This document shows, one piece after another, positions 1 to 64,000 of a DNA stretch of 64,000 bases (positions are counted from its first letter, which is position 1; the number at the start of each line of letters is the position of its first letter). The translations under genes and the position numbers were made by a program. The notes below the pieces were generated by a model, which had not been told where the DNA came from, did no database searches, and saw only the letters and a program-made list of their open reading frames with translations. The DNA comes from a bacterium SCSIO 12827. Lineage in GTDB: Bacteria > Pseudomonadota > Alphaproteobacteria > Rhodospirillales > Casp-alpha2. Location: the NCBI GenBank assembly GCA_024397995.1, contig CP073746.1, forward strand, positions 2,477,501 to 2,541,500. The letters are read 5' to 3'.

Positions 1-1
1 A

Positions 2-553
2 TTCCCCGGCTCCATCGTTGATGCAGCCTCGGTCTGCGTCTATGTGCCCGCATCGGCATTCGGCCTGACCTGCGCCGAGTCGCCCATGGCCATCGACGAC
101 ATGAAAGAGGTCATGGCCGGCATGGAATACGTGCGGCGCGACGCTGCCGTGCGCGCCGGCCTGGCCGCAACGCCCGACGCCGCCGCCCAGGCCCCCCCCC
201 GGGTCGCCCTGATCGCCCCGCCGGTCGCCTACAAAACACTGGCCGGCACGGAAATCGCGGCCGAGGACTACAACATCGCCGTCCGCGTCGCCTCCATGGA
301 GAACATCCACCGGGCGGTCCAGGTCACGGGCGCCATGAGCATTTCCGCCGGTCTGGTCGTGGAGGGCACGCTGTTGAACGAAATGGCCGTCAATCTGGAC
401 ACCAAGGGTGACCTCAAGATCGGCAACCCGTCAGGGGTGCTGGCGACTCGCGCGGACGCCCGGAAGAACGCGGACGGATCGTGGAACCTGGTCTCGACCT
501 CGGCCTACCGCACCTTCCGGCGCATCATGGACGGATACGTCTATCATCCGTAA
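2..553 (+). CDS. PrpF-family isomerase, C-terminal part (5' end outside window)
   Basis: The frame is open from the left edge and gives 183 residues, about the C-terminal half of a family that usually has close to 390. PrpF proteins isomerise substituted aconitates or related tricarboxylates such as 2-methylaconitate or 4-oxalomesaconate. The family features I see are a late segment with IHRAVQVTGAMS followed by EGTLLNEMAV, and then the IGNPSGV motif near the end (genomic about 420-440), which resembles the GHPSG motif of this family. The substrate cannot be deduced without the N-terminal half or the upstream neighbours. The gene ends tail to tail with greB. Confidence 0.75.
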   Translation, partial: FPGSIVDAASVCVYVPASAFGLTCAESPMAIDDMKEVMAGMEYVRRDAAVRAGLAATPDAAAQAPPRVALIAPPVAYKTLAGTEIAAEDYNIAVRVASMENIHRAVQVTGAMSISAGLVVEGTLLNEMAVNLDTKGDLKIGNPSGVLATRADARKNADGSWNLVSTSAYRTFRRIMDGYVYHP

Positions 554-591
554 CGCAAATCCCGAGCGCGGTCGCGCGACGACGATTTGCG
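554..591. terminator. Inverted repeat between convergent genes, probable bidirectional terminator
   Basis: An 8-bp stem (CGCAAATC at 554-561, GATTTGCG at 584-591) encloses a second GC-rich palindrome, CGCG-gt-CGCG. It starts right after the stop codon of the PrpF-like gene and lies 30 bp from the greB stop. The following bases are AT-rich but do not form a clean U tract, so termination is inferred from position and symmetry. Confidence 0.4.
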
Positions 592-620
592 TAGATTAAT
601 AATTTGACCCCGGGCGGGCG

Positions 621-1184
621 TCAGGGCCCGTCGTAGGAGATGCGGACGACCTCGACCTCGTCGAGGCCCTGGGGCGTGCGCACGTTGACCACGTCGCCCT
701 CCTCCGCCTTCATGAGGGCGCGGGCCATGGGTGAGACCCAGCTGATTTCGCCCTCTTCAAGGCGCGCCTCGTCGACGCCGACGATGCGCACGGTCTTTTC
801 CTCACCCCGTGAATTCTCGAAGGTCACCCAAGCGCCGAAGAACACCTGATCGCGGTTGGTCTGTCGCGCCGGGTCCACGACCTCGGCGATGTCCAGGCGT
901 TTCATCAGATAGCGCTGGCGCCGGTCGATTTCGCGCAGCCGCTTCTTGCCGTAGATGTAGTCGCCGTTTTCCGAGCGATCGCCGTTGCTTGCCGCCCAGG
1001 ACACGATGTCGACGACCTTGGGCCGCTCAACATAGCGCAGATGCTTGAGCTCCGCCTGCAGGCGCGCATGGCCCTCGGGCGTCAACAGATTACGCGCCCC
1101 CGCCGGCAGCACGGGGCCGTCATCGATCTCGTCCTCAAGATCGACGTCCGCCGCCGCGTCCTCGTTCACGAATGCCTTGCTCAC
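621..1184 (-). CDS. greB: Transcription elongation factor GreB
   Basis: GreB binds the RNA polymerase secondary channel and stimulates cleavage of backtracked transcripts. The 187-residue product has the N-terminal coiled-coil hairpin with its acidic tip around residues 68-75 (NGDRSENGDY) and the GreB-type continuation YGKKRLREIDRR. A C-terminal FKBP-like domain follows, including the ISWVSPMARAL segment. It is about 30 residues longer than E. coli GreB because of an acidic N-terminal extension (residues 8-22). The start is a GTG, with GAGAGGA just upstream. No downstream partner is coupled to it. Confidence 0.9.
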   Translation of the reverse strand: MSKAFVNEDAAADVDLEDEIDDGPVLPAGARNLLTPEGHARLQAELKHLRYVERPKVVDIVSWAASNGDRSENGDYIYGKKRLREIDRRQRYLMKRLDIAEVVDPARQTNRDQVFFGAWVTFENSRGEEKTVRIVGVDEARLEEGEISWVSPMARALMKAEEGDVVNVRTPQGLDEVEVVRISYDGP

Positions 1185-1278
1185 CTTGGTCCTCTCCGCT
1201 GGCCCGGAATGGACCTATTCTAGCGCAGGCGCGCATACTACAAGCCTGGAATTCTTCAATCACGCGAACAGGCCCGCC

Positions 1279-2010
1279 ATGACCGACACCCCCGACAGAC
1301 CGCTCGGCCCCCCGCTTCCCCGGTGGACGCCCCGCCCTCGCCCCGGCCGCGACGCGCTGTCCGGCCCGCGCTGCCGGCTGGAGCCCCTGTCCGCTGACGC
1401 CCATGGCCAGGACCTCTGGCAGGCAAACGCCGCCGACACGGACGGGCGCATGTGGGATTACATGTCCTGCGGCCCCTTCGCCGATTTTACGGAATACCGC
1501 ACTTGGCTGGCCGGCGCGGCGGCGGGCGAAGATCCTTTGTTCTTCGCCATCGTTGATCAAGCATCGGGCAAGACGCTCGGCGTCGCCAGTTATCTGCGCA
1601 TTGATCCCGCCAACGGCGTGATCGAAGTCGGCAACATCGCCTACTCCCCGGCCCTGCAGGGCACGGTGCTGGCGACCGAGGCCATGCATCTGATGATGGC
1701 CCATGCCTTCGACGGGCTCGGCTATCGGCGATACGAGTGGAAGTGCAACGCGTTCAACGCGCCGTCACGCCGGGCGGCGCAACGCCTGGGCTTTTCCTAT
1801 GAAGGTCTGTTCCGCAATCACATGATCGTCAAGGGACGCAGCCGCGACACCGCCTGGTTCGCGATCACCGACGCCGATTGGCCGGCCATCAAGGCGGCCC
1901 ATGAAACCTGGCTGGCGGCGGGTAATTTCGACGCGGACGGCAAGCAACGCCGCGCGTTGTCGGCACTGACCAAGGCGCTCAGAAAGGATGACCCGGGAAC
2001 GGTGGTATAA
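1279..2010 (+). CDS. GNAT family N-acetyltransferase (RimJ/RimL-like)
   Basis: The product has 243 residues from the ATG at 1279. The open frame extends further upstream but there it overlaps the divergent greB gene and has no family similarity. The fold is recognisable from the order of motifs: LGVASYLRIDPANGVIEVGNI (strands β3-β4), the acetyl-CoA region TVLATEAMHLMMAHAF, and the C-terminal segment NAPSRRAAQRLGFSYEG that is typical of RimJ/RimL-type acetyltransferases. Its substrate is unknown; members modify ribosomal protein N-termini or small amines. The N-terminal 30 residues are proline-rich. It is convergent with the SPOR lipoprotein gene, 8 bp away. Confidence 0.8.
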   Translation: MTDTPDRPLGPPLPRWTPRPRPGRDALSGPRCRLEPLSADAHGQDLWQANAADTDGRMWDYMSCGPFADFTEYRTWLAGAAAGEDPLFFAIVDQASGKTLGVASYLRIDPANGVIEVGNIAYSPALQGTVLATEAMHLMMAHAFDGLGYRRYEWKCNAFNAPSRRAAQRLGFSYEGLFRNHMIVKGRSRDTAWFAITDADWPAIKAAHETWLAAGNFDADGKQRRALSALTKALRKDDPGTVV

Positions 2011-2018
2011 CGCGGCGG

Positions 2019-3413
2019 TCAGCCGCCGACGGTTGTCGGCTCGCAGAACTGACGGCGCTTCTTCAGGTCGGCGCAGATTCCCTTGGCTTCGCCCGCCGAT
2101 TTCAGCGGCCCGGCCTTGAGGCGGTAATAGACGCCCTTCTTGCCAAGATCGATCTTGGCGACCTCATGCTCCATGTCCTTGAGCACGGTGCGGTGGCGGC
2201 GCTGAATCAGTTTCCAGCCGTCCTCGGCCTGCTTTTCCGAACGATAAGACGCGAGGTGCACGCCCGGCTGCGGGCCCTTCGGCTTTTCCATCTTCTCGGC
2301 CTTGTCCGTGCCGACAAGGCTGGTGGGGGCGGCTTGGGCCGACACCATCTTGGGTGCTTCCGGCTGCATCGCCTTTTCAATGGCCGCGCGTTCGCGGGTG
2401 TATTCGTCTGACGAGATATAACCACCATCGCGCAACTGCTCGAGGCGGCGCACCATGTCGGCAGCTTCCATCAGGCCCTGGGGCGGCGGTGCCGGATTGA
2501 CCAGACGCACGGGCGCGGCCGGCATCAAGGCATCAAGGATCATGTTGCGTTCCGCCGCATGCTGCGAAACGGAAATGGCGCGCAGTTCAAGGGCGCGGCC
2601 AATGGCGCGCAGGCGCCCGGAAATCTGTTCCGTGGTCGGCACCGGCCGGTCCAGCCCTGCCGACGACGGCGGCGAGGTCAGCGGCAACAAGGCGCCGACA
2701 TTGGCCTGACGCCGGGTCGCATATTCCTGCGGCGTGACGAGGCCCTGGTCCTTCAGAGCGCGCATGGTCGAAAACCGTGAAATCACGTTCTGGTCGCCGC
2801 CAGAGAAAGAATCCATGGTGGTTACCGGCATGCCGGGGGTGGCCATGGCCTGCTGCGGCTGGGCCGATGCCATGGGCGGGGGTGCTCCGAACGAGGTCGC
2901 CGGAGCATGACCCGTGGGTGATGCAGAAACCGTGGCGGGCGCACCCGGGAACCCGGCGGGGGCCTGCCCCAAACGCACGGCACTGGGCACTTCGCCGGAA
3001 TCGAGCAACGACAGATTGACGCTGGCGATCTGCGAGGCAGGCCGCGTCGCCAGGTTGTTCCACACCACGAATTGCTGTGATTCTTCCGGACGTAGGGCCA
3101 ACACGGCCTCGTACATCTGGCGCGACTTCGTGATCTGGCCCGTATTCTGATAGAGGATGCCCGCACCAAGCAGGGCGTCGACATCCTTCGGGTTGGCCTG
3201 CAAGGCCCTCTGGAAATGGCTTTCGGCCGTGACGAAGTTGCCCTTGGCCAGTTCAGCGATGCCCAATTCGGCCTCGTCGTTCTTCTTCAAGGGGCTTCCC
3301 GCCCAGAAGGTATCCGTGAAGATCTGCGATTCCTGCAAGGCGCCACAGGCACCAATGCCCATGCTCGCCACCGCAACAAACGCAAACCGCGCCATAAGAC
3401 GTCGACCGGTCAT
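2019..3413 (-). CDS. Predicted lipoprotein with TPR, two SHOCT-like motifs and a C-terminal SPOR domain
   Basis: The 464-residue product begins with a lipoprotein signal (lipobox IGAC, Cys23; Cys17 if the second Met is used). Residues about 50-115 form two TPR-like repeats. A Pro/Ala/Met-rich linker follows, with two short motifs of the SHOCT type: around residue 215 (RALKDQGLVTPQEYATRR) and 320-349 (LRDGGYISSDEYTRE). The last 82 residues are a SPOR domain, a fold known to bind glycan strands lacking stem peptides at division septa. I infer an outer-membrane lipoprotein recruited to septal peptidoglycan. A GGGAGAGG ribosome site lies just upstream. It is not part of an obvious operon. Confidence 0.75.
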   Translation of the reverse strand: MTGRRLMARFAFVAVASMGIGACGALQESQIFTDTFWAGSPLKKNDEAELGIAELAKGNFVTAESHFQRALQANPKDVDALLGAGILYQNTGQITKSRQMYEAVLALRPEESQQFVVWNNLATRPASQIASVNLSLLDSGEVPSAVRLGQAPAGFPGAPATVSASPTGHAPATSFGAPPPMASAQPQQAMATPGMPVTTMDSFSGGDQNVISRFSTMRALKDQGLVTPQEYATRRQANVGALLPLTSPPSSAGLDRPVPTTEQISGRLRAIGRALELRAISVSQHAAERNMILDALMPAAPVRLVNPAPPPQGLMEAADMVRRLEQLRDGGYISSDEYTRERAAIEKAMQPEAPKMVSAQAAPTSLVGTDKAEKMEKPKGPQPGVHLASYRSEKQAEDGWKLIQRRHRTVLKDMEHEVAKIDLGKKGVYYRLKAGPLKSAGEAKGICADLKKRRQFCEPTTVGG

Positions 3414-3619
3414 GATCCTCTCCCGCAGCTAAGACAGCGCGCCGCTCCGGCGTTCACTCCCAAGAAAACGCCGGAAATTACCCAGGATGGCGGCGCCACG
3501 TCTGGATCAACTCAAGGATAGTGAAAACCATTGGGGTAAACAATTGGTAAAAAAGGAGGAATCATTCGCCCACCTCAGAACGGACCAAGGTTTTCCGGGG
3601 GCTTTCCCCGGTAGTGGAC

Positions 3620-4090
3620 CTAAAGGACCCGTTCCATGAACCGCATGCCGGGGGCCGTGTCGTCGTGATAGGCCGGGATGTCGACGAACCCCATAGCGCG
3701 GTAGAGGGCCTGTGCGCCCTGCATGTGATCGAGAGTATCCAGGCGAAGAGAGTGAAACCCGGCGGCCCGGGCGTGTCCCACAGCGGCTTCCGCCAGCGTG
3801 CGGCCGAAACCCTGGCCCTGCCAGGCTGGCCGCACATAAAGACGTTTGATTTCCGCACAGTCTTCGGAAAGGGCACGTACGCCGACCACGCCGGCGGCGG
3901 TGCCATCCGCGCGTAGTAGCAACAAAGTCCCCCGTGGAGGACCATAGGCTCCAGGCAGCCCAGCCAGTTCGGCATCGAAACCGTTCAGGCAATAGGCGCG
4001 GGAAACGTCAGCCCCATATTCGGCAAACATCTCCCGCACCGTATCGAGGTCCGGGCCGCCGGTGACCGTCGAAATGACCGCGTCCGGCAT
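3620..4090 (-). CDS. GNAT family N-acetyltransferase
   Basis: The 156-residue product starts at the ATG at 4090. The frame is open further upstream, but those residues run into the dehydrogenase gene and have no domain. Motif A of the GNAT fold is clear: CAEIKRLYVRPAWQGQGFGR (acetyl-CoA pyrophosphate loop QGQGFGR). The C-terminal LYRAMGF motif follows. It lies 13 bp downstream of the tartrate-dehydrogenase-like gene on the same strand, so it may be the last gene of that transcript. The substrate is unknown. Confidence 0.8.
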   Translation of the reverse strand: MPDAVISTVTGGPDLDTVREMFAEYGADVSRAYCLNGFDAELAGLPGAYGPPRGTLLLLRADGTAAGVVGVRALSEDCAEIKRLYVRPAWQGQGFGRTLAEAAVGHARAAGFHSLRLDTLDHMQGAQALYRAMGFVDIPAYHDDTAPGMRFMERVL

Positions 4091-4103
4091 CCCCGTATTT
4101 CCC

Positions 4104-5174
4104 TTAAGAGGACAGCGCCTCGGCGATGGCCGCACCCAGTTCCTGGGTCGAGGCCGTGCCGCCCATGTCGCGGGTCTTCGGTCCGTCGCCGGCGACCACC
4201 TGTTCGATGACGCGCACGATCTCGTCGGCGGCATCCTTCTGGCCCAGGTGTTCCAGCATCATCGCCGCCGACCAGATCTGGCCGATGGGGTTGGCGATGT
4301 TCTGCCCCGCGATATCGGGGGCGGAACCGTGGACCGGTTCGAACATCGACGGATAATCCCGCTCCGGATTGATGTTTGCCGAGGGTGCGATGCCGATGGT
4401 CCCGGTGCAGGCCGGGCCCAGATCCGACAGGATGTCACCGAACAGGTTGGAGCCGACGACCACGTCGAACCAATCGGGGTTGCGCACGAAATGGGCGGTC
4501 AGGATGTCGATGTGGAACTGGTCGGTCTCGACGTCCGGGTATTCCTTGGAAATGGCTTCGAAGCGTTCGTCCCAATAGGGCATGGAGATGCTGATACCGT
4601 TGGACTTGGTGGCAGAGGTCACCTTCTTGCGCTTGCGCGTGCGGGCCAACTCGAAAGCCACGCGGATGATGCGGTCGCACCCCTTCTTGGTGAACACGGA
4701 AAGCTGCGTCGCGAATTCTTCCGGCGTACCGACATTGCCGCGCCCGCCGATATCGGAATATTCACCTTCGTTGTTTTCACGCACGACCAGAAAATCGATG
4801 TCGCCCGGTTTGCGGTTCGCCAACGGACAGGGCATGCCTTCCATGAGCTTCACCGGGCGCAGCGACAGATACTGCTGGAACTGGCGGCGGATCGGGATCA
4901 ACAGACCCCAGAGCGAGACATGGTCCTTCACGCCCGGGAAGCCGACGGCACCCAGCAGGATCGAGTCGTGACCCTTGATGGTGTCCAGCCCGTCTTCGGG
5001 CATCATGGCGCCTTCCTTGGCGAAGCGCTCGCAGCTCCAATCGAATTCATCGAACTTGAACGACAGGTCGTGCTTGCGACCGATCACCTCGAGCACGCGG
5101 AGCGCTTCGGGCATGACTTCGTTGCCGATGCCGTCCCCGGGAATGACGGCGATGCGATAGGCGTTGGTGGACAT
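4104..5174 (-). CDS. Tartrate / D-malate dehydrogenase-like decarboxylating oxidoreductase
   Basis: This 356-residue protein belongs to the isocitrate/isopropylmalate dehydrogenase family. It starts with IAVIPGDGIG and carries the metal-binding region SNLFGDILSDLGPACTGT and the NAD-binding segment EPVHGSAPDIAG. WGLLIPIRRQFQQYLSLRP matches the tartrate dehydrogenase / D-malate dehydrogenase (TtuC/DmlA) subgroup rather than LeuB. These enzymes oxidise D-malate or tartrate with NAD+ and Mn2+. The dehydratase-like gene upstream on the same strand and the MocR regulator beyond it suggest a hydroxy-acid or amino-acid catabolic set. GGGAG precedes the ATG. Confidence 0.85.
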   Translation of the reverse strand: MSTNAYRIAVIPGDGIGNEVMPEALRVLEVIGRKHDLSFKFDEFDWSCERFAKEGAMMPEDGLDTIKGHDSILLGAVGFPGVKDHVSLWGLLIPIRRQFQQYLSLRPVKLMEGMPCPLANRKPGDIDFLVVRENNEGEYSDIGGRGNVGTPEEFATQLSVFTKKGCDRIIRVAFELARTRKRKKVTSATKSNGISISMPYWDERFEAISKEYPDVETDQFHIDILTAHFVRNPDWFDVVVGSNLFGDILSDLGPACTGTIGIAPSANINPERDYPSMFEPVHGSAPDIAGQNIANPIGQIWSAAMMLEHLGQKDAADEIVRVIEQVVAGDGPKTRDMGGTASTQELGAAIAEALSS

Positions 5175-5227
5175 GGATGGCTCCCTTATTGGTTCTTTAC
5201 TGCCGCGGATCGGGCGGGAGAACGGTT

Positions 5228-6202
5228 TTAGCCCCCTGCCCCTTTCCCGGCAAGCACGCGGACCAGCAAATCCTTGTCCACGTTGCCGCCGGACAGCACC
5301 ACGCCGGTCTTCTTACCAGCCATGACGTCGCGTTCCTGAAGGCGGGCCGCCAGGGTCGCGGCCCCCGCCCCTTCCGCCAAGTTGTGGGTGTCCGTGAAAT
5401 AGGCCGCCATGGCGGCGGAAATTTCATCATCGGAAACCGTGACGATCCGCACGGCACCCTTGTGGATGATTTCAAGTGCCAGGGCGTCCGGCTGACGAAC
5501 CGCAAGCCCCTCGGCAATGGTCGCAACGCCGTTGGTCGCGACAACCCGGCCAGCCTTATAGGACAGCGCGTAACAGGGTGCTCCTTCGGCGACGACACCG
5601 ACGACCTCCGTCTTCATGCCAAGCGCGTCGCGCGCGGCAATGACGCCGCAGATGCCGGACCCCAGGCCGATCGGCACATAAACAGTGTCCAGATCCGGCT
5701 GTGCCTCAAACAATTCCAATCCATAAGACGCAACCCCCTGAACCAGCCAGGGATGGAACGACGGCACCATATGCAGGCAGCGCTCCGCCGCAAGCCGCTC
5801 GGCGAATTCCTTCGCCGACTGGAAATCGTCACCTTGCTCGATCAGGTCGACGCCCTGCGCCGCCATGGCGGCACTCTTGCCCGGATTGTTCCCCTTTGGC
5901 ACGACGATGGTTGCCGACAGGCCGACCATGCGGGCAGCGCGGCCGACGCTTTGTCCATGATTGCCGGTGGTCGCCGTGATAACCCCCGCAAGATCCGGAT
6001 ATTCGGCCTTCAGACGCGTGAGGTAGACAAGACCACCCCTGACCTTGAAGGCGCCGACGGGGGTGTGGTTCTCATGCTTGACCCAAACCTCGCCGCCGGC
6101 GCGCTGGTCAAGCAGCGGCCAGTTGTGGGTCGGTGTCGGCATTATATGGCGGGCGACGATGTCCCGCGCGGCCTCTAGTTCCGCCCTTATCAGCCAATCC
6201 AT
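5228..6202 (-). CDS. Threonine dehydratase-like PLP enzyme (fold type II)
   Basis: The 324-residue protein has the PLP lysine motif HTPVGAFKVRGG near residue 50, the TTGNHGQS substrate loop near 90, a phosphate-binding GLGSG loop near 180, and the C-terminal VVLSGGN. It lacks the regulatory ACT domain of biosynthetic IlvA, so it is of the short catabolic type (threonine/serine, hydroxyaspartate or EutB-like dehydratases). It is divergent from a MocR-type regulator across a 119-bp spacer, a common arrangement for a regulator and its PLP-enzyme target. The substrate cannot be fixed from sequence; EutB is possible, but no other ectoine genes are present. Confidence 0.8.
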   Translation of the reverse strand: MDWLIRAELEAARDIVARHIMPTPTHNWPLLDQRAGGEVWVKHENHTPVGAFKVRGGLVYLTRLKAEYPDLAGVITATTGNHGQSVGRAARMVGLSATIVVPKGNNPGKSAAMAAQGVDLIEQGDDFQSAKEFAERLAAERCLHMVPSFHPWLVQGVASYGLELFEAQPDLDTVYVPIGLGSGICGVIAARDALGMKTEVVGVVAEGAPCYALSYKAGRVVATNGVATIAEGLAVRQPDALALEIIHKGAVRIVTVSDDEISAAMAAYFTDTHNLAEGAGAATLAARLQERDVMAGKKTGVVLSGGNVDKDLLVRVLAGKGAGG

Positions 6203-6267
6203 GAAGCGTCTCCCGACATTGTCCGCCTATTGTTCCCCATCAATGTCATATTGACCCCGAACATTTA

Positions 6268-6321
6268 GACAATAACTCAATACAATTGACATACAATCGG
6301 TACAATCCTTAAAATCGCATC
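6268..6321. promoter_or_regulatory. Divergent promoter/operator region with three TACAAT direct repeats
   Basis: The 119-bp spacer between the dehydratase-like gene and the MocR gene is much more AT-rich than its surroundings. TACAAT occurs three times on the plus strand, at 6281-6286, 6292-6297 and 6301-6306. A TTGACA hexamer at 6286-6291 overlaps the repeats and could be a -35 element of the MocR gene. MocR proteins often bind direct repeats that overlap the divergent promoter, so autoregulation is inferred. Confidence 0.45.
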
Positions 6322-7788
6322 ATGACAATCTGGATGCCTGAGCTGCGCGGCCGTGCCGGCCCCAAGTACCAAGCGATCGTCGACGCCATCGTCGACGCCT
6401 TGGAAACAGGTGACCTGACACCGGGCACCAAGCTGCCGCCGCAACGCAACCTGGCCTATGACCTGGGCGTTACGCTCGGCACCGTGACCCGCGCCTACCA
6501 GGAATTGGAACGCAGTGGTCTGGCCCGTGGCGAGGTCGGGCGCGGCACCTTCATCACCGCCCCCGCCGACCGCATCCCGGCGCCGTCCCTGAACGATAAC
6601 ATCGACGCGTTGCGCAACAGTGTCGATTTGGTCGCCTCCCCGTACAACGCCATGTACGGCACGGACTTCATGGGTTCGGAAGGGCTTGAACTTGCCTCCA
6701 ACTACCCCGTGACCGTGGGTGTCGGCGCCCTGACCCAACGCGCCATCGCCCGCGTTAATCACGAAGCGGTGTGGGAAGCGGTTTCCCGCTATCAGGCGCA
6801 CAACGGCCTGCGCCCGCATCTTGAAGCAAGTGCGGAATGGTTGACCGACCTGGGGGTGAATGCCCGCGCCGAAGATATCCTGATTGCGCCGGGAGCGCAG
6901 GCCGCGACCCAGACGGCGCTGATGGCCTTAGCCAAACCGGGCGACCTGATCGTCGCCGAAGCATTGAGCTGGCCCGGTGTCAAGGTGACGGCCGCGCCGC
7001 TCGGCCTGCGGGTCGAGGGCTTGGCGATGGATGAGCACGGCCTGATTCCGGACGCTTTCGAGAAGGCCTGCCGCGAGCGGGCACCCCGGCTGCTCTATCT
7101 GCTGCCGACGTTGCAGAACCCGACGGCAAGCGTCATGCCGGAAGACCGTCGCCGCCAGATCGCCGAGATCGCCCGCAAGCACGGCGTGTTCGTGATCGAG
7201 GACGACGTCTACGGCTTTCTTGTCGACGACGCCCCACCCCGCGTCCACAGCATCGCACCGGACGTCACCGTCTATGTGACCAGCCTGTCCAAGGCCGTGT
7301 CACCGGGCCTGCGCGTCGGCTATGTCCTGGTCCCTCAGGGTCTCATGGCGTCGTTCGTGAACGCCTTGCGCTCTTCGACCCTGATGGCCTCGCCGCTGGC
7401 CGTCGAGATCGCCAGCGAGATGATTCGCGGCGGCGAAGCCGACGAGATGATGGCTCAGCAGCGCCGCGAAGTCGAAAGCCGCCAGAAGGAACTGGTCCGT
7501 CGCCTGGGCCACCTTGACCTGCGCACCCATCCGCGCTCACTGCATGCCTGGCTGCCGGTGCCCCAGGGGTTCACCGGACCCGAATTCCGCACCCGGCTGC
7601 TGGAACGCGGCGTGTCCGTGACCCCCGGCAACGCCTTTGTCATGGACGAACGCCATCGCCCCGACCGACCGCATGTGCGCATCTGTCTTGGCGCCGAGCA
7701 GGACCGCCAGCGCCTGGAACGGGCACTTGGCATCATAGCCGAGGTGGCGGGCGCAACCAGCCACACGGCCGAACCGACCTACGTCTAA
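6322..7788 (+). CDS. MocR-type regulator (GntR winged helix fused to class I aminotransferase domain)
   Basis: The 488-residue protein has an N-terminal GntR HTH (residues about 10-75: TPGTKLPPQRNLAYDLGVTLGTVTRAYQELERSGL) joined by a linker to a fold-type I aminotransferase domain. The PLP lysine lies in TSLSKAVSPGLRVGY (about residue 330). Such proteins sense PLP or an amino-compound aldimine and control adjacent metabolic genes. The divergent threonine-dehydratase-like gene is the obvious target. Related regulators include PdxR, GabR, TauR and EnuR; nothing here decides among them. Confidence 0.88.
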   Translation: MTIWMPELRGRAGPKYQAIVDAIVDALETGDLTPGTKLPPQRNLAYDLGVTLGTVTRAYQELERSGLARGEVGRGTFITAPADRIPAPSLNDNIDALRNSVDLVASPYNAMYGTDFMGSEGLELASNYPVTVGVGALTQRAIARVNHEAVWEAVSRYQAHNGLRPHLEASAEWLTDLGVNARAEDILIAPGAQAATQTALMALAKPGDLIVAEALSWPGVKVTAAPLGLRVEGLAMDEHGLIPDAFEKACRERAPRLLYLLPTLQNPTASVMPEDRRRQIAEIARKHGVFVIEDDVYGFLVDDAPPRVHSIAPDVTVYVTSLSKAVSPGLRVGYVLVPQGLMASFVNALRSSTLMASPLAVEIASEMIRGGEADEMMAQQRREVESRQKELVRRLGHLDLRTHPRSLHAWLPVPQGFTGPEFRTRLLERGVSVTPGNAFVMDERHRPDRPHVRICLGAEQDRQRLERALGIIAEVAGATSHTAEPTYV

Positions 7789-7796
7789 GCAATCAG

Positions 7797-8612
7797 CTAG
7801 TTTTTCGGATCAAAAGGCATGACCGTGAACCCGTGGTTCAAGGGTCCATGCCCCTGGCCCAGGCCGGGCGCGGTGCGGATCGCCTCCGCTACATAGGCAT
7901 GGGCACGGGCGACGGCGTCGATCAGGCCCAACCCCTGGGCGATCCCGGTCGCACAGGCGCTTGCCAGCGTACAGCCCGTGCCGTGGGTATGGGGCGTGTC
8001 GATGCGAGGATGCTCCCAGCCCACGCAATCTTCGTCCGTGACCAGAAGGTCCGTCACCCGGTCCCCTTCCAGATGCCCGCCCTTCATCAGCGCCGCCTTG
8101 GCGCCCAATGCCAGAATGTCCTCACCCGCGTCCATCATGTCCTCGACCGTGCGCACGGGCAGACCCGTGAGCGCCTCGGCCTCGGGCAGGTTGGGCGTGA
8201 CCAGGGCCGCCCCCGGCAGCAGACGGGTCTTAAGTGCATCGACGGCATCATCGTCCAATAGCGCATGCCCACCCTTGGCGATCATCACCGTATCCAGCAC
8301 GACCGGGATACCCGCCGCCGTTTCGGCCAGGGCATCGGCGACAGCCAGAACCACCTCGGCCCGATGCAACATGCCGATCTTGATGCAGTCGGCGCCAAGG
8401 TCTTCCATCACCGTGCGGATCTGCTGGGCAACGAAATCGGCCGGCACGGCCTGAATGCCCGTGACGCCCAGGGTGTTCTGGGCGGTCAGCGCGGTGATCG
8501 CGGTCATGGCGTAGCCGCCCAGCGCCGACACGGTCTTGATGTCGGCCTGAATTCCCGCACCCCCGCCGGAATCCGAACCGGCAATAATCAGGACACGGCC
8601 CTTGGCTTGCAT
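7797..8612 (-). CDS. thiD: Hydroxymethylpyrimidine/phosphomethylpyrimidine kinase
   Basis: ThiD phosphorylates HMP and HMP-P in thiamine synthesis. The 271-residue product has the ribokinase-family start IAGSDSGGGAGIQADIKT, the conserved GGYAMTAITALTAQNT, and the C-terminal anion-hole motif THGTGCTLASA with its catalytic Asp position occupied by Cys or Gly neighbours as in ThiD proteins. It lies 4 bp downstream of glmM at the end of the long minus-strand run. The other thiamine gene in the window, thiE, is 20 kb away. Confidence 0.93.
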   Translation of the reverse strand: MQAKGRVLIIAGSDSGGGAGIQADIKTVSALGGYAMTAITALTAQNTLGVTGIQAVPADFVAQQIRTVMEDLGADCIKIGMLHRAEVVLAVADALAETAAGIPVVLDTVMIAKGGHALLDDDAVDALKTRLLPGAALVTPNLPEAEALTGLPVRTVEDMMDAGEDILALGAKAALMKGGHLEGDRVTDLLVTDEDCVGWEHPRIDTPHTHGTGCTLASACATGIAQGLGLIDAVARAHAYVAEAIRTAPGLGQGHGPLNHGFTVMPFDPKN

Positions 8613-8616
8613 GGAA

Positions 8617-9969
8617 TTAGGTCCGGACTTCCGTTTCCAGGACAGAGATCAACTCATCCACCACCCGGGTGATGAGCACATCGTCCTCGCCCTCTGCCAT
8701 GACGCGGACCAGCGGCTCCGTGCCCGACGGGCGCACCAGAAGCCGCCCCCTGTCCTTCAGCATGGCATGGGCGTCCTTGATCGCATCCTGCACGGTCGCG
8801 GCTTCAAGCGGCGACGCGCCGTCAAAGCGAACGTTCTTCAAAAGCTGCGGCATGGGTTCGAACGGGCGGCAAACCTCGCTCGCCCGCTTGCCCGATTTCT
8901 TGACCACGGACAGAACCTGCAGCGCGGCGATCAGCCCGTCGCCGGTCGTCGAATAGTCGCCCAAAATGATATGGCCCGATTGTTCACCGCCCAGGTTGAA
9001 GCCCTTGGCGCGCATGTATTCGACCACGTAGCGGTCGCCGACCTGGGTGCGTTCCAGCCCCAGGCCCAGGTCGTCGTTGAGAAACCGTTCCAGGCCCAGG
9101 TTGGACATCACCGTGGCGACCACGCCGCCGCCCTTCAGGATGCCGCGTTCCAGCCAATTGCGCGCGACCAGACCCAAGATCTGGTCGCCATCGACCATGT
9201 CGCCCTTTTCGTCGCAGACAAGTACCCGATCGGCGTCGCCGTCCAGTGCGATACCCAGGTCGGCGCCATGGGCCAGGGTCTGGGACTGCATGGCGTCCGT
9301 ATTGGTCGATCCGCAATCCTTGTTGATATTGAAGCCGTCGGGGGCGACGCCAATGGGGATGACTTCCGCCCCCAGTTCCCACAGGACTTCGGGCGCCACG
9401 CGGTAAGCCGCACCATTGGCGCAGTCGAGCACGACCTTGAGCCCGTCGAGGGTATGTTCCCGTGGGAAGGTGCGCTTTACGTAATCGTTATAGCGTCCGC
9501 GCCCACTGTCCAGACGCCAGGTCCGGCCCAGCTTGTCCGATGGCGCCAGGTCCGCCGACTGATCACCGGCCATGCGGGCCTCGATCTCGATCTCGATCTC
9601 ATCCGACAGCTTGTAGCCGTCCGGCCCGAACAGTTTGATGCCGTTGTCATGGTAGGGATTGTGCGAAGCCGACAGCATAACGCCCAGATCAGCACGCAGC
9701 GACTGCGTCAACATGGCGATGGCCGGGGTCGGGATCGGGCCGACGATGATCACGTCCATGCCGACGGAGACAAACCCGGCGACCAGCGCCGGTTCCAGCA
9801 GATAGCCCGACAGTCGCGTGTCCTTGCCGATCACCACACGGTGGCGGTGGTCGCCGCGAATGAACTGGGCACCCGCCGCCATACCGACCTTCAACGCCGT
9901 TTCGGCATTCATGGGGTCTGAATTAGCGGTGCCGCGGATGCCGTCGGTGCCGAACAGTTTGCGTGTCAT
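8617..9969 (-). CDS. glmM: Phosphoglucosamine mutase
   Basis: GlmM interconverts glucosamine-6-phosphate and glucosamine-1-phosphate for UDP-GlcNAc, peptidoglycan and LPS. The start chosen is the ATG at 9969, giving 450 residues beginning [13 protein letters not shown], the standard GlmM N-terminus. The phosphoserine loop is [14 protein letters not shown] (Ser102), the metal site is DGDADR in the middle of the protein, and the C-terminal phosphate-binding loop is [13 protein letters not shown]. It lies 37 bp downstream of folP, as in the common ftsH-folP-glmM order. Confidence 0.95.
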
Positions 9970-10006
9970 GGCTCGATTTGTACCAAAGCGTTGGTTAACA
10001 GGCCCC

Positions 10007-10858
10007 TTATGAACCCTTCCCGCCGGCCTCCGCAATAGCGCCGTAAACGGCCAATGCCTGGCGGTGTTCGGCGACATCATGGACCCGGAAGATACGCACC
10101 CCCTGGTCCCAGGCGGCCAACGCCGTGGCGACGGAACCGGCGACCCGGTCGCCGGGCGGCACGTCGCGGTCGATCTTGGCGATGTAGCTTTTACGGGACA
10201 CGCCGAGCACCACCGGATGCCCGGTCGCGGTCAGGCTGTCCAAATGGGCGAGCAGCGAAAGGTTGTGGGCCACGGTCTTGCCGAAGCCGATACCGGGGTC
10301 GAGCGCAATGTTCTGAGCGGCAATTCCCGCCTCCCGGCAGGCCTGGGCGCGGGCCAGAAGCCCGTCCCGGACCTCGGTCACCACATCGCCGTAGCTGGGG
10401 TTGTCCTGCATGGTGCCGGGTTCGCCCTGCATGTGCATGAGGATCACCGGCACGCCCAGGTCCGCTGCGGCGTCCAGGGTGCCCTCCCCGGTAAGCGCCG
10501 ACACGTCATTGATGATGCGGGCCCCCGCTTTTACGGCGGCACGCATGACATCGGCGCGGCGGCTGTCGATGGAAATCAGCGCCCCCTCGGCCGCCAGGGC
10601 CTCGATCACGGGCACGACGCGGCGGATTTCCTCAGCCACCGGCACCGGCTCGGCCCCGGGGCGGGTCGACTCCCCGCCGATGTCCAGGATATCGGCACCT
10701 TCGGCCAGAAAGGCACGGCCGCGGCGCACCGCGTCCTCAACGGCGAAGGCTTCGCCACCATCGGAAAAGCTGTCGGGCGTGGCGTTGATGACCGCCATCA
10801 GGCGCGGTCGGTCGAGGGTCAGCCCCGCGAACGATGACGCCAATACGGGCGCGGTCAC
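10007..10858 (-). CDS. folP: Dihydropteroate synthase
   Basis: FolP condenses 7,8-dihydropterin pyrophosphate with p-aminobenzoate in folate synthesis. The 283-residue product contains the pterin-site loop [12 protein letters not shown], the strand motif [14 protein letters not shown], the IIDS-type segment [12 protein letters not shown], and the C-terminal [12 protein letters not shown]. The start is a GTG that overlaps the ftsH stop in a GTGA sequence, so translation is probably coupled to ftsH. Confidence 0.95.
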
Positions 10859-12792
10859 GATTCCGGTTGCGGTTCCGGTCCGAACCCGCCCGGGCTTCCC
10901 TTGGGCTTGCGACCCTTGCCGGCATCGGGCACCGAAGCCTTGCGGCCGGACCCTTCCGTCGGCGTCGATCCGCCGTCATCCTCGCGGGTGATGGCTTCGC
11001 CGCGCATGGCCTTTTTGACTTCGTCGCCGGTCAGGGTTTCATATTCCAACAAGGCCTCGGCCAAGCGGTGAAGCTCGTCCAAATGCTCAGTCAAGATGTC
11101 ATGGGCGCGGTGTTCGGCCTCGTCGATCAGCCGGCGCACTTCCTCGTCGATCAGCGCCGCCGTGGCGTCGGACACGTTCTTCTGGCGCGCCACGGAATGG
11201 CCGAGGAAGACTTCTTCCTCGTTATCCGCATAGCGCAGTCGGCCCAGCTTGTCGGAGAACCCGAACTCGGTGACCATACGCCGCGCCATATAGGTCGCCT
11301 GCTGGATGTCGCCGCCGGCCCCGGTGGTGATGTTTTCCTTGCCGAAGATCAACTCTTCCGCCGTACGACCGCCGAAGGCCATGGCCAGCTTGGATTCAAG
11401 CTGCACCTGGGACTGGCTCAACTGGTCCCGTTCCGGCAGGGACATGGTCAGACCGAGGGCACGGCCGCGCGGGATGATCGTCACCTTGTGGATCGGATCG
11501 TGCTTCGGCACGTAGATACCGACAATGGCGTGCCCGGCCTCATGATAGGCGGTCAGCCGTTTTTCTTCTTCGGTCATGACCATGGAACGGCGCTCCGCCC
11601 CCATCAGGACCTTGTCCTTGGCGTTTTCGAAGTCGCTCATGGTGACCACGCGATGTCCGGCACGGGCGGCCAGCAGCGCCGCCTCGTTCACCAGATTGGC
11701 GAGGTCCGCACCGGAAAACCCGGGGGACCCACGGGCGATGATCTTGGCGTCGACGTCGGGCGCCAACGGCACCTTTTTCATGTGAACCTTGAGGATTTTC
11801 TCACGGCCCAGGATGTCCGGGTTGGGCACCACGACCTGACGGTCGAAGCGGCCGGGGCGCAGCAGCGCCGGGTCGAGCACGTCGGGCCGGTTGGTCGCGG
11901 CGACCAGAATGACGCCTTCGTTGGCCTCGAACCCGTCCATTTCGACCAGCAACTGGTTGAGGGTCTGCTCACGCTCGTCGTTGCCGCCGCCGAGACCGGC
12001 GCCGCGATGACGTCCGACGGCGTCAATTTCGTCGATGAAGATGATGCAGGGCGCGTTCTTCTTGCCCTGTTCGAACATATCGCGCACACGGGATGCGCCC
12101 ACACCGACGAACATTTCCACGAAGTCGGAGCCGGAAATGGTGAAGAACGGCACATTGGCCTCGCCGGCGATGGCGCGGGCCAGCAGCGTCTTACCGGTAC
12201 CCGGAGGGCCGACGAGCAGGCAGCCCTTGGGAATCTTGCCGCCCAGGCGCTGGAACTTCTGCGGGTCCTTCAGGAACTCGACGATTTCCTCAAGCTCCTG
12301 CTTGGCTTCGTCGATGCCGGCGACATCTTCAAACGTCACGCGACCCGCCTTTTCGGTCAGCAGCTTGGCCTTCGACTTGCCGAAGCCCATGGCCTTGCCG
12401 CCGCCCGACTGCATCTGGCGCATGAAGAAAATCCACACCCCGATCAGCAGCAGCATGGGGAACCAGGAAATCAGAATGCCCCACAGCGTCGGCGAATTTT
12501 CATCCGACGGCTTCGCCTTGATGCTCACGCCCTGTTCGCGCAGACGGCTCACCAGCGTGGGATCGTCGGGCGCATAGGTCGTGAAATGGCGGCCGTCGCG
12601 CAGGTTGCCGGAAATCGACTGCCCCTGGATGACGACATTACGAACTTCACCGCTTTCCACGTTGTTGAGGAAGTCGGTGAAGGCCAATTCGTTCTGCACG
12701 GCCCGCTGAGGCGTACCCTGGAACAGATTGAACAGGGCAAAAACCAGCAAGGCGATGATGACCCAGAGGGCGAAATTCCGGCTGAAATTCAA
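10855..12792 (-). CDS. ftsH: ATP-dependent zinc metalloprotease FtsH
   Basis: FtsH is the membrane AAA+ protease that degrades misfolded membrane proteins and regulators such as LpxC. The 645-residue product has TM1 at about 8-24, a periplasmic domain, TM2 at about 104-124, Walker A GPPGTGKT (195-202), Walker B FIDEID (252-257), second region of homology [17 protein letters not shown] (301-317), and the zinc motif HEAGH (417-421). The apparent start is a TTG with AGGA eight bases upstream. It is coupled to folP downstream and follows tilS, an order conserved across proteobacteria. Confidence 0.97.
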
Positions 12793-12898
12793 CGATTAAG
12801 TCCTTTTAAGAGGTTGGACGAAGGCCGCAGGGACGACGTATCGACGCCGCATGCAGCGCCCACAGGGCCCTTCTTTCAGAGATAGTACTCCGAAACCC

Positions 12899-14218
12899 TC
12901 ACGCAATACAAAACCCGTTAAAGCCCAAGGTATTTTTTGTCCGGAAGCGGATGGAGAGTTCCTCCGCACCACCGCCGGGAACCGCATGGACCAGGAGAAT
13001 ACCGTTTTCGAACAGGGCCGGCAACGTGCGCGCGGCGGCGGCAGGAACCCCGGATACCCGGCGCATACCCTTTGGAATTTGCCGCCAGCCCTCTGCCCCC
13101 AGGGGGGCGACAACCGCCCCCGGTGGGATACCCACCGGCAGGTCGATGACGAAGCGGCCGTCCCAACCGGCCACGCACCCCGCGTCGGCCACCACGGGCT
13201 CAGGCAACCCGCGCCCATCACGGCAAACAAGGATGCGCCCGGCCTGTTCCGCCAGGAACCGGCAGCGGCCCAGGCTGGCGCCGGGAAAGGCCCCGTCCTT
13301 CGCGATGCGGCGGGCCAGGCGGTCCGCCCGCGCCACCGGGGGGGCATGATCGACACCGCCCAAAACCTGCGCCAGACGGGCGGCCAGACGCGCCGCCACA
13401 TCGGGGGCCAGGCCAAAGAACGTCCGGCGGTCGAGATACGCAAAGCCGAGGGAATACAGGGAAACGGTTTCCGCCAACGCCCGGTTGACCGCACCCTCAA
13501 GCACCTTACGCGCCGTCCCCGCCGCATGCGTGTCCGCAAGGGCGCGGTCTGCCAATCCCGCATCACCTGCAAGGCGCTGCCGCGTGCGCACCCGTTCGAA
13601 ATCAGTATTGGCATTGGAGGGGTCTTCGATCCAGGAGACGCCCCTCGCCGCGAGATAAGTCGTCAATTCACCATGGTGGATCCCGAGAAGCGGGCGCAGC
13701 AGGCGCACTTCGGGAAAGGTCACCAGGGCGCTCATCCCCGCGGCGCCGAAGCCGCCGCCCCGGCTTTGCCGCATCAGATGGGTTTCCGCCTGATCATCGC
13801 CATGATGCCCGACCAGAAGATGCAGCACCCCGGCGGTCTGGCACCAATTTCGCAACAGCCCGTAGCGCGCCGCCCGCGCCACCGCCTGCACCGCCGCTGC
13901 CGGCTTGGCCCCATCCCAGGTCAGGATATGCGCCGCGATGTCGTGGGCTTTGAGACGCGCCGCCGTCCCCGCCGCTTCCGCCGCCGAGCCGTCCCGCAGT
14001 CCATGATCGACGATCAGCGCCGTCACCCGCCCGCCCCGGTCCGCCACCCATGCGCGGGCCAGCAGGGCCAGGGCCGTGCTGTCCGCCCCCCCGGAAACGG
14101 CAATGGCCAGATGCGGGCCGGCCTCGAACGGGCCGAAATGGTCCATCACCCGGGCAAACCGGCGGCCAAGGCCGTCGGAGGTATCGCTTGATAAAGGATG
14201 GGCGGTCGCCGTCATCAT
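12899..14218 (-). CDS. tilS: tRNA(Ile)-lysidine synthase
   Basis: TilS converts C34 of the CAU-anticodon tRNA(Ile) to lysidine so that it reads AUA. The 439-residue product has the N-type ATP pyrophosphatase PP-loop VSGGADSTAL (residues 41-50), the HHGDDQAETHLMR motif near residue 140, and the GMSALVTFPEVRLLRPLLGI segment expected in TilS. The C-terminal region (about 350-439) is variable. It lies between cpoB and ftsH, as in many alphaproteobacteria, with 106 bp separating it from ftsH. Confidence 0.92.
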   Translation of the reverse strand: MMTATAHPLSSDTSDGLGRRFARVMDHFGPFEAGPHLAIAVSGGADSTALALLARAWVADRGGRVTALIVDHGLRDGSAAEAAGTAARLKAHDIAAHILTWDGAKPAAAVQAVARAARYGLLRNWCQTAGVLHLLVGHHGDDQAETHLMRQSRGGGFGAAGMSALVTFPEVRLLRPLLGIHHGELTTYLAARGVSWIEDPSNANTDFERVRTRQRLAGDAGLADRALADTHAAGTARKVLEGAVNRALAETVSLYSLGFAYLDRRTFFGLAPDVAARLAARLAQVLGGVDHAPPVARADRLARRIAKDGAFPGASLGRCRFLAEQAGRILVCRDGRGLPEPVVADAGCVAGWDGRFVIDLPVGIPPGAVVAPLGAEGWRQIPKGMRRVSGVPAAAARTLPALFENGILLVHAVPGGGAEELSIRFRTKNTLGFNGFCIA

Positions 14219-14285
14219 CTGCCGTCCGGGCGGTCTCCAGAGGGCGCAGGCCCGTGAACCCTGGCGCGGCGTCAGGCCGGGCCGA

Positions 14286-15407
14286 TCACTGCTTGCAGTT
14301 CATCTGCCGCTGTTGGCGGGTGGCCGTGCGCTTGAGGGAGCTATTGGCATTGGGGAAATCGGCGAACAGCTTGTCGATGGCCGCACAGCCTTCATTGTTC
14401 TGGCCCAATTGGCCCAGCGACATGGCCAGCTTCAGCAGGCTGTCCGGCGCCTTGCCGCCTTTGGGGTCCTTTTCGAACCCCTGAAGGAAGACCTCGGCCG
14501 CCTTCACGTATTCGGCCCGCGCGTAATGGGTTTCACCCAGCCAATAGCGCGCGTTGCTCGAAAGACCGCTGCCGTCGTGCTTGCCCAGGAATTCCTTGAA
14601 GGCCGCTTCCGCCTGATCGAACTGATGCTTGCGCAACAAGTCGAAGGCGAATTTGTACTGTTCCTCGGCGGTGCCGTCCGGCAGCACCGGGCCCTGTGCC
14701 GCGCTGGACTGGGGCACGGACGCAGTCTGTTGCGGAGCCTGAACACGGGTGACGGCGGCCGGGTTGGGGGCTCCGGCAGGTGCCGGCATGGGGGCGGCCT
14801 GAACCGGTCCGCCAACGCCCGACGGGGCGGCCTTGGCGGCCCCCGGCTCGGCCGGCGAAGCATCGGATTTGACGAGATTGGGATCGATCTGACCCAGGGT
14901 GCCCGCAGGACGGCCGATGATGCGGACCTCGCCCGGCGTCGGCGCCGCATTGGCCTGGGGCCCGGCCACACCCGGCTGCATGGCCGAGGAAGCCCCCGGC
15001 ACCCGGCCCTGCTGTTCCAGCCCGGACAGGCGGAAATCCACATCGGTGACCAAGCGATCGACCCGCGCCGTCAGTTGATCCACGTTGTAGGTCATTTCCT
15101 CGATCCGCCCGGTCACGTCACGTAGTTCGGTTTCCAGCGTATCAAGCCGCACGCCAATGCGCGCCACGGCGTTTTGCGGCAGGTTGGGCATCGGCTCAAC
15201 CGGTTTGGCGGCGGCCGGGAGCTCGGCGGCGGGCACGGCACCCGGGCCGCGAACGACCATTTTCGACAAGGTCTGGATATCCCGTTCCAGCCGTTCGAGG
15301 CGCTGAGACAGGGCTTGCGCGTCCTGGGCCCGGGCCGGAACGGCGGCGGTCAGAACGGCGGCAAGGCAGAGCGAGGTCAGCGCGGTCGGGAATGTCATCA
15401 GACGCAT
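14286..15407 (-). CDS. cpoB: Tol-Pal system coordinator CpoB (YbgF)
   Basis: CpoB is a periplasmic protein that links Tol-Pal to peptidoglycan synthesis at the septum. The 373-residue product has a cleavable signal (about 1-27, ending AVPARA), a short coiled coil in which trimerisation is expected (about 30-115), a Pro/Ala-rich linker and three TPRs near the C-terminus beginning AEEQYKFAFDLLRKHQFDQAEAAFKEFLGKH. The linker is longer than in E. coli (263 residues in total there). It ends the tolQ-tolR-tolA-tolB-pal-cpoB block. Confidence 0.9.
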   Translation of the reverse strand: MRLMTFPTALTSLCLAAVLTAAVPARAQDAQALSQRLERLERDIQTLSKMVVRGPGAVPAAELPAAAKPVEPMPNLPQNAVARIGVRLDTLETELRDVTGRIEEMTYNVDQLTARVDRLVTDVDFRLSGLEQQGRVPGASSAMQPGVAGPQANAAPTPGEVRIIGRPAGTLGQIDPNLVKSDASPAEPGAAKAAPSGVGGPVQAAPMPAPAGAPNPAAVTRVQAPQQTASVPQSSAAQGPVLPDGTAEEQYKFAFDLLRKHQFDQAEAAFKEFLGKHDGSGLSSNARYWLGETHYARAEYVKAAEVFLQGFEKDPKGGKAPDSLLKLAMSLGQLGQNNEGCAAIDKLFADFPNANSSLKRTATRQQRQMNCKQ

Positions 15408-15589
15408 GGGAATTCGAGTGTCCCTGTTGTCGCGGTTGAAACGGGCGCGGCAATCCGAAACATCGGTTTCGCGTCCGCAGGCTGAATGCCCGTAATCCCA
15501 GGAATTTTAGGCAAAACTAAGGCGCTTGCCCATACCGCAATCCGCGGCCGGACAAGCGCCCTAGAAACGCTAGACGGTCAACCCGAAGA

Positions 15590-16090
15590 TCAGGAGCCGG
15601 GGCCCGTCACGACGGTCACGCCACGGCGGTTCTGCGACCAGGCGGTTTCGTCGGAGCCGAGCGCCACGGGGCGTTCCTCACCGTAGGAGACAGTCTTGAT
15701 CCGCTTGGCGTCGATGCCGAGATAGATCAGATATTCTTTCACCGCATTGGCGCGACGTTCGCCGAGCGCCAAGTTGTATTCCCGCGTGCCGCGTTCGTCG
15801 GCATGGCCTTCGATCGTAACCGTCACGGAGCTGTATTTCTTGAGCCAGGCGGCCTGGACGTCCAGGACCTTCTTCTGGTCCTGCTCGACATCGAAGCGGT
15901 CGAACGAGAAGAACACCCGATCACCGACGTCAACGACGAACTGATCCTTCAGAGCCAGCGGCGCGGCGGCCGGCAGCGGTGTGATCGACTGGCCAGAACC
16001 GGAGGCGCCGGCGCCCGATCCTGACGTGGATTCGCAGGCCGAAACTGCCAAGGCAAGAGCGGCGACCATTCCGAGAACTTTAAAGCGCAT
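15590..16090 (-). CDS. pal: Peptidoglycan-associated lipoprotein Pal
   Basis: Pal anchors the outer membrane to peptidoglycan and is mobilised by TolB. The ATG at 16090 gives 166 residues with a lipoprotein signal and Cys19 (LAVSAC). After a Gly/Ser-rich linker the OmpA-like domain starts at about 55 and contains FDRFDVEQDQ, the peptidoglycan diaminopimelate-binding region ATIEGHADERGTREYN-type (here VTIEGHADERGTREYN) and LGERRANAVKEYL. An upstream in-frame start would add 12 residues and spoil the signal peptide. A 221-bp spacer from tolB may hold its own promoter. Confidence 0.95.
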   Translation of the reverse strand: MRFKVLGMVAALALAVSACESTSGSGAGASGSGQSITPLPAAAPLALKDQFVVDVGDRVFFSFDRFDVEQDQKKVLDVQAAWLKKYSSVTVTIEGHADERGTREYNLALGERRANAVKEYLIYLGIDAKRIKTVSYGEERPVALGSDETAWSQNRRGVTVVTGPGS

Positions 16091-16311
16091 GTAATCCCCC
16101 ATTTGTCGGGTTTTAGTGCATTGCAAATCCGCCGGGGCTGCCGACGGTGAATTCTGCTTGGCCTTATAAAAAAAGGCCGTTCGTGTGATGTATTAACGGT
16201 TAAGCGTTCTGATTCCAAGTACTTTTTAAGTTCAAAGGTGTTCCGAGACCCTGCATTTTTGCATGCTCGAAATGTCTTTTTGTATGATCACTGTCACAAC
16301 ATTTCCCCTTG

Positions 16312-17712
16312 TCAGGGAATAAGTGGCGACCACGCTGGATCGGACGCATCCATGGGGGTTGGAATCTCGCGTTCGTTATGCCCGGTCAAGTCAATGGACC
16401 ACAGCTTCGACTGCCCGCCGCTGCCATCCTTTTCCGACTTGCCCTTGCGATAGAAGATCAACACACGCCCGTTCGGCGACCAGGTCGGTCCCTCGATCTT
16501 GAAGTCTTCGGCCAAAAGCCGTTCACCCGACCCGTCCGGCTTCATGACGCCGATGAAGAACCGCCCGCCCGACAACTTGGTAAAGGCGATCAGGTCGCCG
16601 CGCGGCGACCATACGGGCGTGGCGTAACGTCCGTTGCCGAAGCTGATGCGGCGCACGTTCTTGCCGCGGTCGTCCATCACGTAAAGCTGCTGGCTGCCGC
16701 CACGGTCGGAATTGAACACGACCTGATTGGCATCGGGCGAAAAGCTGGGCGAGGTATCGATGGCGGAATGGAACGTCAGCTGCCGCACCACGCGGGTGCG
16801 CAGATCCATGACATAGATTTCCGAGTTCCCGTCCTTGGCCATGGACATGATGATCTTCTTGCCGTCCGGCGAGAACCGGGGCGCGAAGGTCATGCCGGGA
16901 AAGTCGCCCAGGACTTCCTGACGGCCCGTATCGATATTGAAGATATAGACGCGCGGATTGTTGCGGAAATAGGACATGTAGGTGATTTCCTGCAACGTCG
17001 GCGAGAACCTGGGCGTCAGCACCAGGGTCGTGCCGTCGGTCAGAAAGCGGTGGTTCTCACCATCCTGATCCATGATCGCCAGCCGCTTGCCGAACGGGTT
17101 CAGGCGGTTGCGCCCGACCCCCTTGGCGTCCTTGGGCTGTTCCGCGACATAGACGATGCGCGTGTCGAAATAACCGTCCTCGCCGGTGATACGCTTGTAG
17201 ATCGAATCAGAAATGATATGCGCCACACGCCGCCAGTTGTCCGGCACGGTGAAATAGGCAAGGCCGATCATCTGCTGTTCGGAAAACACATCCCACAGGC
17301 GGAATTCGACGCGCAGCCGTCCGTCTGACACGACCTCGGTCCGCCCCTGGACCAGGGCCTGGGCGTTGATGACACGCCAATCGCCGAACCGGGGCAGCGC
17401 GTTGAGCGCCCCCGCCGACTGGATGAAAGCCTTGGGGTCGATCGGCTTGAACAAACCGGAGCGTTCAAGGTTGGCGGCGATCACGCCGGCAATCTCGCGC
17501 CCGGCCCGGGCCGCGGCGCCGGATTTACCGACAAAGTCGGTGACCGCGATGGGCAGCGGTTCAACGTTGCCCCGGGTGATGTCGATGGTGATCTCGGCGC
17601 GCGCCGGGCGGGCGTCGCTCAACGCCGCGGCGAAAGCCAACAGCGCGATCAGCGGAGCAAAGGTCTTCAGTGCGAATTTAGCGGGCATAATCATCGGCCT
17701 AATGGTCATCAC
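16312..17712 (-). CDS. tolB: Tol-Pal system beta-propeller protein TolB
   Basis: TolB is the periplasmic partner that cycles between Pal and TolA. The 466-residue product has a signal peptide ending ARPARA (about residue 38) before [10 protein letters not shown]. An N-terminal TolB domain follows, and then a six-bladed propeller with repeated blade motifs such as [30 protein letters not shown] and [15 protein letters not shown]. The first codon overlaps the tolA stop in an ATGA, suggesting coupling; Met8 or Met10 would be alternative starts with a more standard signal length. Confidence 0.95.
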
Positions 17713-18656
17713 AGCATTCCGCTCGGGTCAAATATGAACTTCAGATCGCGCCAGACATGATACTTGTCCGGCGGCAGGTTGAACTTGTTGCAGCGCGGGT
17801 CCAGAACCGCGCGGCGGGCCGCCTCGACGGCGACCTGGAAATAGCGGTCGGTAAACATGCGACCCGTGTCTTCGACCTCGACCGACTGCACGGAACCGTC
17901 GGGGTTCATGGTCAGTCTCAGTTCCGGCCTCAGCTTTTCCGCCCCCGGCGCACCATAGGGCGGGGACCAGCACTTGGACACCTGGTTGCGGATCATCGTG
18001 CGCCACTGGTCGATCTCAAGCTGCGACACCTTCTTGTCCGGGTCGTACTTGATCGACTTGGAATTGTTCTGCAACGCTGCCCGGATGCGCGCCATGGTGT
18101 CGTCCTTGGGCGTTTCCGACACTTTCTTCTCCGGCTTTTCCTCGGTCTTCGGCGTCGGCTGCTGCTTGATCTTCTCAAGCGTCTTCAGCACGGACGCCGT
18201 ATCGAAGGTCGGCTTTTGCGGCTTCTTGGGCTTCTTCGGGACCTCGACTTGGGCCAGTTTCGGTTTGGGCGGCTCCGGCTTTTTCTCGGGCTTGGGTTCC
18301 GCTTCCTTTTTGGGCTCCGGTTCGGGCTTGGGTTCCGGCTTCGCCTTGGGCAGGGGTTCGGGCTCCGCCTCTGGCTTGGGCGGCAGGGCCGCGATCTCGG
18401 GCTGCTTGGGCGTTGGCGGCGCCGGTTTCGGCTTCGGCGGCGTCGGCGGCTTGGGCGGTTCGGCCTTGGCCTCTTTCTTCGGAGTTTCCTGTACCGGGAT
18501 CGGCGGCGCGTTGCGCATCTCATCGACGTCGACGATCTCGACGAAGATCGGCTGCTCTTCATGCAACGGCGTGATCTTGTTGAACGGCAGGCCAAGCCAA
18601 GCGGCCAGCACCAAACCCACGTGCAGGGAGACGGATGTGATCAGTGCGGTCCGCAA
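17709..18656 (-). CDS. tolA: Tol-Pal energy-transducing protein TolA
   Basis: TolA spans the inner membrane and periplasm and couples TolQR proton flow to TolB-Pal. The 315-residue product has one N-terminal membrane segment ([19 protein letters not shown]), a long Pro/Lys/Glu repeat region (about 55-180) of the [12 protein letters not shown] type, and a C-terminal TolA/TonB-like domain (about 205-315) containing [14 protein letters not shown]. The start is a TTG; no ATG is available upstream in frame. It lies 11 bp after tolR. Confidence 0.93.
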
Positions 18657-18667
18657 GGGGCCCCGAC

Positions 18668-19126
18668 TTACTTCTTGGCAGGCGGGCGTTTCGCCGCCTT
18701 GCCCGGTTCCTGCGCGATCAACGCCACGCGCCGGTAGCCGGCTGCATTGATCTGTCCCATCACCGCCATGACACGTCCGTAATTGATGGCCCTATCCCCT
18801 CTGACGAAAATCCGAATGTCCGGATTATTGCCGGTGATAGCGTGCAATCTTGGCACCAATGTGTCCAAGTCAACGGCCGTGTCCTGAATATAAATCTGCC
18901 CGCCGGCGTCGACGCTGACAGCCAACGGCTCATCCTGGCCGCTGACGGCGCCCGCCTTGGTGTCCGGCAGGTCGACCTGAACCCCCACGGTCAGCAGCGG
19001 CGCCGTGACCATGAAGATGATGAGCAGGACCAGCATCACGTCGACGAACGGCGTAACGTTGATGTCGCTCATCAGCGCCCGGTTCTTGCGCCGTCGGCGC
19101 GAGGTCCGCTGTATGGTGACGGCCAC
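18668..19126 (-). CDS. tolR: Tol-Pal proton-channel protein TolR
   Basis: TolR belongs to the ExbD family and forms the proton path with TolQ. I choose the GTG at 19126, which follows GGGGAG and lies 16 bp after the tolQ stop; this gives 152 residues. The frame is open further upstream, but that part overlaps tolQ. The protein has a basic N-terminus (TSRRRRKNR), the signature MSDINVTPFVDVMLVLLIIFMV with the proton-carrying Asp, and a periplasmic domain ending in a basic tail. Confidence 0.94.
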   Translation of the reverse strand: MAVTIQRTSRRRRKNRALMSDINVTPFVDVMLVLLIIFMVTAPLLTVGVQVDLPDTKAGAVSGQDEPLAVSVDAGGQIYIQDTAVDLDTLVPRLHAITGNNPDIRIFVRGDRAINYGRVMAVMGQINAAGYRRVALIAQEPGKAAKRPPAKK

Positions 19127-19142
19127 GTTCCCGCTCCCCGCC

Positions 19143-19853
<711 letters not shown>

Positions 19854-19878
19854 CTTTGTCCGTCTCGTTCCGTTTTTC

Positions 19879-20316
19879 TTAAGCCTCGCCGCCGACGTCG
19901 GCGATCCGGGCCATTTCAATTCGCACTTCGGCCGGCAGGCGCACGGGCCGTCCGGCCGTGTTCATACAGGCGAGGGTCAGGCTCATCTGCACCAGGTCGT
20001 CATCGCCCCGGCGCACCACTTGGGCCATCTCCACGGTCGCCCCCCGCACCGCCAGCACCCGCGTTTCGACGCTAAGGGCATCGTCCAGCCGCGCCGGCTT
20101 CAGGTATTCGGCACTGACCCGGCGCACGGCAAGCGCGACGCCCTTCTGCGCCAAAATCGCGGAATTTTCAAATCCCAGTTCACGCAACAGCTCCGTCCGC
20201 GCGCGTTCCGCATAGCGCAAGTAGTTGGCGTAATAGACGATGCCGCCGGCGTCCGTATCCTCGTAATAAACACGCACGGGCATGCGGTGGCAGGGCGTTT
20301 CTCCTGTTCCGATCAC
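19879..20316 (-). CDS. ybgC: Tol-Pal-associated acyl-CoA thioesterase YbgC
   Basis: This is a hotdog-fold (4HBT) thioesterase of 145 residues. The catalytic motif is [26 protein letters not shown] near residue 20, with Asp as the catalytic carboxylate. YbgC enzymes hydrolyse short- or long-chain acyl-CoA and are almost always encoded with tolQRAB. The GTG start overlaps the ruvB stop in a GTGA, so the tol cluster looks translationally linked to the ruv cluster. Confidence 0.92.
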
Positions 20317-21368
20317 CCGTCATCCTCCGTCCCACTTGTGGCGGAAAGAAGGTCAAGTTGCGGCGCACCCGGCGGCAGGTCGAGGCCCAGATGCCGGAAC
20401 GTCTCCGGCGTCACGGCACGGCCGCGCGGCGTACGCATCAATAACCCCTGCTGGATCAGGAAGGGCTCGATCACTTCCTCGATGGTGTCTCGCTGTTCCG
20501 ACAGGGCGGCGGCCAAGGTTTCGACGCCGACCGGCCCACCGCCGTAATTGCCGCAAATACAGGTCAGATAGCGGCGGTCCATGGCGTCGAGCCCGCGCTG
20601 ATCGACCTCAAGCCGCGTCAGGGCCGCATCGGCGATCCGAGCATCCACGGATCCGGCCCCGTCGACGGCGGCAAAATCGCGGACCCGGCGCAGCAATCTG
20701 CCCGCGACCCGCGGCGTTCCGCGGGACCGGCGGGCGATTTCCAGCGCCCCCTCGGACGTCAAGTCCAGGCCCAGCAATGCCGCCCCCCGGCGTACGATAC
20801 CCTCGAGTGCTTCCGGGCTATAAAAATTGAGCCGCACGGGAATACCGAAACGGTCGCGCAGCGGTGTCGTGATCAGGCCCGAACGGGTCGTCGCCCCGAC
20901 CAGGGTGAAGGGCGGCAGATCAATGCGCACGGAGCGCGCCGCCGGCCCCTCGCCGATAATGAGGTCGAGCTGATAATCCTCCATCGCCGGATAGAGGATT
21001 TCCTCGACAATCGGGCTGAGGCGGTGGATTTCGTCGATGAACAGAACATCGCGCGGCTGCAGATTGGTGAGGATCGCTGCAAGGTCGCCCGCCTTGGCGA
21101 CCACGGGGCCCGAGGTGGCGCGGAAGCCCACACCCAGTTCGCGGGCGACGATCTGCGCCAGGGTCGTCTTGCCCAGCCCCGGGGGGCCGAAGAACAGGAC
21201 ATGGTCCATGGCTTCGCCGCGCGACCGCGCGGCCTCGATGAACACCTTCAGGTTTTCGCGCGCCTGGTCCTGGCCGACGAAATCGTCAAGCGCCTGGGGC
21301 CGCAGGCCGGGATCAGCGGCAAAGTCGTCTTCCACGACTTCCGGCTGGATCATGCGTTCCTCGGCCAT
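20313..21368 (-). CDS. ruvB: Holliday junction branch-migration ATPase RuvB
   Basis: RuvB is the hexameric motor that drives branch migration with RuvA. The 351-residue product has Walker [11 protein letters not shown] (61-70), Walker B FIDEIH (about 113), the arginine-finger/sensor region [18 protein letters not shown] and a C-terminal winged helix ([15 protein letters not shown]). It lies 6 bp after ruvA, and its stop overlaps the ybgC start. Confidence 0.97.
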
Positions 21369-21374
21369 TGTCGC

Positions 21375-22034
21375 TTACGCCCCCCGCCGCTGGTCGCTCG
21401 GGGCAAGCTCGGCCAGCCCGGCACGGATCAGGGCCTCCAGGGTCAAGGCGGCCTCCGACGCCTGGGCGGCGCGGGACACCGCCCCCAAGGCTTCCGACGG
21501 CGTATAGCCGAGGTTGACCAAGGCCGACGCCGCATCGCGCAGCAGATCCTGCGCCGCATCACCGGCGGAAACCGGCTTGGCCGCACCCGGGGCTGGTGCC
21601 GCACCGCCCTTGGCCGCCACCGGACCCAGGGCCAAGGCACCGACCTTGTCCTTCAATTCATGGAGAATGCGCTGCGCCAGCTTGGGCCCGACACCCGGCG
21701 CGCGGCAGATCGCCGCCTTGTCACCGGCCGCGATGGCCTGCAGCAGCATGTCGCCGGTCAGCGCCGACAGCATGGCGAGGGCAACCTTGGCGCCCACACC
21801 CTGCACGGTGGTCAACAGGCGAAACCAGTCCTGTTCATCGGCGCGCAGAAAACCGTAAAGATGGATATGGTCTTCACGCACGTGGGTTTCGATGAACAAC
21901 GCCACCGCCTCCCCCTGCCCCATCTGCGACAGGGTCCGCGACGACGCGTGCACCAGATAGCCGACCCCGTTCACGTCGATCACGGCGGTGTCAGTGCCGA
22001 CGGCATCGACAAAGCCTTTGAGCCGCGCGATCAC
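21375..22034 (-). CDS. ruvA: Holliday junction DNA-binding protein RuvA
   Basis: RuvA tetramers bind the four-way junction and load RuvB. The 219-residue product has an N-terminal OB domain ([26 protein letters not shown]), two helix-hairpin-helix segments ([16 protein letters not shown] and [18 protein letters not shown]), and a C-terminal RuvB-binding domain ([17 protein letters not shown]). The GTG start overlaps the ruvC stop in a GTGA. The linker between domains II and III is Ala/Pro-rich. Confidence 0.97.
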
Positions 22035-22543
22035 CGGGCCGCTCCCGCCATGGCGGCGTTCGACACATGGCCCGGGGCCGTGCGGTGATGGGCATGACAG
22101 ATGGCGACGGCCAGGGCATCGGCGCTATCGGCACTTTTGAAGGCCGCCCCCGGCAAAAGCGTGCGCACCATCATCTGGACCTGTTCCTTGGCCGCATGGC
22201 CGGTGCCGACCACGGTCTTCTTCACCAGGTTGGGGGTGTATTCGAACACCGGCAGACCGGCCAAGGCCGGTACCAGCATGGAAATGCCGCGGGCCTGGCC
22301 CAGTTTCAGGGTCGTCGTCGGGTTGGTGTTGACGAAGGTTTCCTCGACCGCCGCCTCGGCCGGGGCCATGGCGCGGATGACCTCGACCAGCCCGTCGTGA
22401 AGTTGCACCAGGCGTTCGGCAAGGCTGGCCTTCGGATCGGAGGAAACAACACCGTCGGCGACATAGCGAAGCCGGTTGCCGGCGTGTTCGATGACGCCCC
22501 ATCCGGTGTTCTTCAACCCCGGGTCAAACCCGATCAGCCGCAT
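22031..22543 (-). CDS. ruvC: Holliday junction resolvase RuvC
   Basis: RuvC cuts Holliday junctions symmetrically. The 170-residue product begins [18 protein letters not shown] with the first catalytic Asp (Asp7), then has [21 protein letters not shown] (catalytic Glu region) and the final acidic residues in [17 protein letters not shown]. It heads the ruvC-ruvA-ruvB transcript, 46 bp after yebC. Confidence 0.97.
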
Positions 22544-22589
22544 CCGTGTTCCATTCCGCTCCGTATCCCTGTGGCGTCCGCTTTACGGT

Positions 22590-23333
22590 TTAAGCGCTCA
22601 GCCTTTCCATGATCTCGTCGTCGACCTCGAAGTTGGCGGCGACGCGCTGCACGTCGTCGTTGTCTTCCAACGCATCGATCAGCTTCAGCAATGTCTGCGC
22701 CGTGCCTTCGTCGACGGAGATGGAATTCTGCGGCTTCCAGGCCAGGCGCGCCTCTTCCGGCTCACCAAAGCGTTCTTCGAGCGCGTCGCGCACGGCGGCG
22801 AAATCGTCAGGCTGGCAGGTGATGGTGTGGTTTTCGTCATCCGATTCCACATCCTCCGCGCCCGCTTCCAGCGCCCCTTCGAACATGGCCTCGGCGCCGG
22901 CGACGTCGGCCGGATAGGTAATCTGGCCGACCCGGTCGAACATGAAGGCGACGCTGCCCGTCTCGCCCAGGTTGCCGCCGTTCTTGGAGAAGGCGGTGCG
23001 TACTTCCGAGGCCGTGCGGTTGCGGTTGTCGGACAGGGCCTCGACGATCACGGCGACGCCGCCCGGGCCGTAGCCTTCGTAGCGGATTTCCTCGTAATTC
23101 TCGGCATCCGAGCCCTGTGCCTTTTGGATCGCCCGATTGATGACGTCGTTGGGCATGTTCAGGGCCTTGGCGTTGGCAACGGCCAAACGCAGGGCGGCAT
23201 TGAAGTTGGGATCGGGGCCTTGGCGCGCGGCGACCGTCACTTCGCGGCCCAGTTTGGCAAAGACCTTCGCCCGCTTGGCGTCCTGACGGCCTTTGCGGTG
23301 CATGATGTTCTTAAATTTGGAATGACCAGCCAT
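22590..23333 (-). CDS. yebC: YebC/PmpR-family transcriptional regulator or translation factor
   Basis: The 247-residue product starts [23 protein letters not shown], the hallmark of the YebC family, with domains 2 and 3 rich in acidic residues. Members have been described as DNA-binding regulators, and some YebC proteins as helpers in translation of proline-rich stretches. The yebC-ruvCAB arrangement is widely conserved. The window also encodes EF-P and several polyproline proteins (TolA, the OmpA-like protein), but a functional connection is only a guess. Confidence 0.93.
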
Positions 23334-23500
23334 TTTGGCGGGAACCCCCTATATGTCGTGGCGATTCGTCGGGATTATACCCAAATGATGGGACCGGCGC
23401 GAGTGTCACCGGCAATGAAGCTAGGCCCGCAATATGGCAAGATTTCGTCCGCCGTGAAAGGCCGCAGGCCGTGGAAAAGGTTGATTTCCTGGTTAACCGG

Positions 23501-24328
23501 TTATCCCGGCACCGCCGGTGCCAGGCGGCCGCCCAGGCGCACGGGCTCCGCCCGCGTCGCCAGACCCGTGCCATCGTCGGTTTCCAGGTACATGGCGCAG
23601 AAGGTCGCCTCGCCGCTCGCGGGCTCCAACCGGCCCTGCGGCAGCTTGGTGGTGAACCGCGCCGTGGCGTTTTCCTTCTGCATGCCGATCACGGAATCAT
23701 AATCACCGGTCATGCCGAGGTCGGTCTGATAGGCCGTGCCGCCCTTGAACACCTGGGCATCCGCCGTCGGCACATGGGTGTGGGTCCCGACCACCGCCGA
23801 CACCCGGCCGTCCAGGAAATGGGCCATGGCCATCTTTTCCGACGACGCCTCGCCGTGCAGGTCGAGCAGGATGGCATCGACGTTGCCGCGCCCGATGGCC
23901 GCCCCCAGGCGATGGTTCTTCAAGGCCTCGTCCACCCCGGCGAAGGGATCGTCGAGCGGGTCCATGAACAAACGGCACATGGCGTGCACGACCATGACCT
24001 TGCGGCCGTCCCTGGTCTCGAACACGCCGGCCCCCTTGCCGGGCGTGCCGGCGGGAAAATTCAGGGGACGCAGCAAGCGGTCGTCGCCATCGATGTAATT
24101 CATGATCTCGCGCTGATCCCACACATGGTTGCCCGTGGTGATGACATCCGCCCCCTGGGCGTACAGATCGTTGCAGATCGCCTCGGTAATGCCGAAACCA
24201 TGGGCCGCGTTCTCACCGTTGACGACGACGAAGTCGAGGTCCAGTTGCGCGCGCAGGGCCGGCAGATGTTTGGCCACAGCGTCCCGGCCACTACGGCCGA
24301 CCACATCCCCGACAATCATGATTTTCAT
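23501..24328 (-). CDS. YmdB-family metallophosphoesterase
   Basis: The 275-residue product has the binuclear metal ligands of the calcineurin-like YmdB/TIGR00282 family: IVGDVVGRSGR at the N-terminus, VNGENAAHGFGI, TTGNHVWDQ and the late VVGTHTHVPTADA. Characterised members hydrolyse 2',3'-cAMP or other cyclic nucleotides. A class III cyclase is encoded elsewhere in the window, but there is no evidence that they share a pathway. The gene lies between fau and yebC on the minus strand. Confidence 0.9.
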   Translation of the reverse strand: MKIMIVGDVVGRSGRDAVAKHLPALRAQLDLDFVVVNGENAAHGFGITEAICNDLYAQGADVITTGNHVWDQREIMNYIDGDDRLLRPLNFPAGTPGKGAGVFETRDGRKVMVVHAMCRLFMDPLDDPFAGVDEALKNHRLGAAIGRGNVDAILLDLHGEASSEKMAMAHFLDGRVSAVVGTHTHVPTADAQVFKGGTAYQTDLGMTGDYDSVIGMQKENATARFTTKLPQGRLEPASGEATFCAMYLETDDGTGLATRAEPVRLGGRLAPAVPG

Positions 24329-24380
24329 AAACTGACCTTAATACCTAGTGCCTTGGCCCCAAAATGCCTCGCCGGGACCG

Positions 24381-24962
24381 TTAATGCGTAATTTTAATGA
24401 TGTCGTCCTCGGTCACGACCCAGTCAAGGCGTGCGTCGTAATGGTCGCGCGGCACGGCGTCAACTTCCTGGGCCGAATAACCGACCCCGACAGCGGCAAC
24501 GGGCGTGCCGGAATTTCGCAGTTCGGCCAAGGTCCGGTCATAGAATCCACCACCCCAGCCAAGCCGATACCCGGCCCGGTCGAAGGCAAGCAGCGGCACC
24601 AGAAGCAAATCAGGGCGCACGTCCGCCGCTCCGTCCGACGGATGACGGGTGCCGAACACGCCGTTCGTCAGCTTCGCCCCCGGTGTCCAGGCCCGGAACC
24701 GAAGCGGCTGTGCCTTACCCACGACCACGGGCAGACAGCCCTGCCAGCCGTTCGCAGCCATGGCCAGGATGGCCGGCAGCACATCCATTTCGTCCTGCAT
24801 GGCGAGATAACCCGACACCCACCCCGGTGTCAGCGCCTGGGCCAAAGCCACGGCATGACAGGCAACGGCAGTGGCGGCGGCGCTCCCTTGGTCGGCGTGC
24901 GCGCGCGTGCGCCGGGCGGCGGCTTCTTTGCGCAGGAGACGCTTTTGCTTGAGGAGATCCAT
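24381..24962 (-). CDS. fau: 5-formyltetrahydrofolate cyclo-ligase
   Basis: This enzyme (also called YgfA or MTHFS) converts 5-formyl-THF to 5,10-methenyl-THF using ATP. The ATG at 24962 gives 193 residues. The N-terminus is basic (MDLLKQKRLLRKEAAARR) and includes the substrate-binding SGYLAMQDEMD segment. The C-terminus carries the family motif LLLVPLLAFDRAGYRLGWGGGFYDR with the ATP-binding loop. It lies directly downstream of the 6S RNA, an association found in many bacteria. Confidence 0.93.
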   Translation of the reverse strand: MDLLKQKRLLRKEAAARRTRAHADQGSAAATAVACHAVALAQALTPGWVSGYLAMQDEMDVLPAILAMAANGWQGCLPVVVGKAQPLRFRAWTPGAKLTNGVFGTRHPSDGAADVRPDLLLVPLLAFDRAGYRLGWGGGFYDRTLAELRNSGTPVAAVGVGYSAQEVDAVPRDHYDARLDWVVTEDDIIKITH

Positions 24963-25015
24963 AATGATTTGATGACGGGACCCGAAATTCGGGTGCCGTA
25001 ACAATGCCCAAGACG

Positions 25016-25160
25016 AAAAAAGTCGGCGGTGCCGCAGTAGCCGTCGGCGTTAAGATCCTCCGTGGCCTGCTCTCAACAGGTTGGGCACCGTGATACCGAG
25101 CGTCCAGGACGAACCCGTGCAACCCGGCAGGGACAGCACCCTTAAAGGACGCATCGCCCC
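25016..25160 (-). ncRNA. ssrS: 6S RNA (SsrS), probable
   Basis: The region between zapA and the 5-formyl-THF cyclo-ligase gene is the conserved home of 6S RNA. On the minus strand it folds into a long, bulged hairpin: GGCG/CGCC at the base, then TCC/GGA, GTG/CAC, CCTGC/GCAGG flanking a central asymmetric bubble, then GGTTG/CAACC and CAC/GTG toward the tip. A -10-like CATTAT lies at 25170-25165, which would place the transcription start at about 25158, at the base of the helix. A run of six U residues lies at 25021-25016. The exact ends are estimates, and I infer 6S identity from synteny and fold. Confidence 0.65.
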
Positions 25161-25208
25161 AGGGATAATGTGCCTAACGCGCTCCGCAGCGCTCCGCCTG
25201 AGCGGAAG

Positions 25209-25544
25209 TTAGGCTTGTTCAAGCCCCACGGCAATGCCTTCGATGCGGTCGGCGATACTTTCCAGGGTGCGGCTGACCTTTTCCTCGGATTCGATAAGCC
25301 GGGCGACGCCTTCACTTTTGCGGCTGATCGACTCCAATTCCGCATAGGCGTCGGACAATTCGTCGGCGAGAAGCAGGCTGACCATGACCAGAAGCCGGGC
25401 ATCCCCGGCCTGGCCGACGGCAGCAACCAGTTCCTGAACCCGATTGTCGACATACTTGCCGAGCCGCGACAGGTGCGCTTCCTGCCCGTCATCGCAGGCG
25501 ACCTGGTACTGACGTCCGTTAATGGTGACGGTGACATGAGCCAT
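25209..25544 (-). CDS. zapA: Cell division protein ZapA
   Basis: ZapA bundles FtsZ filaments at mid-cell. The 111-residue product has the globular N-terminal domain MAHVTVTINGRQYQVACDDGQEAHLSRLGKYVDNRV and then a long helix for tetramerisation (about residues 50-100, ADELSDAYAELESI). It lies 14 bp downstream of the DUF4164 gene and immediately upstream of the 6S RNA. A short palindrome of the GCTCCGC/GCGGAGC type follows the stop codon at about 25180-25206. Confidence 0.9.
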   Translation of the reverse strand: MAHVTVTINGRQYQVACDDGQEAHLSRLGKYVDNRVQELVAAVGQAGDARLLVMVSLLLADELSDAYAELESISRKSEGVARLIESEEKVSRTLESIADRIEGIAVGLEQA

Positions 25545-25558
25545 GACGTGATCCGCCC

Positions 25559-25807
25559 CTAGCCTTCGAGGACTTTTTCAAGGCGGCCGATGGCGCCGTC
25601 GAGACGCCCCTTGACCTCCTCGGTCACGGTCTGCAGACGGGCGTTCTCCGCCCGCAATGCCGCCGTGTCGCCGCCGCCCTCGGCCGCGGCGGTGCCGCGT
25701 GCTTGAACAGCCTTTTCCAGGCGCGACAAGGCGCCTTCCAACCGCTCGAATGCGCGGTCCACTCGCGATGCTTTACTGATGGTCGCCACAAACACCCCCC
25801 GACCCAA
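25559..25807 (-). CDS. Small coiled-coil protein (DUF4164-like)
   Basis: This 82-residue protein consists almost entirely of heptad-like helix (RAFERLEGALSRLEKAVQ ... LRAENARLQTVTEEVKGRLDGAIGRLEKVLE). Small proteins of this type are encoded directly upstream of zapA in many alphaproteobacteria and are catalogued as DUF4164. The position suggests a division-related coiled-coil partner of ZapA, but no function is established. A GTG or later start would shorten the N-terminus by up to seven residues. Confidence 0.75.
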   Translation of the reverse strand: MGRGVFVATISKASRVDRAFERLEGALSRLEKAVQARGTAAAEGGGDTAALRAENARLQTVTEEVKGRLDGAIGRLEKVLEG

Positions 25808-26029
25808 CTAAGAAAATATAATTGCCTTAGTGGGTAAAAATTTTATGAAGAATAGGTGCCTATGCACATAAGTTCAACCACCACATCAATTGGATGGCAT
25901 TGCGCCCCGGACAACCGGGCGTTCGCGGGTTTACAGAGGGCGGTGGGTAGCCTATATGCTCGCCCCGGACAGAGGCTTCCATCGCAGGGGCCTCAAGGCA
26001 GGAAATTCAACAAATTTACGGAGGCATTC

Positions 26030-27037
26030 ATGGCGGTTCGGGTTGCGATCAACGGGTTCGGAAGAATTGGTCGTTTGGTTCTTCGGGGCATTTTGGAATC
26101 GCGGCGTAACGACATCGAAGTCGTCGCCATCAACGACCTGGGCTCACCCGAAATGAATGCCCACCTTCTTAAATACGATTCCGTGCACGGGCCGCTAGGC
26201 ATGGACGTGTCGGTCGCAGGCGACGTCATGAACGTCGGCGCCGGGCCGATCAAGGTGACGGCCGAGCGTAATCCCGCAGATCTGCCCTGGAAGGAACTGG
26301 GCATCGACGTGGCCCTGGAATGCACCGGTCTGTTCACCGACCGCGACAGCGCCGCCAAGCACCTGGACGCGGGTGCCGCCAAGGTTCTGGTCTCGGCCCC
26401 GGCCTCGGGCGTCGATCTGACCGTCGTCTACGGCGTCAACCACGACAAGCTGGAAGCCGGCCACACGGTCGTTTCCAATGCGTCCTGCACGACCAACTGC
26501 CTGGCCCCCGTGGCCGACGTGCTGCACAAACTGGTCGGCATCGAAAAGGGCTATATGACGACGATCCACGCCTACACCGGCGATCAGCGTCCGCTAGACA
26601 CCCTGCATTCGGACCCCCGCCGGGCGCGCGCCTGCGCCGTGTCCATGATCCCGACCTCGACCGGTGCGGCCAAGGCCGTCGGCCTGGTGCTGCCGGAACT
26701 GAAGGGCAAGCTGGACGGCACCGCGATCCGCGTGCCGACCCCCAACGTGTCGCTGATCGACCTGACCTTCACGGCCGGGCGTTCGACCACGGCCGAGGAA
26801 ATCAACGCGGCCATGCTGGAGGCCTCCAACGGCCGGCTCAAGGGCGTGCTTGCCTACAACACCGAGCCCCTGGTCTCCATCGACTTCAACCATAATCCTG
26901 CAAGCTCGAGCTTCGATTCCACCCAGACCCAGGTGATCGACGGCAACTTCGTGCGCGTGCTCAGCTGGTACGACAACGAATGGGGCTTCTCCAACCGCAT
27001 GCCGGACACCGCGCTGGCCATGCATGGTGCGAAATAA
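26030..27037 (+). CDS. gap: Glyceraldehyde-3-phosphate dehydrogenase, type I
   Basis: The ATG at 26030 follows GGAGG by five bases and gives 335 residues. NAD-binding starts with [19 protein letters not shown] places Asp36 at the position that favours NAD over NADP. The catalytic motif is SNASCTTNC (Cys153), with His180 in [11 protein letters not shown]. The upstream frame is open for 58 more codons but has no similarity to the family. In many alphaproteobacteria the gene sits between tkt and pgk next to zapA; here tkt and pgk are both absent. A 222-bp leader separates it from the divergent DUF4164 gene. Confidence 0.96.
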
Positions 27038-27051
27038 GCGACGGGTTTGAG

Positions 27052-27498
27052 ATGACGGGGGGCGCGACCAGGCAACCGGCCGCTCCCCCGGCATCCGTCG
27101 TTATCCACGACCTGAACCACGCAATACAGGCGCTGAGCGCCGCCCGCCGCACGGGCCGTCCCGTGCATCTGGTCAGCGCACCCGGCGCCGCCGGCTATCT
27201 CGGCCCCGCCCTGTTCAAACAAATCATCGACCAAGCCCGCGCCGCCGAACCGGTGGCCCATGCCACGGCCTGCCTTGATTGCGCGGACGAACCGGGCACG
27301 GCCCTGGACGCCATCAGGTTGGGCGTCGAAGCCGTGTCCCTGTCGGCCGCCCCCGAGGTTCTGGCCAAAATCGAGAGTGCGGCAATTGCGGCCGGCGCCA
27401 AGGTGGCCAACCGGCCTGCGCAGGCATTGGATATGGCGGACGCCGACGCCGATCAGCGGCTCGACACTTGGCTCACGGGAGAATTCCAACATGGCTGA
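27052..27498 (+). CDS. Conserved-looking protein of unknown function upstream of thiE
   Basis: The 148-residue product from the ATG at 27052 is not a family I can name. It is an alpha/beta protein with features such as [39 protein letters not shown] and [19 protein letters not shown]. This pattern could be a TIM-barrel-like fragment, a notion supported only by strand-helix periodicity. It overlaps thiE by 8 bp and follows gap by 14 bp, so it is part of the gap-thiE transcript. Confidence 0.65.
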
Positions 27499-28153
27499 CA
27501 ATGATGACGGCTGCCTGCTCTACCTGGTCACGCCCCCTGCCTTCGACCCGAACGTCTTCGCGGGCGATCTGGCGGCGGCGCTCGACGCCGGTCCCGTCGG
27601 CGCCGTGCAGTTGCGCCTGAAGGCCCCGGACGGCACCCCCGACAGCGACGACGACATCCGCCGCGCCGCCGATATCCTGCTGCCCGTCTGCCGCGACCGT
27701 GGCGTGCCGCTGATTTTGAACGACCGCCCCGACCTGGCGGCGGAAACCGATTGCGACGGCGTCCATGTGGGCCAGGGCGACGCGTCTTACCGGGACGCCC
27801 GCAAAACCCTGGGCGACAGGCGCATCGTCGGCGTGACCTGCCATGCATCCCGCCATCTGGCCATGGAAGCAGGTGAAGCTGGGGCCGACTACGTCGCCTT
27901 CGGCGCGTTCTTCCCGACCGGCACCAAGGAAGTCACTCATCACGCGGATATCGACCTGCTGCGCTGGTGGAGCGAGATTTTCGTCGTGCCCTGCGTCGCC
28001 ATCGGCGGCATCACGGCCGACAATTGCGGCCCCCTGGTCGCCGCGGGTGCTGACTTCCTGGCCGTGGTCTCCGGGGTCTGGCAGCATGCGCAAGGACCCG
28101 CCGCCGCGGTCTCCGCCTTCAACAAGGTAATTGCCGATACCCAACGCCCCTGA
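27491..28153 (+). CDS. thiE: Thiamine-phosphate synthase family protein
   Basis: ThiE joins HMP-PP and the thiazole phosphate. The 220-residue product, starting at the ATG at 27491, is a TIM barrel with [64 protein letters not shown] and [11 protein letters not shown], which match the pyrophosphate- and thiazole-phosphate-binding loops. The second motif reads PTGTKE rather than the common PT.TK, a minor variation. It starts inside the upstream gene. Confidence 0.88.
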
Positions 28154-28242
28154 CGGCGGCGTTGGGCCGTTGCTATGCACGAAACAAACTGGTAGCTTCC
28201 GCGCCGCTTTCACCCCCTATCAACATATAAACGGGCACGGAC

Positions 28243-28812
28243 ATGAAAATCGACGGCAACGCCATTCGACCCGGTATGGTCATCGAACATCAGGGACGCC
28301 TGTGGCGCGCGGTCAAGATCGCCCATACGCAGCCCGGCAAGGGTGGCGCCTATCTTCAGGTGGAATTGCGCGAACTGCGCGACGGCACCAAGCTGAACGA
28401 ACGCTTCCGCTCGTCGGAAAAGGTCGAACGCGCGACCCTGGAACAGAAGGAATATCAATTCCTGTTTTCCGACGGCGAAATGTTCACCTTCATGGACAAC
28501 GAAAATTACGAACAGGTCGTCCTGAACAGCGATCAGATCGGTGAGGATCAGACCCCCTATCTGCAGGACGGCATGGAAGTGACCATCGAAAGCCACGACG
28601 GCGACCCGATCGGCGTTCAACTGCCTGACCGGGTGACCCTGACCGTGGTCGAAACCGAAGCCGTGGTCAAAGGCCAGACGGCGGCGTCGAGCTACAAACC
28701 GGCGCTTTTGGACAACGGTGTGCGCACCAGCGTGCCGCCGCATATCGAGACCGGCACCCGCATCGTCGTCAACCCCGCCGAAGGCACCTATGTCGAGCGG
28801 GCCAAGGACTAG
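28243..28812 (+). CDS. efp: Translation elongation factor P
   Basis: EF-P relieves ribosome stalling at polyproline stretches. The 189-residue product has the KOW-like N-terminal domain with the modifiable loop PGKGGA (Lys33), which implies lysine-type modification by EpmA/GenX rather than rhamnosylation at Arg. The C-terminal OB domain includes the conserved DGDPIGVQLPD and TGTRIVVNPAEGTYVERA. The genome has proteins that would need it, for example the proline-rich OmpA-like and TolA proteins. Confidence 0.96.
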   Translation: MKIDGNAIRPGMVIEHQGRLWRAVKIAHTQPGKGGAYLQVELRELRDGTKLNERFRSSEKVERATLEQKEYQFLFSDGEMFTFMDNENYEQVVLNSDQIGEDQTPYLQDGMEVTIESHDGDPIGVQLPDRVTLTVVETEAVVKGQTAASSYKPALLDNGVRTSVPPHIETGTRIVVNPAEGTYVERAKD

Positions 28813-28865
28813 GCTTCGGCTGCGTTCTTCCCGCCCCTTTCCGATCGCTTGAAACAAGGCCCGCC

Positions 28866-29669
28866 ATGCTGCGCACGCCCCTGATAAACGTCATGACCGC
28901 CGCCGCCCAAAAGGCGGCGCGGGGCCTGATCCGCGATTTCGGCGAGGTCGAACACCTCCAGGTCTCGAAGAAGGGCCCGGCCGACTTCGTCTCGACCGCC
29001 GACCGCAAGGCCGAGAAGATCCTGTTCGAAGAACTTCAGCGCGCGCGCCCCAAGTACGGTTTCCTGATGGAAGAACGCGGCGCGGTCGAGGGCATCGACA
29101 CTTCGAATCGCTGGATCATCGACCCCTTGGACGGCACCACCAACTTCCTGCACGGCATTCCCCAGTTCGCCATCTCCATCGGCCTGGAACGTGACGGCCA
29201 GATCTTCGCCGGCGTCGTCTACAACCCGATCACGGACGAGATGTTCGTCGCCGAAAAGGGCCAGGGCGCCTTTCTCAACGGGCGGCGCCTGCGCGTCTCG
29301 GCGCGCCGAGACATTGCCGAATCCCTGTTCGCGACGGGTATTCCCTTCGTCGGCCGGGGCAACCACGACCTGTTTCTGAACCAGCTGCGCGCGATCATGG
29401 CCGTGTCCGCCGGCGTACGGCGCAACGGTGCGGCCTCGCTTGATCTGGCCTGGGTCGCCGCCGGGCGCTTCGAAGGGTTCTGGGAACAGAACCTGCAACC
29501 CTGGGACATGGCGGCAGGCATGATCCTGGTCGCCGAAGCGGGCGGTTTCGTCACCGACCTTTCGGGCGGTCGCGACATCTTCCAGCGCGGCGACATCGCC
29601 GCCGGCAACGACGCCATGCATCCAGTCATGCTGAAAACCCTGGCCGGTGCCGGCGCGGCGGCCACCTGA
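28866..29669 (+). CDS. suhB: Inositol-1-monophosphatase family protein (SuhB type)
   Basis: The 267-residue product has the Mg-dependent phosphatase motifs: MEERG (metal-binding Glu near residue 70), WIIDPLDGTTNFLHGIPQFAISI, and the C-terminal WDMAAGMILVAEAGGFVTD. Family members hydrolyse inositol phosphates; SuhB also acts in transcription antitermination. It lies 53 bp after efp on the same strand. A 259-bp spacer containing a palindrome, but no ORF I can support, separates it from the next gene. Confidence 0.92.
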   Translation: MLRTPLINVMTAAAQKAARGLIRDFGEVEHLQVSKKGPADFVSTADRKAEKILFEELQRARPKYGFLMEERGAVEGIDTSNRWIIDPLDGTTNFLHGIPQFAISIGLERDGQIFAGVVYNPITDEMFVAEKGQGAFLNGRRLRVSARRDIAESLFATGIPFVGRGNHDLFLNQLRAIMAVSAGVRRNGAASLDLAWVAAGRFEGFWEQNLQPWDMAAGMILVAEAGGFVTDLSGGRDIFQRGDIAAGNDAMHPVMLKTLAGAGAAAT

Positions 29670-29928
29670 CCCATTCCCGCCCCCGTCGAAGGGCTGTTTT
29701 CAGGCGCCCCGAAAGCGTCATATTTAGCTGATTTCATGCAAGGGCTTTACGGTTGTCCAGCGCATCGCCGTTGGTTAAGGTGATCGCCTTGGTTTCCGCC
29801 GCAGGCCGGAGGGTCCCCGGACCATCCCGGCGGAGGAACGCCAAGCCTGCCGCAAACGGGATACACACACCCGAGCACGACAACGGGCCGGAAGACGACA
29901 ACAGGGAAGAATGGGGAGTGACCGTCCG

Positions 29929-30933
29929 ATGACATCCTCACGTTTTTTGACCGGGCTTTTGGTCATTGCCGTGGCGCCGCTGGCGCTGGCATCAGGCCCG
30001 GTCGAGGCACAGGTGAGCAACTACGCGGACGGTGCCGTGACCATCGACATGGGCGCCCTGCCCGGCGGCGGATACGGCCACACCGTGGACATATCGTCGG
30101 AACCGGCCGCCCCCGCCTATGGCGGCGGACTGCGCCTGCCGGGCGCAAGCCGGCCGACCTCTCAGTTGTTCGTCGCCCCTGAAAAATCCGCCCCCATCCG
30201 CAAATTGAAGGTGACCCGCGCCGAGGCCGCGCCGGCTCCGCGCACCAGCCGCATGGAAGCAGAGATGCGCCCGCCCGCCGCCAAGGCGCCGCCGCCGCCC
30301 ATGCCGTCAAAACCATCACCCGCGCCGGCCCCCGCCGCCGATGCCCCGGCACAGCTGACGGCTGCCGCACCGACGCCGCCCGCCGCACCGACGCCCCCCG
30401 GCACGGCACCGAACACGAAAACAGCCGGTGCGCCGCCGCCTACCCCCAAGGTCGAGGCAGTGAAGGACACCGCGGACAAGGCACCCCCGCCGCCCCCGCC
30501 CGCAACCGCTCCGGGCGCCGCCGTTCCGCCGCCCCCGCCACCGCCCGCCACGGCCATGGCTGTGCCCACGCCGCCGGAGCCCAAGGCGGAAAGCACCGCG
30601 TCCCTGACGGCCGGCGAAGACGGCCGGCTAATCCGCGTGGTGTTTGACGAAAGCCAGTCGAAACTGCCCGACACCGCCAAGCCGAACCTGCTCAAGCTGG
30701 CAGATCAGGTAAAAGACCAGCGCGACGTCCGGCTGCAGCTTCAGGCCTATGCCGGGGGTGACGATCTGAAATCCAACCGGGCCCGCCGCCTGTCCCTGTC
30801 CCGCGCCCTTTCCGTGCGCTCTTTTCTGATCGAAAGCGGCATCCGCTCGACCCGGATCGATGTACGGGCTCTCGGCGACAAGACTTCCGACGAGCCCAAG
30901 AACCGGGTCGACATCACCCTGGCCCCGCGTTGA
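29929..30933 (+). CDS. Periplasmic proline-rich protein with C-terminal OmpA-like domain
   Basis: The ATG at 29929, after GGGGAG, gives 334 residues; an in-frame ATG at 29911 is the alternative. A Sec signal (about 1-28, ending VEAQ) leads into a low-complexity region (about 95-225) with long Pro/Ala runs such as PPPPPPATA. The last 110 residues are an OmpA-like peptidoglycan-binding domain: IRVVFDESQSKLPDTAK, LQAYAGG, SRARRLSLSRALSVR. It opens a three-gene envelope cluster with the MotA/ExbB-like and MotB-like genes. I infer that the proline region spans the periplasm. Confidence 0.82.
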   Translation: MTSSRFLTGLLVIAVAPLALASGPVEAQVSNYADGAVTIDMGALPGGGYGHTVDISSEPAAPAYGGGLRLPGASRPTSQLFVAPEKSAPIRKLKVTRAEAAPAPRTSRMEAEMRPPAAKAPPPPMPSKPSPAPAPAADAPAQLTAAAPTPPAAPTPPGTAPNTKTAGAPPPTPKVEAVKDTADKAPPPPPPATAPGAAVPPPPPPPATAMAVPTPPEPKAESTASLTAGEDGRLIRVVFDESQSKLPDTAKPNLLKLADQVKDQRDVRLQLQAYAGGDDLKSNRARRLSLSRALSVRSFLIESGIRSTRIDVRALGDKTSDEPKNRVDITLAPR

Positions 30934-30996
30934 CGGCACCGTCGGGTTCCGCGTGACGTCCGTGCCTCCGAAAGGACCTCGTAAGGGCTTCCCTAC

Positions 30997-32103
30997 ATGA
31001 CGCGCCCCAACCGATACCTGCTCAGGATGATCCTGTTCCTCGGCGCTGTTCTCGCCGTCTGCGCTCCCCTGTTCCAACCGCTGCGTGATGCCTTCCTGGC
31101 TAATGCCCCCCTAAACGGCGGCATCCTGGCGGTGCTGGCGTTGGGCATCGCCTATAACTTCCTGCAGGTCGCGCGCCTGAAGCCCGAGGTCGAATGGGTG
31201 GAAAGCTACCGCCGTGACGGCGCGCAGTTGTCACAGCCGAGCCCACCCCGCCTGCTCGGCCCCATGGCAAGTATGCTGGGGCAGCGTTCCGGCCGCCTGA
31301 CACTCTCGACCACATCACTGCGCACCTTGCTTGACGGTCTGGTTTCGCGCCTTGACGAATCACGCGATATTTCGCGCTACATCATCGGCCTGCTGATCTT
31401 CCTGGGATTGCTCGGCACCTTTTGGGGGCTTCTCGAAACGGTCGCCTCGGTCAAGGACGTGATCGTTGGCCTGACCGTCGACGGCGGCGACATCAATGGG
31501 ACCTTCGAAAAGCTGAAACACGGCTTGGAAACGCCGTTGTCCGGCATGGGCACGGCCTTTTCATCATCCCTGTTCGGGTTGTCGGGTTCGCTCATCCTAG
31601 GCTTCCTCGACCTGCAAGCCGGCCAAGCGCAGAACCGTTTCTATAATGATCTGGAAGAGTGGCTGTCGAGCCTGACCCGCTTGTCGTCGGGGGCTCTTTC
31701 CGGCGACGGCGATCAGTCCATGCCCGCCTATGTACAGGCGCTGCTGGAACAATCGGCGGAGAACCTGGAGAACCTGCAGCGCACCCTGTCCCGCGGTGAG
31801 GAAAGCCGCGCCGAGGCCAACCAAGGCATCCTGAACCTGACCGATAAACTGGACACCCTGACCGATCACCTGCGTGCGCAGCAGCAGCTGATGAAGGACA
31901 TGGCCCAGAGCATGAACCGGAGCGACGGCGGAGGCATGGATGCGGAAACCAGGACCAGCATCCGCAACCTGGACCGCGCGGTGACCCGTCTGGCCGACGA
32001 CGTCAGCCACGGCCGCGACGAAATCATCAAGGAGGTGCGGTCCGAGATCAAACTTCTGGCCCGCACCATGGCCAACATCGCCGACGGCGAATATGACCGC
32101 TGA
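30997..32103 (+). CDS. MotA/TolQ/ExbB-family protein with C-terminal coiled coil
   Basis: The 368-residue product has four hydrophobic segments at about 7-25, 38-60, 128-150 and 180-205. The last two carry the family's hallmark: LIFLGLLGTFWGLLETV and GMGTAFSSSLFGLSGSLILGF. This is the part that would surround a MotB-like helix and conduct protons. After residue 230 a cytoplasmic helical region with heptads (ENLQRTLSRGEESRAEA, SIRNLDRAVTRLADD) forms a long tail not found in TolQ or ExbB. It is the second gene of the cluster, 63 bp after the OmpA-like gene. Confidence 0.85.
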   Translation: MTRPNRYLLRMILFLGAVLAVCAPLFQPLRDAFLANAPLNGGILAVLALGIAYNFLQVARLKPEVEWVESYRRDGAQLSQPSPPRLLGPMASMLGQRSGRLTLSTTSLRTLLDGLVSRLDESRDISRYIIGLLIFLGLLGTFWGLLETVASVKDVIVGLTVDGGDINGTFEKLKHGLETPLSGMGTAFSSSLFGLSGSLILGFLDLQAGQAQNRFYNDLEEWLSSLTRLSSGALSGDGDQSMPAYVQALLEQSAENLENLQRTLSRGEESRAEANQGILNLTDKLDTLTDHLRAQQQLMKDMAQSMNRSDGGGMDAETRTSIRNLDRAVTRLADDVSHGRDEIIKEVRSEIKLLARTMANIADGEYDR

Positions 32104-32169
32104 CGCCGTGACGCCGGCTCTCTGCCCCCGTCACATCCCAGCGGCTCCCCGGCAAGGGAAGACGTAACC

Positions 32170-33405
32170 ATGGCAAGCCTCGCCAGGCGCCACGAAAGAT
32201 CAACCAACATCTGGCCCGGCTTCGTCGACGCCCTGGCGACGCTGCTGATGGTCATTATCTTCCTGTTGCTGATCTTCATCATGGCCCAGGTCTTTCTGGG
32301 GCAGGCATTGACCGGGCGCGATCAGGCGCTGCGCAAGCTGGAGGGCGAGATCAGCGAACTGGCGAGCCTATTGGCCCTGGAACGCAAGACCACGGACAGC
32401 CTGCGCGCCGATGTCAGCCGCCTGTCGAGTGAATTGGAAGTCTCGGTCGGCGAACGCGAACGGCTGAGCGCCAGCGTTGCCGGACTGCGTATGCGCGCGG
32501 AATCGGCGGAACAGCAACTTGTCGATGCCATGGTTTCCATGGAAGCCAGCCGCCAGACCATCGGCCGCCTGGAAACCTCGTTGGCGGACACCCAGAAGAC
32601 GCTCGCTGTCCGCGAGGAGGAACTGGCTGAACGCGTGCAGCGCCTGAACAGCCTGGCGCGCGAGATCGAGGCCCTGACGGCGCTTCGCGACGAATTGACC
32701 GCGAAGGTTATGGAACTCGGCAAACAGGCCAATGAAAAAGGCGAGGCGCTGATCAACGAGCGCAACATTTCGGAATCCGCCCGCGCCCAGGTCGCCCTGA
32801 TGAACCGCCAGTTGGCGGCGCTCCGCGAGCAGTTGGCGACGCTTGAGGCGACGCTCCGCGCGGCCGAAGAAAAGGCCCAGTCGCAGGGTGTGCAGATCGA
32901 AAGCTTGGGCAAACGGCTTAACGCCGCGCTGGCGTCCAAGGTGCAGGAACTCAGCCGCTACCGTTCGGAATTCTTCGGCCGCCTGCGCGAAGTTCTCGGC
33001 AACCGGCCCGGCATCCGCATCGTCGGCGACCGCTTCGTGTTCCAGTCGGAGGTTCTGTTCGACGTCGCCTCGGCCGAACTGGGCCCGGCGGGCAAGGAAC
33101 AGATGAGCGCGCTGGCTCAGACCCTCAAAGAACTGGTCGTAAAAATCCCCGAGGACATTGACTGGGTGCTCCGCGTCGACGGACATACGGATAAAACGCC
33201 AATTTCCACGGCCCGCTTCCCCTCCAACTGGGAATTGTCGGCGGCGCGCGCCATCTCCGTGGTCAAATACCTGATCGACCAGGGACTTCCCCCCGTCCGT
33301 CTGGTCGCCGCCGGGTTCGCAGCCAACCGGCCCATCGATCAAGGCGCGGATGAAATCGCCCTTCGGCGAAACCGCCGGATCGAACTCAAACTGACCCAGC
33401 GCTGA
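32170..33405 (+). CDS. MotB-like membrane-anchored coiled-coil protein with OmpA-like domain
   Basis: This 411-residue protein has a short cytoplasmic N-terminus and one membrane helix at about 18-44 (FVDALATLLMVIIFLLLIF) carrying Asp20 at the position of the proton-binding Asp in MotB/TolR/ExbD. A long periplasmic coiled coil follows (about 45-270, more than 200 residues of heptads). Residues about 285-411 form an OmpA-like peptidoglycan-binding domain (VDGHTDKTPIS, NWELSAARAISVVKYLI, RNRRIELKLT). It is 66 bp after the MotA/ExbB-like gene, so the two plausibly form a stator complex. It is not flagellar MotB: there are no flagellar genes nearby and the coiled coil is far longer. Confidence 0.88.
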   Translation: MASLARRHERSTNIWPGFVDALATLLMVIIFLLLIFIMAQVFLGQALTGRDQALRKLEGEISELASLLALERKTTDSLRADVSRLSSELEVSVGERERLSASVAGLRMRAESAEQQLVDAMVSMEASRQTIGRLETSLADTQKTLAVREEELAERVQRLNSLAREIEALTALRDELTAKVMELGKQANEKGEALINERNISESARAQVALMNRQLAALREQLATLEATLRAAEEKAQSQGVQIESLGKRLNAALASKVQELSRYRSEFFGRLREVLGNRPGIRIVGDRFVFQSEVLFDVASAELGPAGKEQMSALAQTLKELVVKIPEDIDWVLRVDGHTDKTPISTARFPSNWELSAARAISVVKYLIDQGLPPVRLVAAGFAANRPIDQGADEIALRRNRRIELKLTQR

Positions 33406-33418
33406 TCGGCCAACCAGA

Positions 33419-34624
33419 ATGCTCGCTATTTTCCTGATCGTCGTCGTCGATCTTATCGGTTTCGGTATCATCATTCCGCTGCTGCCGTTCTACGGCGAGC
33501 ATTTCCAGGCCGACCCGCAGACCGTGGGCCTGCTGATGGCGACCTATTCCCTGGCACAGTTCATTTCAGCCCCCCTGTGGGGGCGGCTCAGCGATCATGC
33601 CGGACGGCGCCCGGTCCTGCTCCTTAGCCTTGCCGGGGCGGCCGCGGCCTATGTCTGGCTGGCCTTCGCCGACGCGCTGTGGATGCTGTTCATGGCGCGC
33701 GCCCTGGGCGGCCTTATGGCCGGCAACATATCGGCTGCCTTCGCCTACATGGCCGACATCACGACCAAGGAGAACCGCGCCAAGGGCATGGGCTTGATCG
33801 GCGCCGCCTTCGGCATCGGCTTCATCCTGGGCCCCGCCATCGGCGGCATCCTGGCCGGACCGGACCCGCTGACCGCCGATTACCGCAGCCCGGCCCTGGC
33901 CGCCGCCGGTCTGTCGATACTCGCCCTTCTGCTTGGGCTGGTGAAACTGCCGGAATCCCTGTCTGCCGAGGTCCGCGCCCGCGCGGCGGCGATGCCGCGC
34001 CGGCGGCGTCTGGCGCAGTTCACGGATGCCTTAAGACTGCCTGGGGTGGGACTGCTAATGCTGCTGGGGTTCCTCGCGACCTTCGTATTCGCGGGCCTGG
34101 AAACCACCTTCGCCATGTGGTCCCGACGTGCCTTTGACTGGGGCCCGGAACAAAACGGCTGGTTGTTTGCCTATGTCGGTGTGCTGTCTGCGGCGGTCCA
34201 AGGCGGCCTGATGGGCCGTCTCGCCAAACGTTTCGGCGAACGGGCATTGCTGATCCAGGGGGCTATCGCCCTCGCCCTCGGCATCGGCGCCATCCCCTTC
34301 TGCAGCCAGGTCTGGCATCTGCTGATTGCCATGGCCATCGCGGCCTACGGCTTCAGCGTCATCAATCCGGCCTACAACAGTTTGATTTCACAACAGGTTC
34401 CCGACACGGACCAGGGCGGCGTGATGGGCGTGACACGATCGGTGACGACCATGGCACGCGTCCTCGGCCCGGCCTGGGCTGGCATGCTGTTCGCCCAGAT
34501 CGGGCGGGACTGGCCCTATTACTCAGGCGCCCTGGTGATGGCGGCGGTGCTGCTCCTGGCCCTCGCCATTCCGGCTGGACTGCGCCCCGCCCCGTCATCG
34601 CAGACGGACGGCGACCCCCGTTGA
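33419..34624 (+). CDS. MFS transporter, TetA/TCR-like (DHA1 family)
   Basis: The 401-residue protein has 12 predicted helices. The MFS motif A is GRLSDHAGRRPVLLLSL (about residue 60-75) after helix 2, and the TM5 motif C region is MGLIGAAFGIGFILGPAIGG. TetA-like proteins start with VDLIGFGIIIPLLPFY, as here. They export drugs or metabolites in exchange for protons. The 13-bp gap from the MotB-like gene suggests a shared transcript. Its last 30 bp overlap the convergent cyaY gene. Confidence 0.85.
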   Translation: MLAIFLIVVVDLIGFGIIIPLLPFYGEHFQADPQTVGLLMATYSLAQFISAPLWGRLSDHAGRRPVLLLSLAGAAAAYVWLAFADALWMLFMARALGGLMAGNISAAFAYMADITTKENRAKGMGLIGAAFGIGFILGPAIGGILAGPDPLTADYRSPALAAAGLSILALLLGLVKLPESLSAEVRARAAAMPRRRRLAQFTDALRLPGVGLLMLLGFLATFVFAGLETTFAMWSRRAFDWGPEQNGWLFAYVGVLSAAVQGGLMGRLAKRFGERALLIQGAIALALGIGAIPFCSQVWHLLIAMAIAAYGFSVINPAYNSLISQQVPDTDQGGVMGVTRSVTTMARVLGPAWAGMLFAQIGRDWPYYSGALVMAAVLLLALAIPAGLRPAPSSQTDGDPR

Positions 34625-34927
34625 CGCCTTGAGTTCGGCCACCAGTTTCTCGTCCAGGAATTCACCCGACCGCGTGCAGCGCCACTGTTCCTTGTCCGTG
34701 TCAAAATCATAATGGGTGGCACCGCTGACCGGCGACGACATCCAAATTTGGCGGTTGGGCGCGTGCTTGTTGATGACGTACTGACCGCCCGTATCCAATT
34801 CGATGGTCAGGATGCCGCCTTCCAGGTCCACGTCGGCCTGATCGCCGATCACCGCCTCGATCGCATCCATGAACGATTCCAAGGTCTTGTCGGCGATGTG
34901 CGTGAATGACGTGTCGTCCAGGGACAT
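34595..34927 (-). CDS. cyaY: Iron-sulfur assembly protein CyaY (frataxin)
   Basis: CyaY modulates iron-sulfur assembly by IscS. The ATG at 34927 gives 110 residues; the frame extends upstream but there it runs through the divergent rpmE leader. The fold signature is an acidic N-terminal helix ([21 protein letters not shown]) followed by the beta sheet: [40 protein letters not shown] and [13 protein letters not shown]. The 3' end lies 30 bp inside the convergent MFS gene. Confidence 0.92.
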
Positions 34928-35047
34928 ATGGGGAGACTCCTTGAGTTTAGGTCGAAAAGGCCAGCGGACCAGCGGGGATTCATGAAACCTTGCGCATGGC
35001 AGGTCAGGTCTGTATATAGAGCGCCACTTTTGCCGGAGCCAAGCCAA

Positions 35048-35275
35048 ATGAAAAAAGATATCCACCCGGACTACCACGAAATCACCGTTCAGATGACGGA
35101 TGGTAGCTCGTTCACGACGCGCAGCACCTGGGGCAACCCCGGCGATGTGCTGAAGTTGGAAGTCGACCCGAAGAGCCATCCGGCTTGGACGGGCGGCGGA
35201 CACCGCCTGGTTGATGCCGGCGGTCGCCTTGCGCGTTTCAACAAGCGGTTCGGGAACAGCGGCCTGAAGATGTAG
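35048..35275 (+). CDS. rpmE: 50S ribosomal protein L31
   Basis: The 75-residue product starts [22 protein letters not shown], as in L31. The Cys residues that bind zinc in C+ paralogues are absent: there is no Cys in the N-terminal half, so this is the zinc-free C- form. The sequence [25 protein letters not shown] is the conserved centre. A -10-like TATATA lies 30-40 bp before the start (about 35012-35020), and a strong terminator follows. Confidence 0.95.
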
Positions 35276-35333
35276 GAAGCCGTCCCTTCGGGGGCGGTTG
35301 CCGGCACTGGCCGGAACCTGGATCGACGTGCAC

Positions 35334-35362
35334 AAGGGCGCACCCCAAGGGCGCGCCCTTTT
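35334..35362 (+). terminator. Rho-independent terminator of rpmE
   Basis: The stem AAGGGCGC (35334-35341) pairs with GCGCCCTT (35353-35360), and four T residues end the hairpin (35359-35362). It lies 59 bp after the rpmE stop. The rest of the spacer to 35588 contains only AT-rich sequence in which I see no gene. Confidence 0.8.
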
Positions 35363-35588
35363 CCGTGCACAATTCCAGGGATAAGAGGGTTAAAATCAAC
35401 CCCTCCCATAGCATGAACAGCTATGCTAACTTTTATGCAATCGGGTAGGGAAATGTTTACCTGCCCGCATCAAAATTGCTCTTCTGGGAAGTACCGAAGC
35501 ATCCGGTAGCCCCGTTCGACCGGGGAAGGCGACTTGCGGCTACGACGGTAATTCGGTCTGATTAATGGGGAGCGGCTGGGTAACGGCC

Positions 35589-37454
35589 ATGGCAAGACAC
35601 ATTCATTTCGAGGTCCACGTGCAGCAGGCCGGCCGCTGGTCGATTCACGCCCAGTTCGGCGCCGCACAGCGTGAAAAGGCCATCGAAGAAGCCAAGAAGA
35701 TCGAGAAGACGCCCGGTTTCGATGCCGTCAAGGTGGTCAAGGAAACCTATGACAGCGATATCGGCAACCACCAAGACACGACGATCTATCGTGGTCCCAA
35801 AGGCGCCGAGGAACACAAAGGCTTTCGCGACATCGGTAGCGGCAAGGCTGACGGCGGTGGTGGCGATGGCGGCGACTGGTCCATGTCGCGCGGTGACGAC
35901 GACGATGATGATTATTACGACGATGACGACGACTCGCCGAAAAAGCGCCGCACCGCAAGTAATGCCAACAGCATCACCGCGACGGCGACGGCGGTCGTCA
36001 TCAAGATGCTCATGTTGGCTTTGGTCAGTTTGCTGGTGTCGGGCGGTTTCGCGGTTGCCTTTTCCTGGTACTTCAGCGGCAAGATGCTGTTCGGCTACAA
36101 AATTTCCGGTGCGGTCGAAGCCAATGCCATCTTCCTGGTGTTTGTCGCCAGCTTCCTTCTGACCGCCTCGACCCTGGCGGTCACCTATCTCCGAAACATT
36201 CGGCTCAAGGGACGGCAGGCGCCCAGCAATATGCCCGTGCAACAGGCAGGCGGCGGCAGCAATGTGGCTTCCATCCTTGATCGGGCGGCATCGGCATTGG
36301 GGCAACCGCCGGCAAATACCATAGAAGTCGATACGGAAAAGCCCGAAGGCACGGTCGGCGATTGGCGCGAACAGGCCAAGGCCGAAGAGGCGGCCCGCGG
36401 CGAGACCGACGCCGCTGCCAACCAGCGCCTGCGCGAGGAATTGGAGAACGACGAGGCCAAGCGCGGCGTGACCCTGGAGGCCGACAAGTACGGCGGCGGT
36501 CAAGAACCGCAACCCATGCTCGACGCCGCCGGCGAAAAGCAGAAGGCCTACATGATGAAGTTCCTGGGCCAGCTTCTCGACGTCACGGGCCAGGACAAGA
36601 AAAAGCTCGATAATTTCACCAAGTTCGGGATCAATCTGTTCCTTGCTGGCGCCTGTGAATCCCTGTCGTCAAAACGCGACCTGGAACCTTCGACGCGGTC
36701 CCGCATTCTGGCCGACAGCGTCCAGGTCATGGGTTTCAAGAAATCCCATGCCGCGTCCTTCGCCGATCGCTACGAGGAATACCTGCTTCAGGATTCCCGC
36801 TACATGAGCATGTTCCAGGCAGGCCGCAACGCCATGGCCAACCACCTGACGGACAACGCCTCGGGCCCGTCCCACCTGAAAACGGCGCTGGAAGACTGGA
36901 ACAAGCCGAAGCCGAAGGAAGCCCAGGCGCGGGTCGTCGCCGTGCTGTTCACGGATATCGCCGGCTCCACCGCGCTGACCCAGGAACTGGGCGATGCCGG
37001 GGCGCAGGAAGTCGTGCGCGCCCACAACAAGATCGTGCGCGAAAACCTGACCCGCTATCACGGCCGCGAGGTCAAGCACACGGGCGACGGCATGATGTGT
37101 TCATTCGATCAGCCGACCAATGCGGTCGAGGCGTCGATCGAGATCCAGAAGGAAACCATCCAACTTCGCGGATCAAACCCTGCCCTGCCGCTCAAGCTGA
37201 AGATCGGCATCAACGCGGGCGAGCCGATTGCCGAGGACAACGACCTGTTCGGCACCACGGTTCAGCTGGCGGCGCGCATCGTCGACAAGGCCCAGGCCGA
37301 TCAGATCTTCGTGTCGGAAACCGTGCGTGGAATCTGCACCGGCAAGGGCATTTCCTTCAAATCCGCGGGCGGTTTCGCCATGAAGGGCTTCGACGGGGAC
37401 GTCAATCTGTACGAGGTCATGTGGCAGTCCGGTAACGCGGCCAAGGCCTCTTAA
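35589..37454 (+). CDS. Membrane-associated class III adenylate/guanylate cyclase with acidic linker
   Basis: The 621-residue product starts at the ATG at 35589 (GGGGAG upstream) and has an unusual order. Residues 1-60 form a small alpha/beta domain (HIHFEVHVQQAGRWSIHAQF). Residues about 90-125 are extremely acidic and Gly/Asp-rich (DDDDDDYYDDDDD). Two membrane helices follow at about 137-165 and 180-205. A cytoplasmic helical region (about 240-450) precedes the cyclase catalytic domain (about 455-610). Both metal-binding Asp residues are present (VLFTDIAGS and TGDGMM), as is VQLAARI (transition-state region). I infer an active cyclase; whether it makes cAMP or cGMP cannot be decided. Confidence 0.85.
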   Translation: MARHIHFEVHVQQAGRWSIHAQFGAAQREKAIEEAKKIEKTPGFDAVKVVKETYDSDIGNHQDTTIYRGPKGAEEHKGFRDIGSGKADGGGGDGGDWSMSRGDDDDDDYYDDDDDSPKKRRTASNANSITATATAVVIKMLMLALVSLLVSGGFAVAFSWYFSGKMLFGYKISGAVEANAIFLVFVASFLLTASTLAVTYLRNIRLKGRQAPSNMPVQQAGGGSNVASILDRAASALGQPPANTIEVDTEKPEGTVGDWREQAKAEEAARGETDAAANQRLREELENDEAKRGVTLEADKYGGGQEPQPMLDAAGEKQKAYMMKFLGQLLDVTGQDKKKLDNFTKFGINLFLAGACESLSSKRDLEPSTRSRILADSVQVMGFKKSHAASFADRYEEYLLQDSRYMSMFQAGRNAMANHLTDNASGPSHLKTALEDWNKPKPKEAQARVVAVLFTDIAGSTALTQELGDAGAQEVVRAHNKIVRENLTRYHGREVKHTGDGMMCSFDQPTNAVEASIEIQKETIQLRGSNPALPLKLKIGINAGEPIAEDNDLFGTTVQLAARIVDKAQADQIFVSETVRGICTGKGISFKSAGGFAMKGFDGDVNLYEVMWQSGNAAKAS

Positions 37455-37569
37455 CCCTCTGACTTTCCCTGTGTTTTTCGGCGGAAAAATTTCCACCAGG
37501 GACTTGCGCGGGATTTTCCCCAAACCTATCTCATGCCTGGAAGCGGGTGCCCGAACGGGGCCCGCAAGA

Positions 37570-37677
37570 CCTGAACCGCCCGACCCGCGCGGTTCGTTGG
37601 ATTGGCCATTGCGGCGGTCCTAAACGGCAACGCGCGCTGGCGGGCACCATATCGCTTCGTTCAAGGAGGACTTGGTT
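37570..37677 (+). promoter_or_regulatory. ROSE-like RNA thermometer in the Hsp20 leader
   Basis: The Shine-Dalgarno AAGGAGGA (37663-37670) lies inside a predicted hairpin. UCGCU (37652-37656) pairs with AGGA (37664-37667) leaving the middle G unpaired, which is the U-[U/C]-G-C-U signature of ROSE elements. The loop is 7 nt, and an outer helix ACCA (37646-37649) pairs with UGGU (37673-37676). Heat would open this and expose the ribosome site. The upstream part of the leader contains further hairpin potential. The element's 5' end is estimated. Confidence 0.6.
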
Positions 37678-38133
37678 ATGCGTACCATCGATTTCACCCC
37701 CCTATTCCGTCATTCCGTCGGTTTTGATCGTCTCGAACGGTTGCTTGACAGCGCCATGCGCCACGACGACGGCAACTCCTATCCGCCCTACAACATCGAG
37801 CAATTGGGCGAAGACACCTACCGGATCACCATGGCCGTCGCCGGCTTCGGCGAGAACGACCTTGAGGTTACCGTCAACGACGGCACCCTGATCGTTACCG
37901 GCAAGCATGCGGATGTGAAGGACGAGAACGTCGTCTACGTTCACCGCGGCATCGCCGGCCGTGCGTTCGAACGCCGCTTCCAGCTTGCCGACCATATCGA
38001 GGTCAAGGGCGGCGCCCTTGAAAACGGCCTTCTGCACATCGAACTGGAACGCGTCGTTCCGGAAGAAAAGAAACCCCGCAAGATCGCGATCACGGGTGGG
38101 CAGAAGAAACTGTTCAGCCGCAAGGCCGCCTAA
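37678..38133 (+). CDS. Small heat-shock protein, Hsp20/IbpA family
   Basis: This holdase chaperone binds unfolded proteins. The 151-residue product starts at the ATG at 37678, eight bases after AAGGAGGA. Its alpha-crystallin domain covers about 33-130: PPYNIEQLGEDTYRITMAVAGF, GTLIVTGKH, RAFERRFQLADHIEVKGGALENGLLHIEL. The C-terminal I-x-I motif is IAI in RKIAITGG. The leader looks like a ROSE thermometer, and a strong terminator follows, so the gene is probably a monocistronic, heat-controlled unit. Confidence 0.93.
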   Translation: MRTIDFTPLFRHSVGFDRLERLLDSAMRHDDGNSYPPYNIEQLGEDTYRITMAVAGFGENDLEVTVNDGTLIVTGKHADVKDENVVYVHRGIAGRAFERRFQLADHIEVKGGALENGLLHIELERVVPEEKKPRKIAITGGQKKLFSRKAA

Positions 38134-38160
38134 TCTCACACTATTACGTCAGACGGAAGG

Positions 38161-38195
38161 GGCGCGTTCGGGAAACCGGGCGCGCCTTTTCTTTT
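38161..38195 (+). terminator. Rho-independent terminator of the Hsp20 gene
   Basis: GGCGCG (38161-38166) pairs with CGCGCC (38181-38186). Inside is CGG-GAAA-CCG, a three-pair stem closed by a GNRA tetraloop (38169-38178). The 3' side is TTTTCTTTT (38187-38195). Confidence 0.82.
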
Positions 38196-38201
38196 GCCTG
38201 C

Positions 38202-38648
38202 TCAGCGGAACCGTTCGTAGACGGCCCGGGCGGCATCCGGCATGGGCACGGCGGTTTCCGCGTCCCGGTCCGAATAGACATGGATGAAATGCCCTGTGGC
38301 CGCAGGGGTGTCGCGGTCGGACGCACCGAACAGGCCGATCAGGAAGGTGACGCTGGAATTGCCCAGACATCCGACGCGGAGCCCCGCATGAACGGTTTCC
38401 GGATAACTGAGGGAGCGGTGGAAACGGCAGAGCGTTTCCACGGCGACCGGGGCGATGCGATGCCTGGCATAGTCGACGCCCGCTTCCTGCATCTGGAACT
38501 GCGTCACCACGGCCTCGACATAGCGGTTGTAGGCAACGTTGTTGGCGTGACCCAGCATGTCATTGTCGCCGAACCGGGTCGGAATCTCGATGCGGTAGGG
38601 ATAGGCCGAAAGCGGCACTTGGCGCGGATCGGGTTCAGCTTCGCTCAT
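38202..38648 (-). CDS. Acyl-CoA thioesterase, 4HBT hotdog family (second of tandem pair)
   Basis: The 148-residue product carries the 4HBT motif IEIPTRFGDNDMLGHANNVAYNRYVEAVV; the catalytic Asp lies in the GDNDMLGHANN part (about residue 28-35). It looks like a paralogue of the next upstream protein and overlaps it by 4 bp in an ATGA. Enzymes of this type hydrolyse acyl-CoA esters, but the chain length cannot be deduced. Confidence 0.85.
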   Translation of the reverse strand: MSEAEPDPRQVPLSAYPYRIEIPTRFGDNDMLGHANNVAYNRYVEAVVTQFQMQEAGVDYARHRIAPVAVETLCRFHRSLSYPETVHAGLRVGCLGNSSVTFLIGLFGASDRDTPAATGHFIHVYSDRDAETAVPMPDAARAVYERFR

Positions 38649-39097
38649 TGTCCACCGTCCTTGGTGATGATTTTTTCCAGGGCCCTGCGAATGGCCACCG
38701 GGACCGGCGTCGGCCGGTCCGTCCGGCGGTCGACGAAGACGTGGACGAAATGGCCGGCAGCGGCGGCCGTGTCCTCGCCGTCCTTGAAGATGGCAATTTC
38801 GTAACGAACGCTGGAATTTCCCAACTTGCCGACCCGCAATCCCGCCGCCAGCTTTTCCGGAAAGGCCACGGGCTTGAAGAACCGGCAGGTCGTTTCAACC
38901 GCGAAGCCGACGACCGTGCCGTCATGGATATCCAGCCCGCCCACATCAATCAAATAGCTGTTCACCACCGTGTCGAAGTAGCTGTAATAGGTCACGTTGT
39001 TGACGTGGCCGTAGATGTCGTTGTCCATCCACCGGGTCTGGATCGGCAATACATGTGGATAGGCGGCGCGGGTTTCGGGGGTCTTTTCGTCGGCCAT
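38645..39097 (-). CDS. Acyl-CoA thioesterase, 4HBT hotdog family (first of tandem pair)
   Basis: The 150-residue product has the 4HBT motif LPIQTRWMDNDIYGHVNNVTYYSYFDTVV and the same following strand pattern as its downstream neighbour (ETTCRFFKPVAFPEKLAAGLRVGKLGNSSVRYEIAIF versus ETLCRFHRSLSYPETVHAGLRVGCLGNSSVTFLIGLF). The near-identical arrangement shows that the pair arose by tandem duplication. Its stop overlaps the start of the other copy. Confidence 0.87.
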   Translation of the reverse strand: MADEKTPETRAAYPHVLPIQTRWMDNDIYGHVNNVTYYSYFDTVVNSYLIDVGGLDIHDGTVVGFAVETTCRFFKPVAFPEKLAAGLRVGKLGNSSVRYEIAIFKDGEDTAAAAGHFVHVFVDRRTDRPTPVPVAIRRALEKIITKDGGQ

Positions 39098-39472
39098 GGC
39101 GGGCGGGTCTTTTCGTTGAGGCGGGAAGTTCGAGAATACGGACCGGAATTGATTAAGGGCCGCCGGTTTGCCCAGCGGCCCTTTAATTATTTTATATGCC
39201 TCACACCTGTCAAACTCGCCTGAATGACAAGGGAAGCGTAGCCAGCCGCCCTATACCCGTCAACTGCAAAGGGTTATTGACAACCGTGAATTTACCCCGG
39301 GAATTCGCGCCATCTATGCTGCCCCGACATAAAAATAACCGCCCTCGGGTTGGGAGGGCGGTCGCGAGTTTCAGGGAGGCATAGAAGTAAAAGGACACTT
39401 TCGCCTCGTGTCCTGCTTACAGGCTACCCTTGGGATGTTAAGTTTCCCCTAATCGAAAGCAGAGGATTTGCC
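39098..39472. other. 375-bp gene-poor spacer with two stem-loops
   Basis: No ORF here is convincing. The left part is AT-rich (TTTAATTATTTTATATG at about 39180) and would carry the promoter of the tandem thioesterase pair, which is transcribed leftward. The right part carries two stem-loops (39338-39362 and 39392-39414), listed separately. Confidence 0.6.
39331..39414 (-). terminator. Two tandem terminator-like stem-loops (minus strand)
   Basis: The first hairpin pairs ACCGCCCTC (39338-39346) with GAGGGCGGT (39354-39362), a 9-bp stem. On the minus strand its 3' side runs into TTATTTTT (39337-39331). The second pairs AGGACAC (39392-39398) with GTGTCCT (39408-39414), and on the minus strand it is followed by TTTTAC. 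Both therefore look like terminators only when read leftward. No leftward gene ends just before them; the nearest is the DUF1192 gene, 315 bp away. Confidence 0.55.
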
Positions 39473-39739
39473 ATGTCGCCTGCCGCCGCCTGGGCCGTGA
39501 TCGTGATCGGCTTCGTTCTGCCGCTGATTCACGTCGCCCTGTCAAAAGCCATTTCCCCGGCCAAACCGGCCGAGGACGGCGCCGCCTGCCCGTTCAGCCC
39601 GCGCATGGGTTGGCTGGTCATCGTGCTGTTCCTGGGGCCTGTCGGCTGGCTGATGTTCATGGCGTCTCGGCGCAAAAGGCGCGCGATGACGGCTGCCCGC
39701 GCGGCGGCGGCACCAGGGCCGCAGGAACCTATGACTTGA
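39473..39739 (+). CDS. Small two-helix membrane protein
   Basis: The 88-residue product has two hydrophobic segments (about 5-25: AWAVIVIGFVLPLIHVAL; about 45-64: MGWLVIVLFLGPVGWLMFM), a short loop and a basic C-terminus (ASRRKRRAMT). The helix pair resembles the N-terminal two-helix domain of phospholipase-D-like/cardiolipin synthase proteins (PLDc_N), which also ends in positively charged residues. That is a suggestion only. Its last 11 bases overlap the convergent DUF1192 gene. Confidence 0.65.
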   Translation: MSPAAAWAVIVIGFVLPLIHVALSKAISPAKPAEDGAACPFSPRMGWLVIVLFLGPVGWLMFMASRRKRRAMTAARAAAAPGPQEPMT

Positions 39740-39917
39740 AAAAGCTGTCGGCGCTTTGGCGCGCGGCTTCCTTGGCCTTGATGGTCTCGCGCACACGCGT
39801 GATTTCAGTCTCCAGATCGCCGATATAGTCGTTCAGCGCCTCGATCGACATCACCTCGAGGTTCTTCAACTCCGGCTTTTTCTTCTGCGGTTCCAGGTCG
39901 TCCACGTCCATGGCCAT
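39729..39917 (-). CDS. DUF1192-family small protein
   Basis: The 62-residue product (MAMDVDDLEPQKKK ... IEALNDYIGDLETEITRVRETIKAKEAARQSADSFFKS) fits the DUF1192 family of short helical alphaproteobacterial proteins. A conserved segment EALNDYIGDLETEI is followed by a charged coiled coil. Its function is unknown. The frame stays open further upstream, but only the segment from the ATG at 39917 belongs to the family; the divergent oxidoreductase gene starts 85 bp away. Confidence 0.8.
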   Translation of the reverse strand: MAMDVDDLEPQKKKPELKNLEVMSIEALNDYIGDLETEITRVRETIKAKEAARQSADSFFKS

Positions 39918-40001
39918 GGTGTCATCCCCTCTTGCGCTGTGGGGCCTCAATCTACTAGGTGAAGGGGCCATTGGAAAACCCACTAGCGAACGGATTGCCT
40001 C

Positions 40002-41003
40002 ATGTCCCTGCCCACGGAAATGACCTGCGTCGAAATCGCCGAGCCCGGCGGCCCGGAACAATTGCGCATCACGACCCGCCCCGTGCCGGTCCCTGCCAAG
40101 GGCGAGGTCCTGATCAAGATCGCGGCCGCCGGCGTCAATCGCCCCGACGTGGTGCAGCGCCTGGGCCATTACGCCCCACCCGAAGGCGTGACGGACATTC
40201 CGGGGCTGGAGGTTTCGGGCACCGTGGCCGCCTTGGGCGACGGTGTCGAAGGCTGGGCCGTGGGCGACGCCCTTTGTGCCCTGGTCGCGGGCGGCGGTTA
40301 CGGCGAATACGTCACGGCCCCCACCGAACAATGCCTGCCGGTGCCGAAGGGCCTGTCCATGGTCGAGGCGGCGGCGCTGCCGGAAACCTTCTTCACCGTG
40401 TGGACCAATCTGTATGAACGCGGCGACTTGAAACCGGGCGAGGCCCTGATGATCCACGGCGGCACGTCGGGCATCGGCACCACGGCGATCCAGGTCGCGA
40501 ACCGCCTGGGTGCGAAGGTCATCGCCACGGCAGGAAGCGGCGAAAAATGCCAGGCCTGCCTTGATCTCGGCGCCGAGCGCGCCGTCAACTACCGGGAAGA
40601 GGACTTCGTCGCGGCCGCCAAGGACTTCACCGGCGGCAAGGGCGTCGACGTGATCCTCGACATGGTCGGCGGCGATTACATCGAAAAGAACCTGAAATCC
40701 CTGAACCGGGACGGCCGCCTGGTCAATATCGCGTTCATGAAGGGGTCCAAGGCCGAAATCAATTTCATGCCGCTGATGCTGAAGCGTCTGACCATCACCG
40801 GATCGACCCTGCGGGCCCAGTCGGTCGCCCGAAAAGGCGTGATCGCAAAGGCCGTGCGCGAGAACGTCTGGCCCTTGATCGAGAAGGGTGAGGTCAAGCC
40901 TGTGATTTACAAGACTTTTTCCCTAAATCAGGCGCGCGAAGCCCATGAATTGATGGAATCCAACCAGCATATCGGGAAAATCGTGTTTCAGGTTGCGGAA
41001 TAG
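40002..41003 (+). CDS. NAD(P)H quinone oxidoreductase-like, zinc-independent MDR family
   Basis: The 333-residue protein belongs to the quinone oxidoreductase (Qor/PIG3) branch of the medium-chain dehydrogenases. The N-terminal catalytic domain has VNRPDVVQRLGHYAPPEG and VSGTVAALGDGVEGWAVGD, but lacks the zinc-ligand cysteines. The Rossmann core is LMIHGGTSGIGTTAIQVANRLGAKVIATAG. It begins 84 bp after the DUF1192 gene in the opposite direction and is followed by trcR. It may reduce quinones or other reactive carbonyls. Confidence 0.87.
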   Translation: MSLPTEMTCVEIAEPGGPEQLRITTRPVPVPAKGEVLIKIAAAGVNRPDVVQRLGHYAPPEGVTDIPGLEVSGTVAALGDGVEGWAVGDALCALVAGGGYGEYVTAPTEQCLPVPKGLSMVEAAALPETFFTVWTNLYERGDLKPGEALMIHGGTSGIGTTAIQVANRLGAKVIATAGSGEKCQACLDLGAERAVNYREEDFVAAAKDFTGGKGVDVILDMVGGDYIEKNLKSLNRDGRLVNIAFMKGSKAEINFMPLMLKRLTITGSTLRAQSVARKGVIAKAVRENVWPLIEKGEVKPVIYKTFSLNQAREAHELMESNQHIGKIVFQVAE

Positions 41004-41025
41004 ACCCCAAAATCAATCTGATCCT

Positions 41026-41055
41026 TTGACCCGAGGCCCCTTGTGCCTATATAAC
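41026..41055 (+). promoter_or_regulatory. Predicted promoter for trcR
   Basis: TTGACC at 41026-41031 is followed, after a 16-18-bp spacer, by TATATA/TATAAC at 41048-41055. Transcription would start at about 41062, some 85 bp before the trcR start codon. The position just behind the oxidoreductase stop fits a gene with its own promoter. Confidence 0.45.
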
Positions 41056-41145
41056 GTCGCAAGTTCCGGTGCGTCCCCGTACGCGCGGGGGCGTGCTGGT
41101 CGATTAAGACAATCCCGAAATCCAACACCGAATGGGAAGGTAATT

Positions 41146-41826
41146 ATGGCGCGTCCGTTGATGCCGAAGGCCACAGCCGTCTGGCTTGTGGAGAACACGG
41201 CCCTCACCTTCAGGCAGATCGCCGAATTCTGCGGCCTGCATGAACTGGAAGTTCAGGCCATCGCCGACGACGAAGTCGCCATCGGAATGCAGGGGCTCGA
41301 CCCCGTGCAGGCCGGTGAACTGACCCAGGAGGAACTGGAGCGCTGCGAAGGCGACGCCACGGCCAGCCTGAAAGCCGCCAAGCCGTCCCTGCCTCTGCCG
41401 AAGAAAACCAAGGGTGCGCGTTACACCCCCGTGGCCAAGCGCCAGGACCGGCCCGACGCCATCGCCTGGCTGGTGAAGAACTATCCGGAAATGTCCGACG
41501 GCCAGATTTCCAAACTGATCGGCACGACTAAGCCGACCATCATGTCCGTGCGCGACCGTTCGCACTGGAACACCTCGAACATCAAGCCGCAGAACCCGGT
41601 GGGTCTGGGCTTGTGTACGGCCGACGATCTGGAAAAGGTCATTGCCGTTGCCCGTGCGCGGGCCGGTACCGTCCACGGCCCGGCCGCCCAGGCGTCCGGC
41701 GTCCAAGGCATGGAACCGGCGGCACCACCGGCCCCGGCCGAACCCGCCCCGGCACCCGAGCCCAGCGCGGAATCCGTCTGGCCGACCAAGGAAAGTGCAC
41801 CGGCCACCGAGGGTGCCCAGGACTGA
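41146..41826 (+). CDS. trcR: Cell-cycle transcriptional regulator TrcR (DUF1013)
   Basis: The 226-residue product has the DUF1013/TrcR pattern: MARPLMPKATAVWLVENTALTFRQIAEFCGLHELEVQAI for the first helix-turn-helix region, then KRQDRPDAIAWLVKNYPEMSDGQISKLIGTTKPTI for a second HTH-like half, with a Pro/Ala-rich tail from about 190. Proteins of this family are restricted to alphaproteobacteria and have been linked to cell-cycle-dependent gene expression. GGGAAGG lies five bases before the ATG. Confidence 0.85.
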   Translation: MARPLMPKATAVWLVENTALTFRQIAEFCGLHELEVQAIADDEVAIGMQGLDPVQAGELTQEELERCEGDATASLKAAKPSLPLPKKTKGARYTPVAKRQDRPDAIAWLVKNYPEMSDGQISKLIGTTKPTIMSVRDRSHWNTSNIKPQNPVGLGLCTADDLEKVIAVARARAGTVHGPAAQASGVQGMEPAAPPAPAEPAPAPEPSAESVWPTKESAPATEGAQD

Positions 41827-41844
41827 TTCTGCACCGGCGTTCTG

Positions 41845-42630
41845 TCACCGTCCCTTGAAGACGGCGGCACGTTTTTCGGCAAAGGCCTGCTCGGCCTCGC
41901 GGTGATCCTCGGAAAACCACAAGTCTTCCAGAAGCGCCTCTCCGGCCGCCCGGCTCTCGCCGCGCGCGGCCGCGCGCAGTGCGCGTTTCGTCGCCGATAC
42001 CGCCAGGGGCGCCGCTGGCATGCCGGCAAGAAAACCCACGGCATGATCCACAACGTCTTCGTCCGCAGCCACTGCGTCTACCAGGCCCTGATCCAGGGCT
42101 TCCACGGCGGACAACTGCTCGCAGCTCAACAACATCCGCATGGCGCGGGCGTATCCCACCACATGCATCAACCGTTCGGCACCGTTCCATCCGGGAATGA
42201 TGCCGAGCCGCGCCTGCGGCAGCCCGATCTTCGCATCCCCGGCCATGAACCGCAGATCGCAAGCCAAGGCCATTTCCGCACCACCGCCCAGAGCATAGCC
42301 ATTGATGGCCGCAATGACCGGCAGGGGATGAGCCTCGAACGCGTCGAGCAGGCCGCGAACGACGCCGAAAGTCTCGGCCAGTTCCTCGGGCGAGGAAATC
42401 GCGCGGTAGGCCTTCAAGTCGCCGCCGCTGCAGAAGAAACGATCACCGGCGCCGGTCACGACGATGCCGCGAAGGTCCGTCCTGCCGGCCGTGCCGTCCA
42501 GGGCATCACGCATGGCCTGCGCGGTGTCGCGGGAAATCGAATTCCCGGCCTGCTCACGGTCGATGGTGAGGATCAGGACGCCGGCGCGCTCCGCCGTGCG
42601 AACCAACGGCTTAATCACGCTGGACGACAT
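41845..42630 (-). CDS. Crotonase-fold enoyl-CoA hydratase/isomerase-like enzyme
   Basis: The 261-residue product starts at the ATG at 42630; a GTG at 42618 is possible. It has the crotonase oxyanion loops SFGVV-type and YALGGGAEMALACDLRFMA, with the first catalytic Glu in GGGAEM. At the second catalytic position the family has PE, but here the sequence is LPQARLGIIPG, so the second Glu appears to be Gln. Activity may therefore differ from classical hydration. It is the last gene of the CoA-transferase operon and overlaps the VOC gene by 20 bp. Confidence 0.8.
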   Translation of the reverse strand: MSSSVIKPLVRTAERAGVLILTIDREQAGNSISRDTAQAMRDALDGTAGRTDLRGIVVTGAGDRFFCSGGDLKAYRAISSPEELAETFGVVRGLLDAFEAHPLPVIAAINGYALGGGAEMALACDLRFMAGDAKIGLPQARLGIIPGWNGAERLMHVVGYARAMRMLLSCEQLSAVEALDQGLVDAVAADEDVVDHAVGFLAGMPAAPLAVSATKRALRAAARGESRAAGEALLEDLWFSEDHREAEQAFAEKRAAVFKGR

Positions 42631-43543
42631 GGAGCAGCAGTCCGCCAAGGCTTTTGGGATGGATGAACCCGATCAGCGCCCGCCGCGACCCCGGCCGCCC
42701 CACGGTATCAATCATGGTGCATCCGGCGTCACCAAGCGCGGCCAGCGTCGCGTTGATGTCCGGCGACTTCAGGGCGACATGATGCAGCCCCTGGCCACGA
42801 GTGTCGATGTACTTCGTAATCGCCCCCTGGTCCTGCCGGGTCGTGCCGGAAGCCCCGTGGGCGATCTCCGCCCCGTGGGACGGATCGAAATTCTGCAGGA
42901 ACTCCAGTTCGCAATCACCGGCCGTCAGAAAGGCAACACGCAGGCCGCCGACGGGCCGGGGCGGGCGGCTGTGATAGACGACGCCGTATTTGTCCGAGGT
43001 GAAGCTTTCGACCGTCGTCACCACTTCCATGTCCGTCTGCTGGCTTTCAATGGGCAGGCCAAGCGTATCGGTGAAGACCGAGATGGCCTTTTGGTTGTCG
43101 GAACTGGCGACACCCAAATGATCGATGCGCTCGATCCGGGCAGATGCCGACCGGTCGATGGTCAGCGGATCGACCAGACAGGTCCGCACCCCGACGGTGG
43201 CGTCCGGGTCCAGTTCCACATGGCGCCCCCCGGCCAGACCCGGCCGGCCCGCGTCGCGCGCGGAAACCCCCGCCGCCGCCAACCGCGCGGTGGTTGCATC
43301 CACGTCATCGACGGACAGGCCGATGTGATGCACCCCCGTGCGGTCCGTTTCGTGCACGAAGGGGTCGCCCGGCTCGAACAGGGCCAGGGCCGCATCGCCG
43401 ACGGCGAACACCGGCACCGCGTCCCCCCCGCCCCGGGCACAATCGGTCCGCGCCAGCCCGAGCGTGCCGCCCAGAACCTCGCAGGCCGCCGGCACATCGC
43501 GGGAGACCAAAGCGACGTAGGAAAGTTTGGGTGATGATGTCAT
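42611..43543 (-). CDS. VOC-superfamily protein, two-domain (hydroxyphenylpyruvate-dioxygenase or epimerase type)
   Basis: The 310-residue protein has two vicinal-oxygen-chelate halves, each with the betaalphabetabetabeta pattern. Metal-ligand candidates are His in HHIGLSVDD, IDHLGVASSD and HHVALKSPD, with Glu in LEFLQNF. It could be a methylmalonyl-CoA-epimerase-like, dioxygenase-like or glyoxalase-like enzyme. The gene overlaps the CoA-transferase gene by 4 bp (ATGA), so it belongs to that catabolic operon. Confidence 0.72.
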   Translation of the reverse strand: MTSSPKLSYVALVSRDVPAACEVLGGTLGLARTDCARGGGDAVPVFAVGDAALALFEPGDPFVHETDRTGVHHIGLSVDDVDATTARLAAAGVSARDAGRPGLAGGRHVELDPDATVGVRTCLVDPLTIDRSASARIERIDHLGVASSDNQKAISVFTDTLGLPIESQQTDMEVVTTVESFTSDKYGVVYHSRPPRPVGGLRVAFLTAGDCELEFLQNFDPSHGAEIAHGASGTTRQDQGAITKYIDTRGQGLHHVALKSPDINATLAALGDAGCTMIDTVGRPGSRRALIGFIHPKSLGGLLLHVVQRD

Positions 43544-44751
43544 GTCATCCTCGCTGTGCTGTTCTCGATTGATCCGTCATCAATGAGTTGTTGGATGCGG
43601 TCGGGAGAGATCCCCCAATCCGCAAGAACCGGTTCGCTGTGTTCGCCCAGGGCCGGCGGCGCGAAACGCACGGTTTTCGGCCCGACCTCCCCCCGGCGCA
43701 ACGGGTTGGACAGCAGGTTCAGGTCCCCAATGACAGGATGGCTGATGGTTTCCACCATCCCTGCATGCGCCACCTGGGGGTCGTTGAACATCTGCCCCAG
43801 GTCGTAGACGGGCCCGGCGGGAATGCCGGCCTCCATCAGTTCATGGGACCATTCGATGGCGGTCTTGGACGCCAACTTCTCGTTCAACAGGTCACGCAAG
43901 CGGACCCTATTTCGGTCGCGCCCCGTATTGTCGGCAAAGTCGGGATCGTCCACCAATTCAGAAAGCCCCAAGGTGTCGCAGAGCTTTTTCCACTGGGTCT
44001 GGTTGGCGGCGGCGATGTTGACGAGTGCATCCGAGGCCTGAAAGGCGCCGTAAGGGTAGATCACCGGATGTTCGTTGCCCATGCGGCCGGGAATGTCCCC
44101 CAGGCTCAGGTATCGCTGGCCCTGGACGCAGAGCATGCCGACGACGGAGGCCAGCAGCGAGGTATCGACCTTTTGCCCCTGACCTGTCGCCGTGCGCTGG
44201 TGAATGGCGGCGGTGATGCCGGTCGACAGCCACATGCCCGACACAAGGTCGGCCAAGGGTACACCCAGGCGCGTCGGCGCGCCGTCGGGTTCGCCGGAAA
44301 TACTCATCATGCCCGACATGCCCTGGGCGATCTGATCGAACCCGGGCCAAGTGCCGTAAGGCCCGTCGGAACCGAACCCCGTGATGGTGGCGTGGATCAA
44401 GCGCGGATTGGCGTCTTTCAGGCTGTCGTAATCCAACCCCAGCTTTTCGATGGTTCCCGGCTTGAAATTCTCGACCAGGACATCGGCCTCGCGGGCAAGG
44501 TCACGCAACACCGCCTGGCCGCCGTCACTGCGGAAATCCACGGCCAGGGATCGTTTGTTCCGGTTCACGGACAGGAAGAAACAGCCGATGCCGTGATCGA
44601 ACGGCCCCCAGGCGCGGCACATGTCGCCCTCGCCCGTCGGCTCCGCCTTCAGCACGTCGGCCCCCAGATCCCCCAGGATCATCGTGCAGAACGGCCCGGA
44701 CAGGGCCCGCGTCAGGTCGAGCACGCGGATTCCGTCCAAAGGTAGCGCCAT
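43540..44751 (-). CDS. CaiB/BaiF-family (class III) CoA-transferase
   Basis: The 403-residue product has the family start GIRVLDLTRALSGPFCTMILGDLGADVLKAE and the segment VNRNKRSLAVDFRS. The active-site Asp is expected in PTRLGVPLADLVSGMW (about residue 170). These enzymes move CoA from one acyl group to another, e.g. succinyl- or acetyl-CoA to a carboxylic acid. It opens the minus-strand operon with the VOC and crotonase genes. The acid is unknown. Confidence 0.88.
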   Translation of the reverse strand: MALPLDGIRVLDLTRALSGPFCTMILGDLGADVLKAEPTGEGDMCRAWGPFDHGIGCFFLSVNRNKRSLAVDFRSDGGQAVLRDLAREADVLVENFKPGTIEKLGLDYDSLKDANPRLIHATITGFGSDGPYGTWPGFDQIAQGMSGMMSISGEPDGAPTRLGVPLADLVSGMWLSTGITAAIHQRTATGQGQKVDTSLLASVVGMLCVQGQRYLSLGDIPGRMGNEHPVIYPYGAFQASDALVNIAAANQTQWKKLCDTLGLSELVDDPDFADNTGRDRNRVRLRDLLNEKLASKTAIEWSHELMEAGIPAGPVYDLGQMFNDPQVAHAGMVETISHPVIGDLNLLSNPLRRGEVGPKTVRFAPPALGEHSEPVLADWGISPDRIQQLIDDGSIENSTARMT

Positions 44752-44813
44752 TCCGTCCTCCCATGATTATTGCCGCCCGCGTCTTTCGCGACAGGCTGAC
44801 CGGGAATCTAGTA

Positions 44814-44824
44814 TTGTTAGACAA
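44814..44824. promoter_or_regulatory. GntR/FCD operator TTGTTAGACAA
   Basis: A perfect palindrome, TTGT-TAG-ACAA, lies in the 137-bp divergent spacer. It matches the TNGTNNNACNA consensus of FadR-subfamily (FCD) GntR regulators exactly. A similar, weaker TTAGTCAATT follows. It would let the neighbouring regulator control both itself and the CoA-transferase operon. Confidence 0.7.
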
Positions 44825-44888
44825 TTAGTCAATTAGAAAATATATAATGCTTTCATAACCCTCGGCGGCGACCTATCAAGAGAACGAC

Positions 44889-45584
44889 ATGAGCAACACA
44901 TCTGGCCCCACCGACTTTCCCCGCCCGGACCTGTTGCCGGAGCGGCTTGCCGAATGGATTTCAGGTGAAATCGTGGCCGGACGCTTTCCGCCCGGCGAAC
45001 GTCTCGTGGAACATGCCCTGTCGAAACGCTGCAACGTCAGCCGGGTCCCGCTGCGCGAAGCCCTGCGCATCGTGGCGGCCCGGGGACTGCTGATACTGGA
45101 ACCCCATCGGGGGGCCGTCATCACGCCCCTGTCGGAAAGCGAATTGCGCGAACTGTTCGACCTGCGCATGGCGATCGAGGGCTTTGCCGCCGCTTCGGCG
45201 GCAAGGCAGCAACCGGCGGCGGCATTCGCCGATCTGCGCAAGATGAACGCGGATCTGGACGAATTAATCCAGGCCAAGGATTACGAGAGCTATTACGCCC
45301 TGGCGGCGGAATTTCACGATGGCCTGGTCGCCGCGGCGCAAAACGGCCTATTGGTGGAAACCTACAACCGGGTAAAGATCCGTTTCCGGCGTTATCAGGC
45401 CGTGCTTGCCAACATCCCCCACCTGCCGCCCCGGTCCGTCGCCGAACACACACGGATACTGGCGGCCATGGAAGCCGGCGACGCGGACGGCGCCCGCACC
45501 CTGGTCGAGGCGCACATCCGGGATCTGGTCGACGCCTATGGCCAATCGGATGCAGGACGCCGGTTCTTCAATCAGGCGTCCTGA
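44889..45584 (+). CDS. GntR-family transcriptional regulator with FCD domain
   Basis: The 231-residue product has an N-terminal winged helix with the GntR pattern FPPGERLVEHALSKRCNVSRVPLREALRIVAARGLLILEPHRGAVI (about 35-80) and a C-terminal all-helical FCD domain with LFDLRMAIEGFAAASAAR and metal-ligand-like SVAEHTRILAAMEAGD. It is divergent from the CoA-transferase operon, and an exact FCD-type operator lies between them. It is probably the ligand-responsive repressor of that operon. Confidence 0.9.
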   Translation: MSNTSGPTDFPRPDLLPERLAEWISGEIVAGRFPPGERLVEHALSKRCNVSRVPLREALRIVAARGLLILEPHRGAVITPLSESELRELFDLRMAIEGFAAASAARQQPAAAFADLRKMNADLDELIQAKDYESYYALAAEFHDGLVAAAQNGLLVETYNRVKIRFRRYQAVLANIPHLPPRSVAEHTRILAAMEAGDADGARTLVEAHIRDLVDAYGQSDAGRRFFNQAS

Positions 45585-45596
45585 CCGACCCGGCGG

Positions 45597-46877
45597 TTAT
45601 TTTTGGGCTTCGGCCAGTTTGTTCAGGCAGGCCAGCTCGACACAGGCGCAGACCACTTCCATGGCCTGAACCACTTCCTCCAAAGGCGGCAGGGTCGGCG
45701 CCAGGCGGATGTTGCGGTCGTTGGGATCCTTGCCGTAGGGGAAGCACGACCCCGCAGGCGTCAGCTTGACCCCGGCCTCGCCGGCCAGGCGAATGACCTC
45801 CTTGGCGCAGCCGTCGAGCACGTCCAGGCTGACGAAATAGCCACCCTTGGGTCGGGTCCAGGTCGCGATGCCCTTGCCTACCAGATGCTTGCTCAGCGCA
45901 TCCTCCACGGCCTTGAATTTGGGCGCGCAGAGTTTCGCATGGCCGTCCATATGGGCCAGGATGCCGTCCATGTCCTTGAAGAACTTGACCTGACGCAACT
46001 GGGTGATCTTGTCCGGGCCGATGGTCTCGAAGAACAGATGGTCGAGGGCGTCCTTAACGTTGGCCTTGGAGCCCGCGAACACGGCGATACCCGCCCCCGC
46101 GTATGTGATCTTGGAGGTCGAGCCGAAGATGAACGGCCGGTCCGGGCAGCCCGCTTTTTCACAAGCCGTCAGGATGTCGGCGACCGTGTCCAGGCCCTGG
46201 CCCAGATGGTGCACTGCATAGGCATTGTCCCACAGGATACGGAAATCGGGCGCCGCCGCTTTCATCTTGGCCAGGCGCTCGACGACGGCGTCCGAATAGG
46301 TCGCCCCCGTCGGGTTGGAATACTTGGGCACGCACCAGATCGCCTTGACCTTGGGATCCTTGACCAATTTTTCGACCGCGTCCATATCCGGCCCGTCGTC
46401 CTTCATGTCGACGGAGACCATGTCCAGGCCCAGTTCCTCGCAGATCGCGAAATGCCGGTCGTAGCCTGGCACGGGGCAGATCACGGTCGCCCCTTCGTCC
46501 CGCCACGGCCCCTTCCCGCCGACAACGCCGAAGGTCATGGCCCGGGCGAGGACGCCGTACATCATCTGCAGGGACGAATTGCCGCCGATCACGACCTGAT
46601 CCGCAGGCACGCCCAGGTAGTCACCGAACAGCTTGCGACAGGCAGGGGTGCCAGCAAGGCCCCCGTAATTGCGCAGGTCCGTGCCATCGTCGTCGCGCAC
46701 GTCCTCCGCCGTCACGTTGGTCAGAAGCGCATCGGACAAATCCAACTGCGCCGCCGACGGCTTGCCGCGGGTCATGTCCAGGGCCAGATTACGGCCCCGG
46801 ATATCGTCGTAGTGCCCCTTGGCCCGATCATGGGATTGGGCAAGGACGTCACCGCCCGCCTGTGTCAGGTCCGTCAT
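45597..46877 (-). CDS. Aminotransferase class I, MocR-like/AspAT-Ib type
   Basis: The 426-residue product, starting at the ATG at 46877, belongs to the fold-type I aminotransferases of the PF12897-like group (C. glutamicum-type aspartate aminotransferases). Landmarks are RNLALDMTRGKP near the N-terminus, VIGGNSSLQMM, CVPKYSNPTGATYSD, WDNAYAVHHLG, and the PLP lysine in FGSTSKITYAG. It is convergent with the GntR regulator gene and lies 39 bp downstream of the aldehyde dehydrogenase. The amino donor is unknown; aspartate or alanine is likely. Confidence 0.85.
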   Translation of the reverse strand: MTDLTQAGGDVLAQSHDRAKGHYDDIRGRNLALDMTRGKPSAAQLDLSDALLTNVTAEDVRDDDGTDLRNYGGLAGTPACRKLFGDYLGVPADQVVIGGNSSLQMMYGVLARAMTFGVVGGKGPWRDEGATVICPVPGYDRHFAICEELGLDMVSVDMKDDGPDMDAVEKLVKDPKVKAIWCVPKYSNPTGATYSDAVVERLAKMKAAAPDFRILWDNAYAVHHLGQGLDTVADILTACEKAGCPDRPFIFGSTSKITYAGAGIAVFAGSKANVKDALDHLFFETIGPDKITQLRQVKFFKDMDGILAHMDGHAKLCAPKFKAVEDALSKHLVGKGIATWTRPKGGYFVSLDVLDGCAKEVIRLAGEAGVKLTPAGSCFPYGKDPNDRNIRLAPTLPPLEEVVQAMEVVCACVELACLNKLAEAQK

Positions 46878-46916
46878 GGGTCTCTCCGTGCTCCGTCGCA
46901 AGGGGTCCAGGCGGGC

Positions 46917-48350
46917 CTATAGGCTCGCCTGGGTCACGAACTTCGGGTTCAGATAGGCTTCGATGGCTTCCGTGCCGCCCTCGGACCCATAGCCCGAATC
47001 CTTGACGCCGCCGAACGGCGTTTCCGGCAGAGCGATGCCGTGGTGGTTGATGGAAATCATGCCGCTTTCCACACTGGTCGCCAAATCCTGCGCCGTCTTG
47101 GCCGATCCCGTATAGGCATAGGCCGCCAGGCCGAAGGGCAGCCGGTTGGCCTCGGCGACCACGTCGTCGAAACCCTTGAACGGAGCGATCACGGCGACCG
47201 GGCCGAAGGGTTCCTCGGTCATGATGCGGGCATCCAGGGGCACGTCGGTCAGCACCGTGGGCTCGAAGAAGTTGCCCTTATTGCCGATGCGCTTGCCGCC
47301 GGTCTTCAGGCTCGCCCCCTTCTGCACGGCGTCGCCGATGAATTCTTCCATGGCGGTGATGCGCCGGGGGTTGGCCATCGGGCCCATCTGGCTGTCGGCG
47401 GACATGCCGTCACCGACCTTGATGGACTTCATGCCGTCGGTGAACTTGCTGACAAACTGATCGTAAACGCCTTCCTGGATCAGGAAGCGGGTCGGCGACA
47501 CGCAGACCTGCCCGGCGTTGCGCTGCTTGTTGGCACGCAGGATCTTCACCGCCAGGTCGACGTCGGCATCGTCGAACACGATGGACGGCGCATGCCCACC
47601 CAGTTCCATGGTCGCGCGCTTCATATGCGTGCCGGCCAGGGCCGCCAGATGCTTGCCGACCACGGTCGAGCCGGTGAAGGAGATCTTGCGGATCACCGGA
47701 TGCGGGATCAGGTATTCGGAAATCTCGGCCGGAACGCCGTAGACCAGATTGATGGCCCCGGCAGGCACACCCGCATCGGCGAAGCAGCGGACCAATTCCG
47801 CCGGCGACGACGGGGTTTCCTCGGCCGCCTTGACGATGATGGAGCAGCCGGCCGCCAGCGCGCAGGCGATCTTGCGCACGGCCTGGTTGATCGGGAAGTT
47901 CCAGGGCGTGAAGGCGGCGACGGGGCCCACGGGCTCCTTGATCACCATCTGATAGACGTTGCCGGCGCGGGCCGGAATGATGCGGCCGTAGGTGCGGCGC
48001 GCTTCCTCGGCGTTCCAGTCGGTGACGTCGGCGGCGACCAGGATCTCGCCCTTGGCTTCGGGCAGGGTCTTGCCCTGTTCCAGGGTCATCAGGGGGGCGA
48101 TTTTGTCGGCCCGTTCCCGCAAAAGGTCCGCCGCCTTGCGCAGCACCTTGGCACGATCAAAGGCCGAGACCTGACGCCAGGCCTTGAAGCCTTTGTCCGC
48201 CGCCTCAAGGGCGCGGTCCAGATCCGCCTGTTCCGCATGGGCAACGGTGCCGATGACTTCGCCCGTGGCCGGGTTTTCAATCGGCATCGTGCGGCCCGCG
48301 GCCGCCTTGGTCCATTCGCCGTCGATGAACAGCAAGACATCATTATACAT
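46917..48350 (-). CDS. gabD: NAD(P)-dependent succinate-semialdehyde/glutarate-semialdehyde dehydrogenase
   Basis: The 477-residue aldehyde dehydrogenase has the N-terminal [24 protein letters not shown], the nucleotide-binding [18 protein letters not shown] and [12 protein letters not shown]. The catalytic residues are Glu in [16 protein letters not shown] and Cys in [12 protein letters not shown]. The closest family is GabD/SSADH, though the substrate could also be another short-chain semialdehyde. It is followed by the aminotransferase gene, so the pair could degrade an amino acid to a dicarboxylate. Confidence 0.85.
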
Positions 48351-48479
48351 GGTCGGATTCCTCGAAATTTTGATTAGGGAAGCGGGCGCAGCGCACCCTT
48401 AAGCGGCCGAGCGCCGCCCGTTGCCCGCACCATGCCCGATCCGGCGTCTGGTCTCAATGGGCCAGAAAGGAAAAACAGC

Positions 48480-48750
48480 TAGGTCCTGGGCTTATAAATG
48501 GCGATTGACTTTGATCGGCAAGGAGCCTGTTTCGTTAGGAAAGGGGCCGAAAGCGGGGTCATGCCCCGGTAAGGCCGCTTGACGCGGCGAAACAGGCTCC
48601 TTGCCGACCCCTCCGGGGCGCGGCTCTTTTTGTCGCTGAACTGCGTTATGTCGTCGGTCACGATGCTTCGGCATCGCTCCCTCCTAACGCCTTGTCAGCG
48701 AACAAAAATAGCCGCGTCACAGCAAACGCCATTTATAAGCCCAGGACCTA
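48480..48750. mobile_element. 271-bp nested inverted-repeat element (MITE-like)
   Basis: Perfect 24-bp terminal inverted repeats lie at 48480-48503 and 48727-48750, each beginning TAGGTCCTGG when read inward from its end. Within these are a perfect 20-bp pair (48515-48534 with 48588-48607) and an imperfect third pair (about 48619-48648 with 48685-48716). A C(UUCG)G-capped hairpin lies at 48661-48676 and a CGGGG/CCCCG hairpin near 48554-48568. The RNA or single strand would fold as a cloverleaf. The outer ends read TA, as expected for insertion at TA. It encodes no protein. The 3' end of the prpE-type gene runs into it. Confidence 0.75.
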
Positions 48751-50661
48751 ATCCTTGCGGGACGTGCCGTAACCGATGCCTTCAAGGGCCCCGGTGATTT
48801 CGTCCAGGATCGCCGGGTCGTCGATGGTCGCCGGCATCTTCCATTGTTCGTTGTCGGCGATCTTCTGCATGGTGCCGCGCAGGATCTTGCCCGACCGGGT
48901 CTTGGGCAGACGCGGCACCACCGTCGCCTGCTTGAAGGCGGCCACGGGGCCGATTTTCTGGCGGACAAGCTGCACCACCTCGTTGACGACCTCGGCGGCA
49001 TCCTTGGTCACCCCGGCCTTGAGCACAAGAAAGCCCACGGGCAGTTGCCCCTTCAATTGGTCGGCAACGCCGATCACGGCGCATTCGGCGACGTCCGGAT
49101 GGGCGGCCAGGACTTCCTCCATCCCGCCCGTGGACAGACGGTGCCCGGCCACGTTGATGATGTCGTCCGTGCGCGCCATGATCGAGATATAGCCGTCCTC
49201 GTCGAACACGCCGGCATCGGCGGTTTTGTAATAGCCCGGATATTCGTTGAGGTAAGCTTCGCGGAACCGCTTGTCCGCGTTCCACAGGGTCGGCAGGCTG
49301 GACGGCGGCATGGGCAGCTTGACGCAGATCGCGCCGATTTCCCCCGGCTTCACCGGCTCGTGGGTTTCCTCGTTCAGGACCTGGACGTTCCAGCCCGGAC
49401 ACGGCTTGGTCGGGGAGCCCGCCTTAACCGGAAAGCGATGCAGCCCCATGCAGTTGGAGGCGATGGCCCAGCCCGTTTCCGTCTGCCACCAATGGTCGAT
49501 AACCGGCACGCCCAGGGTCTTCTCGGCCCATTCCAGGGTCGGCGGGTCCGTCCGCTCGCCAGCCAGAAACAGCATCTTGAACGAGGACATGTCGTATTTC
49601 TTCAGGAAGTCCCCATTGGGATCTTCCTTCTTGATGGCGCGGAAAGCCGTGGGGGCGGTGAACAGGATCTTCACCTTGTGGTCGGCGATGACCCGCCAGA
49701 AGGCTCCGGCATCGGGCGTGCCCACGGGCTTGCCTTCGTAGAAGATCGTCGTGCAGCCCTGCAGCAGCGGTGCGTAGACGATATAGGAATGGCCGACCAC
49801 CCAGCCCACGTCGGACGCCGCCCAGTAGACGTCGCCGGGGTCCGCGTCATAGACGTTCTTCATGGACCATTTCAGCGCCACCGCATGGCCGCCGTTGTCC
49901 CGCACCACGCCCTTGGGCTCGCCCGTGGTGCCCGAGGTATAGAGGATATAGAGCGGGTCCGTCGCCGCCACGGGAACGCAATCGTGCGGGGCCGCCTTGG
50001 CGGCTTCCGCGGCCCAATCCAAATAGCCGTATGAGGCCAGGTCCACCTCGCATTCCGGGCGCGACAGAATGATCACCGTGTCCGGCTTGTGCTTGGCCAA
50101 GTCGATGGCCCCCTGCAGCAGCGGCATGTATTCAAGCACCCGGTTGACCTCGATCCCGCAGGTCGCGCTGACGATGGCCTTGGGCGCCGCATCGTCGATG
50201 CGCACGGCCAGCTCGTTCGAAGCAAACCCGCCGAACACCACGGAATGAATGGCCCCCAGGCGCGCGCAGGCCAGCATGGCGATGGCCGCTTCCGGGACCA
50301 TGGGCATGTAGATGATGACCCGGTCGCCCTTGCCGACACCCTGGGCCGCCAGCACGCCCGCGAATTTGGCGACTTCGTCACGCAACTGCAGATAGCTGTA
50401 CTTGCGCTGTGTGCCGCCGGTCACGGGGCTGTCGTAGATCAGGGCCGTGCGGGCACCATTGCCCTCGTCGACATGACGATCCAGGCAGTTGTAGCAAGTG
50501 TTCAACTCACCGCCCGTGAACCAGCGATAGATGGGCGCGCCGCTGTCATCCAGCACCTTGTCCCACTTCTTGGTCCATACCAGGGCCTCCGCCGCCTCGC
50601 CCCAGAAACCGTCGGGATCATCGAGAGAACGCGCATATGCGGCGTCATAGGCATTGGTCAT
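48748..50661 (-). CDS. prpE: Propionyl-CoA synthetase (PrpE-like, acetyl-CoA synthetase family)
   Basis: The 637-residue ANL-family ligase begins YDAAYARSLDDPDGFWGEAAEALVW, as PrpE does, and has the phosphate loop YTSGTTGEPKGVV, GWVVGHSYIVY, the hinge motif ARTDDIINVAGHRLSTGGMEEV and the C-terminal catalytic Lys in KTRSGKILRGTM. These enzymes activate propionate or acetate with ATP to an acyl-AMP. The TAG stop (48748-48750) is formed by the terminal TA plus G of the inverted-repeat element, so the present C-terminus, SRKD, was probably set by the insertion. Confidence 0.88.
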   Translation of the reverse strand: MTNAYDAAYARSLDDPDGFWGEAAEALVWTKKWDKVLDDSGAPIYRWFTGGELNTCYNCLDRHVDEGNGARTALIYDSPVTGGTQRKYSYLQLRDEVAKFAGVLAAQGVGKGDRVIIYMPMVPEAAIAMLACARLGAIHSVVFGGFASNELAVRIDDAAPKAIVSATCGIEVNRVLEYMPLLQGAIDLAKHKPDTVIILSRPECEVDLASYGYLDWAAEAAKAAPHDCVPVAATDPLYILYTSGTTGEPKGVVRDNGGHAVALKWSMKNVYDADPGDVYWAASDVGWVVGHSYIVYAPLLQGCTTIFYEGKPVGTPDAGAFWRVIADHKVKILFTAPTAFRAIKKEDPNGDFLKKYDMSSFKMLFLAGERTDPPTLEWAEKTLGVPVIDHWWQTETGWAIASNCMGLHRFPVKAGSPTKPCPGWNVQVLNEETHEPVKPGEIGAICVKLPMPPSSLPTLWNADKRFREAYLNEYPGYYKTADAGVFDEDGYISIMARTDDIINVAGHRLSTGGMEEVLAAHPDVAECAVIGVADQLKGQLPVGFLVLKAGVTKDAAEVVNEVVQLVRQKIGPVAAFKQATVVPRLPKTRSGKILRGTMQKIADNEQWKMPATIDDPAILDEITGALEGIGYGTSRKD

Positions 50662-50852
50662 CGGTGGAGCCTCCCTTTACGTCAGCGCTATGGCCGTTAT
50701 GCCGCCCTGTCCCCGGTTTCGAGGCCGCGGCGTTTATCTGGGCAGTGTGGGCCAAAACAGCATTTTTTGCCAAGGTGCTTTGTGGCACATTGACCCTCAG
50801 GTCCGCAGTCAACGAACGGGCCCGAATGTAACGGATTTAACCGGAGGCCGAC

Positions 50853-52487
50853 TTGAGCGAAGTCAATATGTACGAACGGGCGCTGGACGCCGTTCGCGCC
50901 AATTACACCCCCCTGTCGCCCAATACGTTCCTGAAACGGGCGGCCCGTGTCTATCCCGACCATCCCTCGGTGGTGCACGGGGCCAAGCGCTTTACCTGGG
51001 GCGAGACCTATACGCGGGTGAAAAAGCTCGCCTCCGCGTTATCCAAGCGGGGCATCGGCCATCTGGATACGGTCGCCATCATGGGCGCCAACACGCCCGA
51101 GATGTATGAGGCGACCTTCGCCGTACCCATGGCGGGGGCGGTCATCAATACGCTCAACGTGCGTCTGGACGCCGAAGCCATCGCCTTCTGCCTCAACCAT
51201 GGCGAGGCCAAGTTGCTGCTGACCGACACGGAATTCGCGCCGACGGTGAAGGCGGCGCGGGCCCTGATCGGCCGCGACATTCCGGTCATCGACATCGTCG
51301 ACAGCGAAGCCGGCCACGACCACGAAACCCTGGGCGAAACCGATTACGAAAGCTTCCTGGCGGGGGGCGACGAAGATTTCCCCTGGGAACTGCCCAAGGA
51401 CGAATGGCAGGCGATCTCGCTCAACTACACCTCGGGCACCACGGGCGACCCCAAGGGCGTGGTCTACCACCACCGCGGCGCCTATCTGAACGCGGTGTCC
51501 AACGCCGTCGGCTGGAACATGGCGCATCATCCGGTCTATCTCTGGACCCTGCCCATGTTTCACTGCAACGGCTGGTGCTTTCCCTGGACCATCGCGGCGT
51601 TGGCCGGCACCAACATCTGCCTGCGCCGGGTCACCGGCGCCAACATCTACGACGCCATCGCCACGCACAAGGTCACCCATATGTGCGGTGCGCCCATCGT
51701 CATGAGCTTCCTGGTCAACGCCACGCCGGACGAGAAAAAGCCCTTCGACCACAAGGTCAAGTTCATGGCCGCCGCCGCCCCGCCGCCGGCCGCGACCCTG
51801 GAGGCCATGCAACGCGAAGGCATCGAGGTCACCCATGCCTACGGCCTGACGGAAACCTACGGCCCCGCCGTGATGTGCGCCTGGCATCCGGAATGGGATG
51901 CGCTTCCGATCGAGGAACAGGCCCAGAAGAAATCCCGCCAGGGCGTGCCCTATCACGCGCTCAACGACCTGCAGATCATCGACCCGGACACCATGCAGCC
52001 CGTGCCCGCCGACGGCGAGACCATGGGTGAGGCCATGTTCCAGGGCAACATCGTCATGAAGGGCTACCTGAAGAATCCGGAGACTTCGGAAAAGTCCCTG
52101 GCCGGCGGCTGGTTCCATTCCGGCGACCTGGGCGTCATGCATCCCGACGGTTATATCCAGCTTAAGGATCGGTCCAAGGACATCATCATTTCCGGCGGCG
52201 AAAACATCTCGTCCATCGAGGTCGAGGGCGTGCTCTACAAACACCCCGCCGTGATGACCGCCGCCGTGGTCGCCAAGCCCGACGACAAATGGGGCGAAAC
52301 CCCCTGCGCCTTCGTGGAACTGAAGGCGGGCGTGCCGGCGCCGACGGCAGAAGACATCATCCAATTCTGCCGCGACAACCTGGCCCACTACAAATGCCCG
52401 AAGACCGTCGTGTTCGGCGACCTGCCGAAGACCAGCACGGGCAAGATCCAAAAGTTCAAGCTAAGGGAAGCGGCGGCGGAGGCCTGA
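50853..52487 (+). CDS. AMP-dependent fatty-acyl-CoA synthetase (medium/long chain, DmdB-like)
   Basis: The 544-residue ANL ligase has the P-loop LNYTSGTTGDPKGVVYHHRGAYL, the medium-chain pattern PMFHCNGWCFPW, the hinge RSKDIIISGGENISSIEVEG and the C-terminal Lys in LPKTSTGKIQKFKLRE. CGGAGG lies five bases before a TTG at 50853, so I prefer that start to the ATG at 50868. It is divergent from the prpE-type gene. The subgroup includes medium- and aryl-acyl-CoA ligases and 3-methylmercaptopropionyl-CoA ligase (DmdB); the specificity is open. Confidence 0.86.
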   Translation: MSEVNMYERALDAVRANYTPLSPNTFLKRAARVYPDHPSVVHGAKRFTWGETYTRVKKLASALSKRGIGHLDTVAIMGANTPEMYEATFAVPMAGAVINTLNVRLDAEAIAFCLNHGEAKLLLTDTEFAPTVKAARALIGRDIPVIDIVDSEAGHDHETLGETDYESFLAGGDEDFPWELPKDEWQAISLNYTSGTTGDPKGVVYHHRGAYLNAVSNAVGWNMAHHPVYLWTLPMFHCNGWCFPWTIAALAGTNICLRRVTGANIYDAIATHKVTHMCGAPIVMSFLVNATPDEKKPFDHKVKFMAAAAPPPAATLEAMQREGIEVTHAYGLTETYGPAVMCAWHPEWDALPIEEQAQKKSRQGVPYHALNDLQIIDPDTMQPVPADGETMGEAMFQGNIVMKGYLKNPETSEKSLAGGWFHSGDLGVMHPDGYIQLKDRSKDIIISGGENISSIEVEGVLYKHPAVMTAAVVAKPDDKWGETPCAFVELKAGVPAPTAEDIIQFCRDNLAHYKCPKTVVFGDLPKTSTGKIQKFKLREAAAEA

Positions 52488-52489
52488 GC

Positions 52490-52557
52490 GTCATTCCCGC
52501 GCAGGCGGGAATCCATATCCGCGATGAAGGCTGGACCCCCACCTTCGCGGGGGTGAC
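52490..52557. repeat. Dispersed palindromic repeat (double hairpin)
   Basis: ATTCCCGC (52493-52500) pairs with GCGGGAAT (52505-52512), and ACCCCC (52535-52540) pairs with GGGGGT (52549-52554). The outermost GTCA/TGAC also pair. The sequence GTCATTCCCGCG...GGCGGGAATCC...CTGGACCCCC...GGGGGTGAC is the well-known type of short REP-like palindrome found in many copies in alphaproteobacterial and other genomes. It lies 3 bp after the acyl-CoA synthetase stop. Confidence 0.75.
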
Positions 52558-52681
52558 GTATGGGGGCGGGTCGCGTCAACCGCATCAAAGGTCGCACTGC
52601 GCCGACCATATCAAGGGGGCGGCGCCGTGCCGACCGCGCCAACCCACGGCGCCGCGTTCCGCCCATACAGTTCATACAAAA

Positions 52682-52714
52682 ACGCGGCAGCTCTCCCAAG
52701 CTGCCGCGTCTTTT
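52682..52714. terminator. Bidirectional rho-independent terminator
   Basis: ACGCGGCAGCT (52682-52692) pairs with AGCTGCCGCGT (52699-52709). On the plus strand CTTTT follows; on the minus strand the hairpin ends in TTTTTGT. It serves the acyl-CoA synthetase (plus) and the DUF465 gene (minus). Confidence 0.85.
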
Positions 52715-52801
52715 GTTCCCCGAAATTTTGAAACGCTTCGCAGCGGGGCATTGCCGCCGGCTTAACCCCGGCAGCCGTCCGCGCGCAAACGCCGCCATCC
52801 C

Positions 52802-52972
52802 TTAGTGCCGGGTGGCGATCCCTTCCATTTCGTCTTTGATCCTGAGTTTTTCTTTCTTGAGGGCGTGTATTTCAATGTCGTCGGGGAGAGGTCTTGAGCT
52901 TTCCTGGTTGATCAGGTCTTCCAGTGTTGAATGACGTACCTTTAAGGCTTCCAACCGTTGTTCAAGACTCAT
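52802..52972 (-). CDS. DUF465/YdcH-family small coiled-coil protein
   Basis: The 56-residue product (MSLEQRLEALKVRHSTLEDL ... PDDIEIHALKKEKLRIKDEMEG) has the DUF465 form: a short helix, a Pro-containing turn and a long basic helix with LKKEKLRIKDE. The ATG at 52972 is the standard start for this family. A second, similar gene lies at 54407-54607, on the far side of pfkA. Function unknown. Confidence 0.82.
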   Translation of the reverse strand: MSLEQRLEALKVRHSTLEDLINQESSRPLPDDIEIHALKKEKLRIKDEMEGIATRH

Positions 52973-53196
52973 ATTGACGAACTCCTTCCTCAATGGGGGG
53001 GCCGTCAGACCGTCGACGGCCCGTATCAAGCACGTTTGTCACGACAGTGTCATGGTAGCCGAAATTGGAACAAAAATAAACCTATCACCCCGAAAACGAC
53101 AGATTATGTCGCGGCCATAACCCCCTGAATCCAGGGCCGTTCATCCTGTTCGGTGGATTTTCCTAGGGAAAATTCCGGCCTTTTCCCGCGTCGGGG

Positions 53197-54276
53197 TCAG
53201 CGATCACCGAGGCAGATGCCGAGACCACGCGCCGTGCGTGCCTGAGAGCCCCCGAGATCGACGCAGCGCGGCCCGTCGGCCAAGTCCTTGAGCGCCGTGT
53301 CGATGGTATCCCCGCCCCGCCAGCCGACCATGCGCCCCGTTTTCCCCGCCGCCGCCAGATCCACGGCATGAACCCCGAAGGCCGAAGCCAGAAGCCGATC
53401 GATGCTGGTCGGCATGCCGCCGCGCTGCACATGGCCCAACACCGTGACCCGAACATCGGCCCCCGTGGTCTTGGCGATCTCCGCGCCCACGACCTGCCCG
53501 GCGCCGCCGTAATGCGCCGTGCCGCCGGGGTCGGGGCGGGTTTCGATATGGCCGCCGATGGGTTTCGCCGCCTCGGCGCAGATGACCAGCGCGTGATTGC
53601 GGCCTTCCTGGGCGACGGACGCCAGCTTGGCGGTGATGGCCGCCGCGTCATAGGGAATCTCCGGGATCAGAATCACGTCGGCGCCGCCGGCGATGCCGGC
53701 CGCCAGCGCGATATGCCCCGCGTTGCGGCCCATGACCTCCAACACCATGACCCGCTGGTGGCTGGCCGCCGTGGGCTGCAGACGGTCCAGCGCCTCCACC
53801 GCCGTCGCCACGGCGGTGTGGTAGCCGATGCACATCTCCGTGCCCGGAACGTCGTTGTCGATGGTTTTGGGAATGCCGACGAAGGGAAGGTTTCCCTGGT
53901 CGGCCAAGCGCTTGAGAATGCGCATGGAGCCGTCGCCGCCGATCCCGATCAATGCGTCCAGGTCAAGCTGGCGGATGCCGTCGAGAACCTCGGCCGAACG
54001 GTCGGAGACCCCGCCCTTGCCGTCCGGGAAGGTGAAGGGATTGCCCTTGTTGACGGTGCCCAGCATGGTGCCGCCCTGGCGCAGGATGTCGCCGGTGAAG
54101 ACGGCAAGATCAAGCGGCCGCGCCTTCACGGGCCGCTCCATCAATCCCCGCGTGCCCTGGAGGATGCCCACGACGTCGGCCCCGTATCCGGTCACCGCGC
54201 GCTTCACGACGGCGCGGATGGCGGCGTTCAATCCGGCGCAGTCACCGCCACTGGTCAGCAGCCCCAGGCGTTTCAT
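53197..54276 (-). CDS. pfkA: 6-phosphofructokinase, mixed-substrate (group III) type
   Basis: The ATG at 54276 gives 359 residues beginning MKRLGLLTSGGDCAGLNAAIRAVVKRA. The N-terminal loop GTRGLMERP, GIGGDGSMRIL and GIPKTIDNDVPGT are the hallmark motifs. GGDGS has Gly at the position that specifies ATP in E. coli PfkA (Asp in PPi enzymes), whereas PKTIDND has the Lys typical of PPi-dependent and group III enzymes. The pattern Gly/Lys is that of the group III family, in which both ATP and PPi forms occur. Sequence alone favours ATP. Confidence 0.87.
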   Translation of the reverse strand: MKRLGLLTSGGDCAGLNAAIRAVVKRAVTGYGADVVGILQGTRGLMERPVKARPLDLAVFTGDILRQGGTMLGTVNKGNPFTFPDGKGGVSDRSAEVLDGIRQLDLDALIGIGGDGSMRILKRLADQGNLPFVGIPKTIDNDVPGTEMCIGYHTAVATAVEALDRLQPTAASHQRVMVLEVMGRNAGHIALAAGIAGGADVILIPEIPYDAAAITAKLASVAQEGRNHALVICAEAAKPIGGHIETRPDPGGTAHYGGAGQVVGAEIAKTTGADVRVTVLGHVQRGGMPTSIDRLLASAFGVHAVDLAAAGKTGRMVGWRGGDTIDTALKDLADGPRCVDLGGSQARTARGLGICLGDR

Positions 54277-54406
54277 GGTGTCGGCCCTCTTGGATTCCGA
54301 TTGAGTGGCGTCTATAGGATCGATAACCATTCTGCTATCATGAAAGACAAGCAGACGGAAACAACCGTCGCCGCGGGTTTGGCGGCCATTTTCCCCACGG
54401 AGCACC

Positions 54407-54607
54407 ATGGACGAGCAGGACGCGTTACGCCGCAGGCTAGAGGAATTGAAGGTCGAACACCGCGACCTGGACGAGGCCATCAGCCACCTCGCCGATTCTC
54501 CGCCTTTCGACCAGATCAAGCTGCAGCGCCTGAAAAAGCGCAAGCTGATCCTGAAGGACGAGATCGCGGCGCTTGAGGATCAGCTGCTGCCCGACATCAT
54601 CGCCTAG
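54407..54607 (+). CDS. DUF465/YdcH-family small coiled-coil protein
   Basis: The 66-residue product (MDEQDALRRRLEELKVEHRDLDEAI ... QIKLQRLKKRKLILKDEIAALEDQLL) is a helical DUF465 protein with the LKKRKLILKDEI core. It is divergent from pfkA and ends 1 bp before the convergent glutathione peroxidase gene. It is a paralogue of the product of 52802-52972; the two share the LEELKVEHRDLDEAI / LEALKVRHSTLEDLI pattern. Confidence 0.82.
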   Translation: MDEQDALRRRLEELKVEHRDLDEAISHLADSPPFDQIKLQRLKKRKLILKDEIAALEDQLLPDIIA

Positions 54608-54608
54608 G

Positions 54609-55163
54609 TTATTTGCTCAGGACGGCCTCGACCGCCTTCAGCACCCGGGGTGCGGTCGGCGAGGTCGGCGTGGAAAACCAGTCGACCAGCCGCCCGTCGG
54701 GGGCGATCAGGTATTTGTGGAAGTTCCAGCGCGGCTTGGCCAGCGCCCCCAGCTCCTTGCCCGCCCAAACGTAGAACGGGTGGGCCCCCTCGCCCGTGAC
54801 CGCGACCTTTTCCGTGAGCGGGAAGTCGACGCTGAAATTGACCTCGCAGAATTCCTTGATCTCGGCCGCCGTGCCCGGTTCCTGCCCGCCGAAATCATTG
54901 GACGGCACGCCCAGCAGAACGAAGCCCTTGTCGCGGTAGCGGGTCCATAGGTCCTGCAGGGCCGTGTACTGGGGCGTGAAGCCGCACCGTGAGGCCGTGT
55001 TGACCACCAGCACCGCCTTGCCCGCGAAGGACTTCAGCGGCAACGGCGCGCCGTCGATGGCAGTGAAAGCGAAATCATGGGCGGTGGTCTTGGGGGCGTC
55101 AGCGGCCATGGCGGCTCCTGGAATCAACAGGGCAAGCAGGGACAGGATGCGGATTGCGACCAT
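54609..55163 (-). CDS. Exported glutathione peroxidase (Cys type)
   Basis: The ATG at 55163 gives a 184-residue product with a signal peptide (MVAIRILSLLALLIPGAAMA) and thus a periplasmic location. The peroxidatic Cys lies in NTASRCGFTPQYTALQ, the Gln position in SNDFGGQEPG and the Trp/Asn of the tetrad in KPRWNFHKYLI. Resolving Cys is not evident, so it may act with thioredoxin or glutathione. The 3' end abuts the DUF465 gene. It lies 3 bp after the SulP gene on the same strand. Confidence 0.88.
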   Translation of the reverse strand: MVAIRILSLLALLIPGAAMAADAPKTTAHDFAFTAIDGAPLPLKSFAGKAVLVVNTASRCGFTPQYTALQDLWTRYRDKGFVLLGVPSNDFGGQEPGTAAEIKEFCEVNFSVDFPLTEKVAVTGEGAHPFYVWAGKELGALAKPRWNFHKYLIAPDGRLVDWFSTPTSPTAPRVLKAVEAVLSK

Positions 55164-55196
55164 AACGGCCCCCCGGCAGCATCGGAACAGCAAAGG

Positions 55197-56807
55197 TTAG
55201 TGGGCACCACCCAGACTACCGGTTTTCACGAAATAGTCGACGGCGATGCCGTAGTTGGGGTCGTCGTCGGAATCCAACATCAATTGACCGGCACGGCTGA
55301 GCAACTGATGGCAATCCCTGGATAAATGGCGCAATTGCAGGGTCTTGCCCTGGGCATTGTATTTCACGGCCAGGGCCTCGATGGCCTGCAGGGCCGAATG
55401 ATCGACAACCCGGCTGTTCATGAAATCGATGATGACCAGGCCCGGGTCGGACTCCGGCTTGAACAGTTCGTCGAACCCATCGGTCGACCCAAAGAACAGC
55501 GGCCCTTCGATCTGATAGACCTTGCCGCCCTCGGGCGTCTCGTAGGTCTTGGCATGGATGCGCTTCGCGTTGTTCCAGGCATAGGCCAGGGCCGAAACAA
55601 TGACCCCGACGACCACGGCGACGGCCAAATCGGTGAGCACGGTGACGACTGTGACCAGCCCCATGACCAGGGCATCGGTCAGGGGAATGCGGCGCACGAT
55701 CAGGAAGCTCTGCCAGGCGAAGGTGCCGATGACGACCATGAACATGACGCCGACCAGGGCCGCCAGGGGAATCTGTTCGATCAGGCTGGAGGCGATCAGG
55801 ATGAAGGCCAGCAGAAACAGCGCTGCCGAAATCCCCGACAGCCGCGTACGCCCGCCCGATTGCACGTTGATCATGGACTGGCCGATCATGGCGCAGCCGC
55901 CCATGCCGCCGAACAGGCCCGTGACCGTGTTGGCCACGCCCTGGGCGACGCATTCCTGGGAAGCCCCGCCCCGCTTGCCGGTGATCTCGCCGACCAGGTT
56001 CAGGGTCAACAGGCTTTCGATCAGGCCGATGGCGGCCAGGATGACCGCATAGGGGATGATGACCTTCAAGGTCTCCAAGGTCAGCGGCACCATGGGGATA
56101 TGAAAATCAGGCAGCCCGCCCTTGATCGTCGCCAGATCGCCGACCCGGGGCACGTCGAGGCCGAAGCCGATGACGATGGCGGCGACCACTGCGATCCCCG
56201 CAAGGGGGGCCGGAACGACGGAAGTGATCTTCGGCATCACCCAGATGATCGCCATGGTCAGACCGACCAGCCCCAGCATGACGGCAAGCGGCCAGCCGGT
56301 CATCCAGACCTTGGCGCCGTCGGCGTCCGTGACCTGGAATTGCGTCAACTGAGCCAGGAAGATGACGATCGCCAAGCCGTTGACGAACCCCATCATCACA
56401 GGGTGCGGCACCAGGCGAATGAACTTGCCCAGGCGCAGTAGCCCGGCCGCGATCTGAAGCAGGCCCATCAGCACGACCGTGGCGAACAGATATTCAACGC
56501 CGTGGCTGGCGACCAGGGCCACCATGACCACGGCCAAGGCCCCGGTGGCACCGGAAATCATGCCCGGCCGGCCGCCGATGAGCGCCGTGATCAGGCCCAC
56601 CAGGAAGGCGGCATACAGCCCGACCAGGGGATGCACCCCGGCGACGAAGGCAAAGGCCACGGCTTCCGGCACCAGGGCCAGGGACACGGTCAGACCCGAC
56701 AGCAGTTCCGTCTTGATGCGGCCGAAAAGTTGGGCCGGCGATCCATCGCCTTTCCAATCGGCAAAAGAAAAGCAGCCCGCAAGAGCGGTGAGTAAACGTA
56801 GAGACAA
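55197..56807 (-). CDS. SulP-family anion transporter with STAS domain
   Basis: The 536-residue protein has ten or more membrane helices beginning TELLSGLTVSLALVPEAVAFAF, the SulP hallmark, and a C-terminal cytoplasmic STAS domain (about 400-520) with DFMNSRVVDHSALQAIEAL. Substrates in this family are sulfate, bicarbonate or other anions; the sequence does not decide. It is followed directly by the glutathione peroxidase gene. Confidence 0.88.
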   Translation of the reverse strand: MSLRLLTALAGCFSFADWKGDGSPAQLFGRIKTELLSGLTVSLALVPEAVAFAFVAGVHPLVGLYAAFLVGLITALIGGRPGMISGATGALAVVMVALVASHGVEYLFATVVLMGLLQIAAGLLRLGKFIRLVPHPVMMGFVNGLAIVIFLAQLTQFQVTDADGAKVWMTGWPLAVMLGLVGLTMAIIWVMPKITSVVPAPLAGIAVVAAIVIGFGLDVPRVGDLATIKGGLPDFHIPMVPLTLETLKVIIPYAVILAAIGLIESLLTLNLVGEITGKRGGASQECVAQGVANTVTGLFGGMGGCAMIGQSMINVQSGGRTRLSGISAALFLLAFILIASSLIEQIPLAALVGVMFMVVIGTFAWQSFLIVRRIPLTDALVMGLVTVVTVLTDLAVAVVVGVIVSALAYAWNNAKRIHAKTYETPEGGKVYQIEGPLFFGSTDGFDELFKPESDPGLVIIDFMNSRVVDHSALQAIEALAVKYNAQGKTLQLRHLSRDCHQLLSRAGQLMLDSDDDPNYGIAVDYFVKTGSLGGAH

Positions 56808-56843
56808 AATGATTGATTTCGATGTTAGAGAATAAACGGTGGC

Positions 56844-58790
56844 CTAGTCGGCGTGCTTTTTCGGCTTCTTGCGCTTTAACGGCGCATCACCGGTCGACTT
56901 GGGGCCGCCGGAGGCTTGGCCCCGATGGGGCTTCTTTACCTTGTACGACGTCTTCCCCTTGGTCTTCTTACCGGCCCCGTCCCAGGGCTTGTCACCCCGG
57001 GGCTTTTGCGGACGGTCGGCGGGCGGCGGGCGGTCGTCGTTCATGGCGTCAGCCCGGGCGTCATCGCGACGCGAGAACTTTTTCTTCTTGGGCGCGTCGC
57101 CGCGGGCGGCCGCCTGCGGGTTCCAAGCCGGCTTGTCGCCCTGGTAGGTCTTGCCGCGCTGTTCACGCCCCCCGTCGGCCGGCATATCCGGCAGGCCGTC
57201 GACCCGCGCAACACGGATGGTCTTTTCCATGGTCATGTCGGAACCCAGTTCCTCGACGAAGCGCTCGGCGCTATCGGCGCTCAGCTCGACAAAGGTTTCC
57301 GTGTTGAAGATGCGGATGGCGCCGATCTCGCGCTTGGTCATATGGCCGGCGCGGCACAGCATGGGCAGCAGCCAACGCGGTTCGGCATTCTGCTTATGGC
57401 CGACGGAAAGGGAGAACCACACCCCGCCCTTGAAGGCGTCGCGGCGGCTTTCCTTGCGCTCTGCCCGGTCGGACGGGCCCGTATCCAGCAGTTCCTCCGG
57501 CGCCGACATGCCGGCCATCTGCTGGCGCAGGAAGGCGCCGGCGATCTGCTCGGCGCTATAGCGGCTGAGAAGTTCGGTCGCGAAGGCCTGTTCCTCGTCG
57601 TTCAGGGGCTCACTCAGGACCGGGTCCGTCAGAATACGTTCCCGGTCGCGGGCAAGGATTTCATCGGCCGACGGCGCCTTGGCCCAGGTCGCTTCGACAT
57701 TTGCGCTGTCCAGCAGGCGTTCCGTGCGGTAACGCAGATTGTGCGGCACGATCAGGGCACAGACACCCTTGCGCCCGGCCCGGCCCGTGCGGCCGCTTCG
57801 GTGCAGTAGGGTTTCCCGGGTTTTCGGGATGTCGGCATGGATCACCAGTTCCAGATCGGGCAGGTCGATGCCGCGCGCCGCCACGTCGGTGGCGATGCAG
57901 ACTTTGGCCCGGCCGTCGCGCATGGCCTGGAGCGCGTGGGTGCGTTCGTTCTGGCTTAACTCGCCCGACAAGGCGACAACGGCGAAGCCCCGGTTGGCGA
58001 AGCGGCTGGTCATGTGGTTGACCGTGGCGCGGGTGGCGCAGAACACCAACGCACTTTTGGCGTCGTAATAGCGCAGCAGGTTGATGATGGCGTTTTCCCG
58101 ATCGTTGGGGGCCACGGCCAGGGCGCGGTATTCGATGTCCAGGTGCTGTTTCTGCTCCTCCGTCGTCGCGACCCGCACGGCGTTCCGCTGATAACGCTTT
58201 GCCAGGGTCGCGATGCTGCGCGGCACGGTGGCGGAAAACATCAGGGTGCGGCGGTCCGCGGGGGCCGAGTCGAGGATGAATTCAAGATCTTCGCGGAAGC
58301 CCAGGTCGAGCATCTCGTCGGCCTCGTCCAGCACCACGGCACGCAGGCTGGAAACATTGAGCGATCCGCGTTCGATATGATCGCGCAGACGCCCCGGCGT
58401 GCCGACGACGATATGCGCCCCCTTGTTGAGGGCCCGGCGTTCGCCGCCCATGTCCATGCCGCCGATGCAGGAGGCCGAGACCGCGCCCGTCATCTCATAA
58501 AGCCAATCGAGTTCACGTTTGACCTGAAGCGCCAATTCCCGCGTCGGCGCCACGACCAGGGCCAACGGTTCCCGCGCGCGTTCGAAACGCTCGGCCCCCG
58601 CCAACAGGGTCGGCGCCAGCGCCAGACCAAACGCCACGGTCTTGCCCGACCCGGTCTGGGCCGAAACCAGAACATCCGAATCCTTCAGTTCGGGTGCGAG
58701 GATCGCGGTCTGCACAGGGGTCAGGACGGTATAGCCGCGTTTGCTCAACGCCTGGCCAAGCGCCATCGCGACGCCGTCGAATTCTGTCAT
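56844..58790 (-). CDS. deaD: DEAD-box RNA helicase, DeaD/CsdA type
   Basis: The start chosen is the ATG at 58790, giving 648 residues. The frame continues upstream, but the MTEFDGVAMALGQALSKRGY N-terminus and the Q-motif region fit DeaD. Motif I is SAQTGSGKTVAFGL, Ia PTRELALQV, II DEADEM, III SAT, and VI HRSGRTGRAGR. Then comes an RNA-binding domain (DbpA-like, about 465-560) and a basic tail with KKKKFSRRDDARAD and GKKTKGKTSYKVKK. It probably aids ribosome assembly or cold adaptation. Confidence 0.9.
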   Translation of the reverse strand: MTEFDGVAMALGQALSKRGYTVLTPVQTAILAPELKDSDVLVSAQTGSGKTVAFGLALAPTLLAGAERFERAREPLALVVAPTRELALQVKRELDWLYEMTGAVSASCIGGMDMGGERRALNKGAHIVVGTPGRLRDHIERGSLNVSSLRAVVLDEADEMLDLGFREDLEFILDSAPADRRTLMFSATVPRSIATLAKRYQRNAVRVATTEEQKQHLDIEYRALAVAPNDRENAIINLLRYYDAKSALVFCATRATVNHMTSRFANRGFAVVALSGELSQNERTHALQAMRDGRAKVCIATDVAARGIDLPDLELVIHADIPKTRETLLHRSGRTGRAGRKGVCALIVPHNLRYRTERLLDSANVEATWAKAPSADEILARDRERILTDPVLSEPLNDEEQAFATELLSRYSAEQIAGAFLRQQMAGMSAPEELLDTGPSDRAERKESRRDAFKGGVWFSLSVGHKQNAEPRWLLPMLCRAGHMTKREIGAIRIFNTETFVELSADSAERFVEELGSDMTMEKTIRVARVDGLPDMPADGGREQRGKTYQGDKPAWNPQAAARGDAPKKKKFSRRDDARADAMNDDRPPPADRPQKPRGDKPWDGAGKKTKGKTSYKVKKPHRGQASGGPKSTGDAPLKRKKPKKHAD

Positions 58791-58960
58791 GTCACATCTT
58801 TCGGAATGCGGGTTTCGTGCGCCCGGAAGCGGTTTACCACCCTCGGCGCACGCGCGCCGCCGCACAATGCGCGGCGATACATGCGTGTTGGCCCGTGTTG
58901 TAGTTAACGTGGAGGGGCCTGTAAAGCCTGGACCTTCGCTCTAGAGCAGGTTCCGGCACC

Positions 58961-59674
58961 TTAGCGCAGGTTGCGGTCGGCGGCGGTGATGGCCGCTTCG
59001 GCGGTCATGCCCGGCTCCAGCATGGCAACGCCCGTGCGCGCCTCAAGGAAGAGACCCTGGGTCGTATGCGTCGCGCGCAGCGCCGCTTCAATCTCACCGG
59101 CCTTGCGCCGCGCCCCTTCGAGCCCGTCTTCCAGCACGACCATGGCAAAATCGTTACCGCCCAGGCTGCCCATGACCATCGCCTGATGACTGTCCGATCC
59201 CAGCACGTCGCAGGTCAGGCATAGGGCCTGATCCAGCACCGCGATGCCGTGGGCCCGGCGGATATCGTCACCGTTGGCGAGATGAATCAGGATCAGCGCC
59301 GGCCGTGCCTCAATATGCCCCAGTCGGTGGATCAGCTTTTCCATCTCGGCCATGACGCCCCGCCGGTTCAGGGCCGGTACCACCGGATGGCGGAACGCGT
59401 TCTCGCGCGCGACGGCCAGTTCCTCCTGAGCATGGACAAGCTGGCGGCGCAGGGGTTCGATCTCGGACGCCATGCGTTCGATGGCATGCTGAGCCTCCGG
59501 TGACAGGCCTTCCATCGACAGAAGACCCGACACGTTGATGGCCGGTTCCGAATGGCCGTTCTTGCCCTGCTCTTCGTGGTGTTCTTCTTTCTTGCCACCG
59601 CCCGGGCCGGCGCCGCCGCCGTGCCCTCCGCCAGGTCCTACCGGCTGGACGGGGGCGGCTTGGTTCACATCCAT
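58961..59674 (-). CDS. Protein with degenerate GGDEF domain
   Basis: The 237-residue product has a Gly/His/Lys-rich N-terminus (about 12-45), a helix rich in Glu/Arg and a GGDEF-like region. The active-site signature is GGNDF (172-176) in MGSLGGNDFAMVV, and the NRRGVMAEMEKLI and HLANGDDIRRAHG positions also resemble the GGDEF fold. The expected catalytic Glu/Asp pair is changed and the inhibitory RxxD motif is not present. I infer a non-catalytic c-di-GMP-related or scaffolding role. No EAL domain is present. Confidence 0.7.
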   Translation of the reverse strand: MDVNQAAPVQPVGPGGGHGGGAGPGGGKKEEHHEEQGKNGHSEPAINVSGLLSMEGLSPEAQHAIERMASEIEPLRRQLVHAQEELAVARENAFRHPVVPALNRRGVMAEMEKLIHRLGHIEARPALILIHLANGDDIRRAHGIAVLDQALCLTCDVLGSDSHQAMVMGSLGGNDFAMVVLEDGLEGARRKAGEIEAALRATHTTQGLFLEARTGVAMLEPGMTAEAAITAADRNLR

Positions 59675-59874
59675 GGCCGAGTCTCCCTTCCAGGTCGCCG
59701 TTCGCGGCGAACAAACGGACTGCTGTCACATTAGATTGACTTAATATTGTTAATAAAGCCTTACGTTTCAAGGATATTTGAACCCTTGCGGTGACGGCGG
59801 CGGGCCATATAATGACGCGCTTCCCGTCACCCGAAGGCCACCGATGCGGCCTTCACCGGAAGCGAGGTCTCAAC

Positions 59875-60861
59875 ATGCCGCAATCGGCCGCCGACACACC
59901 CCTGGTCGGCATCATCATGGGCAGTCAATCGGACTGGGACACCATGCGCCATGCGGCGGATGTGCTGGCCGAACTCGGCGTCCCGCACGAAACCCGCATC
60001 GTTTCCGCCCACCGCACGCCCGACCGTCTGTACGACTACGCCAAGACGGCGCGCGGCCGTGGCCTCAAGGCAATCATCGCCGGCGCCGGGGGGGCTGCCC
60101 ACCTACCCGGCATGGCGGCGGCGCTGACGCCGCTCCCCGTGTTCGGTGTGCCGGTGGAAAGCAAGGCCCTGAAGGGCATGGATTCCCTGTTGTCGATCGT
60201 GCAGATGCCGGGCGGCGTGCCCGTTGGCACCTTGGCCGTCGGCAAGCCCGGCGCCAAGAACGCAGGCCTGCTGGCCGCCGCCGTGATCGCGCTGATGAAC
60301 GACGATGTCGCCGCAGCGCTCGATGATTTCCGTGCCAAGCAAACAGCCTCCGTCGCCGACGTCCCCACGGACGATCCCAAAGGTTCCGGACATGCCCCCC
60401 CGTTCCGTTCACCCGCTGCCTCCCGGCAGCACCATCGGCATTATGGGCGGCGGCCAGCTCGGTCGCATGACGGCCCTGGCGGCGGCCCGGCTCGGCTACA
60501 AATCCCATATTTTCTCACCGGAAGACGATTCCCCCGGCATCCAGGTCTCGGCGGCGGCGACCATCGCCGATTATCAGGACCGCACGGCCCTGCAATCCTT
60601 CGCCGAAGCCGTCGACGTGGTGACCTTCGAGTTCGAGAACGTGCCGGCGGACAGCGCCGCCTTCCTCGCCGAACACGCCCTGGTCCGGCCCGGCCCGCAA
60701 TGCCTGGCCATTGCCCAGGACCGCCTGCTGGAAAAAGAATTCATCAACAAGACGGCGCCGACCACGCCTTACCGACGGGTCACCTCCGCCGAGGATTTGG
60801 CCAAGGCCGCCGACGAGATCGGCCGCCCGGCCGTGCTCAAGACCTCGCGCATGGGATATGA
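59875..60861 (+). CDS. purE: N5-carboxyaminoimidazole ribonucleotide mutase PurE; no stop at the usual place
   Basis: PurE rearranges N5-CAIR to CAIR in purine synthesis. Residues 1-165 from the ATG at 59875 are a complete class I Pur[23 protein letters not shown] (His45 is the catalytic His) and [13 protein letters not shown]. coli PurE has 169 residues. Here the frame has no stop there; it continues into purK in a different frame to 60861, adding about 155 residues of low-complexity, unrelated sequence. The conserved domain ends at about 60369. A run of seven C (60395-60401) lies just inside the purK start, where a +1 slip would join purE and purK. A sequencing error is possible. Confidence 0.75.
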
Positions 60862-61492
60862 CGGCAAGGGCCAGGTTCTGATCGCCCCCGATTGCGATTA
60901 CGCCGCCGCCTGGGCGGAAATGGGCGCCGAGATCGGCATCCTGGAGGCCTTCGTTGATCTAGACTGCGAGATTTCGGTGATCACCGCGCGCTCACCCCAC
61001 GGTGGCTGGGCGACCTATCCGGCGGTCGAAAACCGCCACGTCAATCACATCCTGGACACCACCATGGCCCCGGCCCGTCTGCCGGACGGTCTGGCCGATC
61101 AGGCCGTCGCCATCGCCCATGATTTGGCCGAAGCGCTGGACCTTGTCGGCCTGTTGGCGGTCGAGATGTTCGTGACCCGGGATCAGCGCATCCTGGTCAA
61201 CGAAATGGCCCCCCCACCCCATAATTCCGGGCACTGGACCATGGATGCCTGTGCCACCAGCCAGTTTGAACAACTGGTGCGGGCCGTCTGCGGCCTGCCG
61301 CTGGGGTCCGTCGACTGCCACCACGACGCGGTCATGAAGAATTTGATCGGCGATGCCGTGAACGGCTGGCCCGACCTGTTGGCCGATCCAGGTGCGCGCC
61401 TGCATCTTTATGGCAAAGCCGAAGCCCGGCCGGGCCGCAAGATGGGCCACGTCAACCGGCTTTACCCCAAAGGCAAACTGCCCAACGGGTAA
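60392..61492 (+). CDS. purK: N5-carboxyaminoimidazole ribonucleotide synthase
   Basis: PurK carboxylates AIR with ATP and bicarbonate to give N5-CAIR, which PurE then uses. The ATG at 60392 gives 366 residues. The ATP-grasp fold shows [35 protein letters not shown], and [18 protein letters not shown]. In this frame it overlaps the extended purE frame by 470 bp. Its start ATG is immediately followed by the C7 run. Confidence 0.93.
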
Positions 61493-61510
61493 CGACAACC
61501 CGCCGCAGGA

Positions 61511-62374
61511 TCAGGCCGTACCGGCAAGATCGTCCAGGGTGATGCGGCGCATCCGGTAGGCTTCCAGCAATTCGATCTCGACCGCGACGGAACGGCCCAG
61601 TTCGGCCAGCACCGTGTTGCGCACGAAACGCTTCAAGTCCTCGGTCTGGCCGGGAAACACCAGGATGTTGGTCAACAGTTCGCGCCGCACCAGGGGCGGA
61701 AAGACCAGCAATTCGCCGACCAGAAGCTGTTTGACCGCCGACGGAATGCGCAGACTGCCGAACAAGCGGTCGAGGCAGAAGCTGTAGATGCCGAAATCCA
61801 GGCGCCCGGCCACCTCGGAGGTGAAGGCCTTGAATTCCTCTACGAAGGCGGGCGGGGTCATGGCGCCGTCCATCATGCGCCGGACATGGTCGAGGAATTC
61901 ACGATAGCGCGCCCGGGCCGGGCTCATCTGATCGTTCAGTTCGGCCTCGATGGACTTGATCTCGGCCTCGCGGAAGCCTTTTTCCAGCAAGGTATGGGCG
62001 CTGTCGCGCACTCGCTCGTCCAAGGCCTGTTCCTCGATCAGCGAGAACAGCCGTTCATAGCTGTCGCGATCACGCTTTTTCTTCAGTTTCTTGGCCAACT
62101 GGCCGAGGGGCAGGATCGCCGCCTGGGCGACCAGTTTGTCACGGGAATAGACTGCCGCCATGGCCGCCGCGTCGGGCGGGATCGCGATGTTACGCGCGAA
62201 ATCCTCGGTAATGACGAAGCGATGGCCGTCGACGACGGTCAGGTAGCGGTTAAGCTTGCAGCATTCCAGGAAGTGGTTGGCCAGGTTGACCGGCGCGATG
62301 GCGGCTTCCTGACGATAGGTCCGGCCGTTGGCCGGATTGGCGGCGGCGGATGTACCGGTTTGCGCAGCGCTCAC
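61511..62374 (-). CDS. Conserved helical protein of unknown function
   Basis: The 287-residue protein is helical and hydrophilic, with no signal or membrane segment. It has no motif I can assign. The C-terminal region (LVFPPLVRRELLTNILVFPG, AVEIELLEAYRMRRITLDDL) and the coiled-coil-rich middle (KKLKKKRDRDSYERLFSLIEEQ) would be useful for searching. The start is a GTG with AAGGAGA ten bases upstream. It lies 115 bp after the COQ9-def pair on the minus strand. Confidence 0.75.
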   Translation of the reverse strand: MSAAQTGTSAAANPANGRTYRQEAAIAPVNLANHFLECCKLNRYLTVVDGHRFVITEDFARNIAIPPDAAAMAAVYSRDKLVAQAAILPLGQLAKKLKKKRDRDSYERLFSLIEEQALDERVRDSAHTLLEKGFREAEIKSIEAELNDQMSPARARYREFLDHVRRMMDGAMTPPAFVEEFKAFTSEVAGRLDFGIYSFCLDRLFGSLRIPSAVKQLLVGELLVFPPLVRRELLTNILVFPGQTEDLKRFVRNTVLAELGRSVAVEIELLEAYRMRRITLDDLAGTA

Positions 62375-62489
62375 GGTCCGCGTCTCCTTTTGCTCAAGAC
62401 CCCATCAATCCCTTGGGCAAAGCATAACCGACTGCGGCGCCGCCTGAAAGGTTTCCATAATGCGGGAATCGGCCCCGGCAGGGCCCGCA

Positions 62490-63197
62490 TCAGGCCGCCG
62501 TTCCCCGCCGGGAACGGTTCGTGGCCGCCTTCAGACGCTTGAGAAAGCTCAACGGTGAGGGCAGCCGGCCCAGCGCCTGTTCCGCCTTGGCTTTGTACAT
62601 GGGAATCTTCAGGACATCGGCCAGGCGTCGGTCCAGATAACCCCAAGTGTCGGCGAAACCGTCCGAGGTGTCGGACAGCCAATACAGAATGGTCGAGGTA
62701 TAGACCGGGGCCAGCAGCCCCCGCTTGGTGTAATGGTTGAAATCGGCCGCCCGGTCGCCCGCCGCGTGCCAGATATGATCGCAGGTGCGCCAGGTCATGC
62801 GCGCCGCCAGGGGCGCGTTCTGCGGCATCGCCAGGAATGACAACAGCCGTCGCATGGCCTCGCGGTAGGGCGCGTTCATTTCCAGGCGCAGGCGCACGCC
62901 CAGGGCCACCCGCTCGCGCACCTTGAGGGCGTCCAGGTCGACCTTTGTCAGTTCCGACAGCATGCGCCGGTCGGACCAGTCGGCGAAATGGTCTGCGGCA
63001 TCCGCCATGCCGCCCGGAAAGGCGCGCAGCACGTCCGCCGGCCCCAAGCCCAGGTCCCCTGCCCCCCGTTCCAGGGCTTTCCGCGACCAGCCGTCGAAGG
63101 GCACGTGGTCAAGCGCCGCCTCGATCAAGCGGTCACGCAGGTCCATGTGGCGGGCGCGGGCCTCGTCGGCGGTCATGCGTGTCGTTTGGGCGGTCAT
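62490..63197 (-). CDS. COQ9-family protein
   Basis: The 235-residue product has the COQ9 pattern: an N-terminal TetR-like segment (RDRLIEAALDHVPFDGWSRKALERGAGDLGL) and a lipid-binding helical domain with RMTWRTCDHIWHAAGDRAADFNHYTKRGLLAPVYTSTILYW, the hallmark of COQ9. In mitochondria and alphaproteobacteria it binds lipids and helps COQ7-type hydroxylation in ubiquinone synthesis. It overlaps the def gene by 4 bp (ATGA). Confidence 0.87.
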   Translation of the reverse strand: MTAQTTRMTADEARARHMDLRDRLIEAALDHVPFDGWSRKALERGAGDLGLGPADVLRAFPGGMADAADHFADWSDRRMLSELTKVDLDALKVRERVALGVRLRLEMNAPYREAMRRLLSFLAMPQNAPLAARMTWRTCDHIWHAAGDRAADFNHYTKRGLLAPVYTSTILYWLSDTSDGFADTWGYLDRRLADVLKIPMYKAKAEQALGRLPSPLSFLKRLKAATNRSRRGTAA

Positions 63198-63757
63198 GCG
63201 GCTTCTCCGTCTTTGCTGTCGCTCTCATCGGCCATGATCGTGCGGGGGGCACGGGCCATTTCTTCGGCAAAGCCGAAGGTCGACAGGTCGGTCATGCGCA
63301 TGGGGTAGAGAATACCGTCCAGATGGTCACATTCGTGCTGCACGACGCGGGCATGATAGCCCTTGGCCTCGCGCTCGAAGGTCTTGCCGTCCAGGCCCTG
63401 GGCGCGATAGCGGATATGGGCTGCGCGCGGGACCCGGCCGGTCATTTCCGGCAAGGACAGGCAACCCTCCCAGCCTTCCTCGACCTCGTCGCCGATAATC
63501 TCGATCACCGGATTGACCAGCACGGTCAGCGGTACGTCCTTCTTGTCCTCACAACGCTCACCCGGCACGCGGAACACCACGATGCGCAGCGGCACATGGA
63601 CCTGGGGGGCCGCCAGGCCGATGCCTGGTGCGTCGGCCATGGTTTCCACCATGTCGGCGATAAGGCCGTGAATGCGCGGATCCTTGGGGTCTTCGACCGG
63701 TTGGGCCGTGCCCATCAGCACCGGATGTCCCATGCGCGCGATTTTCAGAATGGCCAT
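63194..63757 (-). CDS. def: Peptide deformylase
   Basis: Deformylase removes the formyl group from nascent proteins. The 187-residue product has the three motifs GIGLAAPQV, EGCLSLPE (metal-binding Cys) and HECDHLDG (metal-binding His pair and catalytic Glu region, here QHECDHLDGI). A C-terminal extension rich in Ala/Arg/Asp (about 170-187) is variable. It is the upstream partner of the COQ9-family gene. Confidence 0.94.
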   Translation of the reverse strand: MAILKIARMGHPVLMGTAQPVEDPKDPRIHGLIADMVETMADAPGIGLAAPQVHVPLRIVVFRVPGERCEDKKDVPLTVLVNPVIEIIGDEVEEGWEGCLSLPEMTGRVPRAAHIRYRAQGLDGKTFEREAKGYHARVVQHECDHLDGILYPMRMTDLSTFGFAEEMARAPRTIMADESDSKDGEAA

Positions 63758-63940
63758 CGTCGAAATCCTCTTGATCGGGGGGTGAAGACGTCTTTATGAC
63801 GCCGGATGGTTCCCCGGGAAATAACACGTTTGCTCCTTCACAAGGGGATATCTATGTGATAGAAGCCCGTCTTCCCGGACCGGTGATAGCACAGGTCCGA
63901 TTGATTTTGTTGACTATAAGATTAGGAGCGTGACCTTACC

Positions 63941-64000
63941 GTGCAAGTCATTGTCCGAGACAACAACGTGGATCAGGCCCTCAAGGCCCTGAAAAAGAAG
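63941..64000 (+). CDS. rpsU: 30S ribosomal protein S21, N-terminal 20 codons (3' end outside window)
   Basis: The visible codons encode (f)M/VQVIVRDNNVDQALKALKKK, the N-terminus of S21. The start is the GTG at 63941, with AGGAG about 12 bases upstream. The 183-bp divergent spacer between this gene and def would carry both promoters. The gene continues beyond the window. Confidence 0.93.
   Translation, partial: MQVIVRDNNVDQALKALKKK

Follow-up and report, generated by a model that had tools for sequence, protein, structure and literature searches.

Bacterial MITEs are usually regarded as decayed insertion sequences. The Correia/NEMIS, ERIC and RUP MITEs, as described in PMC2229807, need no ORF, have terminal repeats and TA ends, fold stably, lie between genes and have ends in common with an insertion sequence, and the element reported here resembles them in all of these features. 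It differs in size, at 259-272 bp against 100-200 bp, and in a conserved twin-arm core that is kept across families while the ends are exchanged, a property not noted among the MITEs in those parts of PMC2229807 that entered the comparison. CIR repeats (Caulobacter, Brucella; Chen and Shapiro 2003) are likewise alphaproteobacterial and intergenic, with TA termini and two long inverted-repeat arms joined by a linker. By the description in PMC2229807, however, they are about 110 bp long with unpaired ends and a GANTC loop, whereas the present element has 267 bp, paired ends and no GANTC, and on these three points it is set apart from CIR. CGTC-tagged REPs, in the portion of PMC3733652 consulted, are also mostly alphaproteobacterial and mostly head-to-head dimers, with no transposase known. 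Their CGTC tag stands before a single stem of 8-9 bp that starts with AT and has a loop of 4-5 and a CCA tail, whereas each arm here is built of three stems with two conserved internal loops, an anatomy that does not fit a CGTC REP. A CGTC-REP-like head-to-head pair of the kind shown in that portion of PMC3733652 does lie elsewhere in the window (the whole 64,000-nt stretch of the SCSIO 12827 genome that was analysed), at 52490-52558, as GCGTCATTCCCGCGCAGGCGGGAATCCA with an inverted partner CCACCTTCGCGGGGGTGACG.

The open-licence literature yielded no fitting description of twin-arm elements; subscription papers and ISfinder lie beyond that search, and an earlier description is possible. Within this literature, the available sections of PMC3733652, PMC2229807, PMC5082802, PMC1273637 and PMC10969869 held none. 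Rfam 15 has no match to window positions 46800-50800 up to E 1, and at 10 other loci gave one tRNA and one sub-threshold match, both outside the elements. Intrinsic terminators were considered and dropped, as T-runs are not kept across the family. We class the element as a kind of MITE with an unusual conserved core, and this core matches no described family that could be searched.

The element and its insertion at a prpE-type gene

Two minus-strand genes flank the element, one for a prpE-type synthetase and the other for an aldehyde dehydrogenase. The parts of the element are as follows (R2 is a covariance model defined below).

48480-48481: left TA of the target duplication (empty site in sister genome G031, GGAC-TA-GCTG)
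48480-48503, plus strand: left terminal inverted repeat with TA, 24 bp, perfect
48482-48748: mobile element GG...CC, 267 bp (from the repeats and the empty site)
48515-48607, plus strand: arm A, 93 nt, motif on the plus strand (from the fold)
48528-48595, plus strand: arm A motif core AGG...ACG, pair 13/58 A.G (R2 match, E 4.2e-15)
48608-48618: small central hairpin CCCC-TCC-GGGG (from the fold)
48619-48716, minus strand: arm B, 98 nt, motif on the minus strand, UUCG-type tip (from the fold)
48633-48701, minus strand: arm B motif core AGG...ACG, pair 13/58 C.A (R2 match, E 3.9e-11)
48727-48750, minus strand: right terminal inverted repeat with TA
48749-48750: right TA of the target duplication, the first two bases of the prpE-type TAG stop (minus strand)
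48748-50661, minus strand: acyl-CoA synthetase gene of prpE type (propionate-CoA ligase models of NCBIfam fit best, scoring below their cut-offs)

A preliminary description, made from the sequence alone, had reported perfect 24-bp terminal repeats, a perfect inner 20-bp repeat and a third imperfect one, folding as a cloverleaf with a UUCG-capped arm, and all of these are present. The terminal repeats extend to 28 bp at 96% identity, the inner repeat lies at 48515-48534/48588-48607, and the third, imperfect arm has the tip GATGC-TTCG-GCATC. The 24-mer of the terminal repeat occurs in the 64-kb window at the two ends only (expected 0.00). Folding of the 271 nt as a cloverleaf gives -171.7 kcal/mol, compared with -94.8 (sd 5.0) for shuffled sequences (z -15.3; 0 of 200 shuffles as low), an energy that bears out the suggestion of a structured nucleic acid. 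The ends do read TA...TA, as had been stated, but the empty site in G031 assigns both TAs to the target duplication, so that the element proper is GG...CC with a TA on either side. With 267 bp, terminal inverted repeats and no transposase frame inside, it is a short non-autonomous element of the MITE type.

Seven of the eight genomes searched in the genus, the window's own included, have a match to the C-terminal part of the synthetase. Counted from the K of KTRSGK, the window protein and its six orthologues alike end 51 residues further on. At this place the element-free G031 has GGAC-TAG-CTGTTTTTCC, and the window has GGAT-TAG-[element]-TAG-CTGTTTTTCC. To judge from this alignment, the insertion duplicated the TA of a pre-existing synthetase stop and rebuilt the TAG, because the element begins with G. 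The TAG at 48748-48750 had thus been placed correctly within the right repeat, although two of its bases are target TA. The further proposal that the insertion fixed the C-terminus fails, since G031 has a TAG there without the element and six orthologues end at the same residue; a shared C-terminus and stop in an element-free strain is what the preliminary description had itself named as counter-evidence. In G028 and G030 (L115, L116) the prpE site has 18 bp between two TAs that resemble both repeat tips, probably the remainder after deletion of the palindrome, and in G032 the site has a different sequence with no trace of the terminal repeats. Among 44 copies, a stop codon is formed at 56 of 83 tested ends. 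At 20 of these 56 ends, in 18 elements, the stop terminates a reading frame of 100 codons or more; among flanking YTAR sites, a rough control, 38 of 227 do so (Fisher p 0.003).

Copies, target site and ends

DNA matches to the window element were found in 10 of the 48 family genomes, its own included. Full-length copies are 70-79% identical to it, and genomes of genus g2 have several each. Aligned together, 27 full-length copies (that of the window among them) span 274 columns; arm A is missing from five shorter copies, of 167-184 bp. The 21-base end pattern revealed further copies in Hyphomicrobiales and other records, and in further orders, among the matches listed. In its own genome (G000) the window element is single-copy by DNA similarity, and the three remaining matches are its own arms matching each other. 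A search by structure identified a second twin-arm element there (G000:C1 1350611-1350873, L259:1954-2216), of 263 bp, with ends TAGAGCCTATCATCTTGATACGG and a sequence unrelated to the first. The copy search proposed earlier therefore succeeded for relatives and returned only a structural relative at home, and the lack of any second copy, which had been named as grounds for rejection, does not hold for the relatives.

Mobility is shown by the dispersed copies together with empty sites, of which there are three pairs: window/G031, L011/L051 and L029/G003. The earlier suggestion of a MITE-like mobile element is borne out by these and by the TA duplication, and the proposed empty-site alignment finds G031 unoccupied at the prpE locus and the TA duplicated in the window. 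Filled L011 and L029 read TG on the right, whereas their empty sites have TA. For the 32 copies of the window's family, position -2 on the left is a pyrimidine in 31 of 31 and position +2 on the right a purine in 30 of 32; right +1 is A in 13, G in 12 and T in 7. Rhizobial copies are framed by T|A in 11 of 12 cases. The flanks fit a YTAR target. The right-hand TG or TT of g2 copies does not follow from plain TA duplication.

Solitary ends were found at 14 loci plus L008 and L014; several are remnants (for example L045 compared with L027), and no transposase-bearing copy was found behind them at these loci. A repeat of about 113 bp abuts several copies in G050, a Hyphomicrobiales MAG (L037, L046, L059, L076, L095, L102, L103 and L106). 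Plasmid searches with the window element and with L221, L246 and L259 gave no match, and those with other elements gave weak partial matches (L226 to four records, L262 to two, L222 to one). The viral contigs searched gave one, chance-like, match.

A transposase was found next to an end of the window family's type. In G051 (record VGEV01), 22 of 22 nt of the f1-type family repeat, TAGGTCATGAACTCATAAATGG, adjoin the start of a transposase that scores above the cut-off of PF13340 (IS5 family); one end of this insertion sequence is known, as the contigs end inside the element. The left ends of family copies have 20 or 21 of 21 nt in common with it in 35 of 44 cases, and the window copy is identical at 18 of 22. 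Four changes distinguish the window ends from the family consensus, and all are present in both repeats. Complete IS5-family relatives with both ends, of 832-883 bp, occur on plasmids of Indioceanicola, Methylocystis, Geminicoccaceae and Sinorhizobium, and the Methylocystis relative is annotated as an IS5 family transposase. We take these PF13340 insertion sequences to be of the IS427 group. They resemble the window element in the terminal repeat CTAGGTC..GNACTCATAAA and the YTAR target, and differ from it in their length, their transposase frames and the lack of visible arms; an R2 search of the four plasmid records holding them found no arm. In the window's family an IS5-family (PF13340) transposase is likely, from the matching ends, to be the mobiliser of the element, and we hold with high confidence that the family is a mobile element with IS5-type ends. 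The search for a full-length insertion sequence with the same repeats, which the preliminary description had proposed, is thus answered by the G051 end, with the window copy itself agreeing at only those 18 positions. G000 encodes no PF13340 transposase, so that nothing resident would move the window copy, which is probably stranded. PF13340 is also absent in five of nine other lineages with elements. Where it is present in G358 the ends of the insertion sequence do not match those of the elements, and in G387 they differ, with a partial fit only. For most end types a transposase was looked for through PF13340 and not found.

The twin-arm core

The rhizobial copies were out of reach of a sequence profile built on the interior, but were found by a covariance model. 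This model, R1, built from the 27-copy alignment, detected full-length elements of 202-272 bp in nine further genomes of 385 in the class, and partial matches only in two more. The terminal repeats of these elements differ (AGAGCGG..., GTGCCCCC..., AGGGTCC..., AGACCCTG...). Folded singly, most form two large arms around a small hairpin. A common motif is found in arm A and in the reverse complement of arm B, that is, on opposite strands. It consists of stem 1, N-A-G-G-M, stem 2, a 3-nt bulge and stem 3 with a small loop, followed by a 2-nt bulge, stem 2, R-A-C-G-M-Y and stem 1. AGG lies opposite ACG within 4 nt in 53 of 63 arms and in 20 of 23 genome-by-arm groups. Fifty-two of the 63 arms, anchored on AGG/AC[GA], make up alignment A3 (six lacked the anchor and five were dropped by hand), so that columns 10-12 and 59-61 are conserved partly by choice; R2 is the covariance model of A3. 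At 28 loci chosen for one arm the second is inverted in 20, with the arms 101-107 bp apart in most and the terminal repeats unrelated, and a relaxed search added three second arms at the expected place. A conserved twin-arm core, kept while the terminal repeats change between lineages, is very probable on these grounds. The Notoacmeibacter copies are outliers; they form part of the model, yet R2 finds none there at E 1e-4. Locus L238 (G236, 1501-1840) has three successive arms (+ at 1501, - at 1603, - at 1773).

At E 1e-5, R2 matched 53 of 385 class genomes, ten of which had been used for the model; these first class scans scored the best 5 (R1) or best 13 (R2) candidates per genome. In a sample of the phylum, R2 matched 38 of 398 genomes, 16 in the class and 22 outside, and an inverted pair 100-108 bp apart was found at E 1e-5 in 8 of the 16 and in none of the 22. 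Single matches are therefore not safe. Of the cases outside the class, one or more seem genuine and the majority unproven: G559 has 12 R2 matches at that cut-off, and its best locus has a second arm at the right place with 21 bits. A deeper R2 search of 22 genomes or records gave most arms in G002 (76), G050 (71), G411 (58), G387 (53) and G559 (38), with 34 in G008, 4 in G000 (two elements) and 1 in sister genome G031; there were none in Nonlabens, four plasmid records, G028, G032, G048 and G051. An arm pair is carried by a plasmid of Agrobacterium sp. MA01. One element in G387 is followed, about 130 bp downstream, by a tRNA gene (L163 1903-1976).

The paired positions of the arms covary. In A3, 21 of 23 pairs have changed on both sides, in a total of 323 cells compared with 102 (sd 8.2) when shuffled (0 of 500 shuffles as high) and at most 120 in slid-structure controls. 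The same count was made on A4, which comprises 56 arms from 34 loci without A3 arms (27 genomes outside the model and the second G000 element) that were found by R2 itself, and gave 301 cells against 89.6. Columns 13 and 58 lie within an internal loop and are neither anchors nor pairs of the model. They are A.G in 31, C.A in 19 and otherwise in 2 of the 52 A3 arms, and in the 56 arms of A4 they are A.G in 29 and C.A in 27 with no exception. Both states occur in several genomes, often in the two arms of one element, as in the window, where arm A has A.G and arm B has C.A. A13.G58 beside G12.A59 would presumably form a tandem sheared G.A pair.

If an arm acts as a single strand, one-sided changes are expected as G.U over A.C on the acting strand. 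On the motif strand, G.U exceeds A.C by 83 to 27 in A3 (groups 18 to 4; sign test p 0.004) and by 59 to 21 in A4 (genomes 17 to 3; p 0.003), counts in which orientation and the training of the model on the motif strand favour G.U somewhat. By arm, the figures are 43 to 14 for arm A on the plus strand and 46 to 17 for arm B on the minus strand. An alternative count over the union of both strands' folds gives 80 to 42 for arm A and 60 G.U to 59 A.C for arm B, and the 27-copy family shows a mild bias, its sign partly reversed as expected for arm B. We take the excess of G.U on the motif strand to be real but not clean. We infer selection on each arm in the form of a folded single strand, probably of RNA.

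Origin and possible function of the core

The reading that we favour, and consider probable, is a non-autonomous MITE-like transposon at YTAR sites, with IS5-type ends and an ancient twin-arm core selected as a folded strand. An IS5-family transposase would move the element to YTAR sites, duplicating the TA, and the core would be an ancient module of two inverted arms with one conserved motif in each, each on its own strand. As arms A and B are opposite-handed, either strand presents the motif exactly once, and the orientation of insertion is immaterial. Insertion at YTAR sites, which are often stop codons at the ends of genes, makes read-through RNA, in our view, the likeliest use. In transcripts that read through the 3' ends of genes, the arm would fold as RNA; a host or element protein might bind it there and shield or process the 3' end, and such binding could make the insertion tolerable or useful. 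Given the conserved core, which is itself highly probable, RNA is somewhat the likelier acting form, ahead of single-stranded DNA. A broader proposition, that these elements form a widespread, unrecognised mobile superfamily in which the heritable core, instead of a gene, is the opposite-handed pair of structured arms, a strand-specific RNA or ssDNA device with ends borrowed from whichever TA-targeting transposase is available, is put forward tentatively, at a little below even chances.

The element might instead be an ordinary deletion derivative of an IS5-family element, its palindromes by-products and their pairing kept by strand-switching quasi-palindrome repair. The IS5-type ends and TA target agree with such an origin, perfect palindromes are common among MITEs, and the four end changes of the window copy are found in both repeats. 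Repair would, however, yield complementary loops, whereas the internal loops are unpaired and conserved, columns 13/58 alternate between two non-Watson-Crick pairs, and the core persists through a complete change of ends; we disfavour this explanation and consider it quite improbable. The preliminary description's version, in which an IS630/Tc1-like transposase moved a MITE and the insertion fixed the C-terminus of the synthetase, draws on the TA at both ends. The family ends match an IS5-family PF13340 element (PF13340 being what the search covered) and the synthetase stop pre-exists, so that the IS630/Tc1 assignment is not supported and has very little probability.

Hairpins serve mobility in the REP/RAYT and IS200/IS605 systems. 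The arms could similarly act as ssDNA, for example when extruded from the lagging-strand template, and be bound by a nuclease or transposase that aids mobility. With its arms of opposite hand the element shows the motif on each of its strands, DNA too can form G.T pairs and sheared G.A pairs, and the ends are exchangeable while the arms are kept. Against this, the TA duplication and long terminal repeats suggest a DDE enzyme acting on double strands, and we regard action as ssDNA as unlikely, though well above the two preceding alternatives.

Under the favoured reading, of a MITE-like transposon whose core is selected as a folded strand, the covariance model provides a means to find such elements in many genomes, where they may be unannotated. 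An element may also overlap an annotated hypothetical protein, as does one arm inside an ABC-transporter operon on a Nitratireductor thuwali plasmid. An internal folded module is what persists across bacterial families, and its non-Watson-Crick pairs bear signs of selection, while the ends that a transposase would use are replaced. If this is true, the question becomes which protein or process reads the motif, and it may be approached with a 69-nt arm.
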